Part shown: positions 1 through 64,000 of the stretch, piece by piece | Layout: each line of letters starts with the position of its first letter | Position numbering within the stretch: position 1 is the first letter of the stretch | DNA from: Macrocybe gigantea | Taxonomy: Eukaryota > Basidiomycota > Agaricomycetes > Agaricales > Callistosporiaceae | Assembly (NCBI GenBank): GCA_011319805.1 | Contig: SJRY01000310.1 | Span: 19,748 to 83,747 of the forward strand | Length of the DNA stretch: 64,000 nucleotides | Direction of reading: 5' to 3' | The notes under the pieces: generated by a model | Seen by the model: the letters and a program-made list of their open reading frames with translations, nothing else | Database searches by the model: none | What the model was told of the DNA's origin: nothing | Translations under genes and position numbers: made by a program

Positions 1-1602
1 CCAATTCCAATCTGAGGCATGCCCTCAGATCCATTAGTACGCCCGCCTCAGTTGGGGGCGACCCATCTAAAGTGAGAAATCTCGCTTCTTTGTCAGACAG
101 ACAGCGTGCTGTGCTCAAGTCCCCTCTCAAGGATCTGGTGGATCTAAAACCACCACTCTTTTTAACCACGGATTATTTCACTGATGCAAATAACCCGGGC
201 AGGTGGCTTGTCGATGAGTTTGGCAGTTGCTTTGAGATCCATAAGTTACTTGGCCGAGATGAGGACTCGGTCAAGGCTTATCGTGCATCGCTGGATCAGG
301 CACTTGCTCAGTGTTCAATCCAGCATGATTGCTCTTATGTGAGTAGTGATGGCTCCGTGCCTGCGAAAGCAGAAGCACTACTTAAGCAGTCTGTGTCAGC
401 TTCACGTGTGTATCGTGAGGGCAGACTGGTTTCCGAGATTCGTCAGCCAGTTGGCAAAGCAACGAGCGATGATGCTGAGCTTATTGGATTGCGAATAGCG
501 ATCCAGAAGGCTATCGCACAAGATGGAGTTAATTCTGTCATGTGCTTTTTGGACTCGATGAATGCAATCAATCGCATCATCGATGGTAACCCCCACTCTG
601 TGCAGTCGCATTCTATTGCACTGTGCAGATCATTGAAAGCTTGGCTCTCAGAAACTGAGCAGTGCCGGATTGAATTCTGGCACGTCCCTTCCAAATGGAA
701 GTGGACAATACAAGTTGAGGCCCACGAGTTTGCCCGGAGCCTTGACATCCCCCTGGGACTTCGTCCCCTCTATACCACTGACGGCCTTCGAAAGGAGGCT
801 GACGATAATATGCATAGCACTTGGTTCCAGAATTCCGGGAACAAGAAATATATTGGTGCTTCCACATTTCGTTTTCATGAAGCAGGAAAGCCAAATTCCT
901 ATGAACGCCCCTCTCGGAAGAGAATAGGCTTCATGAAGCTTGTGACAGAGAACGAGCTTTATGCTCGCTGTTCACGTCTCGCATGCGGCCATGCTCCGAT
1001 CAATGCGTATCGGGCACGGTTTAATTTCGTGGAGAGCGACTTATGCTCTTGCGGACAAGGGCCTGAAGACTCCGTCCACGTCATGACTCAATGCCGTAAC
1101 TGGCACAGGCCAACTGAACGCCAGTTTGACGCCTTTGTGCATCACTGGTTCATTAAGTATCTCGCATCTAATAAAGCTGCAGGTGCTTTCATTCCGGATC
1201 CAGGCGGCGGGTGACTGCCGTTCTGTAGCGGAGATTGTCCAGGGTGACCTAGGCAATCTTAAAACAGTCGGACCAGCGACCCAAGCGCTGATCGAGCACT
1301 ATGTGAAACGCAAACTTCGCGACAGTATCCGTTATAGGTCCTCTTGGACCTTTTACGTGGAACTGACCACATCCGGCCCTTTGGAGCTGGGGGACGGTGC
1401 TCGAGCGAGTGAGTACGCGCGAGCTCGAGTCATATGGTTCGAGCGCGGGCACGAGAGAGCAGGGCAGTGCAGCCCTCTATGTATTTTCCTTCAGTCTGGT
1501 TTGGATCGGACTCGTCGTATTTATAGTAGGTACCTGGGTGTATTTACAAGTGGACTGCCATCATGCACCGCTATATAAATTGTTGATTTAAAAAAAAAAA
1601 AA
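1..1602 (+). mobile_element. LINE copy A, 3' part with poly(A) tail
   Basis: This is the 3' end of the window's dominant Tad1-like LINE; the 5' part lies left of the window. It holds the C-terminal third of ORF2, a 3' UTR (1215-1589) and a 13-nt A run at 1590-1602. The 3' UTR contains the 16-nt perfect hairpin AGGTCC-TCTT-GGACCT at 1336-1351 and the terminal block ending CTATATAAATTGTTGATTT, both shared with the other copies. The next base after the A run is G at 1603, inside ORF1 of copy B, so A was probably inserted into B. The matching upstream target duplication would lie outside the window. Confidence 0.9.
3..1214 (+). CDS. LINE A ORF2 C-terminal part: RNase H domain and CCHC motif (partial, frame open)
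   Basis: The reading frame is open from the window edge to TGA 1212-1214. It starts with the linker after the reverse transcriptase and then carries an RNase H domain: SSDGS, DDAELIGL and FLDSMNAI supply the first three acidic residues. The usual fourth position, a GNExAD-type motif, reads VEAHEFA instead. A CxC-x7-H-x4-C zinc motif (CSCGQGPEDSVHVMTQC) follows near the end, as in other RNase H-bearing LINEs. RNase H would remove template RNA during target-primed reverse transcription. No frameshift is visible here, unlike most other copies. The missing 5' part prevents judging whether the gene is whole. Confidence 0.85.
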   Translation, partial: NSNLRHALRSISTPASVGGDPSKVRNLASLSDRQRAVLKSPLKDLVDLKPPLFLTTDYFTDANNPGRWLVDEFGSCFEIHKLLGRDEDSVKAYRASLDQALAQCSIQHDCSYVSSDGSVPAKAEALLKQSVSASRVYREGRLVSEIRQPVGKATSDDAELIGLRIAIQKAIAQDGVNSVMCFLDSMNAINRIIDGNPHSVQSHSIALCRSLKAWLSETEQCRIEFWHVPSKWKWTIQVEAHEFARSLDIPLGLRPLYTTDGLRKEADDNMHSTWFQNSGNKKYIGASTFRFHEAGKPNSYERPSRKRIGFMKLVTENELYARCSRLACGHAPINAYRARFNFVESDLCSCGQGPEDSVHVMTQCRNWHRPTERQFDAFVHHWFIKYLASNKAAGAFIPDPGGG

Positions 1603-3014
1603 GATGTTAACATGTTCTCCGTCCCTACTCTTCAGGGACCTCAGCATAAACTCGGAGCACATTTGCAGAGTATTGTAAATGCGCACCTTCCCTCGCGCGG
1701 GAAATCAAACTCGCTTTGCCGATCCGCCACTCATCACTCCCCTCTAGTACAGTGCGACCGGAGGACTCACGTTCAAACCAGGGCGCCCCACCTCCGAGAC
1801 CAGCTCGGAACCCAAACTGCCCTCCTCCACCCTCTCGTGCGCGATCTCGTTCCTGGACTCCTGGACATGGACTGCCTCCTCCGGTCAATAGGGCTACTTG
1901 CCCATCTTCCGGTAAGCGCTCCTATGCGCAAGCCCTGGCCCAACCGGCAACACTCCTGCCGAGGCTATTGTAGCCCTGGCAAAGACATTCCCACACCTCC
2001 CCACAGAGAAGATTGTCTCCCTGCAAAAGGAAGCAACCGGGAGCCGTCTGGACCACCTAAGAAGAAGGCGAAGTCCACCTCTCATGGACCGTCCCGTCGT
2101 AACGTCCGGGTCAGTTACTCTTTTCCGGCTGACAACGATTCTGTTGCCGCCGGAGCTCTCCTTAATGCCCTTAATAGGGCGTTGACCACTGGCAAGTCCT
2201 GGATTCGATGCGAATCTATCCAGGATCACTCGCCTCCTCGTTCTCTTGCTTGATGACAAGGGTGGCTTCTCCGAAAGACCTCAGCATTTTGCGTGAGGCC
2301 GCTCTCTGCTGTGCTCTGCAGGATCTACTGTCGAGCTCGCAATCCCGACAAGCGTTTCTTATTTGAAACTGCTCGACGTTCCCTATTTCAATGCCGATGG
2401 TAGCATTATCACTGCCCGGCAGGCTTACGAGATTCTCCGAGACTCTTCCTTCTCGGATCTCATTACTCTCGTTGGAGTACCGCGTGTCATGCGCAACTCA
2501 AGAATTCCGATACTGCAACCGTCTGGTTCAACATCGAAGACACGTCAACTGGCCAGAACGTAAAGGCTCTGGACAATTGTACAGTTATGGTCAGGAATTG
2601 GCGTTGCCAATTCAAGGCCGCTCTCTCTTCGCCGGGAGTTCCTCTTTGCGAACGCTGCTGGCGCTGGGGCACTCTGCATTGAAGTGCAACCAGCAATCTC
2701 TCCGCTGCCCGATCTGTGGGGAATCCCACAGAAAGGAACACCATCGTACCCTGGCGTCGTGCTGCAAGGCTCGACCCAAGGCTAACCCTCCTCGTGAGGC
2801 TACTCCAGCGGGCCAGCCCTGCCCTCATCCTCCTAAGTGTCTCAGCTGCAGCCGAGACCATTCCACCGACGACCGGAAGTGTCCCTTCTGGAAAAATCGC
2901 TTTGATCCAGATTGGATCAAGGAGCACTATAAGCTGGTACGTGATCGCAAACGATCAGGTAGCAATCATCCTAATGCCTCCCCGCAGCGTAATGCGGAGG
3001 CCGACGCATCATGA
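1603..3014 (+). pseudogene. LINE B ORF1 (gag-like, zinc knuckles), broken
   Basis: This is the C-terminal two thirds of the LINE ORF1 protein, an RNA-binding gag-like protein thought to coat the element RNA. Visible parts are the Pro/Arg-rich basic stretch, the KKKAKSTSHGPSRRN basic patch, and at the C terminus three zinc knuckles: CERCWRWGHSALKC-type (CX2CX4HX4C), CPICGESH and CLSCSRDHSTDDRKC. The frame changes at least four times (around 1700, 1960, 2250 and 2570), so no full protein can be made. The stop TGA (3012-3014) overlaps the ORF2 ATG (3011-3013). Confidence 0.85.
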
Positions 3015-5847
3015 GTGTCTCCTCGGGTAGCACAGCCTCGGCTGTGGTCCCCGGTTCAAGGGGACGTTCATTGATTTCTTCTTTTCGTATTTTCTCTCAG
3101 AATGTAAATAGAAAATATGTACACATGGACATGCTCCCCTCTACTCTCGGGAGGGATTATGATATTCTGTTTTTCCAAGAACCCGCTTGGAATCTCATAA
3201 GACACGCTCCGTCTGCCCTCAAGTTGAGGCGAGGCAGTAATTGGTGGTCCCACTCATCCAGACTGGACCTGTATCGTCCGATCATCTCTCGAGGATCCTC
3301 CTCGGGTTATGGCCTACGTACATAACAGGCTTCGTCGCCTGTGTCCATCCCTTCGTCGTGACCTAGTTGATAGTCGCGATCTTATGATTGTTAGCTTTGC
3401 CACCCCTGGCGAGCCTCTCTTTCTCGCTAATGCATACTCTGATGTGGATGCTAGCGCCATCCGTCTCTTGCATGATTGTGCAGAGCGTCCCGATTTCCCC
3501 AACTTGATTTATCTCGGAGGGGACTTCAATTGTCATTATGAACTCTGGGATGGAGTTCATAATTCGCAGCGGTCTCGAGGGGAGATGCTGTGTAATGCAG
3601 CTCTCGATCTCGGTTTGGAATGGTCGGAACCAGTAACCCTGGGCCGACGTTCATTTCACATAACCCCGAGCTCCGGCCCTTGGTTATTGACTTGATGTTC
3701 ATCCCCATTGATAGTGGGGATTGCCATCCTCGCATGATTGATGCGCTCAAGCTGACATCGGACCATGTCCCATTGTCACTTGTATTGGATGTTCCTCTGC
3801 TAGACCTATCCGTCCAGTGACGAACGTTAAGTAAGGACAGCATGCTGGAGTTTATATCCAATATTGCAGGTGATCTTCTCGGAATGGACATTGTCCCTAT
3901 CGAGACTAACAACGACCTCGAGAGCGTCTTGTCGACACTATCAAAGGCCATTGATCGAGCTTGGAACCTCCATTCTAAGGAATGCAAGCTCTCAAAACGG
4001 AGCAAGGGTTGGTGGAACCAACACTGCTCTGAGACTCTTGATACTTTCAGACAAACCCGGTCTGAAAGAGATCATCGCATCTGGCAGCGAGCTGTCAAAG
4101 ATGCTAAGTGCGCCTTCTTTGATCAACGGATCAGGGAGGTTGCAGAAAAGTCTCGTCGTCCATGGGATCTAGCTGCATGGACAAGGCAGAGACCCCTACC
4201 TGACTACGAAGCTATCTCGTTCCAGGGACAGCCTTGTAATTCTATCGAAGCGCTTTGGAATGCGCTTGATAAGTCTTATAATGCTGCGTCTGATCGCACA
4301 GTTAATTTGGATCGCCTCAATGATCTCGAAGCGCATCCAGTACGGGACTGGGTCCCGTTCTCTGCTACCGAGCTCCGAGAGTCCTTAGAGCCCTGTAGCA
4401 ATACGTTGGCACCAGGACCAGACCATCTGTCTTGGAACCACATCAAACAGCTGGTGAAATTTCCTCACATAGCTGCATTTATCTTGAACATTGCAAATGC
4501 ATGTCTAGATTTGGGGCACTGGCCCTCTTACTTCAAACAGAGTTTGTCGGTTATCATTCCGAAACCTGGCAAACCTGCATACGATACCCCGAAAGCCTTT
4601 CGTCCGATTGTGCTTTTGAATACCCTCAGCAAGCTCGTCGAGAAGATGCTGGCGCGATGTATGCAGTACGAAGCGACCAAATTTGCTGTCTTCGATCCAA
4701 AGCAGTTCGGCGGCATCCGTCAGAACTCAACTGAGGATGCTGGGGTCTTCCTTACCCATATCATCCGTCAGGGGTGGTCTAAAGGATTCAAAACGAGTGT
4801 CATCGCTTTTGATGTCACTCAGTATTTTCCTTCACTGAACCATCGTATGTTGGTAAAGATTCTTCAACATGGAGGCTTTGCACGACAGGTGTCAAAGTTC
4901 TTCGAATCATATCTCGTTGGGCGCAAAACTTCTTATGCCTGGCGTAGTGCTATCTCTCCAGAGTTCGATGCCGACGTGGGAGTTGGTCAAGGCTCTGCAC
5001 TCTCCCCAGTATTGTCAGTGCTTTACTTGGCACCGGTACTGAAACTTTATCAGAAAGCTGGTGATATGCCAGTAATCATGTCATTTGTCGATGACGGACT
5101 GATCATCGCTCAGTCCAAATCCACATCGGACAATGTTCCGAAACTGTAGAGGGCTTATGCCTCTGTGCATAACCTCTTCACTGACTTCGGTCTTGTTGTA
5201 GAACACAACAAGACTGAACTACAACACTTTTCACGCAATAGTATGGACCCTCGTCCGTCTATTGACTTGGGTTTTGCTCCATTTACGGGCAATACCCCGC
5301 TTCGACCCAAGAATGTCTGGCGATACCTTGGTTTCTTTTTGGACTCATGCCTTTCTTTTAAGGAGCATGTTCGATTCTATGCTACGAAGGCCTTGACTAC
5401 CGCCAGGGCCTTCCAAATGTTGGGCAATTCTGTTCAGGGCTTACCCCCTCAACAAAAACGCATTCTCTACTTGTCGTGCATGCGTCCCATCGCAACGTAC
5501 GGCTGTTTATTGTGGAACTTCAATGGCATGCGTAATGTCGCACTGTTGAAACAACTATGCCAAATGCAGTGCAAAGCATGCATTTGGATTAATGGACAGT
5601 TTCACACCACTCCTGAGGGTGCAGCTGAAACAATGGCCTGCGTCGAACCTATCGGCGGGTTCATTAAAAGGCTGAAAGTCAGCTCGTCTGCCCGCTTAGC
5701 TAACTCCAATCTGAGGCATGCCCTCAGATCCATTAGTACACCCGCCTCAGTTGGGGGTGACCCATCTAAAGTGAGAAATCTCACTTCTTTGTCAGACAGA
5801 CAGTGTGCTGCGCTTAAGTCCCCACTCAAGGATTTGGTGGATACAAG
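3011..5847 (+). pseudogene. LINE B ORF2 (endonuclease, reverse transcriptase), broken and 3'-deleted
   Basis: ORF2 starts at the ATGA overlap. The AP-type endonuclease motifs are all present but spread over frames: SQN, FQEPAWN, LANAYSD, GGDFNC, the FISHNPE region and SDHVPL. The reverse transcriptase follows with AFDVTQYFPSLNH (motif A), GQGSALSPVLS (motif B) and FVDDGL (motif C). TGA at 3818-3820 (CGA in sister copies) and TAG at 5147-5149 break the frame, as do single-base indels near 3230, 3275 and 3633. After KDLVD the sequence jumps to the 3' terminal block, removing RNase H. Both stops also occur in copy C. Confidence 0.88.
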
Positions 5848-5904
5848 CGGACTGCCAGCGTGCACCGCTATATAAACTGTTGATTTAAAAAAAAAAAAAA
5901 AAAA

Positions 5905-7641
5905 GATAGTTGCGATCTTATGATTGTTAGCTTTGCCACCCCTGGTGAGCCTCTCTTTCTCGCTAATGCCTATTCTGATGTGGATGCTAGCGCCATCCGT
6001 CTCCTGCATGATTGTGCGGAGCATCCCGATTTCCCCAACTTGATTTACCTCGGAGGGGACTTCAATTGTCATTATGAACTCTGGGATGGAGTTCATAATT
6101 CGCAGCGTTCTCGAGGAGAGATGCTGTGTAATGCAGCTCTTGATCTCGGTCTAGAATGGTCGGAACCCAGTAACCCTGGGCCGACGTTCATTTCACATAA
6201 CCCCGAGCTCCGGCCCTTGGTTATTGATTTGATGTTCATCTCCATTGATAGTGTGGATTGTCATCCTCGCATTCTTGATGCGCTCAAGTTGACATCGGAC
6301 CATGCTCTGCTGTCACTTGTGTTGGACGTTCCCCTGCTTGACTTATCTGTCCGGCATCGAACGCTAAGCAAAGATAGTGTGCCAGAGTTTATCTCTGACA
6401 TTGCTGCTGATCTTCTCGGGATGGACATAGTCCCTATCGAGACTAACAACGACCTCGAAAGTGTCTTGCTAACACTCTTAAAGGCTATTGACTGAGCTTG
6501 GAACCTTCATTCTAAGGAATGCAAGCTTTCAAAATGGAGCAAAGGTTGGTGGAACCAGCACTGCTCTGAGACCCTTGATACTTTCAGGCAAACCCGTACT
6601 GAAAGGGATCATCGCATCTGGCAGCGAGCGGTCAAAGATGCTAAATGTGCCTTCTTTGATCAGCGGATCAAAGAGGTTGCTGAGAAATCTCACTGTCCAT
6701 GGGACCTAGCTGCATGGACAAAACAGAGACCTTTACCAGACTACAAAGCTATCTCTTATCAGGGACAGCCGTGCAACTCTATCGAAGCACTTTGGAATGC
6801 ACTTGATAAGTCTTATAACGCTGCGTCTGATCGCGCAGTTAATTTGGATTGCCTTAACGACCTCGAAGCGCATCCGGTGAGGGACTGGGTCCCTTTCTCT
6901 GCTACAGAACTCCGAGAGTCCTTGGAGCCTTATAGCAATACATCGGCACCAGGACCAGATCATCTGTCTTGGAGCCATGTTAAACAGCTGGTGAAGTTCC
7001 CTCACGTAGCTGCATTTATCTTGAACATTGCAAATGCATGTCTAGATTTGGGGCACTGGCCCTCTTACTTCAAACAGAGTTTGTCGGTTATCATTCCGAA
7101 ACCTGGCAAACCTGCATACGATACCCCGAAAGCCTTTCGTCCGATTGTGCTTTTGAATACCCTCAGCAAGCTCGTCGAGAAGATGCTGGCGCGATGTATG
7201 CAGTACGAAGCGACCAAATTTGCTGTCTTCGATCCGAAACAGTTCGGCGGCATCCGTCAGAATTCAACTGAGGATGCCGGAGTCTTCCTTACCCACATTA
7301 TCCATCAAGGATGGTCTAGGGGCTTCAAAATGAGTGTCATCACCTTTGATGTTGCTCAATATTTTCCTTCACTTAACCACCATATGTTAGTGAAGATTCT
7401 TCAACACGGAGGCTTTGCACGACAAGTGTCAAAGTTCTTTGAATCGTATCTTGTTAGGCGCAAGACTTCCTATGCCTGGCGCAGCGCTATCTCTCCAGAG
7501 TTTGACGCCGACGTTGGGGTTGGTCAAGGCTCAGCTCTCTCTCCAGTATTGTCAGCGCTTTACTTAGCGCGGTGCTGAAATTATATCAGAAAGCTAGTGA
7601 CATGCCAGTTATCATGTCATTCGTCGATGATGGACTGATTA
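5905..7641 (+). pseudogene. LINE D, internal ORF2 fragment (endonuclease to reverse transcriptase)
   Basis: This ORF2 piece starts at the endonuclease motif preceded by DSRDLMIVSFATPGEPLF and ends inside the reverse transcriptase at FVDDGLI. It contains GGDFNC, SDHALL and a second ORF from 6844 with AFDV-type motif A (here TFDVAQYF) and GQGSALSP. A stop (TGA) at about 6493 and a frame change near 7570 break it. It is bounded on the left by the poly(A) of B and on the right by the poly(T) of inverted copy C, so both flanks are insertion edges. By eye its sequence is closer to H, K and M than to B and C. Confidence 0.82.
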
Positions 7642-7703
7642 TTTTTTTTTTTTTTTTTAAATCAACAATTTATATAGCGGTGCACGCTGGCAGTCCGCTT
7701 GTA

Positions 7704-10535
7704 TCACCAAATCCTTGAGTGGGGACTTAAGCACAGCACGCTGTCTGTCTGACAAAGAAGCGAGATTTCTCACTTTAGATGGGTCACCCCCAACTGAGGC
7801 GGGTGTACTAATGGATCTGAGGGCATGCCTCAGATTGGAGTTAGCTAAGCGGGCAGACGAGCTGACTTTCAGCCTTTTAATGAACCCGCCGATAGGTTCG
7901 ACGCAGGCCATTGTTTCAGCTGCACCCTCAGGAGTGGTGTGAAACTGTCCATTAATCCAAATGCATGCTTTGCACTGCATTTGGCATAGTTGTTTCAACA
8001 GTGCGACATTACGCATGCCATTGAAGTTCCACAATAAACAGCCGTACGTTGCGATGGGACGCATGCACGACAAGTAGAGAATGCGTTTTTGTTGAGGGGG
8101 TAAGCCCTGAACAGAATTGCCCAACATTTGGAAGGCCCTGGCGGTAGTCAAGGCCTTCGTAGCATAGAATCGAACATGCTCCTTAAAAGAAAGGCATGCG
8201 TCCAAAAAGAAACCAAGGTATCGCCAGACATTCTTGGGTCGAAGCGGGGTATTGCCCGTAAATGGAGCAAAACCCAAGTCAATAGACGGACGAGGGTCCA
8301 TACTATTGCGTGAAAAGTGCTGTAGTTCAGTCTTGTTGTGTTCTACAACAAGACCGAAGTCAGTGAAGAGGTTATGCACAGAGGCATAAGCCCTCTACAG
8401 TTTCGGAACATTGTCCGATGTGGATTTGGACTGAGCGATGATCAGTCCGTCATCGACAAATGACATGATTACTGGCATATCACCAGCTTTCTGATAAAGT
8501 TTCAGTACCGGTGCCAAGTAAAGCACTGACAATACTGGGGAGAGTGCAGAGCCTTGACCAACTCCCACGTCGGCATCGAACTCTGGAGAGATAGCACTAC
8601 GCCAGGCATAAGAAGTTTTGCGCCCAACGAGATATGATTCGAAGAACTTTGACACCTGTCGTGCAAAGCCTCCATGTTGAAGAATCTTCACCAACATACG
8701 ATGGTTCAGTGAAGGAAAATACTGAGTGACATCAAAAGCGATGACACTCGTTTTGAATCCTTTAGACCACCCCTGACGGATGATATGGGTAAGGAAGACC
8801 CCAGCATCCTCAGTTGAGTTCTGACGGATGCCGCCGAACTGCTTTGGATCGAAGACAGCAAATTTGGTCGCTTCGTACTGCATACATCGCGCCAGCATCT
8901 TCTCGACGAGCTTGCTGAGGGTATTCAAAAGCACAATCGGACGAAAGGCTTTCGGGGTATCGTATGCAGGTTTGCCAGGTTTCGGAATGATAACCGACAA
9001 ACTCTGTTTGAAGTAAGAGGGCCAGTGCCCCAAATCTAGACATGCATTTGCAATGTTCAAGATAAATGCAGCTATGTGAGGAAATTTCACCAGCTGTTTG
9101 ATGTGGTTCCAAGACAGATGGTCTGGTCCTGGTGCCAACGTATTGCTACAGGGCTCTAAGGACTCTCGGAGCTCGGTAGCAGAGAACGGGACCCAGTCCC
9201 GTACTGGATGCGCTTCGAGATCATTGAGGCGATCCAAATTAACTGTGCGATCAGACGCAGCATTATAAGACTTATCAAGCGCATTCCAAAGCGCTTCGAT
9301 AGAATTACAAGGCTGTCCTGGAACGAGATAGCTTCGTAGTCAGGTAGGGGTCTCTGCCTTGTCCATGCAGCTAGATCCCATGGACGACGAGACTTTTCTG
9401 CAACCTCCCTGATCCGTTGATCAAAGAAGGCGCACTTAGCATCTTTGACAGCTCGCTGCCAGATGCGATGATCTCTTTCAGACCGGGTTTGTCTGAAAGT
9501 ATCAAGAGTCTCAGAGCAGTGTTGGTTCCACCAACCCTTGCTCCGTTTTGAGAGCTTGCATTCCTTAGAATGGAGGTTCCAAGCTCGATCAATGGCCTTT
9601 GATAGTGTCGACAAGACGCTCTCGAGGTCGTTGTTAGTCTCGATAGGGACAATGTCCATTCCGAGAAGATCACCTGCAATATTGGATATAAACTCCAGCA
9701 TGCTGTCCTTACTTAACGTTCGTCACTGGACGGATAGGTCTAGCAGAGGAACATCCAATACAAGTGACAATGGGACATGGTCCGATGTCAGCTTGAGCGC
9801 ATCAATCATGCGAGGATGGCAATCCCCACTATCAATGGGGATGAACATCAAGTCAATAACCAAGGGCCGGAGCTCGGGGTTATGTGAAATGAACGTCGGC
9901 CCAGGGTTACTGGGTTCCGACCATTCCAAACCGAGATCGAGAGCTGCATTACACAGCATCTCCCCTCGAGACCGCTGCGAATTATGAACTCCATCCCAGA
10001 GTTCATAATGACAATTGAAGTCCCCTCCGAGATAAATCAAGTTGGGGAAATCGGGACGCTCTGCACAATCATGCAAGAGACGGATGGCGCTAGCATCCAC
10101 ATCAGAGTATGCATTAGCGAGAAAGAGAGGCTCGCAGGGGTGGCAAAGCTAACAATCATAAGATCGCGACTATCAACTAGGTCACGACGAAGGGATGGAC
10201 ACAGGCGACGAAGCCTGTTATGTACGTAGGCCATAACCCGAGGAGGATCCTCGAGAGATGATCGGCGGACGATACAGGTCCAGTCTGGATGAGTGGGACC
10301 ACCAATTACTGCCTCGCCCTCAACTTGAGGGCAGACGGAGCGTGTCTTATGAGATTCCAAGCGGTTCTTGGAAAAACAGAATATCATAATCCCTCCCGAG
10401 AGTAGAGGGGAGCATGTCCATGTGTACATATTTTCTATTTACATTCTGAGAGAAAATACGAAAAGAAGAAATCAATGAACGTCCCCTTGAACCGGGGACC
10501 ACAGCCGAGGCTGTGCTACCCGAGGAGACACTCAT
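7704..10535 (-). pseudogene. LINE C ORF2 (endonuclease, reverse transcriptase), broken and 3'-deleted
   Basis: This is the inverted sister of the B ORF2. It has the same nonsense codon after LDLSVQ (about 9723), the same TAG after VPKL (about 8395) and the same loss of the RNase H region after KDLV. Endonuclease (GGDFNC, SDHVPL) and reverse transcriptase (GQGSALSPVLS, FVDDGL) motifs are visible. It differs from B by a few single-base indels, for example at 10137 where one C of a short run is missing, which changes frame. Sharing of disabling mutations points to a common defective template. Confidence 0.87.
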
Positions 10536-12388
10536 GATGCGTCGGCCTCCGCATTACGCTGCGGGGAGGCATTAGGATGATTGCTACCTGATCGTTTGCG
10601 ATCACGTACCAGCTTATAGTGCTCCTTGATCCAATCTGGATCAAAGCGATTTTTCCAGAAGGGACACTTCCGGTCGTCGGTGGAATGGTCTCGGCTGCAG
10701 CTGAGACACTTAGGAGGATGAGGGCAGGGCTGGCCCGCTGGAGTAGCCTCACGAGGAGGGTTAGCCTTGGGTCGAGCCTTGCAGCACGACGCCAGGGTAC
10801 GATGGTGTTCCTTTCTATGACATTCCCCACAGATCGGACAGCGGAGAGATTGCTGGTTGCACTTCAACGCAGAGTGCCCCCAGCGCCAGCAGCGTTCGCA
10901 AAGAGGAACTCCCGGCGAAGAGAGAGCGGCCTTGAATTGGCAACGCCAATTCCTGACCATAACTGTACAATTGTCCAGAGCCTTTACGTTCTGGCCAGTT
11001 GACGTGTCTTCGATGTTGAACCAGACGGTTGCAGTATCGGAATTCTTGGAGTTGCGCATGACACGCGGTACCCCAACGAGAGTAATGAGATCCGAGAAGG
11101 AAGAGTCTCGAAGAATCTCGTAAGCCTGCCGGGCAGTGATAATGCTACCATGGCATTGAAATAGGAAACGTCGAGCAGTTTCAAATAAGAAACGCTCGTC
11201 GGGATTGCGAGCTCAATAGTAGATCCTGCCGGAGCACAGCGGAGAGCGGCCTCACGCAAAATGCTGAGGTCTTTCGGAGAAGCCACCCTCGTCATCAAGC
11301 AAGAGAACGAGGAGGCGGAATGATCCTGGATAGATTCGCATCGAATCCAGGACTTGCCAGTGGTCAACGCCCTGTTAAGGGCATTAAGGAGAGCTCCGGC
11401 GGCAACAGAGTCGTTGTCAGCTGGAAAAGAGTAACTGACCCGGACGTTACGACGGGACGGTCCGTGAGAAGTGGACTTCGCCTTTTTCTTAGGTGGTCCA
11501 GACAGCTCCCCGGTTGCTTCCTTTTGCAAGGAGACAATCTTCTCTGCGGGGAGGTGTGGGAATGTCTTTGCCAGGGCTACAATAGCCTCGGCAGGAGTGT
11601 TGGCCGGTTGGGCCAGGGCTTGTGCATAGGAGCGCTTACCGGAAGATGGGCGAGTAGCCCTATTGACTGGAGGAGGCGGTCCACGTCCAGGAGTCCGGGA
11701 ACGAGATCGCGCGCGAGGGGGTGGAGGAGAGCGGTTTGGGTTCTGAGCCGGTCTCGGAGGCGGGGCGCCCTGGTTCGAACGTGAGTCCTCCGGTCGCACT
11801 GTACCAGAGGGGAGTGATGAGTGGCGGGATCGGCAAAGCGAGTTGATTTCCCGTGCAAGGGAAGGTGTGCATTTACAATACTCTGCAAGCGTGCTCCGAG
11901 TTCATGCTGAGGTCCCTGAAGAGTGGGGACGGAGAACATGTTAACATCGCCAGCAGTAGCGACCAAGGCCGCAATACCCTCAGCGATGGCATATTGGTAG
12001 CCCGCCGGGATGGAGACAGATGCTTTGCCGACCTTGAGGATCCAATCCTTAAGGGCGGTGAGGGATTCGGTGGCGGCCTTCGCTTCACCGTGAAGGAACC
12101 GATGCCCTTCGGGAAAGATCGCAATACCGATAGAATTGTCGTTATAAGCTGCCTCCGTGGACAGCATCGACAGAGATGGAGGAACGGGGGGTTCGGTAGA
12201 CCCAGTCCGGTTCGAGGGGCCAGCGTCATCGGTATCCATTAAACCGTCGCCGCCTTGGAAGAGAAGGCTCCTATCCCCCGAGGGGGAAGGAGCGGGGGTC
12301 GAGAGGGGCCTGAGGGGGTCCGCCCAGGGTGTGGATTTAGCGGTGGAGGCCCACCGCTGCCAACAATATTGAGCGGATCGTCGCTCAT
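10532..12388 (-). pseudogene. LINE C ORF1 (gag-like), broken
   Basis: The start is the ATG at 12388 (MSDDPLNIV), shared with G, I, J, K and S. The N terminus is Pro/Gly-rich (GGPPPLNPHPGR), then comes a conserved region around IAIFPEGHRFLHGEAKAATESL and VNMFSVPTLQGPQH, a Pro/Arg-rich linker, a basic patch, and three C-terminal zinc knuckles. The N-terminal block is open to about 11577 and the middle block lies in another frame (10984-11799). The zinc-knuckle block (10532-11059) is in a third, so at least two frameshifts exist. The function would be binding of LINE RNA. Stop and ORF2 start overlap as ATGA at 10532-10535. Confidence 0.85.
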
Positions 12389-12586
12389 TGAAAAACTCTA
12401 ATAAATCGGTGGATTTTCAGCTGATTTTCGCGATTTTAAGAACGGGGAGTGCTCAAGGATGTAGGTATCCAGATCTGCAACCTGATCAAAGATCGTCCCA
12501 AGTGTTGTCGCCGTAGAATGAGGAATGCGATTTGTGAGAGTTGTTTACAGTTGTTTACAAGTGGGGGTTGTGAAAAGAGAAGCGTT

Positions 12587-15369
12587 CAGCGGGGCAAAAT
12601 GTCTTCAAACCCATTCCCCTCCTCAGACAGTCATGCTTCTCAACCCCTAGAACTCATCCATTCTGATCTTTATGGCCTTCTTCCTGTTAAATCCCACTCT
12701 GGATTCAAGTATTGGGTTACTTTCATTGATGATTGTACCAGATTCAGAGTGGTGATACCTCTTAAACAGAAGAGTGATGCATTTGACGCCTTTAGACAGT
12801 TTAAGGCCTATGCTGAAAACCAACTTGGCTTAAAGATCAAAGCTTTACAGGATGACAAGGGTGGAGAGTACATGTCCAATGCCTTTATCAAATTCACCAA
12901 TGATTGTGGCATTATCCGGAGACATACTGTCAGGAATAGGCCTCAACAGAATGGAGTTGCAGAAAGAGCTAATCAGACTATGGCAGAAGAGTTAACTGCT
13001 ATGCTGTCTGAATCCAAGCTGCCTGCTTCATTCTGGGGAGATGGTCTTGCTTCTATGGTGCACATTTGGAACAGAGTACCTACTTCTGCTCTGTCTGGGA
13101 CTACACCTTATCAGGCTTGGTTTGGGAAGAAACCAGATGTCAGTCATCTCAGAATCTGGGGATGCACTGCATATGTCTTTGTGCAGAAGGATCAGAGGAA
13201 GAAACTGCAACCACACTACCAGAAATGTGTCTTTATTGGCTATCCTGATGGTTACAAGGGTTGGAAGTTTTACAATCCTACCACCAAAAAGACCATTATC
13301 TCGGAGAGGGCTGAATTTGATGAGAGATACTTCCCTGGTACCTCTCAGAAACATTATAGCACTCAACCTTCACTTATCCTTCCTCTTGACCCACCTGCCT
13401 TGCAACCAGTTTCTCCAGACTCAGCTGTGCTGGAGTTAGGGGGAGGCTTTGATACATCAAACCCTATTGTGCAAGCAGCTCCCTCTACTCCTGATCCAGA
13501 TCCTACCCCTCCACAAAGTCCAAATCTTCGTCCTAGAACGCCTCCTGCTATTCACCAGGATGATAACCTGCCCCACACACCTCCTGTTAGACACAGAGTC
13601 CCAACTCCACCACCTCTTCCCAAAACTCCGCCCATTGCTGTCAGGAAACCAGTCAGAAATGTCAAACCACCTGGTAATTGGTGGGTCATCAGACCTGCTC
13701 CACCACCAGTTCGAGATGATTCTGATTCAGAAGACTCAATTCATGAGGATCCTGATCCTAAGGCTGGTTTTGTGGATGTCCAATTTGCTGGTCTAGCTGA
13801 AGGTGCAAATCCAAGCACTTACAAGCAAGCTATGCAATGTCCGGATGCGCACAAGTGGCAGGAAGCATGTAATGAAGAGATTATGTCTCTTATAGGACAT
13901 GGAACATGGGAGATTGTGGACTTGCCTCCAGGAAAGAAGGCTATTAGTTGTGGATGGGTTTTCAAGGTTAAACACAATGCAGATGGCTCGATTGAGCACT
14001 ACAAAGCTCGATGTGTTGCTAAAGGTTTCAGTCAAAGACCTGGCATTGACTATACTGAAGTCTTTGCCCCCACATTTCGCCCTGCTGCCTTGAGACTTAT
14101 CCTAGCCATGGCTGGTATTGAGGACATGGAACTTCGTTCTGTAGATGTTACCTCTGCCTTTCCTAATGGTGATTTGGAGGAGGAGATTTATATGGTTCAA
14201 CCAGAGGGGTTTCACCAAGGTGGTCCAAACCAAGTCTGCAAACTCTACAAATCGCTTTATGGGCTTAAACAGTCCGCCAGACAGTGGAACAAGAAGCTAC
14301 ACTCCGTCTTATTGTCTATGGGATTCAAACGACTCGAATCTGACCGCTCTATCTACCTCTATGTCAAGGGGGAGGTAAAGGTCATTGTTCCCATTTACAT
14401 TGATGATATCACACTGGCTTCAAAGAACACTGCTGCTATTGACAAAGTGGTTGCAGAGCTGTCTAGGCACTTCAAGATCAGAGACTTGGGACCAAGCACT
14501 TTTTATTGGGTGTGGAGATTATTAGAGACAGGCAGAAGCGGACCATTGCACTTTCCCAGAAGCAGTACATCTTAAACACACTGGAGCGCTATGGGATGGC
14601 GGATTGCAAGCCTGTCAAGACACCTATGATGACAGGTCTTAACCTTTCCAAGGCAATGGCACCTCAGACTTCAGAGGAAGCGGACTTTATGAAGAACATC
14701 CCCTACCTCAGTGCTGTTGGATCACTCCAGTACTTAGCCACCATGACTAGACCAGATATAGCAGCTGCTGTGTCATGCCTAGGACGCTTCAACTCGAATC
14801 CTGGTCTACAGCATTGGAATGCAGTCAAGCATTTGCTGAGATACTGCAAAGGGACTTTGGATCTCAAGCTGACATACTCTGGAGATCTTGGTCCAGAGAT
14901 GTTTACATCATTCTGTGATGCTTCCCATGGTGATTGCCCGGACTCTGGACGCTCAACTGGTGGATATGTAACAATCCTTGGTGGTGGAGCTATTGGATGG
15001 TCATCCAAACTGCAGCCTTTTGTCACGCTTTCTACAACTGAAGCGGAGTATATTGCTGCAGTAGAAGCTGGAAAGGAGATCTTATGGATGCGCAACATTA
15101 TGCAGGAGATGGGATACCCTGTGTTGCAAGCATCACCACTCAAGATTGACAATCAGTCTGCACTGAGTGTCACAAAGAATCCAGAGCATCATGGGCGTAT
15201 GAAACAGCTGGATTTGCGATACTTCTGGTTTAGGGATACAGTGGAGCAGAAGAGGATATGGCCTGAGTTTATTCCAGGAACTGAACAAGTTGCAGACTTG
15301 TTAACCAAACCACTTACTGTACCAAAGGTGGAATTCTGTAGACAGAAAATGGGACTTGTAGGTACATAG
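12587..15369 (+). pseudogene. pol: copia polyprotein (integrase, reverse transcriptase, RNase H), one frameshift
   Basis: The integrase core shows the D-D-E set in HSDLYG, QDDKGGEY and PQQNGVAER. A long Pro-rich linker (about 13390-13740) leads to the reverse transcriptase, with SCGWVFKVK, VDVTSAFPNG (motif A), KSLYGLKQSARQW (motif B) and YIDDITLAS (motif C). At the T run around 14501 the frame shifts by one base. The conserved FLLGVEI motif is readable only across that break, so a base is missing from the run by mutation or sequencing error. RNase H follows in the second frame: SDxx is replaced by CDASHGDCPDSGRSTGGY, then STTEAEYIA and DNQSAL. The stop is TAG 15367-15369. Confidence 0.92.
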
Positions 15370-15386
15370 TTTAGACAGTTCAGGTC

Positions 15387-15395
15387 AGGGGGAGG
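15387..15395 (+). other. Polypurine tract of the copia element
   Basis: AGGGGGAGG lies immediately upstream of the LTR start TGTTAG, 17 bp after the pol stop codon. In LTR retrotransposons this RNase H-resistant purine run primes plus-strand DNA synthesis, and its position next to the LTR is diagnostic. Confidence 0.8.
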
Positions 15396-15769
15396 TGTTA
15401 GAAATGCCCCTCCTGTCCGGACTTGTGCATAGGACAGGACCCAGGCTATGCGCCTAGCAATGCACACAGCCTATAGCTGTGTGCGCAGCAATGCGCAGCC
15501 TGTGGCTGCGTCCACAGCAATGCACAGCACAAGCTGTGCGCGCAGTAATGCGCAGTAAATGGCTGTGTCCGCAGCAGTGCACACCCATAGGCTGCGCACA
15601 CAGCCTTCTACACGTATATATAGGTAGCACAGAGCGCCTTGAAGTCCCCAGTGTTCTCACTCAGGACTTCTAGGCAAGTACTTGTACATAACTCAATTAC
15701 TAGTGTTCTCACTCAGGACTTCTAGGTTCTAAGGCTCGTCCAGAGTGTTCCCTGTGCCTAGTTTCAACA
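15396..15769 (+). repeat. 3' LTR of the copia element (374 bp)
   Basis: The LTR starts TGTTAGAAATG right after the purine tract and ends TTTCAACA at 15769, giving TG...CA ends. Inside are GC-rich imperfect repeats built from GCGCAGCAATGCGCAG-like units (about 15470-15600), a TATA box and a 24-bp direct repeat, GTGTTCTCACTCAGGACTTC plus TAGG, at 15651-15674 and 15703-15726. Small ORFs here are by-products of the GC-rich repeats. Confidence 0.85.
15614..15623 (+). promoter_or_regulatory. TATA box in copia LTR
   Basis: GTATATATAG lies about 220 bp into the LTR, where the U3 promoter of an LTR retrotransposon is expected. Transcription would start some 25-35 bp downstream, before the 24-bp repeat. 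The call is positional plus motif only. Confidence 0.55.
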
Positions 15770-18139
15770 AGATGTCAGGTACTTAATGAACCAGTGATGC
15801 ACAAAGGCGTCGAACTGGCATTCAGTTGGCCTGTGCCAGTTACAGCACTGAGTCATGACGTGGACGGAGTCCTCAGCCCCTCGTCCACAAGAGCATAAAT
15901 CGCTATCGACAAAATTAAACCGTGCCCGATACACATTGATCGGAGCATGGCCGCATGCAAGACATGAACAGCGAGCATAAAGCACGTTATCTGTCACTAA
16001 CTTCATGAAGCCCATTCTCTTCCGAGAGGGGCGTTCATAGGAATTTGGCTTTCCTGCTTCGTGAAAACGAAATGTGGAAGCACCAATGTATTTCTTGTTC
16101 CCAGAATTCTGGAACCAAGTGCTATGCATATCATCATCAGCCTCCTTTCGAAGGCCATCGGTGGTATAGAGGGGACGAAGTCCCAGGGAACATCCAGGCT
16201 CCGGTCAAAATCGTGGGCCTCAACGTGTATTGCCCACTTCCATTTGGAAGGGACGTGCCAGAATTCAATCCGGCGCTGCTCGGACTCAGAGAGCCAAGCT
16301 TCCAGTGATGCACAAAGTGCAATAGAATGCGACTGCACAGAGTGGGGGTTACAATCGATGATGCGATTGATTGCATTCATCGAGTCCAAAAAGCACATGA
16401 CAGAATTAACTCCATCTTGTGCGATAGCCTTCTGGATCACCATTCGCAATCCAATAAGCTCAGCATCGTCGCTTGTTGCTTTGCCAACCGGCTGACGAAT
16501 CTCGGAGACCAGTCTGCCCTCACGATACACACGTGAAGCTGACACAGACTGCTTAAGTGACACTTCTGCTTTCGCAGACACGGAGCCATCACTACTCACA
16601 TATGAGCAATCATGCTGGATCGAACACTGGGAAAGTGTTTGATCCAGCGATGCGTGGTAAGCCTTGACCGAGTCCTCGTCTCGGCCAAGTAACTTATGGA
16701 TCTCAAAGCGACTGCCAAACTCATCGACAAGCCGCCTGCCCGGGTTATTTGCATCAGCAAAATAATCCGTGGTTAGAAAGAGTGGTGGTTTCAGATCCAC
16801 CAAATCCTTGAGTGGGGACTTAAGCGCAGCACGCTGTCTGTCTGACAAAGAAGCGAGATTTCTCACTTTAGATGGGTCACCCCCAGCTGAGGCGGGTGTA
16901 CTAATGGATCTGAGGGCATGCCTCAGATTGGAGTTAGCTAAGCGGGCAGACGAGCTGACTTTCAGCCTTTTAATGAACCCGCCGATAGGTTCGACGCAGG
17001 CCATTGTTTCAGCTGCACCCTCAGGAGTGGTGCGAAACTGTCCATTAATCCAAATGCATGCTTTGCACTGCATTTGGCATAGTTGTTTCAACAGTGCGAC
17101 ATTACGCATGCCATTGAAGTTCCACAATAAACAGCCGTACGTTGCGATGGGACGCACGCACGACAAGTAGAGAATGTGTTTCTGTTGAGGGGATAAGCCT
17201 CGGACAGAGTTGCCTAACATCTGAAAGGCTCTGGCTGTAGTCAGGGCCTTTGTAGCGTAGAATCGAACATGCTCCTTAAACGAGAGGCACGCATCCAAGA
17301 AGAAGCCAAGGTATCGCCAGACATCCTTGGGTCGAAGCGGGGTATTGCCCGTAAATGGAGCAAATCCCAAGTCAATAGACGGACGAGGGTCCATACTATT
17401 GTGCGAAAAGTGCTGTAGTTCAGTCTTGTTGTGTTCTACAACAAGACCGAAGTCAGTGAAGAGGTTATGCACAGAGGCATAAGCCCTCTGCAGTTTCGGA
17501 ACATTGTCCGATGTGGATTTGGACTGAGTGATGATCAGTCCGTCATCGACGAATGACATGATTACTGGCATATCACCAGCTTTCTGATAAAGCTTCAGTA
17601 CTGGCACCAAGTAAAGCACTGACAATACTGGGGAAAGTGCAGAGCCTTGACCAACTCCCACATCAGCATCGAACTCTGGAGAGATAGCACTATGCCAGGC
17701 ATAAGAAGTTTTGCGCCCAATGAGATATGATTCAAAGAACTTTGACACCTGTCATGCAAAGCCTCCATGTTGAAGAATCTTCACCAACATACGATGGTTG
17801 AGTGAAGGAAAATACTGAGTGACATCGAAAGCGATGACACTCATTTTGAATCCCTTAGACCACCCCTGACGGATGATATGGGTAAGGAAGACCCCAGCAT
17901 CCTCAGTTGAGTTCTGACGGATGCCGCCGAACTGCTTCGGATCAAAGACAGCAAATTTGGTCGCTTCATACTGCATACATCGCGCCAGCATCTTCTCGAC
18001 GAGCTTGCTGAGGGTATTCAAAAGCACAATCGGACGAAAGGCTTTCGGGGTATCATATGCAGGTTTGCCAGGTTTCGGAATGATAACCGACAAACTCTGC
18101 TTGAAGTAAGAGGGCCAGTGCCCCAAATCTAGACATGCA
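15770..18139 (-). pseudogene. LINE E, ORF2 reverse transcriptase to C terminus, truncated at both ends
   Basis: On the minus strand this runs from ANACLDLGHWPSYFKQSL in the fingers of the reverse transcriptase to TSNKAAG-adjacent residues near the ORF2 C terminus. It is cut at 15770 by the copia insertion. It carries FDVTQYFPSLNH, GQGSALSPVLS, FVDDGL, the complete RNase H region and the CxC-H-C motif. TGA (complement of 17752-17754) replaces CGA in FARQVS, and a frame change near 16140 separates the last 120 residues. The block 16003-17748 (581 aa) is one of the longest uninterrupted ORF2 pieces in the window. The right edge at 18139 meets F head to head. Confidence 0.88.
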
Positions 18140-19618
18140 TCCTCTCTCAACCATCAGATATTGGGGAGGATACTTCAACATGGGGGCTTCGCATGTCAAG
18201 TGTCTAAGTTCTTCGAGTCCTACCTCGCCAGGTGTAAAACTTCCTACGCTTGGCACAGTACCATCTCACCAGAGTTCGATGCCGATGTTGGTGTTGGCCA
18301 AGGCTCTGCTCTATCTCCAGTACTCTCAGCCTTGTATCTGGCACCAGTACTGAAAATATACCAGAAGGTTGACAATATGCCAACCATCATGTCATTTGTA
18401 GATGATGGGCTGATTATCGCCCAGTCCAAATCCATCCTGGACAATGTTCCGAAACTTCAGAGGGCGTATGCATCTGTGCACAACCTCTTTATGGACTTCG
18501 GTCTTGTGATCGAACACAACAAAACCGAATTGCAGCATTTCTCGCGCAATAACAAGGATCCGTGTCCTTCTATTGATTTGGATTTTGCCCCGTTCACGGG
18601 CAACACTCCCCTGCAACCCAAGGAGGTGTGGAGATACCTTGGGTTCTTTCTGGACGCACGCCTATCTTTCAAGGAACACGTCCGCTTTTATGCAATGAAA
18701 GCGCTGACTACTGCCAGGGCTTTCCAGATGTTGGGCAATTCTGTGCGAGGGCTATCCCCTCAACAGAAGCGCATTCTTTACCTGTCGTGTGCCAGTCCGA
18801 GCTGCACCAGATTTCATTCTGGCACGTCCCCTCCTCTTGGAAGTGGGCTATCCAAGTCGAAGCGCACAAGTCAGCACGTGGCCTCGACATACCTCAGGGG
18901 CATAGTCCCCTCTATACCACAGATGCTCTCCACAAGGAGGCGGATGATGATATGCATGCCTCTTGGTTCCATGATTCTGGAATCAAGAAATACATTGGCG
19001 CCTCCATGTTTCGATTCCATGATGCTGGAAAGCCTGAGTCCTATGAGTGCCCGCTTCGTAAGAGAACGGGCTTCATGAAATTGGTGACAGGCAATGAGCT
19101 ATTTGCTCACTGCTGTTGCATTGCATGCGGACACGCGCCGATCAATGCGTATCGAGCGCGGTTTAATTTTGTCGAGAGCGATGAGTGCTTGTGCGGGTGG
19201 GGTCCTGAGGACTCTGTTCACGTTATGACTCTGTGCCGTAATTGGAACAGACCAGCCGAATGCCAGTATGACACCTTTGTGCGTTCCTGGTTTGTCAAGT
19301 ACCTAACGTCCAATAAGGCAGCAGGTGCTTTTATCCCGGATCCGGGGGGCGGGTAACTGCCCCTTCATAGTGGGGATACTCAGGGTTATGGCTCCTCGCG
19401 GGGCCTTTGCGCGGAAGCAACCGCAACTGGCCTTCGGGCTGGGGGACCCAGAGCATCAATTCAACATGGTGCTCGATAAAAGCGAACACTGAGCATTATT
19501 GCGCATCGCGGACTCTGCGACACCTGTCGTTATGGGCCCTTTGGGACCCTTTACATGGAAGTGACCACGTCTGGCTCTTAGGAGCTGGGGGACGCGGGTC
19601 GAGCAAGCAAGTCAGCGA
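18140..19618 (+). pseudogene. LINE F, diverged copy: reverse transcriptase tail, ORF2 C terminus, 3' UTR
   Basis: F is a more diverged relative (for example ILGRILQHGGFACQVSKFFESYLARCK). It starts in mid reverse transcriptase and keeps GQGSALSPVLS and FVDDGL. At about 18794 it jumps from LSCA to SELHQISFWHVPSSWKW, losing the start of RNase H with a frame change. The C-terminal block has CLCGWGPEDSVHVMTLC and ends at TAA 19354-19356. A distinct 3' UTR follows, with GGGCCC-TTTG-GGACCC at the place of the family hairpin. It is cut at 19618 by the 5' end of G; its likely continuation is segment L at 37747. Confidence 0.83.
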
Positions 19619-19814
19619 CGCTTCTCTTTCCACAACCCCCACCTGTAAACAACTGTAAATAACTCTCACAAATCGCACTCCTCGTTCTACGGTGATGACA
19701 CTTGGGACGATCTCTGATCAGGTTTCAGATCCGGATACCTATATCCTTGAGCACTCCCCGTTTTTAAAATCGCGAAAATCGGCTGAAAATCCACCGATTT
19801 ATTAGAGTTTTTCA
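19619..19814 (+). promoter_or_regulatory. LINE 5' UTR with probable internal promoter (copy G)
   Basis: The region between the conserved 5' terminus and the ORF1 ATG is nearly identical in copies C, G, I, J, K and S. LINEs need an internal promoter to stay mobile, so it should sit here. Visible structure includes repeated TGTAAAYAACT-like words near 19645 and a triple direct repeat of the core AAAATC at 19766-19793, within TTTTTAAAATCGCG, GAAAATCGG and GAAAATCC. No TATA box is obvious, which is common for LINE promoters. The promoter role is inferred. Confidence 0.5.
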
Positions 19815-21671
19815 ATGAGCGACGATCTGCTCAACATTGTTGGCGGCGGTGGGCCTCCACCGCTAAATCCGCACCCTGGGCGGACCCCCTCAGGCCCCTC
19901 TCGACCCCCCGCTCCTTCCCCCTCGGGGGATAGGAGCCTTCTCTTCCAAGGCGGCGACGGTTTAATGGATACCGATGACGCTGGCCCCTCGAACCGGACT
20001 GGGTCTACCGAACCCCCCGTTCCTCCATCTCTGTCGATGCTGTCCACGGAGGCAGCTTATAACGACAATTCTATCGGTATTGCGATCTTTCCTGAAGGGC
20101 ATCGGTTCCTTCACGGTGAAGCGAAGGCCGCCACTGAGTCCCTCGCCGCCCTTAAGGATTGGATCCTCAAGGTCGGCAAAGCATCTGTCTCCATCCCGGC
20201 GGGCTACCAGTATGCCATCGCTGAGGGTATTGCGGCCTTGGTCGCTACTGCTGGCGATGTTAACATGTTCTCCGTCCCCACTCTTCAGGGACCTCAGCAT
20301 GAACTCGGAGCACGCTTGCAGAGTATTGTAAATGCACACCTTCCCTTGCACGGGAAATCAACTCGCTTTGCCGATCCCGCCACTCATCACTCCCCCTCTG
20401 GTACAGTGCGACCGGAGGACTCACGTTCGAACCAGGGCGCCCCACCTCCGAGACCAGCTCGGAACCCAAACCACACTCCTCCACCCCCTCGCGCGCGATC
20501 TCGTTCCCGGACTCCTGGACGTGGACCGCCTCCTCCAGTCAATAGGGCTACTCGCCCATCTTCCGGTAAGCGCTCCTATGCGCAAGCCTTGGCCCAACCG
20601 GCCAACACTCCTGCCGAGGCTATTGTAGCCTTGGCAAAGACATTCCCACACCTCCCCGCAGAGAAGATTGTCTCCTTGCAAAAGGAAGCAACCGGGGAGT
20701 CATCAGGACCGCCTAAGAAGAAGGCGAAGTCCACCTCTCACAGACCGTCCCGTCGTAACGTCCGGGTCAGTTACTCTTTTCCGGCTGACAACGATTCTGT
20801 TGCCGCCGGAGCTCTCCTTAATGCCCTTAATAGGGCATTGACCACTGGTAAGTCCTGGATTCGATGCGAATCTATCCAGGATCATTCCGCCTCCTCATTC
20901 TCTTGCTTGATGACGAGGGTGGCTTCTCCGAAGACCTCAGCATTTTGCGTGAGGCCGCTCTCCGCTGTGCTCCGGCAGGATCTACTGTCGAGCTCGCAAT
21001 CCCGACGAGCGTTTCTTATTTGAAACTGCTCGACGTTCCCTATTTCAATGCCGATGGTAGCATTATCACTGCCCGGCAGGCTTACGAGATTCTCCGAGAC
21101 TCTCCTTCTCGGATCTCATTACTCTCGTTGGGGTACCGCGTGTCATGCGCAACTCCAAGAATTCCGATACTGCAACCGTCTGGTTCAACATCGAAGACAC
21201 GTCAACTGGCCAGAACGTAAAGGCTCTGGACAATTGTACAGTTATGGTCAGGAATTGGCGTTGCCGATTCAAGGCCGCTCTCTCTTCGCCGGGAGTTCCT
21301 CTTTGCGAACGCTGCTGGCGCTGGGGGCACTCTGCATTGAAGTGCAACCAGCAATCTCTTCACTGCCCGATCTGTGGGGAATCTCACAGAAAGGAACACC
21401 ATTGCACCCTGGCGTCTTGCTGCAAAGCTCGACCCAAGGCTAACCCTCCTCGTGAGGCTACTCCAGCGGGCCAGCCCTGCCCTCATCCTCCTAAGTGTCT
21501 CAGCTGTGGCCGAGACCACTCCACTGACACCGGAAGTGTCCCTTCTGGAAAAATCACTTTGATCCAGATTGGATCAAGGAACATTATAAGCTGGTACGTG
21601 ATCGCAAACGATCAGGTAGCAATTATCCTAATGCCTCCCCGCAGCGTAATGCGGAGGCCGACGCATCATGA
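19815..21671 (+). pseudogene. LINE G ORF1 (gag-like, zinc knuckles), frameshifted
   Basis: The start MSDDLLNIVGGGGPPPLN is supported by conservation of the ATG in six copies and the end of the 5' UTR. Expected product is about 618 aa. Order: Pro/Gly-rich N terminus, conserved IAIFPEGHRFLHGEAK block, Pro/Arg linker (PPPPRARSRSRTPGRGPPPP), basic patch, a block with KLLDVPYFNADGSIITARQAYEILRD, and three CCHC-type knuckles. Single-base losses near 20931 (GAAAG to GAAG), 21103 and 21528 shift the frame three times. Each lies in a short run, so sequencing error is possible. The role is RNA binding and packaging of LINE RNA. Confidence 0.88.
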
Positions 21672-24600
21672 GTGTCTCCTCAGGTAGTGCAGCCTCGGCT
21701 GTGGTCCCTGGTTCAAGGGGACGCTCATTGATTTCATCTCTTCGTATTTTCTCTCAGAATGTAAATAGAAAATATGTACACATGGACATGCTCCTCTCTA
21801 CTCTCGGGAGGGATTATGATATTCTGTTTTTCCAAGAACCTGCTTGGAATCTCATAAGACACGCTCCGTCTGCCCTCAATGTTGAGGGCGAGGCAGTAAT
21901 CGGTGGTCCCACTCATCCAGATTGGACCTGTATTGTTCGCCATCATCTCTCGAGGACCCTCCTCGGGTCATGGCCTATGTACATAACAGGCTTCGTCGCC
22001 TGCATCCATCCCTTCGTCGTGACCTAGTTGATAGTCCGATCTTATGATTGTTAGCTTCGCCACCCCTGGCGAGCCACTCTTTCTCGCTAATGCCTACTCT
22101 GATGTAGATGCTAGCGCGATTCGTCTTTTGCATGATTGTGCTGAGCGCCCCGACTTCCCCAACTTAGTTTATCTCGGAGGGGATTTCAATTGTCATTATG
22201 AACTCTGGGATAGAGTTCATAATTCGCAGCGGTCTCGAGGGAGATGCTGTGTAATGCAGCTCTCGATCTCGGTCTGGAATGGTCGGAACCTAGCAACCCT
22301 GGGCCGACTTTCATTTCACATAACCCCGAGCTTCGGCCCTCGGTTATTGACTTGATGTTCATCCCCATTGATAGTGGGGATTGCCATCCTCGCATGATTG
22401 ATGCGCTCAAGCTGACATCGGACCATGTCCCATTGTCACTTGTATTGGATGTTCCTCTGCTAGACCTATCCGTCCAGCGACGAACGTTAAGTAAGGACAG
22501 CATACCGGAGTTTATATCTGACATTGCCGGTGATCTTCTCGGAATGGACATTGTCCCTATCGAGACTAATAACGACCTCGAGAGCGTCTTGTCGACACTA
22601 TCAAAGGCCATTGATCGAGCTTGGAATCTCCATTCTAGGGAATGCAAGCTCTCAAAACGGAGCAAGGGTTGGTGGAACCAACACTGCTCTGAGACTCTTG
22701 ATACTTTCAGACAAACCCGGTCTGAAAGAGATCATCGCATCTGGCGGCGAGCTGTCAAAGATGCTAAGCGCGCCTTCTTTGATCAACGGATCAGGGAGGT
22801 TGCAGAAAAGTCTCGTCGTCCATGGGATTTAGCTGCATGGACAAAGCAGAGACCCCTACCTGACTACGAAGCTATCTCGTTCCAGGGACAGCCTTGTAAT
22901 TCTATCGAAGCGCTTTGGAATGCGCTTGATAAGTCTTATAATGCTGCATCTGATCGCACAGTTAATTTGGATCGCCTCAATGATCTTGAAGCGCATCCAG
23001 TACGGGACTGGGTCCCGTTCTCTGCTGCCGAGCTCCGAGAGTCCTTAGAGCCCTGTAGCAATACGTCTGCACCAGGACCAGACCATCTGTCTTGGAGCCA
23101 CATCAAACAGCTGGTGAAATTTCCTCACATAGCTGCATTCATCTTGAACATTGCAAACGCATGTCTGGATTTGGGGCACTGGCCCTCTTACTTCAAGCAG
23201 AGTTTGTCAGTGATCATTCCGAAACCTGGCAAACCTGCATATGATACCCCGAAAGCCTTTCATCCGATTGTGCTTTTGAATACCCTCGGCAAGCTCGTCG
23301 AGAAGATGCTAGCGTGACGTATGCAGTACGAAGCGACGAAATTTGCTGTCTTCGATCCGAAGCAGTTCGGCGGCATCCGTCAGAACTCAACTGAGGATGC
23401 TGGGGTCTTCCTTACCCATATTATCCGTCAGGGGTGGTCTAAGGGATTTAAAACGAGTGTCATCGCTTTCGATGTCGCTCAGTATTTTCCTTCACTCAAC
23501 CATCGTATGTTGGTGAAGATTCTTCAACACGGAGGCTTTGCACCACAGGTGTCAAAGTTCTTTGAATCATACCTCGTTGGGCGCAAAACTTCTTATGCCT
23601 GGCGTAGTGCCATCTCTCCAGAGTTCGAGGCCGACGTGGGAGTTGGTCAAGGCTCTGCACTCTCCCCAGTATTGTCAGTGCTTTACTTGGCACCGGTACT
23701 GAAACTTACAGAAAGCTGGTGATATGCCAGTAATCATGTCATTCGTCGATGACGGACTGATCATCGCTCAGTCCAGATCCACATCGGACAATGTTCCGAA
23801 ACTGCAGAGGGCTTATGCCTCTGTGCATAACCTCTTCACTGACTTCGGCCTTGTTGTAGAACACAACAAGACTGAACTACAGCACTTTTCGCGCAATAGT
23901 ATGGACCCTCGTCCGTCTATTGACTTGGGCTTTGCTCCATTTACGGGCAATACCCTGCTTCGACCCAAGGATGTCTGGCGATACCTTGGTTTCTTTTTGG
24001 ACGTGCGCCTCTCTTTTAAGGAGCATGTTCGATTCTATGCTACGAAGGCCTTGACTACTGCCAGAGCCTTTCAGATGTTGGGCAATTCTGTTCGGGGCTT
24101 ATCCCCTCAGCAGAAACGCATTCTCTACTTGTCATGCGCGCGTCCCATCGCAACGTACGGCTGTTTATTATGGAACTTCAATGGCATGCGTAATGTCGCA
24201 CTGTTGAAACAACTACGCCAGATGCAGCGTAAAGCTTGCATCTGGATCAATGGACAGTTTCGCACTACTCCCGAGGGTGCGGCTGAGACAATGGCCTGCG
24301 TCGAACCCATCGGCGGGTTCATCCAAAGGCTGAAGGTCGGGTCCTCTGCCCGCCTCGCCAATTCCAATCTGAGGCATGCTCTCAGGTCAATTAGTACGCC
24401 CGCCTCGTCTGGGGGCAACCCATCTAAAGTGAGAAATCTCGCTTCTTTGTCAGACAGACAGCGTGCTGCGCTTAAGTCCCCACTCAAGGATTTGGTGGAT
24501 CTGAAACCACCACTCTTTCTAACCACGGATTATTTTGCGGATGCAAATAACCCGGGCAGGCAGCTTGTCGATGAGTTTGACAGTCGCTTTGAGATTCATA

Positions 24601-25567
24601 AGTTACTTGGCCGAGACGAGGACTCGGTCAAGGCTTATCGTGCATCGCTGGATCAAACACTTACCCAGTGTTCGACCCAGCATGATTGCTCTTATGTGAG
24701 TAGTGATGGCTCCGTGCCTGCGAAAGCAGAAGTGCCATTTAAGCAGTCTGTGTCAGCTTCGCGTGTTTATCGCGAGGGCAGGCTGGTTTCGAAATTCGTC
24801 AGCCTGTTGGCAAATCAACGAGCGATGATGCCGAGCTTATTGGATTGCGAATGGCAATCCAAAAGGCTATCACACAAGATGGAGTTGACTCCATCGTGTG
24901 CTTTCTGGATTCGATGAATGCGATTAATCGCATCATCGATTGCAATCCCCACTCTGTGCAGTCGCATTCTATTGCACTTTGTAGATCATTGAAAGCTTGG
25001 CTCTCAGAGTCCGAGCAGCGCCGGATTGAATTCTGGCACGTCCCTTCCAAATGGAAGTGGGCAATACAAGTCGAGGCTCACGAGTTCGCTCGAAGCCTGA
25101 ACGTTCCTCTGGGCTTCATCCCCTTTATACCACCGATGGCCTTCGAAGGGAGGCAGATGATGATATGCATAGCACTTGGTTCCAGAATTCTGGGAACAAG
25201 AAATATATTGGTGCTTCCACTTTTCGTTTTCACGAAGCAGGAAAGCCAAATTCCTATGAACGCCCCTCTCGGAAGAGAATGGGCTTCATGAAGTTAGTGA
25301 CAGATAATGAGCTTTACGCTCGCTGCTCACGTCTTGCATGCGGCCACGCTCCGATCAATGCGTATCGGGCACGGTTTAATTTTGTCGAGAGCGATTTATG
25401 CTCTTGCGGACGAGGGGCTGAGGACTCCGTCCACGTCATGACTCAGTGCCGTAACTGGCACAGACCAACCGAACGCCAGTTTGACGCCTTTGTGCGTCAC
25501 TGGTTCATTAAGTACCTGACATCTAATAAGGCTGCAGGCTTTCATTCCGGATCCAGGCGGCGGGTGA
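21668..25567 (+). pseudogene. LINE G ORF2 (endonuclease, RT, RNase H), broken
   Basis: Expected product is about 1,300 aa. The N terminus MSVSSGSAASAVVPGSRGRS is followed by the endonuclease (RIFSQNVN, FFQEPAWN, FLANAYSD, GGDFNC, SDHVPL), the reverse transcriptase (SVIAFDVAQYFPSLNH, GQGSALSPVLS, FVDDGL), RNase H (SSDGS, FLDSMNAI) and CSCGRGAEDSVHVMTQC. Breaks include frame changes near 21940, 22036, 22240, 23706, 24790, 25110 and 25536, and TGA at 23315-23317 after VEKMLA. That TGA is also present in I and J. The protein would nick DNA and reverse transcribe LINE RNA at the nick. Confidence 0.9.
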
Positions 25568-25964
25568 CTGCCGTTCTGTAGCGGAGATCGTCCGGGGCAA
25601 CCTGGACAATCTTAAAACAGTTGGGTCAGTGACCGAAGCACTGACCAAGCGGTATGCGAATCGCAAACTCTGCAACAGCATTGTTATAGGTCCTTTTGGA
25701 CCTTTTACGTGGAATTGACCACAGCCGGCCCTCTGGGGTTGGGGGACAGTGCTCGAGCGAGTGAGTATGCGTGAGCTCGAGTCCCATAGCTCGAGCGCGG
25801 GCACGAGAGAACAGGGCAGTGCAGCCCTCTATGTATCTCCCTTCAGTCTGGTTTGCCTCGGACTAGTCATATTTATAGTAGGTACCTTGGTGTATTTACA
25901 AGCGGACTGCCACTGTGCACCGCTATATAAATTGTTGAATTAAAAAAAAAAAAAAAAAAAAAAG

Positions 25965-26071
25965 ATCCCCTGCTCCACCCCCAGCTCACTCTGGAGACAG
26001 GAGCCTCCTCTTTCAAGGTGGCGACGGCCTTATGGACACTGACGACACTGGCCCTTCTAACACTGGCGGGT
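25965..26071 (+). pseudogene. ORF1 N-terminal fragment, inverted duplicate of 28761-28867
   Basis: This encodes the SPAPPPAHSGDRSLLFQGGDGLMDTDDTGPSNTGG part of ORF1 on the plus strand, just after the poly(A) of G. It is the reverse complement of the sequence adjoining the poly(T) of I, with at most one or two differences. At 26072 the sequence switches to minus-strand ORF2 of H, with GTCT shared by both sides of the join. It therefore marks the break of an inverted duplication. Confidence 0.8.
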
Positions 26072-27098
26072 CTCAGAGCAGTGCTGGTTCCACCAACCTT
26101 TGCTCCATTTGAAAGCTTGCATTCCTTAGAATGAAGGTTCCAAGCTCAGTCAATAGCCTTCGAGAGTGTTAGCAAGACACTTTCGAGGTCATTGTTAGTC
26201 TCGATAGGGACTATGTCCATCCCGAGAAGATCAGCAGCAATGTCAGAGATAAACTCTGGCACACTATCTTTGCTTAGCGTTCGATGCCGGACAGATAAGT
26301 CAAGCAGGGGAACGTCCAATACAAGTGACAGCAGAGCATGGTCCGATGTCAACTTGAGCACATCAAGAATGCGAGGATGACAATCCACACTATCAATGGG
26401 GATGAACATCAAATCAATAACCGAGGGCCGGAGCTCGGGGTTATGTGAAATGAACGTCGGCCCAGGGTTACTGGATTCCGACCATTCTAGACCGAGATCA
26501 AGAGCTGCATTACACAGCATCTCTCCTCGAGAACGCTGCGAATTATGAACTCCATCCCAGAGTTCATAATGACAATTGAAGTCCCCTCCGAGGTAAATCA
26601 AGTTGGGGAAATCGGGATGCTCCGCACAATCATGCAGGAGACGGATGGCACTAGTGTCCACATCAGAATAGGCATTAGCGAGAAAGAGAGGCTCGCCAGG
26701 GGTGGCAAAGCTAACAATCATAAGATCGGGACTATCAACTAGGTCACGACGAAGGGATGGACGCAGGCGATGAAGCCTGTTATGTACATAGGCCATAACC
26801 CGAGGAGGATCCTCGAGAGATGATCAGCGGACAATGCAGGTCCAGTCTGGATGAGTGGGACCACCAATTACTACCTCACCCTCAACATTGTGGGCAGACA
26901 GAGCGTGTCTTATGAGATTCCAAGCAGGTTCTTGGAAAAACAGAATATCATAATCCCTCCCGAGAGTAGAGAGGAGCATGTCCATGTGTACATATTTTCT
27001 ATTTACATTTTGAGAGAAAATACGAAAAGAAGAAATCAATGAGCGTCCCTTTGAACCGGGACTACAGCCGAGGCTGCACTACCTGAGGAGACACTCAT
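26072..27098 (-). pseudogene. LINE H ORF2, endonuclease domain only, broken
   Basis: ORF2 starts at the ATGA overlap (27095-27098) and ends at 26072, just past the endonuclease, at WNQHCSE. FQEPAWN, YVHNRL, GGDFNC, the SHNPEL region and SDHALL are visible. TGA at 26824-26826 (complement) replaces CGA after TCIVR, the same change as in K. Beyond 26072 the sequence switches strand at the inverted-duplication join. Confidence 0.85.
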
Positions 27099-28867
27099 GA
27101 TGCGTCGGCCTCCGCATTACGCTGCGGGGAGGCATTAGGATGATTGTTACCTGATCGTTTGCAATCACGTACCAGCTTGTAGTGTTCCTTGATCCAATCT
27201 GGATCAAAGCGATTTTTCCAGAAGGGACACTTCCGGTCGTCAGTGGAGTGGTCTCGGCTGCAGCTGAGATACTTGGGAGGATGAGGACAGGGCTGGCCTG
27301 CAGGCGTAGCCTCACGAGGAGGGTTGGCCTTGGGTCGTGCCTTACAGCAGGATGCCAGGGTGTGGTGATGTTCTTTTCTGTGGGATTCCCCACAGAGCGG
27401 ACAGTGAAGGGACTGCTGGTTGCACTTAAGAGCTGAGTGCCCCCAGCGCCAACAATGTTCGCAGAGAGAAACTCCTGGCGAAGAAAGAGCGGCCTTGAAT
27501 CGGCAACGCCAGTTCCTGACCATGACGGTGCAATTGTCCAGAGCTTTAACGTTCTGGCCAGTTGACGTGTCTTCGATGTTGAACCAGACGGTTGCAGTAT
27601 CGGAATTTTAGAGTTGCGCATAACACGCGGAACTCCAATGAGAGTGATGAGATCCGAGAACGAAGAATCTCGGAGAATCTCATAAGCTTGTCGAGCAGTG
27701 ATAATACTGCCATCGGCGTTGAAGTAGGGCACGTCGAGCAGTTTCAAATAGGAAATGCTTGTCGGAATGGCGAGCTCGACAGTAGAGCCTGCCGGAGCAC
27801 AGCGGAGAGCAGCCTCGTGCAAAATGCTGAGGTTCTTTGGAGAAGCCACCCTCGTCATCAAGCAGGAGAACGAGGAGGCGGAGTGATCCTGGATGGATTC
27901 GCAGTGAATCCAGGACTTGCCAGTGGTCAACGCCCTATTAAGGGCATTCAGGAGAGCTCCAGCGGCAATGGAATCGTTGTCACCTGGGAAAGAGTAACTG
28001 ACCCGGACATTACGCCGGGACGGTCCATGAGAGGTAGACTTCGCCTTCTTCTTGGGCAGTCCCGATGGCTCCCCGGTTGCTTCCTTTTGCAAGGAGACAA
28101 TCTTCTCAGCAGGAAGGTGTGGAAAGGTTTTTGCCAGGGCTACAATAGCCTCAGCGGGAGTATTGGCCGGTTGGGCCAAGGCTTGTGCATAAGAGCGCTT
28201 GCCGGAAGATGGGCGAGTAGCCCTATTGACTGGGGGGGCGGTCCACGTCCAGGGGTCTGGGAACGGATCGCGCGCGAGGGGGTGGAGGAGGGCGGTTCGG
28301 TTCTGAGCTGGTCTCGGAGGGGAGCGCCCTGATTCGAACGAGAGTCCTCCGGTCACACAGTACCAGAAGGAGAGTGGTGAGTGGCAGGGTCAGCAAAGTG
28401 GGTCGACTTCCCGCGCGAGGGAAGGTGTGCGCTGACAATTTCCTGCAAGCACGCTCTGAGATGGTGTTGAGGTCCCTCGAGCATAGGGACAGAGAACATG
28501 TTAACATCGCCAGCGGTAGCAACAAGTGCTGCAATACCCTCAGCGATGGCGTACTGATAGCCTGCCGGGATGGAGACAGAGGCTTTACCAACTTTGAGGA
28601 TCCAGTCCTTGATGGCAGCGAGAGATTCAGTAGCGGCCTTCGCTTCACCGTGAAGAAACCGATGCCCTTCTGGAAAGATCGCTATCCCGATAGCATTGTC
28701 ATTGTAAGCTGCCTCAGTGGACAGCATCGACGGAGAGGGGGGCACAGTGGGTTCAGCAGACCTGCCAGTGTTAGAAGGGCCAGTGTCGTCAGTGTCCATA
28801 AGGCCGTCGCCACCTTGAAAGAGGAGGCTCCTGTCTCCAGAGTGAGCTGGGGGTGGAGCAGGGGATC
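27095..28867 (-). pseudogene. LINE H ORF1, interrupted at N terminus by I
   Basis: ORF1 runs from codons shortly before MDTDDTGPSN (28799) to TGA at 27095. The first about 35 codons and the 5' UTR are missing because I inserted at the GATCCCC site. The conserved N-terminal block spans 28353-28799. After a frameshift near 28350 the linker and central block run in a second frame, and after another near 27600 (a T missing in TTTTAGAG, compare K) the zinc knuckles run to the stop (27095-27523). Knuckle residues are intact: CEHCWRWGHSALKC, CPLCGESH and CSRDHSTDDRKC. Confidence 0.85.
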
Positions 28868-29265
28868 TTTTTTTTTTTTTTTTTTTTTTTTAATTCAACA
28901 ATTTATATAGCGGTGCACGGTGGCAGTCCGCTTGTAAATACACCAAGGTACCTACTATAAATACGACTAGTCCGAGGCAAACCAGACTGAAGGGAGATAC
29001 ATAGAGGGCTGCACTGCCCTGTTCTCTCGTGCCCGCGCTCGAGCTATGGGACTCGAGCTCACGCATACTCACTCGCTCGAGCACTGTCCCCCAACCCCAG
29101 AGGGCCGGCTGTGGTCAATTCCACGTAAAAGGTCCAAAAGGACCTATAACAATGCTGTTGCAGAGTTTGCGATTCGCATACCGCTTGGTCAGTGCTTCGG
29201 TCACTGACCCAACTGTTTTAAGATTGTCCAGGTTGCCCCGGACGATCTCCGCTACAGAACGGCAG

Positions 29266-32200
29266 TCACCCGCCGCCTGGATCCGGAATGAAAGCACCTG
29301 CAGCCTTATTAGATGTCAGGTACTTAATGAACCAGTGACGCACAAAGGCGTCAAACTGGCGTTCGGTTGGTCTGTGCCAGTTACGGCACTGAGTCATGAC
29401 GTGGACGGAGTCCTCAGCCCCTCGTCCGCAAGAGCATAAATCGCTCTCGACAAAATTAAACCGTGCCCGATACGCATTGATCGGAGCGTGGCCGCATGCA
29501 AGACGTGAGCAGCGAGCGTAAAGCTCATTATCTGTCACTAACTTCATGAAGCCCATTCTCTTCCGAGAGGGGCGTTCATAGGAATTTGGCTTTCCTGCTT
29601 CGTGAAAACGAAAAGTGGAAGCACCAATATATTTCTTGTTCCCAGAATTCTGGAACCAAGTGCTATGCATATCATCGTCTGCCTCCCTTCGAAGGCCATC
29701 GGTGGTATAAAGGGGATGAAGCCCCAGAGGAACGTTCAGGCTTCGAGCGAACTCGTGAGCCTCGACTTGTATTGCCCACTTCCATTTGGAAGGGACGTGC
29801 CAGAATTCAATCCGGCGCTGCTCGGACTCTGAGAGCCAAGCTTTCAATGATCTACAAAGTGCAATAGAATGCGACTGCACAGAGTGGGGATTGCAATCGA
29901 TGATGCGATTAATCGCATTCATCGAATCCAGAAAGCACACGATGGAGTCAACTCCATCTTGTGTGATAGCCTTTTGGATTGCCATTCGCAATCCAATAAG
30001 CTCGGCATCATCGCTCGTTGATTTGCCAACAGGCTGACGAATTTCGAACACCAGCCTGCCCTCGCGATAAACACGCGAAGCTGACACAGACTGCTTAAAT
30101 GGCACTTCTGCTTTCGCAGGCACGGAGCCATCACTACTCACATAAGAGCAATCATGCTGGGTCGAACACTGGGTAAGTGTTTGATCCAGCGATGCACGAT
30201 AAGCCTTGACCGAGTCCTCGTCTCGGCCAAGTAACTTATGAATCTCAAAGCGACTGTCAAACTCATCGACAAGCCCTGCCCGGGTTATTTGCATCCGCAA
30301 AATAATCCGTGGTTAGAAAGAGTGGTGGTTTCAGATCCACCAAATCCTTGAGTGGGGACTTAAGCGCAGCACGCTGTCTGTCTGACAAAGAAGCGAGATT
30401 TCTCACTTTAGATGGGTCGCCCCCAGACGAGGCGGGCGTACTAATTGACCTGAGAGCATGCCTCAGATTGGAATTGGCGAGGCGGGCAGAGGACCCGACC
30501 TTCAGCCTTTGGATGAACCCGCCGATGGGTTCGACGCAGGCCATTGTCTCAGCCGCACCCTCGGGAGTAGTGCGAAACTGTCCATTGATCCAGATGCAAG
30601 CTTTACGCTGCATCTGGCGTAGTTGTTTCAACAGTGCGACATTACGCATGCCATTGAAGTTCCATAATAAACAGCCGTACGTTGCGATGGGACGCGCGCA
30701 CGACAAGTAGAGAATGCGTTTCTGCTGAGGGGATAAGCCCCGAACAGAATTGCCCAACATCTGAAAGGCTCTGGCAGTAGTCAAGGCCTTCGTAGCATAG
30801 AATCGAACATGCTCCTTAAAAGAGAGGCGCGCGTCCAAAAAGAAACCAAGGTATCGCCAGACATCCTTGGGTCGAAGCGGGTATTGCCCGTAAATGGAGC
30901 AAAGCCCAAGTCAATAGACGGACGAGGGTCCATACTATTGCGCGAAAAGTGCTGTAGTTCAGTCTTGTTGTGTTCTACAACAAGGCCGAAGTCAGTGAAG
31001 AGGTTATGCACAGAGGCATAAGCCCTCTGCAGTTTCGGAACATTGTCCGATGTGGATCTGGACTGAGCGATGATCAGTCCGTCATCGACGAATGACATGA
31101 TTACTGGCATATCACCAGCTTTCTGGTAAGTTTCAGTACCGGTGCCAAGTAAAGCACTGACAATACTGGGGAGAGTGCAGAGCCTTGACCAACTCCCACG
31201 TCGGCCTCGAACTCTGGAGAGATGGCACTACGCCAGGCATAAGAAGTTTTGCGCCCAACGAGGTATGATTCAAAGAACTTTGACACCTGTGGTGCAAAGC
31301 CTCCGTGTTGAAGAATCTTCACCAACATACGATGGTTGAGTGAAGGAAAATACTGAGCGACATCGAAAGCGATGACACTCGTTTTAAATCCCTTAGACCA
31401 CCCCTGACGGATAATATGGGTAAGGAAGACCCCAGCATCCTCAGTTGAGTTCTGACGGATGCCGCCGAACTGCTTCGGATCGAAGACAGCAAATTTCGTC
31501 GCTTCGTACTGCATACGTCACGCTAGCATCTTCTCGACGAGCTTGCCGAGGGTATTCAAAAGCACAATCGGATGAAAGGCTTTCGGGGTATCATATGCAG
31601 GTTTGCCAGGTTTCGGAATGATCACTGACAAACTCTGCTTGAAGTAAGAGGGCCAGTGCCCCAAATCCAGACATGCGTTTGCAATGTTCAAGATGAATGC
31701 AGCTATGTGAGGAAATTTCACCAGCTGTTTGATGTGGCTCCACAGATGGTCTGGTCCTGGTGCAGACGTATTGCTACAGGGCTCTAAGGACTCTCGGAGC
31801 TCGGCAGCAGAGAACGGGACCCAGTCCCGTACTGGATGCGCTTCAAGATCATTGAGGCGATCCAAATTAACTGTGCGATCAGATGCAGCATTATAAGACT
31901 TATCAAGCGCATTCCAAAGCGCTTCGATAGAATTACAAGGCTGTCCCTGGAACGAGATAGCTTCATAGTCAGGTAGGGGTCTCTGCTTTGTCCATGCAGC
32001 TAAATCCCATGGACGACGAGACTTTTCTGCAACCTCCCTGATCCGTTGATCAAAGAAGGCGCGCTTAGCATCTTTGACAGCTCGCCGCCAGATGCGATGA
32101 TCTCTTTCAGACCGGGTTTGTCTGAAAGTATCAAGAGTCTCAGAGCAGTGTTGGTTCCACCAACCCTTGCTCCGTTTTGAGAGCTTGCATTCCCTAGAAT

Positions 32201-33167
32201 GGAGATTCCAAGCTCGATCAATGGCCTTTGATAGTGTCCACAAGACGCTCTCGAGGTCGTTATTAGTCTCGATAGGGACAATGTCCATTCCGAGAAGATC
32301 ACCGGCAATGTCGGATATAAACTCCGGTATGCTGTCCTTACTTAACGTTCATCGCTGGACGGATAGGTCTAGCAGAGGAACATCCAATACAAGTGACAAT
32401 GGGACATGGTCCGATGTCAGCTTGAGCGCATCAATCATGCGAGGATGGCAATCCCCACTATCAATAGGGATGAACATCAAGTCAATAACCGAGGGCCGAA
32501 GCTCGGGGTTATGTGAAATGAAAGTTGGCCCAGGGTTGCTAGGTTCCGACCATTCCAGACCGAGATCGAGAGCTGCATTACACAGCATCTCCCCTCGAGA
32601 CCGCTGTGAATTATGAACTCTATCCCAGAGTTCATAATGACAATTGAAATCCCCTCCGAGATAAACTAAGTTGGGGAAGTCGGGGCGCTCAGCACAATCA
32701 TGCAAAAGACGAATCGCACTAGCATCTACATCAGAGTAGGCATTAGCGAGAAAGAGTGGCTCGCCAGGGGTGGCGAAGCTAACAATCATAAGATCGCGAC
32801 TATCAACTAGGTCACGACGAAGGGATGGATGCAGGCGATGAAGCCTGTTATGTACATAGGCCATGACCCGAGGAGGGTCCTCAAGAGATGAGCGGTGAAC
32901 GATACAGGTCCAATCTGGATGAGTGGGACCACCGATTACTGCCTTGCCCTCGACGTTGAGGGCAGACAGAGCATGTCTTATGAGATTCCAAGCAGGTTCT
33001 TGGAAAAACAGAATATCATAATCCCTCCCGAGAGTAGAGAGGAGCATGTCCATGTGTACATATTTTCTATTTACATTCTGAGAGAAAATACGAAGAGATG
33101 AAATCAATGAGCGTCCCCTTGAACCAGGGACCACAGCCGAGGCTGCACTACCTGAGGAGACACTCAT
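29266..33167 (-). pseudogene. LINE I ORF2 (endonuclease, RT, RNase H), broken
   Basis: The expected length of about 1,300 codons is kept. The endonuclease block is open from 33167 to TGA 32349-32351 (272 codons). The reverse transcriptase runs on in the same frame to TGA 31518-31520, then continues from QYEATKF to FVDDGL with a frame change near 31130. RNase H and the CCHC motif occupy 29266-30300 in one open block (344 aa). Another frameshift near 30280 lies in GGCAGGGCTTGTC, where bases are lost relative to J. Both nonsense codons are CGA to TGA. Confidence 0.9.
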
Positions 33168-35026
33168 GATGCGTCGGCCTCCGCATTACGCTGCGGGGAG
33201 GCATTAGGATAATTGCTACCTGATCGTTTGCGATCACGTACCAGCTTATAATGTTCCTTGATCCAATCTGGATCAAAGTGATTTTTCCAGAAGGGACACT
33301 TCCGGTTGTCAGTGGAGTGGTCTCGGCCACAGCTGAGACACTTAGGAGGATGAGGGCAGGGCTGGCCCGCTGGAGTAGCCTCACGAGGAGGGTTAGCCTT
33401 GGGTTGAGCTTTGCAGCAAGACGCCAGGGTGCAATGGTGTTCCTTTCTGTGAGATTCCCCACAGATCGGGCAGTGAAGAGATTGCTGGTTGCACTTCAAT
33501 GCAGAGTGCCCCCGCCAGCAGCGTTCGCAAAGAGGAACTCCCGGCGAAGAGAGAGCGGCCTTGAATCGGCAACGCCAATTCCTGACCATAACTGTACAAT
33601 TGTCCAGAGCCTTTATGTTCTGGCCAGTTGACGTGTCTTCGATGTTGAACCAGACGGTTGCAGTATCGGAATTCTTGGAGTTGCGCATGACACGCGGTAC
33701 CCCAACGAGAGTAATGAGATCCGAGAAGGAGGAGTCTTGGAGAATCTCGTAAGCCTGCCGGGCAGTGATAATACTACCATCGGCATTGAAATAGGGAACG
33801 TCGAGCAGTTTCAAATAAGAAACGCTCGTCGGGATTGCGAGCTCGACAGTAGATCCTGCCGGAGCACAGCGGAGAGCGGCCTCACGCAAAATGCTGAGGT
33901 CCTTCGGAGAAGCCACCCTCGTCATCAAGCAAGAGAATGAGGAGGCGGAATGATCCTGGATAGATTCGCATCGAATCCAGGACTTACCAGTGGTCAATGC
34001 CCTATTAAGGGCATTAAGGAGAGCTCCGGCGGCAACAGAATCGTTGTCAGCCGGAAAAGAGTAACTGACCCGGACGTTACGACGGGACGGTCTGTGAGAG
34101 GTGGACTTCGCCTTCTTCTTAGGCGGTCCTGATGACTCCCCGGTTGCTTCCTTTTGCAAGGAAACAATCTTCTCAGCAGGGAGGTGTGGAAATGTTTTGG
34201 CCAGAGCTACGATAGCTTCGGCGGGAGTATTGGCCGGTTGGGCCAAGGCTTGCGCATAAGAGCGCTTGCCGGAAGATGGGCGAGTAGCCCTATTGACCGG
34301 GGGGGGCGGTCCACGTCCAGGAGTCCGGGATCGAGATCACGCGCGAGGGGGTGGAGGAGGGCGGTTAGGGTTCCGAGCCGGCCTCGGAGGGGGAGCGCCC
34401 TGATTCGAACGAGAGTCCTCCGGTCGCACAGTACCGGAAGGAGAGTGGTGAGTGGCAGGATCGGCAAAGCGGGTCGACTTCCCGTGACTAGGAAGGTGCA
34501 TGTTTACAATACTCTGCAAGCGCGCACCGAGTTGATGCTGAGGTCCCTCCAATGTAGGGACGGAAAACATGTTAACATCGCCAGCAGTAGCGACCAAGGC
34601 CGCAATACCCTCAGCGATGGCAAACTGGTAGCCCGCCGGAATGGAGACAGAGGCTTTGCCCACCTTAAGGATCCAATCCTTGAGGGCAGCGAGGGACTCG
34701 GTAGCGGCCTTCGCTTCACCGTGAAGGAACCGATGCCCTTCTGGAAAGATCGCTATCCTGATAGAATTGTCATTGTAAGCTGCCTCAGTGGACAGCATCG
34801 ACGGAGAAGGGGGCACAGTGGGTTCGGCAGACCCGCCAGTGTTAGAAGGGCCAGCGTTGTCGGTGTCCATAAGGCCATCGCCGCTTTGAAAGAGGAGGCT
34901 CTTGTCTCCAGAGCGAGCTGGGGGTGGAGCAGAGGATCGAGAAGGACCAGAGGAGGTCCGACCCGGGTGGGGATTTAGCGGTGGAGGTCCACCGCCGCTG
35001 ACAATGTTGAGCGGATCGTCACTCAT
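33164..35026 (-). pseudogene. LINE I ORF1 (gag-like), one nonsense codon only
   Basis: This is the best preserved ORF1 together with that of K: start MSDDPLNIVSGGGPPPLN at 35026, stop at 33164, 620 codons, one continuous frame. The only break is TGA at 34337-34339 (complement), where sister copies read CGA in RARSRSRTPGRG. J has the same TGA. A 3-base loss shortens the first zinc knuckle to CERCWRGHSALKC, which alters the CX2CX4HX4C spacing and may weaken zinc binding. The other two knuckles are normal. Confidence 0.9.
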
Positions 35027-35222
35027 CGAAGAACTCTAATAAATCGGTGGATTTTCAGCCGATTTTCGCGATTTTAGAAACGGGGAGTGCTCAAGGATAT
35101 AGGTATCCGGATCTGCAACCTGATCGAAGATCGTCCCAAGTGTCGTCACCGTAGAACAAGGAGTGCGATTTGTGAGAGTTATTTACAGTTGTTTACAAGT
35201 GGGAGTTGTGGAAAGAGAAGCG

Positions 35223-37746
35223 AGTGTTCAAAACGAGTGTCATCACCTTTGATGTTGCTCAATATTTTCCTTCACTTAACCACCATATGTTAGTGAAGAT
35301 TCTTCAACACGGAGGCTTTGCATGACAAGTGTCAAAGTTCTTTGAATCGTATCTCGTTGGGCGTAAGACTTCCTATGCCTGGCGCAGCGCTACTTCTCCA
35401 GAGTTCGACGCCAACGTTGGAGTTGGTCAAGGCTCTGCTCTCTCTCCAGTATTGTCAGCGCTTTATTTAGCGCCGGTGCTGAAATTATATCAGAAAGCTG
35501 GTGACATGCCAGTTATCATGTCATTCGTCGATGATGGACTGATTATTGCTCAGTCCAAATCCATAGCAGACAATGTCCCGAAACTGCAGAGGGTGTACAC
35601 ACTTGTGCACAACCTCTTCACTGACTTCAGCCTTGTTGTAGAACACAACAAAACAGAACTACAGCATTTTTCGCGCAATAGTGCGGACCCTCGTCCGTCT
35701 ATTGACTTGGGATTTGCTCCGTTCACGGGCAATACCCCTCTTCGACCCAAGGATGTCTGGCGATACCTTGGCTTCTTCTTGGATGCGCGCCTCTCGTTTA
35801 AGGAGCACGTTCGTTTCTATGCCACAAAGGCCCTGACTATGGCCAGAGCCTTTCAGATGTTAGGCAACTCTGTCCGAGGCTTATCCCCTGAACAAAAGTG
35901 CATCCTCTACCTGTCATGCGCGCGTCCGATCGCAACGTATGGCTGTTTATTATGGAACTTCAATGGCATGCGTAACATCGCACTGTTGAAGCAATTACGC
36001 CAGATGCAGCGTAAAGCTTGCATTTGGATCAATGGACAGTTTCGCACCACTCCCGAGGGTGCGGCTGAGACGATGGCCTGTGTCGAACCTATCGGCGGGT
36101 TCATCAAAAGGCTGAAAGTCGGGTCCTCTGCCTGCCTCGCCAACTCCAATCTAAGACATGCTCTCAGATCAATCAGTATGCGTGCTTTATCTGAGGGCGA
36201 CCCATCTAAAGTGAGAAATCTCGCTGCTCTATCAGACAGGCAGCGATCTGCGCTCAAGTCCCCTCTCAAGGATCTGGTGGATCTGAAACCACCACTCTTT
36301 TTAACCATGGATTATTTTGCTGATGCAAATAACCCGGGCAGGTGGCTTGTCGACCAGTTTGGCAGTCGCTTTGAGATCCATAAGCTACTTGGCCGAGATG
36401 AGGACTTGGTGAAAGCTTATCGTGTATCACTGGATCAGACACTTGTTCAGTGTTCGGTCCAGCATGATTGCTCTTATGTGAGTAGTGACGGCTCCGTGCC
36501 CACAAAAGCAGAAGTGCCCTTCAAGCAGTCTGTTGCCGCTTCGTGTGTGTATCGTGAGGGCAGACTGGTTTCTGAAATTCGTCAACCGGTTGGTAAAGCA
36601 ACCAGCGACAATGCTGAGCTTATTGGATTGCGAATGGCGATCCAAAAGGCTATCGCACAAGATGGAGTCAATTCTGTCGTGTGTTTTTTGGACTCGATGA
36701 ATGCAATCAATCGCATCATCGATTGCAATCCTCACTCTGTGCAGTCGCATTCTATTGCACTGTGCAGATCTTTGAAAGCTTGGCTCTCAGAAACTGAGCA
36801 GCGCCGGATTGATTTCTGGCACGTCCCTTCTAAATGGAAGTGGACAATACAAGTCGAAGCTCACGAGTTTGCTCGGAGCCTCAACGTTCCCTTGGGGATT
36901 CGTCCCCTCTATACCACCGACGGCCTTCGAAAGGAGGCTGACGATGATATGCATAGCACTTGGTTCCAGAATTCTGGGAACAAGAAATATATTGGTGCTT
37001 CCATGTTTCGTTTTCATGAGGCAGGAAAGCCAAATTCCTATGAACGCCCCTCTCGGAAGAGAATGGGCTTCATGAAGCTTGTGACAGAGAATGGGCTTTA
37101 TGCTCACTGCGCACGACTTGCATGCGGCCACGCCCCAATCAATGCATATCGGGCATGGTTTAATTTCGTGGAGAGCGACTTATGCTCTTGCGGATGAGGG
37201 CCCGAAGACTCCGTCCATGTCATGACTCAGTGCCGCAACTGGCACAGGCCAACTGAACACCAGTTCGACGCATTTGTGCATCACTGGTTTATCAAGTACC
37301 TCGCATCCAACAAGGCGGCGGGAGCTTTTATCCCAGATCCAGGCAGCGGGTGACTGTCGCTCTGTAGTGGAGAGTGCCCGGGGCAACCTAGGCAATCTTA
37401 AAGCAGTAGGACCAGCGACCGAAGTGCTGATCGAGCACTATGTGAAGTGCAAACTTCGCGACAGCATCCGTTATAGGTCCTTTTGGACCTTTTACGTGGA
37501 ATTGACCACAACCGGCCCTTCGGGGCTGGGGGACGGTGCTCAAGCAAGTGAGTATGCATGAGCTCGGGTCTTTTAGCTCGAGCACGGGCACAAGAGAGCA
37601 GGGCATTGTAGCCCTCTATGTACTCTCCTTCAGTCTGGTTTGGATCGGACTCATTGTATTTATAGTAGGTACCGGTGTGTATTTACAAGCGGACTGCCAT
37701 CATGCACTGCTATATAAATTGTTGATTTAAAAAAAAAAAAAAAAAA
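35223..37746 (+). mobile_element. LINE M, 3' part from reverse transcriptase to poly(A)
   Basis: M starts at GTGTTCAAAACG in mid reverse transcriptase, directly at the clean 5' end of I, and runs to an 18-nt A run at 37729-37746. Its 3' UTR has AGGTCC-TTTT-GGACCT and the terminal block. The base after the A run is G of GAGCGAGCGAGTCAGC. This resembles GAGCAAGCAAGTCAGC just before G (19601-19616), so M may be the 3' end of the insertion whose 5' end is seen at G. Confidence 0.87.
35226..37353 (+). pseudogene. LINE M ORF2 C-terminal two thirds, two or more nonsense codons
   Basis: After TFDVAQYFPSLNH the frame meets TGA 35323-35325 (CGA in FARQVS elsewhere). It is then open for 622 codons (35329-37197) through GQGSALSPVLS, FVDDGL, RNase H (SSDGS, NAELIGL, FLDSMNAI) and up to DLCSCG, where a second CGA-to-TGA (37195-37197) falls inside the zinc motif. 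The remaining C terminus lies before TGA 37351-37353. This is one of the longest open blocks of the family in the window. Confidence 0.88.
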
Positions 37747-37948
37747 GAGCGAGCGAGTCAGCATGAGCGTGCGCCTGGGAGGCGTGCACTCAGGCAGGAG
37801 ACAGCAGGGTGAATATGCCCTCTATGTACATCCCTTCAGTCCGGTTCCTTTTGGACTAGTCATATTTATTGTAGGTACCAATGTGTATTTACAAGTAGAC
37901 TGCCATCGAGCACCGCTATATAAATTGTTGATTTAAAAAAAAAAAAAA
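37747..37948 (+). mobile_element. LINE 3' UTR tail L, probable continuation of F
   Basis: This 187-bp tail plus 15-nt A run lacks ORF2 sequence. It starts GAGCGAGCGAGTCAGC and ends with the family block (TAGGTACC, GTATTTACAAG, CTATATAAATTGTTGATTT). Its start matches the place where F was cut at 19618, so it is best read as the rest of F beyond an insertion. The A run is followed by G 37949, inside K. Confidence 0.7.
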
Positions 37949-39720
37949 GACTTACCAACTGGCTGACGAAGCTCAAACACTAGCCTGCCCTCACGATAAA
38001 CATGTGAGGTGGAAACAGACTGCCTCAGTAGCGCTTCTGCTTTCGTGGGCACAGAGCCATCACTACTCACATAAGAGCAATCAGGCTCAGCCACACACTT
38101 AGCGAGTGCTTGGTCGAGCGATGCACGATAAGCCTTGACCGAGTCCTCGTCTTGGCCAAGCAGCTTATGAGTCTCAAAGTGGCTGTCAAACTTGTCAACA
38201 AGCCGCCTGCCCGGGTTATTTGCATCAGCAAAATAAGCCGTGGTTAAGAAGAGTGGTGGTTTAAGGTCCACCAGATCCTTGAGTGGGGACTTGAGCGATG
38301 AACACTGTCTGTCCGATAAAGCAGCGAGATTTCTCACTTTAGATGGATCACCCCCAGCTGAGGTGGGTGTACTAATTGACCTGAGTGCATGTCTCAGATT
38401 GGAATTGGCAAGGCGGGCAGAGGACCCAACCTTCAGCCTTTTAATGAATCTGCCGATAGGTTCGACACAGGCCATTGTCTCAGCTGCACCCTCTGGAGTA
38501 GTGCAAAACTGTCCATTGATTCAAATGCAAGCTTTATGCTGCATTTGGCATAATTGTTTCAACAGTGTGATATTATGCATGCCATTGAAATTCCATAATA
38601 AGCAGTCATATGTTGCAATTGGTTGCGCACATGACAGGTAGAGGATGCATTTCTGTTGAGGGGATAAGCCTTGAACAGAGTTGCCCAACATTTGAAAGGC
38701 TCTGGCCATAGTCAGGGCCTTCATAGCATAGAAATGAACATGCTCCTTAAAAGAAAGGCACGTGTCCATGAAGAAACCAAGGTATCGCCAGACCTCCTTG
38801 GGTCGAAGGGGGGTATTGCCCATGAACGGAGCAAATCCCAAGTCAATAGACAGACGAGGGTCCATACTATTGCGTGGCAGGCACACTATCTTTGCTTAGC
38901 GTTCGATGCCAGACAGATAAGTCAAGCAGGGGAACGTCCAATACAAGTGACAGCAGAGCATGGTCCGATGTCAACTTGAGCACATCAAGAATGCGAGGAT
39001 GACAATCCACACTATCAATGGGGATGAACATCAAATCAATAACCAAGGGCCGGAGCTCGGGGTTATGTGAAATGAACGTCGGCCCAGGGTTACTGGATTC
39101 CGACCATTCTAGACCGAGATCAAGAGCTGCATTACACAGCATCTCTCCTCGAGAACGCTGCGAATTATAAACTCCATCCCAGAGTTCATAATGACAATTG
39201 AAGTCCCCTCCAAGGTAAATCAAGTTGGGGAAATCGGGATGCTCCGCACAATCATGCAGGAGACGGATGGCACTAGTGTCCACATCAGAATAGGCATTAG
39301 CGAGAAAGAGAGGCTCGCCAGGGGTGGCAAAGCTAACAATCATAAGATCGCGACTATCAACTAGGTCACGACGAAGGGATGGATGCAGGTGACGAAGCCT
39401 GTTATGTACATAGGCCATAACCCGAGGAGGATCCTCGAGAGATGATCAGCGGACAATGCAGGTCCAGTCTGGATGAGTGGGACCACCAATTACTACCTCA
39501 CCCTCAACATTGTGGGCAGACAGAGCGTGTCTTATGAGATTCCAAGCAGGTTCTTGGAAAAACAGAATATCATAATCCCTCCCGAGAGTAGAGAGGAGCA
39601 TGTCCATGTGTACATATTTTCTATTTACATTTTGAGAGAAAATACGAAAAGAAGAAATCAATGAGCGTCCCCTTGAACCGGGACCACAGCCGAGGCTGCA
39701 CTACCTGAGGAGACACTCAT
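37949..39720 (-). pseudogene. LINE K ORF2, endonuclease joined to RT tail by internal deletion
   Basis: ORF2 begins at the ATGA overlap (39717-39720). The endonuclease spans 38867-39661 with TGA at 39446 (CGA elsewhere, as in H). After the deletion near 38878, the rest covers FAPFMGNTPLRPKEVWRYLGFF to the linker and the first RNase H residues (SSDGS), with a stop after HKACI near 38521. Without RT motifs A to C this copy could never have been active in its present form. Confidence 0.86.
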
Positions 39721-41582
39721 GATGCGTCGGCCTCCACATTACGCTGCGGGGAGGCATTAGGATGATTGTTACCTGATCGTTTGCAATCACGTACCAGCTT
39801 GTAGTGTTCCTTGATCCAATCTGGATCAAAGCGATTTTTCCAGAAGGGACACTTCCGGTCGTCAGTGGAGTGGTCTCGGCTGCAGCTGAGATACTTGGGA
39901 GGATGAGGACAGGGCTGGCCTGCAGGCGTAGCCTCACGAGGAGGGTTGGCCTTGGGTCGTGCCTTACAGCAGGATGCCAGGGTGTGGTGATGTTCTTTTC
40001 TGTGGGATTCCCCACAGAGCGGACAGTGAAGGGACTGCTGGTTACACTTAAGAGCTGAGTGCCCCCAGCGCCAACAATGTTCGCAGAGAGGAACTCCCGG
40101 TGAAGAAAGAGCAGCCTTGAATTGGCAACGCCAGTTCCTGACCATGACGGTGCAATTGTCCAGAGCTTTAACGTTCTGGCCAGTTGACGTGTCTTCGATG
40201 TTGAACCAGACGGTTGCAGTATCGGAATTTTTAGAGTTGCGCATAACACGCGGAACTCCAATGAGAGTAATGAGATCTGAGAAAGAAGAATCTCGGAGAA
40301 TCTCATAAGCTTGTCGAGCAGTGATAATACTGCCATCGGCGTTGAAGTAGGGTACGTCGAGCAGTTTCAAATAGGAAACGCTCGTCGGAATAGCTAGCTC
40401 GACAGTAGAACCTGCCAGAGCACAGTGGAGAGCAGCCTCGCGCAAAATGCTGAGGTCCTTCAGAGAAGCCACCCTCGTCATCAAGCAGGAGAATGAGGAG
40501 GCGGAGTGATCCTGGATGGATTTGCAGCGAATCCAGGACTTGCCAGTAGTCAACGCCCTATTAAGGGCATTCAGGAGAGCTCCAGCGGCAACGGAGTCAT
40601 TGTCACCTGGGAAAGAGTAACTGACCCGGACATTACGCCGGGACGGTCCATGAGAGGTGGACTTCACCTTCTTCTTGGGCGGTCCCGATGGCTCCCTGGT
40701 TGCTTCCTTTTGCAAGGAGACAATCTTCTCAGCAGGAAGGTGTGGAAAGGTTTTTGCCAGGGCTACAATAGCCTCGGTGGGAGTATTGGCCAGTTGGGCC
40801 AAGGCTTGCACATAAGAGCGCTTGCCGGAAGATGGGCGAGTAGCCCTATTGACCGGAGGGGCAGGTCCACGTCCAGGGGTCCAGGAACGAGATCGTGCAC
40901 GAGGGGGTGGAGGAGGGTGGTTCAGGTTCTGAGCTGGTCTCGGAGGGGGAGCGCCCTGATTCGAACAAGAGTCCTCTGGTCGCACAGTACCAGAAGGAGA
41001 GTGGTGAGTGGCAGGGTTGGCGAAGCGGGTCAACTTCCTGCAAGAGGGGAGGTGCGCGTTCACAATACTCTGCAAGCGCGCACCGAGTTGATGCTGAGGT
41101 CCCTCCAATGTAGGGACAGAAAACATGTTAACATCGCCAGCAGTGGTGACCAGGGCCGCAATACCCTCAGCGATGGCAAACTGGTAGCCCACCAGAATGG
41201 AGACAGAGGCTTTGCCGACCTTAAGGATCCAATCCTTGAGGGCAGCGAGGGACTCAGTAGTGGCCTTCGCTTCACTGTGAAGGAACCGATGCCCTTCTGG
41301 AAAGATCGCTATCCTGATGGAATTGTCATTGTAAGCTGCCTCAGTGGACAGCATCGACGGAGAGGGGGGCACAGTGGGTTCAGCAGACCCGCCAGTGTTA
41401 GAAGGGCCAGTGTCGTCAGTGTCCATAAGGCTGTCGCCGCCTTGAAAGAGGAGGCTCCTATCTCCAGAGCGAGCTGGGGGTGGAGCAGAGGATCAAGAAG
41501 GACCAGAGGGGGTCCGACCCAGGTGGGGATTTAGCGGTGGAGGTCCACCGCCACCGACAATATTGAGCGGATCATCGCTCAT
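39717..41582 (-). pseudogene. LINE K ORF1 (gag-like), single nonsense codon at position 30
   Basis: The frame is continuous for 621 codons from MSDDPLNIVGG at 41582 to TGA at 39717. The only break is TGA at codon 30 (complement of 41493-41495) where other copies have CGA. From MDTDDTGPSN on, 569 codons are open. All three zinc knuckles are intact (CEHCWRWGHSALKC, CPLCGESHRKEHH, CSRDHSTDDRKC). A downstream ATG at 41426 could in principle start a shortened protein lacking the Pro/Gly-rich N terminus. S (53686) has the same codon-30 stop. Confidence 0.9.
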
Positions 41583-41778
41583 CGAAAAACTCTAATAAAT
41601 CGGTGGATTTTCAGCCGATTTTCGCGATTTTAAGAACAGGGAGTGCTCAAGGATATAGGTATCCGGATCTGCAACCTGATCAAAGATCGTCCCAAGTGTC
41701 GTCACCATAGAACGAGGAGTGTGATTTGTGAGAGTTGTTTACAGTTGTTTACAAGTGGGGGTTGTGGAAAGAGAAGCG

Positions 41779-41948
41779 TATAGTAGCTCTACCACTGAGC
41801 TATCAGACCTGATGAATCAACTTAGAAGTTGTATCTACAACCACCTCATCCTATATACCTTCACTCTGAGACACTATTTGGTCTAGGTTCTTCGGTATCT
41901 TTAATATTAGTGGAGACAACAATGTGCCTGAATACACACAATCTAACA
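41779..41948 (-). mobile_element. Right half of a 227-bp LTR-like insert with tRNA-like gene
   Basis: This is the only stretch between K and P that is not LINE. It ends in CAATCTAACA at 41948, followed by AGAAC (41949-41953), the 5-bp duplicate of AGAAC at 56899-56903. Together with 56904-56978 it makes a 227-bp insert with TGTTA...TAACA ends. TATATACC near 41853 is a possible TATA box for plus-strand transcription. The ends and 5-bp duplication match a solo LTR or a miniature LTR element. The first 18 bases adjoin LINE K: 3 extra bases (41779-41781), then the 15-bp LINE target duplication (41782-41796). Confidence 0.72.
41782..41809 (-). tRNA. 5' part of a split tRNA-like gene (A box)
   Basis: On the minus strand the sequence reads GGTCTGA (acceptor), TA, then D arm GCTC-AGTGGTA-GAGC, containing an A box of the TRGCNNAGTGG type. 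It continues into the anticodon arm only in the other half at 56920-56978, beyond the LINE insertion. The 15 bases 41782-41796 are the duplicated target. Joined on paper with the other half, the cloverleaf has 72-73 positions with one acceptor mismatch and one wobble pair. Confidence 0.6.
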
Positions 41949-43335
41949 AGAACCTGCTTGGAACCTGCTAAGACAAGCCCTGTTAGTGCATAACACTGAT
42001 GGTGAGCCAGTCATTGGAGATCCCAGTCACCCTGACTGGACTTGTATCATCTGCCGCTCATCATATGAGGATCCGCCTTGTGTGATGGCATATGTTCACA
42101 ACCGCTTATGCCAGTTGCGCCCTTCCCTTAAACGCGAGCTCATTGATAGTCGCGACTTGATGATAATTAGCTTTTCCACTCTGGGAGAGCCTTTGTTCCT
42201 CACAAATGCCTACTCTGATGCAGACGGAAGCACTATTCACTTGCTGCATGATTGTGTGGAACGTTCTGACTTTTCCAACCTAACTTATTTGGAGAGGGAT
42301 TTCAACTGTCACTATGAACTCTGGAATGGAGTGCACATCTCACAGCATACACGAGGAGAGATGCTGTGCAATGCAGCACTTGACCTTGGTCTTGACTGGT
42401 TGGAGCCATCTAATCATGGCCTGACCTTTATTTCACATAACCCGGAGCTGCAGCCCTCGGTTATTGATTTGATGTTCACCCCTGTCAATGTGATTGGGAT
42501 GACACCAGTCATTCGTGACGATCTGAGATTGATGTCAGACCATTCTCCACTATCGCTCTTCTTAGACATCCCATTGCTGGACCTCTCTGATCCACGCCAG
42601 ACTCTCCCAAAAGACAGCATGCCTGAGTTTATCTCTGACATTGCTGGTGATCTGCTCGGTATAAACTTGGTGCCAATTGAGTCATCAGATGATTTAGAAA
42701 GCATCCTCCAGACTCTCTCCAGATCAGTTGACCATGCTTGGAACCTTCATTCTAAGGAGTGCAAGCTATCGAAGCAGAGCAAAGGCCAGTGGAATCAGCA
42801 TTGTTCTGAAACTTTGGACACCTTCAGGCAGACCTGGTCTGAAGGGGATCATCACATCTGGTGCTGAACTATTAAAGATGCTAAACGCACCTTCTTTGAT
42901 CAGTGAATTAAGGAAGTTGGTGAAAAGTTGCGACGGCCATGGAATCTAGCTGCATGGACAAAGCAAAGGCTGCTTCTGGCCTACAAGGCTATCTCCTTTC
43001 GGGGGCAATCTTGCAATTCTATTGAGTCGCTTTGGGATGTGCTCGACAAATGTTATAATGCTGCATCTGACAGACCAGTTGATTTGGCTAAGCTCGATGA
43101 ACTCGAGCCTCATTCAATTCGGGACTGGGTCCCGTTTTCTGCTGCAGAACTCTGAGAGTCCTTGGAGCTATGCAGCAATACCTCTGCTCCAGGACCAGAC
43201 CATCTGTCCTTGGGCCATGTTAAGCAGCTGGTGAAATTCCCTTACTTGGCTAATTTCATCTTGAACATTGCTAATGCATGTTTGGAACTGAGCCACTGGC
43301 CCTCCTACTTCAAGCAGAGCTTGTTGGTGATAATT

Positions 43336-43337
<2 letters not shown>
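41949..43337 (+). pseudogene. LINE P part 1, diverged ORF2 (endonuclease and N-terminal RT)
   Basis: P is a diverged family member with many substitutions, starting at the AACCTGCTTGGAA (QEPAWN-like) endonuclease residues. The block 41986-42867 is open and includes YVHNRL, the SDHSPL motif and IDLMFTP, but GGDFNC has become ERDFNC, altering the catalytic GDFN glycine. TGA occurs at 42865-42867 and 43153-43155, both at CGA sites of sister copies, and another stop lies at 42904. It ends at GTTGGTGATAATTCC (43323-43337), where J is inserted, and resumes at 49706. Confidence 0.85.
43323..43337 (+). repeat. Target-site duplication of J, left copy
   Basis: GTTGGTGATAATTCC, 15 bp, is identical to 49706-49720 on the other side of J. 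The reading frame of P resumes across the pair (SLLVII then LVIIPKPGK), confirming that J interrupted P. Confidence 0.95.
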
Positions 43338-43373
<36 letters not shown>

Positions 43374-43741
43374 ACAATTTATATAGCGGTGCACGGTGGC
43401 AGTCCGCTTGTAAATACACCAAGGTACCTACTATAAATACGACTAGTCCGAGGCAAACCAGACTGAAGGGAGATACATAGAGGGCTGCACTGCCCTGTTC
43501 TCTCATGCCCGCGCTCGAGCTATGGGACTCGAGCTCATGCATACTCACTCACTCGAGCACTGTCCCCCAACCCCAGAGGGCCGGCTGTGGTCAATTCCAC
43601 ATAAAAGGTCCAAAAGGACCTATAACAATGCTGTTGCAGAGTTTGCGATTCGCATACCGCTTGGTCAGTGCTTCGGTCACTGACCCAACTGTTTTAAGAT
43701 TGTCCAGGTTGCCCCGGACGATCTCCGCTACAGAACGGCAG

Positions 43742-46700
43742 TCACCCGCTGCCTGGATCCGGAATGAAAGCACCTGCAGCCTTATTAGATGTCAGGTACT
43801 TAATGAACCAGTGACGCACAAAGGCGTCAAACTGGCGTTCGGTTGGTCTGTGCCAGTTACGGCACTGAGTCATGACATGGACGGAGTCCTCAGCCCCTCG
43901 TCCGCAAGAGCATAAATCGCTCTCGACAAAATTAAACCGTGCCCGATACGCATTGATTGGAGCATGGCCGCATGCAAGACGTGAGCAGCGAGCGTAAAGC
44001 TCATTATCTGTCACTAACTTCATGAAGCCCATTCTCTTCCGAGAGGGGCGTTCATAGGAATTTGGTTTTCCTGCTTCGTAAAAACGAAAAGTGGAAGCAC
44101 CAATATATTTCTTGTTCCCAGAATTCTGGAACCAAGTGCTATGCATATCATCGTCTGCCTCCCTTCGAAGGCCATCGGTGGTATAAAGGGGATGAAGCCC
44201 CAGAGGAACGTTCAGGCTTCGAGCGAACTCGTGAGCCTCGACTTGTATTGCCCACTTCCATTTGGAAGGGACGTGCCAGAATTCAATCCGGCGCTGCTCG
44301 GACTCTGAGAGACAAGCTTTCAATGATCTACAAAGTGCAATAGAATGCGACTGCACAGAGTGGGGATTGCAATCGATGATGCAATTAATCGCATTCATCG
44401 AATCCAGAAAGCACACGATGGAGTCAACTCCATCTTGTGTGATAGCCTTTTGGATTGCCATTCGCAATCCAATAAGCTCGGCATCATCGCTCGTTGATTT
44501 GCCAACAGGCTGACGAATTTCGAACACCAGCCTGCCCTCGCGATAAACACGCGAAGCTGACACAGACTGCTTAAATGGCACTTCTGCTTTCGCAGGCACG
44601 GAGCCATCACTACTCACATAAGAGCAATCATGCTGGGTCGAACACTGGGTAAGTGTTTGATCCAGCGATGCACGATAAGCCTTGACCGAGTCCTCGTCTC
44701 GGCCAAGTAACTTATGAATCTCAAAGCGACTGTCAAACTCATCGACAAGCCGCCTGCCCGGGTTATTTGCATCCGCAAAATAATCCGTGGTTAAAAAGAG
44801 TGGTGGTTTCAGATCCACCAAATCCTTGAGTGGGGACTTAAGCGCAGAACGCTGTCTGTCTGACAAAGAAGCGAGATTTCTCACTTTGGATGGGTCGCCC
44901 CCAGACGAGGCGGGCGTACTAATTGACCTGAGAGCATGCCTCAGATTGGAATTGGCAAGGCGGGCAGAGGACCCGACCTTCAGCCTTTGGATGAACCCGC
45001 CGATGGGTTCGACGCAGGCCATTGTCTCAGCCGCACCCTCGGGAGTAGTGCGAAACTGTCCATTGATCCAGATGCAAGCTTTACGCTGCATCTGGCGTAG
45101 TTGTTTCAACAGTGCGACATTATGCATGCCATTGAAGTTCCATAATAAACAGCCGTACGTTGCGATGGGACACGCGCACGACAAGTAGAGAATGCGTTTC
45201 TGCTGAGGGGATAAGCCCCGAACAGAATTGCCCAACATCTGAAAGGCTCTGGCAGTAGTCAAGGCCTTCGTAGCATAGAATCGAACATGCTCCTTAAAAG
45301 AGAGGCGCGCGTCCAAAAAGAAACCAAGGTATCGCCAGACATCCTTGGGTCGAAGCGGGGTATTGCCTGTAAATGGAGCAAAGCCCAAGTCAATAACGGA
45401 CGAAGGTCCATACTATTGCGCGAAAAGTGCTGTAGTTCAGTCTTGTTGTGTTCTACAACAAGGCCGAAGTCAGTGAAGAGGTTATGCACAGAGGCATAAG
45501 CCCTCTGCAGTTTCGGAACATTGTCCGATGTGGATCTGGACTGAGCGATGATCAGTCCGTCATCGACGAATGACATGATTACTGGCATATCACCAGCTTT
45601 CTGGTAGAGTTTCAGTACCGGTGCCAAGTAAAGCACTGACAATACTGGGGAGAGTGCAGAGCCTTGACCAACTCCCACGTCAGCCTCGAACTCTGGAGAG
45701 ATGGCACTACGCCAGGCATAAGAAGTTTTGCGCCCAACGAGGTATGATTCAAAGAACTTTGACACCTGTGGTGCAAAGCCTCCGTGTTGAAGAATCTTCA
45801 CCAACATACGATGGTTGAGTGAAGGAAAATACTGAGCGACATCGAAAGCGATGACACTCGTTTTAAATCCCTTAGACCACCCCTGACGGATAATATGGGT
45901 AAGGAAGACCCCAGCATCCTCAGTTGAGTTCTGACGGATGCCGCCGAACTGCTTCGGATCGAAGACAGCAAATTTCATCGCTTCGTACTGCATACGTCAC
46001 GCTAGCATCTTCTCGACGAGCTTGCCGAGGGTATTCAAAAGCACAATCGGATGAAAGGCTTTCGGGGTATCATATGCAGGTTTGCCAGGTTTCGGAATGA
46101 TCACTGACAAACTCTGCTTGAAGTAAGAGGGCCAGTGCCCCAAATCCAGACATGCGTTTGCAATGTTCAAGATGAATGCAGCTATGTGAGGAAATTTCAC
46201 CAGCTGTTTGATGTGGCTCCACGACAGATGGTCTGGTCCTGGTGCAGACGTATTGCTACAGGGCTCTAAGGACTCTCGGAGCTCGGCAGCAGAGAACGGG
46301 ACCCAGTCCCGTACTGGATGCGCTTCAAGATCATTGAGGCGATCCAAATTAACTGTGCGATCAGATGCAGCATTATAAGACTTATCAAGCGCATTCCAAA
46401 GCGCTTCGATAGAATTACAAGGCTGTCCCTGGAACGAGATAGCTTCATAGTCAGGTAGGGGTCTCTGCTTTGTCCATGCAGCTAAATCCCATGGACGACG
46501 AGACTTTTCTGCAACCTCCCTGATCCGTTGATCAAAGAAGGCGCGCTTAGCATCTTTGACAGCTCGCCGCCAGATGCAATGATCTCTTTCAGACCGGGTT
46601 TGTCTGAAAGTATCAAGAGTCTCAGAGCAGTGTTGGTTCCACCAACCCTTGCTCCGTTTTGAGAGCTTGCATTCCCTAGAATGGAGATTCCAAGCTCGAT

Positions 46701-47649
46701 CAATGGCCTTTGATAGTGTCCACAAGACGCTCTCGAGGTCGTTATTAGTCTCGATAGGGACAATGTCCATTCCGAGAAGATCACCGGCAATGTCGGATAT
46801 AAACTCCGGTATGCTGTCCTTACTTAACGTTCATCGCTGGACGGATAGGTCTAGCAGAGGAACATCCAATACAAGTGACAATGGGACATGGTCCGATGTC
46901 AGCTTGAGCGCATCAATCATGCGAGGATGGCAATCCCCACTATCAATAGGGATGAACATCAAGTCAATAACCGAGGGCCGAAGCTCGGGGTTATGTGAAA
47001 TGAAAGTTGGCCCAGGGTTGCTAGGTTCCGACCATTCCAGACCGAGATCGAGAGCTGCATTACACAGCATCTCCCCTCGAGACCGCTGTGAATTATGAAC
47101 TCTATCCCAGAGTTCATAATGACAATTGAAATCCCCTCCGAGATAAACTAAGTTGGGGAAGTCGGGGCGCTCAGCACAATCATGCAAAAGACGAATCGCA
47201 CTAGCATCTACATCAGAGTAGGCATTAGCGAGAAAGAGTGGCTCGCCAGGGGTGGCGAAGCTAACAATCATAAGATCGCGACTATCAACTAGGTCACGAC
47301 GAAGGGATGGACGCAGGCGATGAAGCCTGTTATGTACATAGGCCATGACCCGAGGAGGGTCCTCAAGAGATGAGCGGTGAACGATACAGGTCCAATCTGG
47401 ATGAGTGGGACCACCGATTACTGCCTCGCCCTCGACGTTGAGGGCAGACAGAGCATGTCTTATGAGATTCCAAGCAGGTTCTTGGAAAAACAGAATATCA
47501 TAATCCCTCCCGAGAGTAGAGAGGAGCATGTCCATGTGTACATATTTTCTATTTACATTCTGAGAGAAAATACGAAGAGATGAAATCAATGAGCGTCCCC
47601 TTGAACCAGGGACCACAGCCGAGGCTGCACTACCTGAGGAGACACTCAT
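43742..47649 (-). pseudogene. LINE J ORF2 (endonuclease, RT, RNase H), few breaks
   Basis: Open blocks are the endonuclease (47649-46831, 272 aa, ended by TGA at a CGA site), N-terminal reverse transcriptase (46770-45997, ended by the shared VEKMLA TGA), and core reverse transcriptase with AFDVAQYFPSLNH, GQGSALSPVLS and FVDDGL (45993-45259). A frame change near 45395, where one G is absent in CAATAACGGACG, is followed by a 548-codon block (45388-43742). That block carries RNase H and the C-terminal CSCGRGAEDSVHVMTQC. Only two nonsense codons and one frameshift separate it from an open ORF2. Confidence 0.92.
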
Positions 47650-49508
47650 GATGCGTCGGCCTCCGCATTACGCTGCGGGGAGGCATTAGGATAATTGCTA
47701 CCTGATCGTTTGCGATCACGTACCAGCTTATAATGTTCCTTGATCCAATCTGGATCAAAGTGATTTTTCCAGAAGGGACACTTCCGGTTGTCAGTGGAGT
47801 GGTCTCGGCCACAGCTGAGACACTTAGGAGGATGAGGGCAGGGCTGGCCCGCCGGAGTAGCCTCACGAGGAGGGTTAGCCTTGGGTCGAGCTTTGCAGCA
47901 AGACGCCAGGGTGCAATGGTGTTCCTTTCTGTGAGATTCCCCACAGATCGGGCAGCGAAGAGATTGCTGGTTGCACTTCAATGCAGAGTGCCCCCAGCGC
48001 CAGCAGCGTTCGCAAAGAGGAACTCCCGGCGAAGAGAGAGCGGCCTTGAATCGGCAACGCCAATTCCTGACCATAACTGTACAATTGTCCAGAGCCTTTA
48101 TGTTCTGGCCAGTTGACGTGTCTTCGATGTTGAACCAGACGGTTGCAGTATCGGAATTCTTGGAGTTGCGCATGACACGCGGTACCCCAACGAGAGTAAT
48201 GAGATCCGAGAAGGAGGAGTCTCGGAGAATCTCGTAAGCCTGCCGGGCAGTGATAATACTACCATCGGCATTGAAATAGGGAACGTCGAGCAGTTTCAAA
48301 TAAGAAACGCTCGTCGGGATTGCGAGCTCGACAGTAGATCCTGCCGGAGCACAGCGGAGAGCGGCCTCACGCAAAATGCTGAGGTCCTTCGAGAAGCCAC
48401 CCTCGTCATCAAGCAAGAGAACGAGGAGGCGGAATGATCCTGGATAGATTCGCATCGAATCCAGGACTTACCAGTGGTCAATGCCCTATTAAGGGCATTA
48501 AGGAGAGCTCCGGCGCAACAGAATCGTTGTCAGCCGGAAAAGAGTAACTGACCCGGACGTTACGACGGGACGGTCCATGAGAGGTGGACTTCGCCTTCTT
48601 CTTAGGCGGTCCTGATGACTCCCCGGTTGCTTCCTTTTGCAAGGAAACAATCTTCTCAGCAGGGAGGTGTGGAAATGTTTTGGCCAGAGCTACGATAGCT
48701 TCGGCGGGAGTATTGGCCAGTTGGGCCAAGGCTTGCGCATAAGAGCGCTTGCCAGAAGATGGGCGAGTAGCCCTATTGACCGGGGGGGGCGGTCCACGTC
48801 CAGGAGTCCGGGATCGAGATCACGCGCGAGGGGGTGGAGGAGGGCGGTTAGGGTTCCGAGCCGGCCTCGGAGGGGGAGTGCCCTGATTCGAACGAGAGTC
48901 CTCCGGTCGCACAGTACCGGAAGGAGAGTGGTGAGTGGCAGGGTCGGCAAAGCGGGTCGACTTCCCGTGACTAGGAAGGTGCGCGTTCACAATACTCTGC
49001 AAGCGCGCACCGAGTTGATGCTGAGGTCCCTCCAATGTAGGGACGAAAACATGTTAACATCGCCAGCAGTAGCGACCAAGGCCACAATACCCTCAGCGAT
49101 GGCAAACTGGTAGCCCGCCGGAATGGAGACAGAGGCTTTGCCCACCTTAAGGATCCAATCCTTGAGGGCAGCGAGGGACTCGGTAGTGGCCTTCGCTTCA
49201 CCGTGAAGGAACCGATGCCCTTCTGGAAAGATCGCTATCCCGATAGAATTGTCATTGTAAGCTGCCTCAGTGGACAGCATCGACGGAGAAGGGGGCACAG
49301 TGGGTTCGGCAGACCCGCCAGTGTTAGAAGGGCCAGCGTCGTCGGTGTCCATAAGGCCGTCGCCGCTTTGAAAGAGGAGGCTCTTGTCTCCAGCGCAAGC
49401 TGGGGGTGGAGCAGAGGATCGAGAAGGACCAGAGGAGGTCCGACCCGGGTGGGGATTTAGCGGTGGAGGTCCACCGCCACCGACAATGTTGAGCGGATCG
49501 TCGCTCAT
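47646..49508 (-). pseudogene. LINE J ORF1 (gag-like), frameshifted
   Basis: The start is MSDDPLNIVGGGGPPPLN at 49508. The N-terminal block is open to about 48987. Frame changes occur near 49045 (one G missing in GGGACGAAAAC compared with GGGACGGAAAAC in I), near 48515 and near 48390. The TGA in RARSRS at 48820-48822 is shared with I. The zinc-knuckle block 47646-48455 is open (269 codons) with all three knuckles intact, including the CERCWRWGHSALKC form that I has lost. Stop and ORF2 start overlap as ATGA at 47646-47649. Confidence 0.89.
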
Positions 49509-49705
49509 CGAAGAACTCTAATAAATCGGTGGATTTTCAGCCGATTTTCGCGATTTTAGAAACGGGGAGTGCTCAAGGATATAGGTATCCGGATCTGCAA
49601 CCTGATCGAAGATCGTCCCAAGTGTCGTCACCGTAGAACGAGGAGTGCGATTTGTGAGAGTTGTTTACAGTTGTTTACAAGTGGGGGTTGTGGAAAGAGA
49701 AGCGC

Positions 49706-50116
49706 GTTGGTGATAATTCCGAAACCTGGCAAACCTGCATATGACATCCCAAAGGCCTTTCATCTAATTGTGCTTTTGAATACCCTCAGCAAACTCGTCG
49801 AGAAAATGCTGGCACAGCATATGCAATATGAAGCAACTAAGTTTGCTGTCTTTGACCTGAAGCAGTTCGGTGGCATCCGGCAGAACTCTACGGAGGATGC
49901 TGGTGCCTTCCTAACCCATATTATCTAGCAAGGCTGGCTAAAGGGTCTCAAGCCAAGCATCATTGCTTTCAATGTCGCTCAATTTTTTCCCTCTCTCAAC
50001 CATCGGATGTTGGTGAGGATACTTCAACATGGGGGCTTCACATGTCAAGTGTTGAAATTCTTTGAGTCTTACCTCATTGGGCACAAAACATCATATGCCT
50101 GGTGCAGTGCTGTCTC
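49706..50116 (+). pseudogene. LINE P part 2, reverse transcriptase fragment
   Basis: P continues after J with the second copy of the TSD (49706-49720), then VIIPKPGKPAYD, FDLKQFGGIRQNSTEDAG, a TAG stop near 49926, and FNVAQFFPSLNH in place of AFDVAQYFPSLNH (catalytic Asp of motif A changed to Asn). It ends at YAWCSAVS (50116), where the poly(T) of Q starts. Confidence 0.85.
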
Positions 50117-51952
50117 TTTTTTTTTTTTTTTTTTTTTAAATCAACAATTTATATAGCAGTACTCAATGGCAGTCTGCTTGTAAATACATGAAGGTACCTA
50201 CAATAAATACATGAAGTTTAGAGCCCTCCAAGTGGAGGACCCTTATCGCCGTCTCCTTTGCAGGATGGGCGCTAGACTAACCCATGGAATTCCGTGACTA
50301 GACTCTGGAATCAACTTGGATTCATAGACTGGATTAGTCATCCAGATGAACTGGCAGAGGATAAGTCCTCTCAGGCCAGAGTCAGGGGACTGCTCTGGTC
50401 TACCATGGTCCGAATTTTGGCCAGGAAGAGAGTTACCAGGTACATCAGCTGATAAGCCCCACCTACTTTATTTTTCCCGTTCCTGAGCACATGGTTCACT
50501 GATGCCCAGAAGGCGCAGATTCCTAATCGTATCTCAGGTCTCTGCCTTGCTAGTGTCCAGCCCCAGTATGCATCCTAGACCTAAGGCCTAGGCCAGGGAG
50601 TTCTACACCCATGCTTAACCCAGTTATGCATGCCCCACAAGGAGGTCTCAGGCTCCCACCTGAGCAGTGCTTTACGATCATGTGGTAGCTACCCCTGGGC
50701 CTGGGGACTCCCCAAGTGTGCCCAAGGACCGGTCCACACTACCAACGCTGACTAACAACCAGGTTCCCAGCCTGATCCAGTTGGTTAGACTGGGCATGAG
50801 ATTAACCGGTGGGGAGTGTCCTGTCCTAAGCTCACAGTCTGAAGAGACTCCCTATTACAGGGTGCATGGCACCTTCTGGAAGCACGCATGCTCTGGAACA
50901 CGCCATTACAGAGTGCGCATCATAGGTCAGGTAGTTCTCAAGTTCTTCTCCCGCTTACCGCACCCTGTGCTTTCGCTCCCTACTTGATCATGTGATTAAT
51001 CACGTGACCATTTCACAAAGTTTAGCCTGCCCCTTGCAGGAGAGGTGGCTTACCCCAGCTTCAGGCCTCACCCTCCATTGTGCTATGGAGGCGGCCCGTT
51101 ATCTGGAAGTTTCACACTTCGGATTCAACTTAAGCAGTTATCTGGGTGTATTATCCTAGGGACCACTGACAGAGGAGTTAGGTCTCTCGAGCCAAGGACT
51201 GGAGACTGTCCAGCCTTGCTATAGCCCAGCGGTATCAGGGGCATGACCTCCAGTCCTGCCTTTCCATCCCCCAGCAGATGGTTTGCAGATGCATCATATG
51301 TGTGGATTCCCATCTGTCTAAGGTCTCTGTCTTGCCATGTGCCTGCCAGACTGGCATCTGATATCACAGCAAGATTGCTCTTACTGAATGGGTCTGGATC
51401 TACTTCCGCCAACTTAAGCAGGTGATGTACTGCAGTGACTAACCTCTGTGGACCCCTACTTCAGGCAGCTCACATGGTACTGGGTACCCTGTTGGCTCAA
51501 ACGCCATTGGGTGGTTATCAGCCTGATTCCCGGTATGGTCCCTTATCCTTTTAGCCCCTACGCTTTGACATCGGGGATCACGTGTGGTCTGCTGGATTAA
51601 GGCATTATCCGGCACTTACGTTCCAAGGCCATCCACGCCAAGAGAAACCCAGTCATATGAGTTAGGGTCATGTGACATTTGACCCACATTGTGGAGTAAG
51701 TCACATGTGTGATGCATAACCTAGCTTACATCATGTGCCAGCTGCTTAGTCACATGACCAAGTCACCTCCCTTGTGGGAACAACTGTCACAGGGTCATGA
51801 TACTTCCTGCCTGCATCATGTGGAACCAGCTCCAGACACTTCCGAATGCAAACCTGAAGATGCCACCTCCAGGACTGGATCCTGTGGCTTCGTGGATTGC
51901 TACATCCACAGGACTACCTGACTGCATTTACCGCTATGCCAACCAGCCTCTA
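50117..51952 (-). mobile_element. Chimeric retroelement Q: tRNA-like head, long body, 75-bp LINE tail
   Basis: On the minus strand Q starts AGAGGCTGGTTGGCATAGCGG near 51952 and has a B-box-like GGATCCAGTCC. It runs through a body of about 1.74 kb and joins at 50212/50213 to the last 75 bp of the LINE 3' UTR and a 21-nt A run (T run 50117-50137). The body holds two related modules. The first ends in hairpin CCTGC-AAGGG-GCAGG plus CTAAACTTTG near 51018; the second ends in CCTCC-ACTT-GGAGG plus CTCTAAACTTC at the LINE join. The two flanks (P and R) do not share a target duplication. No protein-coding potential was recognised. Confidence 0.75.
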
Positions 51953-53402
51953 AGCACACAATGGATGTAGCTCCATCCTGTGTGATGGTCTTTTGGATTG
52001 ACATACACAATCCAATCTGCTCGGAGTCATCACTTGTTGCTTTGCCAACAGGCTGATGAGTTTCGAAAACAAGTTTATTGCCTTGGTAAACCCAGGATGA
52101 ATACACTGACTGTCTGAGTGTATCTGCTTTCATAGGCATGGTACCATCACTACTCGTGTATACACAATTAGGCTCAAGCCAGCACTCAGCGAGCACCTGT
52201 TCAAGTGATGCATGATACACCATGACAGAGTCTTTGTCTCTGCCGAGCAACTTATAGATCTCAAGGCGGCTGCTGAACTGGTCAATGAGCCACCTGCCCG
52301 GATTATTCGCATCTGCGAAATAGTCCATGGATAAAAAGTTAGGTGGTTTAAGGTCCACCAAATCCTTGAGAGGGGATTTGAGTCTACTGTGCTGCCTGTC
52401 TGAGAGGGAGGCCAAGTTCTTTGACCTAGATGGATCACCCCCCTCTTGTAGCGGGGTAGTCAGAGATCTGAAGGCATGCCTCACATTGGAATTTGTGAGA
52501 CGGGCAGAGGACCTGACTTTCAAGTGCTTGATGAACCCAGCGATTGGCTCGACACAGGCCATCGTTTCAGCTGCACCCTCCGGAGTGGTGCGAAACTGAC
52601 CATTGATCCAAATGCAAGCCTTATGCTGCATCTGGCATAGCTGCTTCAACAGTGCGATGTTGCGCATACCGTTGAAGTTCCAAAGCAAACAGCTATACAT
52701 TGCGATAGGATGCATGCATAGAGAATGCGCTTCTGTTGAGGGGATAAACCTCACACAGAATTGCCCAACATCTGGAAAGCCCTAGCAGTAGTCAGTGCTT
52801 TCGTTGCATAGAACCGGACGTGCTCCTTAAAAGATAAGCGCACATCCAGGAAGAACTCAAGGTATCTCCAAACATCCTTGGGCTGTGAGGGAGTATTGCC
52901 TGTGAACAGGGTAAAACCCAAATCAATAGCAGGATGGGGATCCTTACTATTGCACGAGAAATGCTGCAGTTCAGTTCTGTTGTGTTTGACAATAAGACCG
53001 AAGTTCATAAAGAGGTTGTGCACAGATGCATACGCCCTCTGAAGTTTTGGAACATTGTCCGGGATGGATTTGGACTGAGTGATAATCAGCCCATCATCTA
53101 CAAACAACATGATGGTCAGCATATTGTCAACCTTCTGGTATATTTTCAGTATTGGTGCCAAATACAAGGCTGACAGTACTGGAGATAGAGCAGAGCCTTG
53201 GCCGACACCAACATTGGTATCAAACTCTAGTGAGATGGCACTGCGCCAAGCGTATGAAGTTTTACGCCCAATGAGGTAAGACTTGAAGAACTTAGACACT
53301 TGATGTGCAAAGCCCCCATGTTGAAGTATCCTCACCAACATCTAATGGTTGAGAGAGGGAAAATACTGAGCAACATCGAAAGCAATGACACTCATCTTCA
53401 GA
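51953..53402 (-). pseudogene. LINE R, diverged ORF2 fragment (RT to RNase H)
   Basis: Minus-strand fragment from KMSVIAFDVAQYFPSLNH (53400) through GQGSALSPVLSALYLAPILKIYQKVDNM and FVDDGLIITQS to RNase H (SSDGTMPMKAD, DDSEQIGL), ending at TSIVCL (51954), where Q begins. A stop follows NH in motif A, and a deletion near 52720 removes part of the LSCARPIATYG stretch with a frame change. It resembles F and P more than the G/I/J group. Its upstream edge is the 5' terminus of S at 53403. Confidence 0.83.
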
Positions 53403-53598
53403 CGCTTCTCTTTCCACAACCCCCACTTGTAAACAACTGTAAACAACTCTCACAAATCACACTCCTCGTTCTATGGTGACGACACTTGGGACGATCTTTG
53501 ATCAGGTTGCAGATCTGGATACCTATATCCTTGAGCACTCCCTGTTCTTAAAATCGCGAAAATCGGCTGAAAATCCACCGATTTATTAGAGTTTTTCG

Positions 53599-55158
53599 AT
53601 GAGCGATGATCCGCTCAATATTGTCGGTGGCGGTGGACCTCCACCGCTAAATCCCCACCTGGGTCGGACCCCCTCTGGTCCTTCTTGATCCTCTGCTCCA
53701 CCCCCAGCTCGCTCTGGAGATAGGAGCCTCCTCTTTCAAGGCGGCGACGGCCTTATGGACACTGACGACACTGGCCCTTCTAACACTGGCGGGTCTGCTG
53801 AACCCACTGTGCCCCCTCTCCGTCGATGCTGTCCACTGAGGCAGCTTACAATGACAATTCCATCAGGATAGCGATCTTTCCAGAAGGGCATCGGTTCCTT
53901 CACAGTGAAGCGAAGGCCACTACCGAGTCCCTCGCTGCCCTCAAGGATTGGATCCTTAAGGTCGGCAAAGCCTCTGTCTCCATTCTGGTGGGCTACCAGT
54001 TTGCCATCGCTGAGGGTATTGCGGCCCTGGTCGCCACTGCTGGCGATGTTAACATGTTTTCCGTCCCTACATTGGAGGGACCTCAGCATCAACTCGGTGC
54101 GCGCTTGCAGAGTATTGTGAACGCGCACCTCCCCTCTTGCAGGAAGTTGACCCGCTTCGCCAACCCTGCCGCTCACCACTCTCCTTCTGGTACTGTGCGA
54201 CCGGAGGACTCTTGTTCGAATCAGGGCGCTCCCCCTCCGAGACCAGCTCAGAACCTGAACCACCCTCCTCCACCCCCTCGTGCACGATCTCGTTCCTGGA
54301 CCCCTGGACGTGGACCGCCCCTCTGGTCAATAGGGCTACTCGCCCATCTTCCGGCAAGCGCTCTTATGTGCAAGCCTTGGCCCAACCGGCCAATACTCCC
54401 ACCGAGGCTATTGTAGCCCTGGCAAAAACCTTTCCACACCTTCCTGCTGAGAAGATTGTCTCCTTGCAAAAGGAAGCAACCAGGGAGCCATCGGGACCGC
54501 CCAAGAAGAAGGTGAAGTCCACCTCTCATGGACCGTCCCAGCGTAATGTCCGGGTCAGTTACTCTTTCCCAGGTGACAATGACTCCGTTGCCGCTGGAGC
54601 TCTCCTGAATGCCCTTAATAGGGCGTTGACTACTGGCAAGTCCTGGATTCGCTGCAAATCCATCCAGGATCACTCCGCCTCCTCGTTCTCCTGCTTGATG
54701 ACGAGGGTGGCTTCTCTGAAGGACCTCAGCATTTTGCGCGAGGCTGCTCTCCACTGTGCTCTGGCAGGTTCTACTGTCGAGCTAGCTATTCCGACGAGCG
54801 TTTCCTATTTGAAACTGCTCGACGTACCCTACTTCAACGCCGATGGCAGTATTATCACTGCTCGACAAGCTTATGAGATTCTCCGAGATTCTTCTTTCTC
54901 GGATCTCATTACTCTCATTGGAGTTCTGTGTGTTATGCGCAACTCTAAAAATTCCGATACTGCAACCGTCTGGTTCAATATCGAAGACACGTCAACTGGC
55001 CAGAATGTTAAAGCTCTGGACAATTGCACTGTCATGGTCAGGAACTGGCATTGCTGATTCAAGGCCGCCCTCTCTTCGCTGGGAGTTCCTCTCTGCGAAC
55101 GCTGTTGGCGCTGGGGGCACTCAGCTCTTAAGTGCAACCAGCAGTCCCTTCGCTGTCT
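53599..55158 (+). pseudogene. LINE S ORF1 (gag-like), broken; continues in O
   Basis: The start MSDDPLNIVGGGGPPPLNPH is at 53599. Codon 30 is TGA (53686-53688), the same as in K. A missing C near 53816, another frame change near 54320 and TGA 55055-55057 (CGA in sister copies) break the rest. The longest piece, 54137-55057, covers the linker, basic patch and central block with KLLDVPYFNADGSIITARQAYEILRD. The first zinc knuckle (CERCWRWGHSALKC) is present in the next frame before the U insertion. Confidence 0.87.
55144..55158 (+). repeat. Target-site duplication of U, left copy
   Basis: GTCCCTTCGCTGTCT, 15 bp, is identical to 56417-56431 after the poly(A) of U. The length equals the duplication around J, as expected if U was mobilised by the same LINE machinery. 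Confidence 0.93.
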
Positions 55159-56416
55159 AAGGGCTGGTTGGCGTAGCAGTAAACGCAAGTCAGGTAGTCC
55201 TGTGGCTGTGGCAAGCCACGAAGCCGCGGGTTCTAGTCCTGGAGGTGGCATCTTCAGGTTTGCATCCGGAAGTGTCCGGAGCTGGTTCCACATGACGCGG
55301 GCAGGAAGTATCATGACCCTGTGACAGTTGTTCCCACGAGGGAGGTGACTTGGTCATGTGACTAAGCAGCTGGCACATGACGTAAGCTGGGTTATGCATC
55401 ACACATGTGACTTACCCCACTATGTGGGTCAAGTGTCACATGACCCTAACTCACATGACCGGGTTTCCCTTGGCGTGGATGGCCTTGGGATGTAAGTGCC
55501 GGACAATGCCTTAATCCGGCAGACCACACGTGATCCCTGATCTTAAAAGGTAGGGGCTGAAAGGATAAGGGACCATACCGGGAATTAGGCTGATAACCAC
55601 CCGATGGCGTTTGAGCCAACAGGGTACCCGGTCTAAGTGGGAGCCGTTGGCAATGATCACGAGATGGTTAGTCACGTGCAGTATGCCAAAGGCAGCAGCA
55701 GATCCAGACCCGTTCAGTAAGGGCTTCCCCTGTGGGAACCTGTCATGGGAGGACCATGGACCTTGCTGTGATATCAGATGCCAGTCTGGGAGGCACGTGG
55801 CAAGACAGAGACCTTGGACAGATGGGGATCCACGCCTAAGGGCATCAGTGAACCATCTGCTGGGGGACGGGAAGGCAGGCACGTGGGTAGTGCCCGGACA
55901 CCGCTGGGCCGTAGCAAGGCTGGATAGTCTCCAGTCCTTGGCTCGAGAGACCTAACTCCTCTGTCGGTGGACCCTGGACTAATACAACTAGGTAACTGCT
56001 TAAGTTGAAGCCGGAGTGCGAAGCTCCTGGGCTAAACGGTCCGATCATAGGACTGGGCCTGGGCTAGCAGCCTCCCCCGCAAGGGGGGGGCTAAACTTCG
56101 GATCGAGCACTATGCGAAATGCAAACTTCACGACAGTATCCATTATAGGTCCTCTTGGACCTTTTACGTGGAACTGACCACATCCAGCCCTTTGGGGCTG
56201 GGGGACGGTGCTCGAGTGAGTGAGTACGCGCGAGCTCGAGTCATATGGTTCGAGCGTGGGCACGAGAGAGCAGGGCAGTGCAGCACTCTATGTATTTTCC
56301 TTCAGTCTGGTTTGGATCGGACTCGTCGTATTATAGTAGGTACCTGTGTGTATTTACAAGCAGACTGCCATTGTGCACCGCTATATAAATTGTTGATTTA
56401 AAAAAAAAAAAAAAAA
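55159..56416 (+). mobile_element. Chimeric retroelement U: tRNA-like head, body, 300-bp LINE tail, 15-bp TSD
   Basis: U is a complete 1,258-bp insertion between two identical 15-bp targets. It starts AAGGGCTGGTTGG with A-box-like TGGCGTAGCAG (55169-55179) and B-box-like GGTTCTAGTCC (55229-55239). The 942-nt body has no run of four or more T on the sense strand, so a pol III transcript would not end early. The body ends with CCCCC-GCAA-GGGGG (GNRA-type loop) and CTAAACTTCG at 56100. From 56101 the sequence is LINE 3' UTR, starting GATCGAGCACTATGCG, to a 17-nt A run. The structure is that of a template-switch chimera or very long SINE. Confidence 0.85.
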
Positions 56417-56735
56417 GTCCCTTCGCTGTCTGCTCTATGGGGAATCCCACAGAAAAGAACATTACTGCACCCTGGCATCCTACTGTAAAGCAAGACCCAA
56501 GGCCAACCCTCCTCGTGAGGCAACTCCGGCAGGTCAACCCTGCCCGCATGCTCTGAAGTGTCTTAGCTACAGCAAAGATCACTTCACTGATAACCAGAAG
56601 TGTGCCTTCTGGAAGAACCATTTTGATTCTGAGTGGATCAAACAACATTATCAGCTGGTATGTGATCGAGTACGATCAAGTCCCAAATATTCTAACACCT
56701 CCCCGCAGTGCAATGCAGAGGCCGACGCATCATGA
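56417..56735 (+). pseudogene. LINE O ORF1 C terminus (zinc knuckles, diverged)
   Basis: This is the continuation of S after U, starting at the second target copy. It encodes the second and third knuckles in degraded form: CLLYGESH (Cys replaced by Tyr) and CLSYSKDHFTDNQKC (again Cys to Tyr), so zinc binding is probably lost. It ends CNAEADAS with TGA (56733-56735) overlapping the ORF2 ATG. It is more diverged than S upstream, although the TSD shows they were one element. Confidence 0.82.
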
Positions 56736-56903
56736 GTGACACCTCCAGTGGGTTAGCCCCAGCTGTTGTCCCTGGATCAGGCAGGCACTCATTGATTTCT
56801 TTGTTTCGTATTTTCTCTCAAAACATAAATAGAAAATATGTACATATGGACGTTCTCCTTTCCACTCTTGGAAAGGACTATAATATCTTGTTTTTCCAAG
56901 AAC
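56732..56903 (+). pseudogene. LINE O ORF2 N terminus, cut by the LTR-like insert
   Basis: ORF2 starts MSDTSSGLAPAVVPGSGRHS and reaches the first endonuclease motifs RIFSQNINRKYVHMD and FFQE, then stops at AGAAC (56899-56903), the 5-bp duplicate. The matching continuation, AGAACCTGCTTGGAA, is P at 41949. In the ancestral order O and P were therefore neighbours. Confidence 0.83.
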
Positions 56904-56913
56904 TGTTAAACAG

Positions 56914-56917
56914 AAAA
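56914..56917 (-). terminator. Possible pol III terminator of the tRNA-like gene
   Basis: A TTTT run on the minus strand directly after the tRNA-like acceptor end is the standard RNA polymerase III stop signal. It supports the idea that the tRNA-like unit was once transcribed as a gene. Confidence 0.45.
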
Positions 56918-56919
56918 GA

Positions 56920-56978
56920 TGTCCTGACTGGGGATTGAACCCAGGACCTCCTGGACATATACCAGTAGCTCTACCACT
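56920..56978 (-). tRNA. 3' part of a split tRNA-like gene (B box, T arm)
   Basis: On the minus strand: GAGC, anticodon stem CTGG/CCAG with 7-nt loop TATATGT, then T arm CTGGG-TTCAATC-CCCAG (5 perfect pairs, B box GGTTCAATCCC) and acceptor TCAGGAC. The loop has A where U33 is expected; by position the anticodon would be UAU, but this is uncertain. TTTT on the minus strand (56914-56917) lies 2-3 nt past the end, as a pol III terminator would. It looks like a real tRNA gene captured in, or used by, the LTR-like insert. Confidence 0.62.
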
Positions 56979-59178
56979 TTTTTTTTTTTTTTTTATCAAC
57001 AATTTATATAGCGGTGCACGATGGCAGTCTGCTTGTAAATACACACCGGTACCTACTATAAATACAATGAGTCCGATCCAAACCAGACTGAAGGAGAATA
57101 CATAGAGGGCTGCACTGCCCTGCTCTCTCGTGCCCGTGCTCGACCTACACGACTCGAGCTCATGCGTACTCACTTGCTAGAGCCCCGTCCCCCAGCTCCG
57201 AAGGGCCGGATGTGGTCAGTTCCACGTAAAAGGTCCAAGAGGACCTATAATGGATGCTGTCGTGAAGTTTGCGCTTCGCATAGTGCTCGATCAGCGCTTC
57301 GGTCGCTGGTCCTGCTGCTTTAAGATTGCCTAGGTTGCCCCGGGCGATCTCCGCTACAGAACGGCAGTCACCCGCCGCCTGGATCCGGGATAAAAGCTCC
57401 CGCCGCCTTGTTGGATGCGAGATACTTAATAAACCAGTGACGCACAAATGCATCAAACTGGCATTCGGTTGGCCTGTGCCAGTTGCGGCACTGAGTCATG
57501 ACATGGACGGAGTCTTCGGGCCCTCGTCCACAAGAGCATAAGTCGCTCTCCACAAAATTAAACCGTGCCCGATACGCATTGATCGGGGCATGGCCGCATG
57601 CAAGTCATGCACAGTGAGCATAAAGCCCATTGTCTGTCACAAGCTTCATGAAGCCCATTCTCTTCCGAGAGGGTCGTTCATAGGAATTTGGCTTTCCTGC
57701 TTCATGAAAACAAATCGTGGAAGCACCAATATATTTCTTGTTCCCAGAATTCTGGAACCAAGTGTTATGCATATCATCGTCAGCCTCCTTTCGAAGGCCG
57801 TCAGTGGTAAAGAGGGGACGGATCCCCAGGGGGACGTCAAGGCTCCGAGCAAACTCGTGAGCTTCGACTTGTATTGTCCACTTCCATTTAGAAGGGACGT
57901 GCCAGAATTCAATCCGGCGCTGCTCAGTTTCGGAGAGCCAAGCTTTCAATGATCTGCACAGTGCAATAGAATGCGACTGCACAGAGTGAGGATTACAATC
58001 GATGATGCGATTGATTGCATTCATCGAGTCCAAAAAACACACGACAGAATTAACTCCATCTTGTGCGATAGCCTTCTGGATCGCCATTCGCAATCCAATA
58101 AGCTCAGCATCATCGCTCGTTGCTTTGCCAACCGGCTGATGAATTTCAGAGACCAGTCTGCTCTCACGATACACACATGCAGCGGCAACAGACTGCTTGA
58201 AGAGCACCTCCGCTTTCATGGGTACGGAGCCATCACTACTCACATAAGAGCAATCATGCTGGACCGAACACTGAACAAGTGTCTGATCCAGTGATACATG
58301 ATAAGCTTTCACCGAGTCCTCGTCTCGGCCAAGTAGCTTATGGATCTCAAAGCGACTGCCAAACTCATCGACAAGCCACCTGCCCGGGTTATTTGCATCA
58401 GCAAAATAATCCGTGGTTAAAAAGAGTGGTGGTTTCAGATCCACCAGATCCTTGAGAGGGGACTTGAGCGCAGTACGCTGCCTATCCGAGAGGGAGGTCA
58501 AGTTCTTTGACCTCGAGGGATCACCCCCCGCGATAGGCAGGGTGGTCAAAGCTCTGAGGGCATGGAGTTGGCCAGCCAGGCAGAGGACCTGACTTTCAAC
58601 CTTTTGATGAACCCGCCGATAGGTTCGACACAGGCCATCGTCTCAGCCGCACCCTCGGGAGTGGTGCGGAACTGTCCATTAATCCAAATGCAAGCTTTAC
58701 ACTGCATCTGGCATAGTTGTTTCAACAGTGCGATGTTATGCATGCCATTGAAGTTCCATAATAAACAGCCATACATTGCGATCGGACGCGCGCATGACAG
58801 GTAGAGGATGCGCTTCTGTTGAGGGGATAAGCCTCGAACAGAGTTGCCTAACATCTGAAAGGCTCTGGCGGTAGTCAGGGCCTTTGTAGCATAGAAGCGA
58901 ACATGCTCCTTAAACGAGAGGTGCGCGTCCAAAAAGAAACCAAGGTATCGCCAGACCTCCTTGGGTCGAAGGGGGTTATTGCCCATGAACGGAGCAAATC
59001 CCAAGTCGATAGACGGACGAGGGTCCGCACTATTGTGCGAAAAGTGCTGTAGTTCTGTTTTGTTGTGTTCTACAACAAGGCCAAAGTCAGTGAAGAGGTT
59101 GTGCACAAGTGCGTATGCCCTCTGCAGTTTCGGGACATTGTCCACTGTGGATTTGGACTGGGCAATAATCAGTCCATC
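56979..59178 (-). mobile_element. LINE copy N, 3' part, inserted in the tRNA-like gene
   Basis: N has its A tail as a T run at 56979-56994, a 3' UTR with AGGTCC-TCTT-GGACCT and a full ORF2 C terminus. It is cut in the reverse transcriptase (DGLIIAQS) by chimera W at 59178. Its 3' target AGTAGCTCTACCACT is identical to that at the 5' end of K (41782-41796). N and K are therefore probably the two ends of one insertion, or of duplicates of it. Confidence 0.86.
57368..59178 (-). pseudogene. LINE N ORF2 C-terminal part, broken
   Basis: It covers DGLIIAQSKSTVDNVPKL to the C terminus at TGA 57368. The upper block (58546-59178) ends in a 10-base deletion near 58560 within LANSNLRHA. The next block (57605-58549) holds the whole RNase H (SSDGS, DDAELIGL, FLDSMNAI) and ends at TGA 57605-57607, CGA in sister copies. 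The C-terminal block 57368-57553 has CSCGRGPEDSVHVMTQC. Confidence 0.87.
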
Positions 59179-60058
59179 AAGGGGTTGGTTGGCATAGCGG
59201 TAAACGCGAGTCAGGTAGTCCTGTGGCTGTGGCAAGCCACGAAGCCGCGGGTTCTAGTCCTGGAGGTAGCATCTTCAGGTTTGCATTCGGAAGTGTCCAG
59301 AGCTGGTTCCACGTGACGCAGGCAGGAAGTATCACGACCCTGTGACAGTTGTTCCCACGAGGGAGGTGACTTGGTCATGTGACTAAGCAGCTGGCACGTG
59401 ACATAAGCTGGGTTATGCATCACACATGTGACTTACCCCACTATGTGGGTCAAGTGTCACATGACCCTAACTCACGTGCAAGCACGTGATCCCCGATCTA
59501 AAAGGGTAGGGGCTGAAAGGATAAGGGATTATACCGGGAATTGGGCTGATAACCACCCGATGGCGTTTGAGCCAACAGGGCACCCGGTACCGTGTGAGCT
59601 GCCTGAAGTAGGGGTCCACGGAGGTTAGTCATGGCGCAGTACGCTTTGGCGGAAGTAGATCCAGACCCGTTCAGCTAAGGGCTTCCCCTGTGGGAACCTG
59701 TCATGGGAGGACCATGGACCTTGCTGTGATATCAGATGCCAGTCTGGGAGGCACGTGGCAAGACAGAGACCTTGGACAGATGGGGATCCGCGCCTAAGGG
59801 CATCAGCGAACCATCTGCTGGGGGACGGGAAGGCAGGCACGTGGGTAGCGCCCGGACACCGCTGGGCCGTAGCAAGGCTGGATAGTCTCCAGTCCTTGGC
59901 TCGAGAGACCTAACTCCTCTGTCGGTGGACCCTGGACTAATACAACCAGGTAACTGCTTAAGTTGAAGCCGGAGTGCGAAGCTCCTGGGCTAAACGGTCC
60001 GATCATAGGACTGGGCCTGGGCTAGCAGCCTCCCCCGCAAGGGGGGGGCTAAACTTCG
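59179..60058 (+). mobile_element. Body of chimera W (tRNA-like head to hairpin end), fused to LINE T
   Basis: W is the same body as in U (880 nt here, with a deletion near 59475 and a variable stretch near 59600). It has the same start AAGGGGTTGGTTGGC, a B-box-like GGTTCTAGTCC, the same CCCCC-GCAA-GGGGG hairpin and the identical end CTAAACTTCG at 60058. No run of four or more T occurs on the sense strand. From 60059 the sequence is LINE ORF2 (AATAGAAAATATG), not the 3' UTR as in U. W-T is thus a chimera with a much longer LINE part. Confidence 0.83.
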
Positions 60059-63000
60059 AATAGAAAATATGTACATATGGACATGCTCCTCTCTACTCTT
60101 GGAGAGGATTATGATATTTTGTTTTTCCAAGAGCCCGCTTGGAATCTCATAAGACATGCCCCATCTGCCCACAATGTTGAGGGCGAGGCAGTAATTGGAG
60201 GTCCCACTCATCCGGATTGGACCTGCATCGTTCGCCGATCATCTCTCGAGGACCCTCCTCGAGTCATGGCCTATGTACATAATAGGCTTCGTCGCCTACA
60301 TCCATCCCTTCGTCGCAACCTAGTTGATAGCCGCGATCTTATGATTATCAGCTTCGCCACCCTGGCGAGCCTCTCTTTCTCGCTAACGCCTACTCTGATG
60401 TAGATGCTAGCGCGATTCGTCTTTTGCATGATTGTGCTGAGCGCCCCGACTTCCCCAACCTAGTTTATCTCGGAGGGGATTTCAATTGTCATTATGAACT
60501 CTGGGATAGAGTTCATAATTCGCAGCGGTCTCGAGGGGAGATGCTGTGTAATGCAGCTCTCGATCTCAGTCTGGAATGGTCGGAACCTAGCAACCATGGG
60601 CCGACATTCATTTCACATAACCCCGAGCTTCGGCCCTCGGTTATTGACTTGATGTTCATCCCCATTGAAAGTGGGGATTGCCATCCTCGCATGATTGATG
60701 CGCTCAAGCTGACATCGGACCATGTCCCATTGTCACTTGTGTTGGATGTTCCTCTGCTGGACCTATCCATCCAGCGATGAACGTTAAGTAAGGACAGCAT
60801 GCCGGAGTTTATATCCGATATTGCCGGTGATCTTCTCGGAATGGACACTGTCCCTATCGAGACTAATAACGACCTCGAGAGCGTCTTGTCGACACTATCA
60901 AAGGCCATTGATCGAGCTTGGAATCTCCATTCTAAGGAATGCAAGCTCTCAAAATGGAGCAAGGGTTGGTGGAACCAACACTGCTCTGAGACTCTTGATA
61001 CTTTCAGACAAACCCGGTCTGAAAGAGATCATCGCATCTGGCGGCGAGCTGTCAAAGATGCTAAGTGCGCCTTCTTTGATCAACGGATCAGGGAGGTTGC
61101 AGAAAAGTCTCGTCGTCCATGGGATCTAGCTGCATGGACAAAGCAGAGACCCCTACCTGATTACGAAGCTATCTCGTTCCAGGGACAGCCTTGTAATTCT
61201 ATCGAAGCACTGTGGAATGCGCTTGATAAGTCTTATAATGCCGTGTCTGATCGCACAGTTAATTTGGATCGCCTCAATGATCTTGAAGTGCATCCAGTAC
61301 GGGACTGGGTCCCGTTCTCTGCCACCGAGCTCCAAGAGTCCTTAGAGCCCTGTAGCAATACGTCGGCACCAGGACCAGACCATCTGTCTTGGAACCACAT
61401 CAAACAGCTGGTGAAATTTCCTCACATAGCTGCATTCATCTTGAACATTGCAAATGCATGTCTAGATTTGGGGCACTGGCCCTCTTACTTTAAGCAGAGT
61501 TTGTCGGTTATCATTCCGAAACCTGGCAAACCTGCATACGATACCCCGAAAGCCTTTCGTCTGATTGTGCTTTTGAATACCCTCGGCAAGCTCGTCGAGA
61601 AGATGCTGGCGCGACGTATGCAGTATGAAGCGACCAAATTTGCTGTCTTTGATCCGAAGCAGTTCGGCGGCATCCGTCAGAACTCAACTGAGGATGCTGG
61701 GGTCTTCCTTACCCATATCATCCGTCAGGGGTGGTCTAAAGGATTCAAAACGAGTGTCATCGCTTTTGATGTCGCTCAGTATTTTCCTTCACTGAACCAT
61801 CGTATGTTGGTGAAGATTCTTCAACATGGAGGCTTTGCACGACAGGTGTCAAAGTTCTTTGAATCATATCTCGTTGGGCGCAAAACTTCTTATGCCTGGC
61901 GTAGTGCCATCTCTCCAGAGTTCGATGCCGACATGGGAGTTGGTCAAGGCTCTGCACTCTCCCCAGTATTGTCAGTGCTTTACTTGGCGCCGGTACTGAA
62001 ACTTTATCAGAAAGCTGGTGATATGCCAGTAATCATGTCATTCGTTGATGACGGACTGATTATCGCTCAGTCCAAATCCACATCGGACAATGTTCCAAAC
62101 TGCAGGCTTATGCCTCTGTGCATAACCTCTTCACTGACTTCGGTCTTGTGTAGAACACAACAAGACTGAATTACAGCACTTTTCGCGCAATAGTATGGAC
62201 CCTCGTCCGTCTATTGACTTGGGTTTTGCTCCATTTACGGGCAACACCCTGCTTCGACCCAAGGATGTCTGGCGATACCTTGGTTTCTTTTTGGACGCGC
62301 GCCTTTCTTTTAAGGAGCATGTTCGATTCTACGCTACGAAGGCCTTGACTACCACCAGGGCCTTCCAAATGTTGGGCAATTCTGTTCGGGGCTTATCCCC
62401 TCAACAAAAACGCATTCTCTACTTGTCGTGCGCGCGTCCCATCGCAATGTATGGCTGTTTATTGTGGAACTTCAATGGCATGCATAATGTCGCACTGTTG
62501 AAACAACTATGCAAATGCAGTGCAAAGCATGCATTTGGATTAATGGACAGTTTCGCACCACTCCTGAGGGTGCAGCTGAGACAATGGCCTGTGTCGAACC
62601 TATCGGCGGGTTCATTAAAAGGCTGAAAGTCGGCTCGTCTGCCCGCTTAGCTAACTCCAACCTGAGGCATGCCCTCAGATCCATTAGTACGCCCGCCTCA
62701 GTTGGGGGTGACCCATCTAAAGTGAGAAATCTCGCCTCTTTGTCTGACAGACAGCGTGCTGCGCTTAAGTCCCCACTCAAGGATTTGGTGGATCTGAAAC
62801 CACCGCTCTTTCTAACCACGGATTATTTTGCTGATGCAAATAACCGAGCAGGCGGCTTGTTGATGTGTTTGGCAGTCGCTTTGAGATCCATAAGTTACTT
62901 GGCCGAGACGAGGACTCAGTCAAGGCTTACCGCACATCACTGGATCAAACACTTTCCCAGTGTTTGATCCAGCATGATTGCTCTTATGTGAGTAGTGATG

Positions 63001-63858
63001 GCTCCATGCCTGCGAAAGCAGAAGTGCCACTTAAGCAGTCTGTGTCAGCTTCGTGTGTTTATCGCGAGGGCAGGCTGGTCTCCGAGATTCGTCAGCCAGT
63101 TGGTAAATCAACGAGCGACGATGCTGAGCTTATTGGGTTGCGAATGGCAATCCAAAAGGCTATCGCACAAGATGGAGTTAATTCTGTTGTGTGCTTTTTT
63201 GGATTCGATGAATGCAATTAATCGCATCATCGATTGCAACCCTCACTCTGTGCAGTTGCATTCTATTGCACTTTGTGCATCACTTAAAGCTTGGCTCTCT
63301 GAGTCCGAGCAATCGGATGAATTTGGCACATCCCTTCAAATGGAAGTGGGCAATACAAGTCGAGGCTCACGAGCTTGCCCGGAGCCTGGATGTTCCCTGG
63401 GGCGTCGTCCCCTTTATTACCACCGATGGCCTTCGAAAGGAGGCTGATGATGATATGCATAGCACTTGGTTCCAGAATTCTGGGAACAAGAAATACATTG
63501 GTGCTTCCACATTTCGTTTTCACGAAGCAGGAAAGCCAAATTCCTATGAACGCCCCTCTTGAAGAGAACGGGCTTCATGAAGTTAGTGACAGAGAACGAG
63601 CTTTTTGCTCACTGCGCACGACTTGCATGCGGCCACGCCCCGATCAATGCGTATCGGGCACGGTTTAATTTCGTTGAGAGCGACTTATGCTCTTGCGGAC
63701 GAGGGCCGGAAGACTCCGTCCACGTCATGACTCAGTGCCGCAACTGGCACAGGCCAACCGAACGCCAGTTTGACGCATTTGTGCGTCACCGGTTTATCAA
63801 GTACCTCGCATCCAACAAGGCGGCAGGAGCTTTTATTCCGGATCCAGGCAGCGGGTGA
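60059..63858 (+). pseudogene. LINE T ORF2 (endonuclease, RT, RNase H), N-terminally truncated and broken
   Basis: Endonuclease motifs (FFQEPAWN, GGDFNC, SDHVPL) lie before TGA 60778-60780, a CGA site also mutated in I and J. A base loss near 60362 shifts the frame. The block 60799-62169 (456 codons) is open and carries FDVAQYFPSLNH, GQGSALSPVLS and FVDDGL. Losses near 62096 and 62150, and further frame changes near 62510, 62845, 63200, 63330 and 63560, break RNase H. The end CSCGRGPEDSVHVMTQC leads to TGA 63856-63858. Confidence 0.87.
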
Positions 63859-64000
63859 CTGCCGCTCTGTAGCGGAGATCGCCCGGGGCAACCTAGGCAA
63901 TCTTTAGGCAGTAGGACCAGCGACCGAAGCACTGATCGAGCATTATGCGAACTGCAAACTTTGCGACAGCATCCGTTATAGGTCCTTTTGGACCTTTTAC
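60059..64000 (+). mobile_element. LINE part T of chimera W-T (ORF2 and 3' UTR, runs off window)
   Basis: T starts in the codons NRKYVHMD, about 30 codons into ORF2, immediately after the body end. It continues without large gaps to the 3' UTR at the window end (GTCCTTTTGGACC hairpin at 63980-63993). No ORF1 and no LINE 5' UTR precede it. The poly(A) and right target duplication should lie roughly 240 bp beyond the window. Confidence 0.88.

Follow-up and report, generated by a model that had tools for sequence, protein, structure and literature searches.

A SINE-like repeat with a fixed 3' end joined to many different points of a LINE in the basidiomycete Macrocybe gigantea

How does one non-coding sequence come to be joined, by one fixed 3' end, to different points of a LINE? 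The question is raised by three elements, U, Q and W-T, in a 64-kb window of Macrocybe gigantea, the whole stretch of 64,000 nucleotides that was analysed. In U, the body, here called A, is non-coding, 942 nt long and ends in the fixed sequence GGCTAAACTTCG (55159-56100, forward strand). It continues into the 5'-truncated 3' end of a LINE with its poly(A) (56101-56417, forward strand), starting at about position 6043 in a numbering where the full LINE is ~6.36 kb. The 5' target-site duplication AGTCCCTTCGCTGTCT (55143-55158, forward strand), within an older LINE ORF1 copy, is a direct repeat of the 3' one (56416-56431, forward strand); an earlier note on this DNA had described it as perfect, which is correct, and as 15 bp long, where 16 are measured. 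In W-T, A (59180-60058, forward strand) lacks its positions 300-368 and is joined at LINE position 2162, near the start of ORF2 as the same note had claimed, to LINE sequence that reaches the end of the window and contig (60059-64000, forward strand). Its apparent insertion target is an older LINE copy (LINE 6358-4149; 56978-59179, reverse strand). Twin priming was dropped for W-T because its LINE continues past position 6000 in a single direction. In Q, which lies on the reverse strand, A (51018-51952) belongs to an older subfamily with 86% identity to the nearest A compared. It is followed by a segment of a repeat B (50214-51017), 804 nt of non-LINE sequence from a 5'-truncated tRNA-headed SINE ending in a hairpin and CTAAACTT, and by a LINE tail with poly(A) (50117-50213; LINE ~6269 to the end). 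Because B lies between the end of A and the LINE tail, Q is A plus B plus LINE tail; it has the start and the A end in common with U and W-T, but its A is not joined directly to the LINE as theirs is.

The genome contains 68 matches to the A-end pattern and 103 to the A-start pattern. The examined DNA covers 60 of these 68 A-end places; the other eight lie outside the count, and the sequence of one (C233) is clearly not that of A. Among 74 A-like ends examined, 72 continue in the sense direction into the LINE (64) or into B (8). The 68 usable joins fall at 58 different points (51 independent LINE points and seven B points), and the remaining ten reuse the point of another copy, some perhaps through duplication. 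A constant A end combined with such a scatter of LINE points is far more than chance would give, and this bears out the central claim of the earlier note; neither a constant LINE position nor random body ends, both of which were looked for, was found. Two copies, L031 and L032, are 99.5% identical in A and yet enter the LINE at 1059 and 4799, respectively. It is highly improbable that the chimeras are an ordinary SINE or LINE variant or the products of DNA-level recombination between repeats, a reading that the 58 points in 68 joins contradict, although the ten reused points speak for it and the common 5' flank of L031 and L033, whose LINE points differ, indicates that some copies have been reshuffled.

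Target-site duplications also speak against recombination. They are 12-17 bp long, near the expected length of about 15 bp, and are present in eight of 31 A chimeras tested and in a ninth copy, L048, with a long A; three of the nine carry one mismatch. The nine copies have nine different LINE points, and their repeats abut A on one side and poly(A) on the other. Because the duplications surround A, LINE and poly(A) together, each of the nine represents one retrotransposition. No duplication was found in 23 of the 31 chimeras tested, several of which have their 3' end interrupted or outside the examined DNA. At the 5' joint, one to four bases lie between the duplication and GGGCTGG in all eight copies inspected, and one G in L048. 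The extra base is a single G in three copies and is perhaps part of A.

The fixed 3' boundary of A consists of a hairpin followed by CTAAACTTCG; the terminus reads ...GGCUAAACUUCG, with CUAAACUUCG as the end sequence, and carries neither a LINE-like tail nor its own poly(A). In U, the hairpin has a 10-bp stem and a 4-nt loop (56069-56092, forward strand), with an 8-nt tail ending in CTTCG directly 3' of it, and the last 73 nt of A fold with z = -3.1. The consensus sequences of the pol III promoter are TRGYNNANNNG for box A and GWTCRANNC for box B. The head of A in U contains a full match to the former, TGGCGTAGCAG (55169-55179, forward strand), and matches eight of nine positions of the latter with GTTCTAGTC (55230-55238, forward strand). 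Box A is fully matched in all seven A heads, in five of the six others tested as the variant TGGCATAGCGG. Judged from these sequence features, A is best read as a tRNA-headed, SINE-like repeat whose A and B boxes resemble those of pol III promoters, so that the donor RNA, previously called unrecognised, can be given a kinship. A is probably transcribed by pol III, and its RNA may end at the fixed boundary. At 0.94-1.2 kb, A is long for a SINE. ARAGORN found no tRNA in the 64-kb window and, at low stringency, gave only conflicting calls on the heads, which were discarded; Rfam gave nothing at gathering score in the window and, on A and Q, only matches far below it. Termination by pol III where A ends was rejected, as GGCTAAACTTNNTTTT with one mismatch has 22 genome matches against 25 for a control. 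Its sole exact match, in L029, is the poly(T) tract of an inverted LINE, and visual inspection of L094 and L095, identical one-mismatch matches, showed no likeness to A outside the pattern. The absence of TTTT from A is not significant, since 53% of shuffles also lack it. One copy, L037, is shortened at its 3' end by about 30 nt.

Neither a free A copy without LINE or B nor a donor locus was seen among the 74 ends examined, which cover 60 of the 68 A-end places in an assembly that is perhaps incomplete; both had been proposed as checks. The absence of free copies and of a LINE-like tail would suit a host housekeeping non-coding RNA that is captured repeatedly and is not itself mobile, whichever route joins it to the LINE, and A at about 1 kb and non-coding resembles the WEIRD sequence of Magnaporthe as described in the available part of PMC2104539. 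We consider this unlikely. Both forms of A, of about 942 and 1197 nt, have recent copies (pairs 98.7-99.5% identical), and older copies diverge by 8-14% from their nearest relative among those compared; A also has a domain and an end motif in common with SINE B, and no donor locus was seen in the DNA examined.

B has the same end motif as A, with its 3' end formed by a hairpin and CTAAACTT, and a 77-bp domain in common with it. Box A is fully matched in three B copies (L091-L093) and box B in L093 only. B enters the LINE at a fixed point: 50 of 54 exact B ends lie at one LINE point, and the other four are outside the count. B thus looks like a conventional tRNA-headed, LINE-tailed SINE: the model of an ordinary SINE with a fixed tail is accepted for it, whereas the 58 points in 68 joins lead to its rejection for A. 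A resembles tRNA-derived LINE-tailed SINEs in its tRNA-like head and the A and B boxes there, in its presumed dependence on a partner LINE and in the central domain in common with B, but they have a fixed LINE tail, whereas A has none and carries LINE pieces that vary between insertions. B combines an end motif like that of A with a single, constant LINE point, and suggests a way in which an ordinary SINE could arise from such a join. The eight A-B joins are those of Q, L055, L064, L066, L072, L074, L077 and L086, and in Q, L074 and L077 B continues to its LINE tail to give three-part A-B-LINE chimeras.

We lean towards the view that A is a tail-less, SINE-like RNA captured by the LINE reverse transcriptase through template jumping. 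With LINE RNA or the RNA of the LINE-tailed SINE B as template, the LINE protein would begin target-primed reverse transcription and continue as far as a G[CGT][CT] site in that RNA. The reverse transcriptase would then move to an A RNA, entering at its 3' end and copying it to its 5' end, so that the product would be A, a 5'-truncated LINE (or B) and poly(A) between target duplications. The fixed end, variable points, sense orientation and duplications in nine copies are what the earlier note expected of template switching, and we infer from them the switch to A during reverse transcription. This joining has been used repeatedly in several A subfamilies. In L035, the end of A is followed by about 22 nt that resemble LINE sequence (best match 19/22 in the DNA examined), then by the last 19 nt of A and finally by LINE, a layout expected from repeated jumps.

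The joins themselves are sharply defined. They are blunt, without extra bases, and the first LINE base is that of the reference copy in 63 of 68. The LINE points are scattered, as had been claimed, but not random: G[CGT][CT] stands on the LINE or B side just 5' of the join at 47 of 58 points against 9% expected, with GCC or GCT at 28 of 58. At other LINE breakpoints, a control that contains both truncations and sites where a later insertion interrupts the LINE, and from which one A join was dropped (45 to 44), the motif occurs in 5 of 44, although G at -3 alone is raised there too (18/44, exceeding the ~24% found across the LINE). The join points do not differ in RNA structure from other G[CGT][CT] sites, and hairpins at them do not explain pausing. 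The codon phase of the LINE points (17/12/11) has no clear bias. At the stricter setting, only two LINEs that are plainly truncated and carry a target duplication were found, both in L047 (3094 and 5425), and neither fits the motif; a third candidate, in L035, appears at a looser setting only; these are too few to say whether plain truncations use it.

A serious rival to template jumping, though a less probable one, is joining at the RNA level before reverse transcription. LINE or B RNA would be cut after G[CGT][CT], A RNA would receive the downstream fragment at its 3' end by ligation or trans-splicing, and the chimeric RNA would be retrotransposed from its poly(A) as far as the start of A. 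The motif is sharp and the A/LINE joins are blunt whereas the 5' joint carries extra bases, a contrast for which sequence-specific cleavage and joining of RNA would account no less well than a jump. The motif's near-background frequency at the control breakpoints, the invariably sense orientation and the intact 5' end of A in 30 of 31 copies (the exception is L029, and selection by best match favours full length) also fit. RNA ligation before retrotransposition has been proposed for U6/LINE-1 chimeras in the available part of PMC13174262. However, L035 and the A-B-LINE chimeras would require several joinings per RNA, no nuclease or splice rule was identified for G[CGT][CT], and G at -3 is somewhat raised in the controls as well. 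G at -1 is absent from all 58 independent join points, so there is no AG acceptor, and spliceosomal (SL-like) trans-splicing is rejected.

MINE elements of Magnaporthe, for which Fudal et al. 2005 is also cited, are the closest known kind to the A chimeras. The parallel had been drawn before, and both anatomy and join motif support it. In the available part of Gogvadze et al. 2007 (PMC2104539), MINE consists of WEIRD, a non-coding RNA of ~1.1 kb, proposed to be a host RNA and called not a transposable element, fused as the 5' part to the LINE MGL. Like A, WEIRD is fused in sense to a LINE 5'-truncated at many points, with target duplications; a LINE-tailed SINE serves as another partner, one element has three parts, and there is no solo donor copy (PMC2104539). 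The MINE join sites are given there as GCC*A/U, and G[CGT][CT] fits 13 of 14 sites taken from Table 3 (PMC2104539). The MINE host is an ascomycete, whereas that of A is a basidiomycete; A joins have no A/U preference at +1, unlike those of MINE (PMC2104539). A is represented by 68 ends and 103 starts, MINE by 33 bipartite elements; A also falls into several subfamilies that differ in age, unlike MINE, and has a tRNA-like head and SINE kinship where the available text states none for WEIRD (PMC2104539). U6/L1 and other mammalian small-RNA/L1 chimeras, in the available parts of PMC4476161 and PMC13174262, likewise have a full-length small RNA in sense 5' of a truncated LINE, target duplications and poly(A). 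Their U6 donor is a host snRNA, whereas A has no non-chimeric copy among the 74 ends examined. U6 snRNA copies in mammals are mostly non-chimeric.

It is possible, although we hold this only tentatively, that A and MINE-WEIRD are two cases of an unrecognised class of tail-less SINE that reproduces only via blunt joining of its fixed 3' end to the RNA of a LINE or SINE, cut or halted after G[CGT][CT]. If so, the presence of the motif in both an ascomycete and a basidiomycete would stem from a single enzymatic step that has been conserved. This step may be the cleavage and joining of RNA before reverse transcription, with chimeric RNAs built and then copied. When a LINE reverse transcriptase switches template, this is usually regarded as an accident; here, and perhaps in MINE too, such switching may be the sole spreading route of a non-coding repeat lineage through subfamilies of different age. 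The join motif common with Magnaporthe makes the choice between template jump and RNA ligation directly testable.

As for the partner LINE, the named relatives of its ORF2 are agaricomycete. LINE segments also lie 5' of A in four copies (L032, L037, L044 and L045).

The element U consists of body A (55159-56100), a 942-nt non-coding repeat that closes with a 10-bp hairpin and the end GGCTAAACTTCG, and of a 3' part that starts at about LINE position 6043 and runs into poly(A); a perfect 16-bp repeat lies on either side of it. In W-T, A (59180-60058) is followed by the LINE from position 2162 up to the contig end. The earlier note had read both of these and Q as A fused to the LINE, which describes U and W-T correctly, whereas Q is a tripartite element on the minus strand made of A (51952-51018), a second, tRNA-headed repeat B (51017-50214) and the final ~90 nt of LINE sequence with poly(A). 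The claim that a fixed A end meets varying LINE points is real, and a genome-wide table makes it stronger than could be seen from the window.

In the assembly searched (41.2 Mb, 333 contigs), a 16-base pattern of the A start occurs at 103 places (control pattern, 2) and a 20-base pattern of the A end at 68 (control pattern, 3), 60 of which are covered by the table. A similarity search gave at least 48 matches; because it scored 40 of 139 candidates, these counts are lower bounds. After removal of exact duplicates, 74 A-like ends were examined, and a sense LINE follows 64 of them and a sense B eight. The remaining two are a spurious match at the locus L044 and an end at L029 that adjoins the poly(T) stretch of a LINE in inverted orientation. 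The L029 copy (1501-2220) is shortened at its 5' side (from A 246), and its fixed 3' end meets the poly(T) directly. The dinucleotide after CTAAACTT is CG in 48, TG in 12, CA in 12 and another in two of the 74 ends, the pattern that decay by deamination would give were CG a part of A. In nine of 72 joins (L025, L026 twice, L035, L041, L055, L067, L075 and L077), the first 16-150 nt past A fail to align with the reference LINE or B, and these are mostly old copies or subfamily differences. With four rows left out of the motif count (two of L026, one of L035, and L077), the 68 joins retained fall on 58 points more than one base apart, and the LINE points span 15 to 6249.

The joins share a sharp motif on the LINE or B side. 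Read from other copies, the base at -3 is G in 51 of the 58 points, and neither A at -2 nor G at -1 occurs in any of them. G[CGT][CT] precedes the join at 47 of 58 points where the expectation is 9.3% (binomial p about 3e-38), at 36 of 40 with a close reference copy, at 42 of 51 LINE and 5 of 7 B points, and at 30 of 39 CG and 17 of 19 non-CG ends. Other LINE breakpoints, used as a control, fit in 5 of 44 cases (G at -3 by itself, 18 of 44). Of LINEs that are simply truncated, two have clear target duplications and neither fits, a number too small for a conclusion. Sites that serve as joins and those that do not look alike in predicted RNA structure. In 63 of 68 joins the first base past CG agrees with the reference copy, indicating that the joins are blunt.

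Target duplications of 12-17 bp, one copy before A and one behind the LINE poly(A), enclose 8 of 31 elements tested (U, L033, L035, L021, L025, L028, L030 and L042, with one mismatch in L035, L025 and L030) and were not found in the other 23. The long-A element of L048 is a ninth case, and the nine elements, each the product of a single event, have nine different LINE points. Their structure requires that the A 3' end and the LINE or SINE piece unite before or during target-primed reverse transcription. We favor, with modest confidence, a template jump to A RNA during reverse transcription, because of the three-part elements and of L035, where at about 2400-2490 (reverse strand) an A end, a ~22-nt LINE-like piece, a second copy of the final 19 nt of A and the LINE from ~5181 succeed one another, apparently through several switches in one event. 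Less probably, the RNAs would be joined first and reverse-transcribed afterwards; for U6/LINE-1 chimeras, PMC13174262 cites a proposal of RNA ligation. The sharp motif speaks for such prior joining, as do the blunt joins, unlike the 1-4 bases that separate the target duplication from GGGCTGG in all eight copies compared and, as one G, in L048; three of these gaps are a single G that perhaps belongs to A. Some copies were reshuffled by later recombination, since L031 and L033 have a common flank and differing LINE points. In L032, L037, L044 and L045, A is immediately preceded by a same-orientation LINE whose position in the LINE is lower than that of the part behind A; a nested insertion, a deletion or one more switch may account for this.

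The A chimeras belong to a known kind, that of the MINE elements of Magnaporthe, in which WEIRD sequence is fused to the MGL LINE. MINE join sites are reported as GCC*A/U by Gogvadze et al. (PMC2104539), and G[CGT][CT] fits 13 of 14 sites taken from its Table 3. Searches of open-licence papers turned up no description of comparable elements from basidiomycetes. New here are the probable fungal phylum, together with the SINE-like donor, its several subfamilies and a join motif that is sharp and was set against a control.

A box A-like site, TGGCATAGCGG or a sequence close to it, is present in each of the seven A heads tested, with a box B-like GTTCTAGTC about 60 nt from it. The B head is tRNA-like, with TAGCCCAGTGG in L091-L093 and GTTCGATTC in L093. 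There are 54 exact B ends in the genome, and the 50 that were inspected all lie at one LINE point, ~6269; by this fixed point and its head, B resembles an ordinary SINE with a LINE tail. Common to A and B are a 77-bp stretch (78% identity) and the terminal hairpin with CTAAACTT. A occurs in forms of ~942 and ~1197 nt, with recent pairs in each (99.5% and 98.7%), and older forms are 86-92% identical to their closest relative among the copies compared. The long form (L042 from 4809, reverse strand; L045 at 6326, L046 at 1491 and L048 at 464, plus strand) contains segments 303-370 in repeated form and has its own scattered LINE points. Judged from sequence, a SINE-like lineage lacking its own tail fits A better than a single host gene does.

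The LINE reference is the window copy 35232-28851 (minus strand). ORFs of the LINE encode an endonuclease domain (PF14529) and a reverse transcriptase domain (PF00078), and Pfam gave no match for the LINE ORF1 tested or for a C-terminal ORF2 piece. Named relatives of the ORF2 protein are agaricomycete, the closest from Candolleomyces and Coprinellus (38-39% identity), so that the DNA probably comes from a mushroom-group fungus. Two LINE copies in the window, 1603-5904 (plus strand) and 12584-7639 (minus strand), have an internal deletion in common, from about 4898 to 6287-6297. At 12449-15369 (plus strand), ORFs resemble copia-type integrase and reverse transcriptase, as judged from translations alone.
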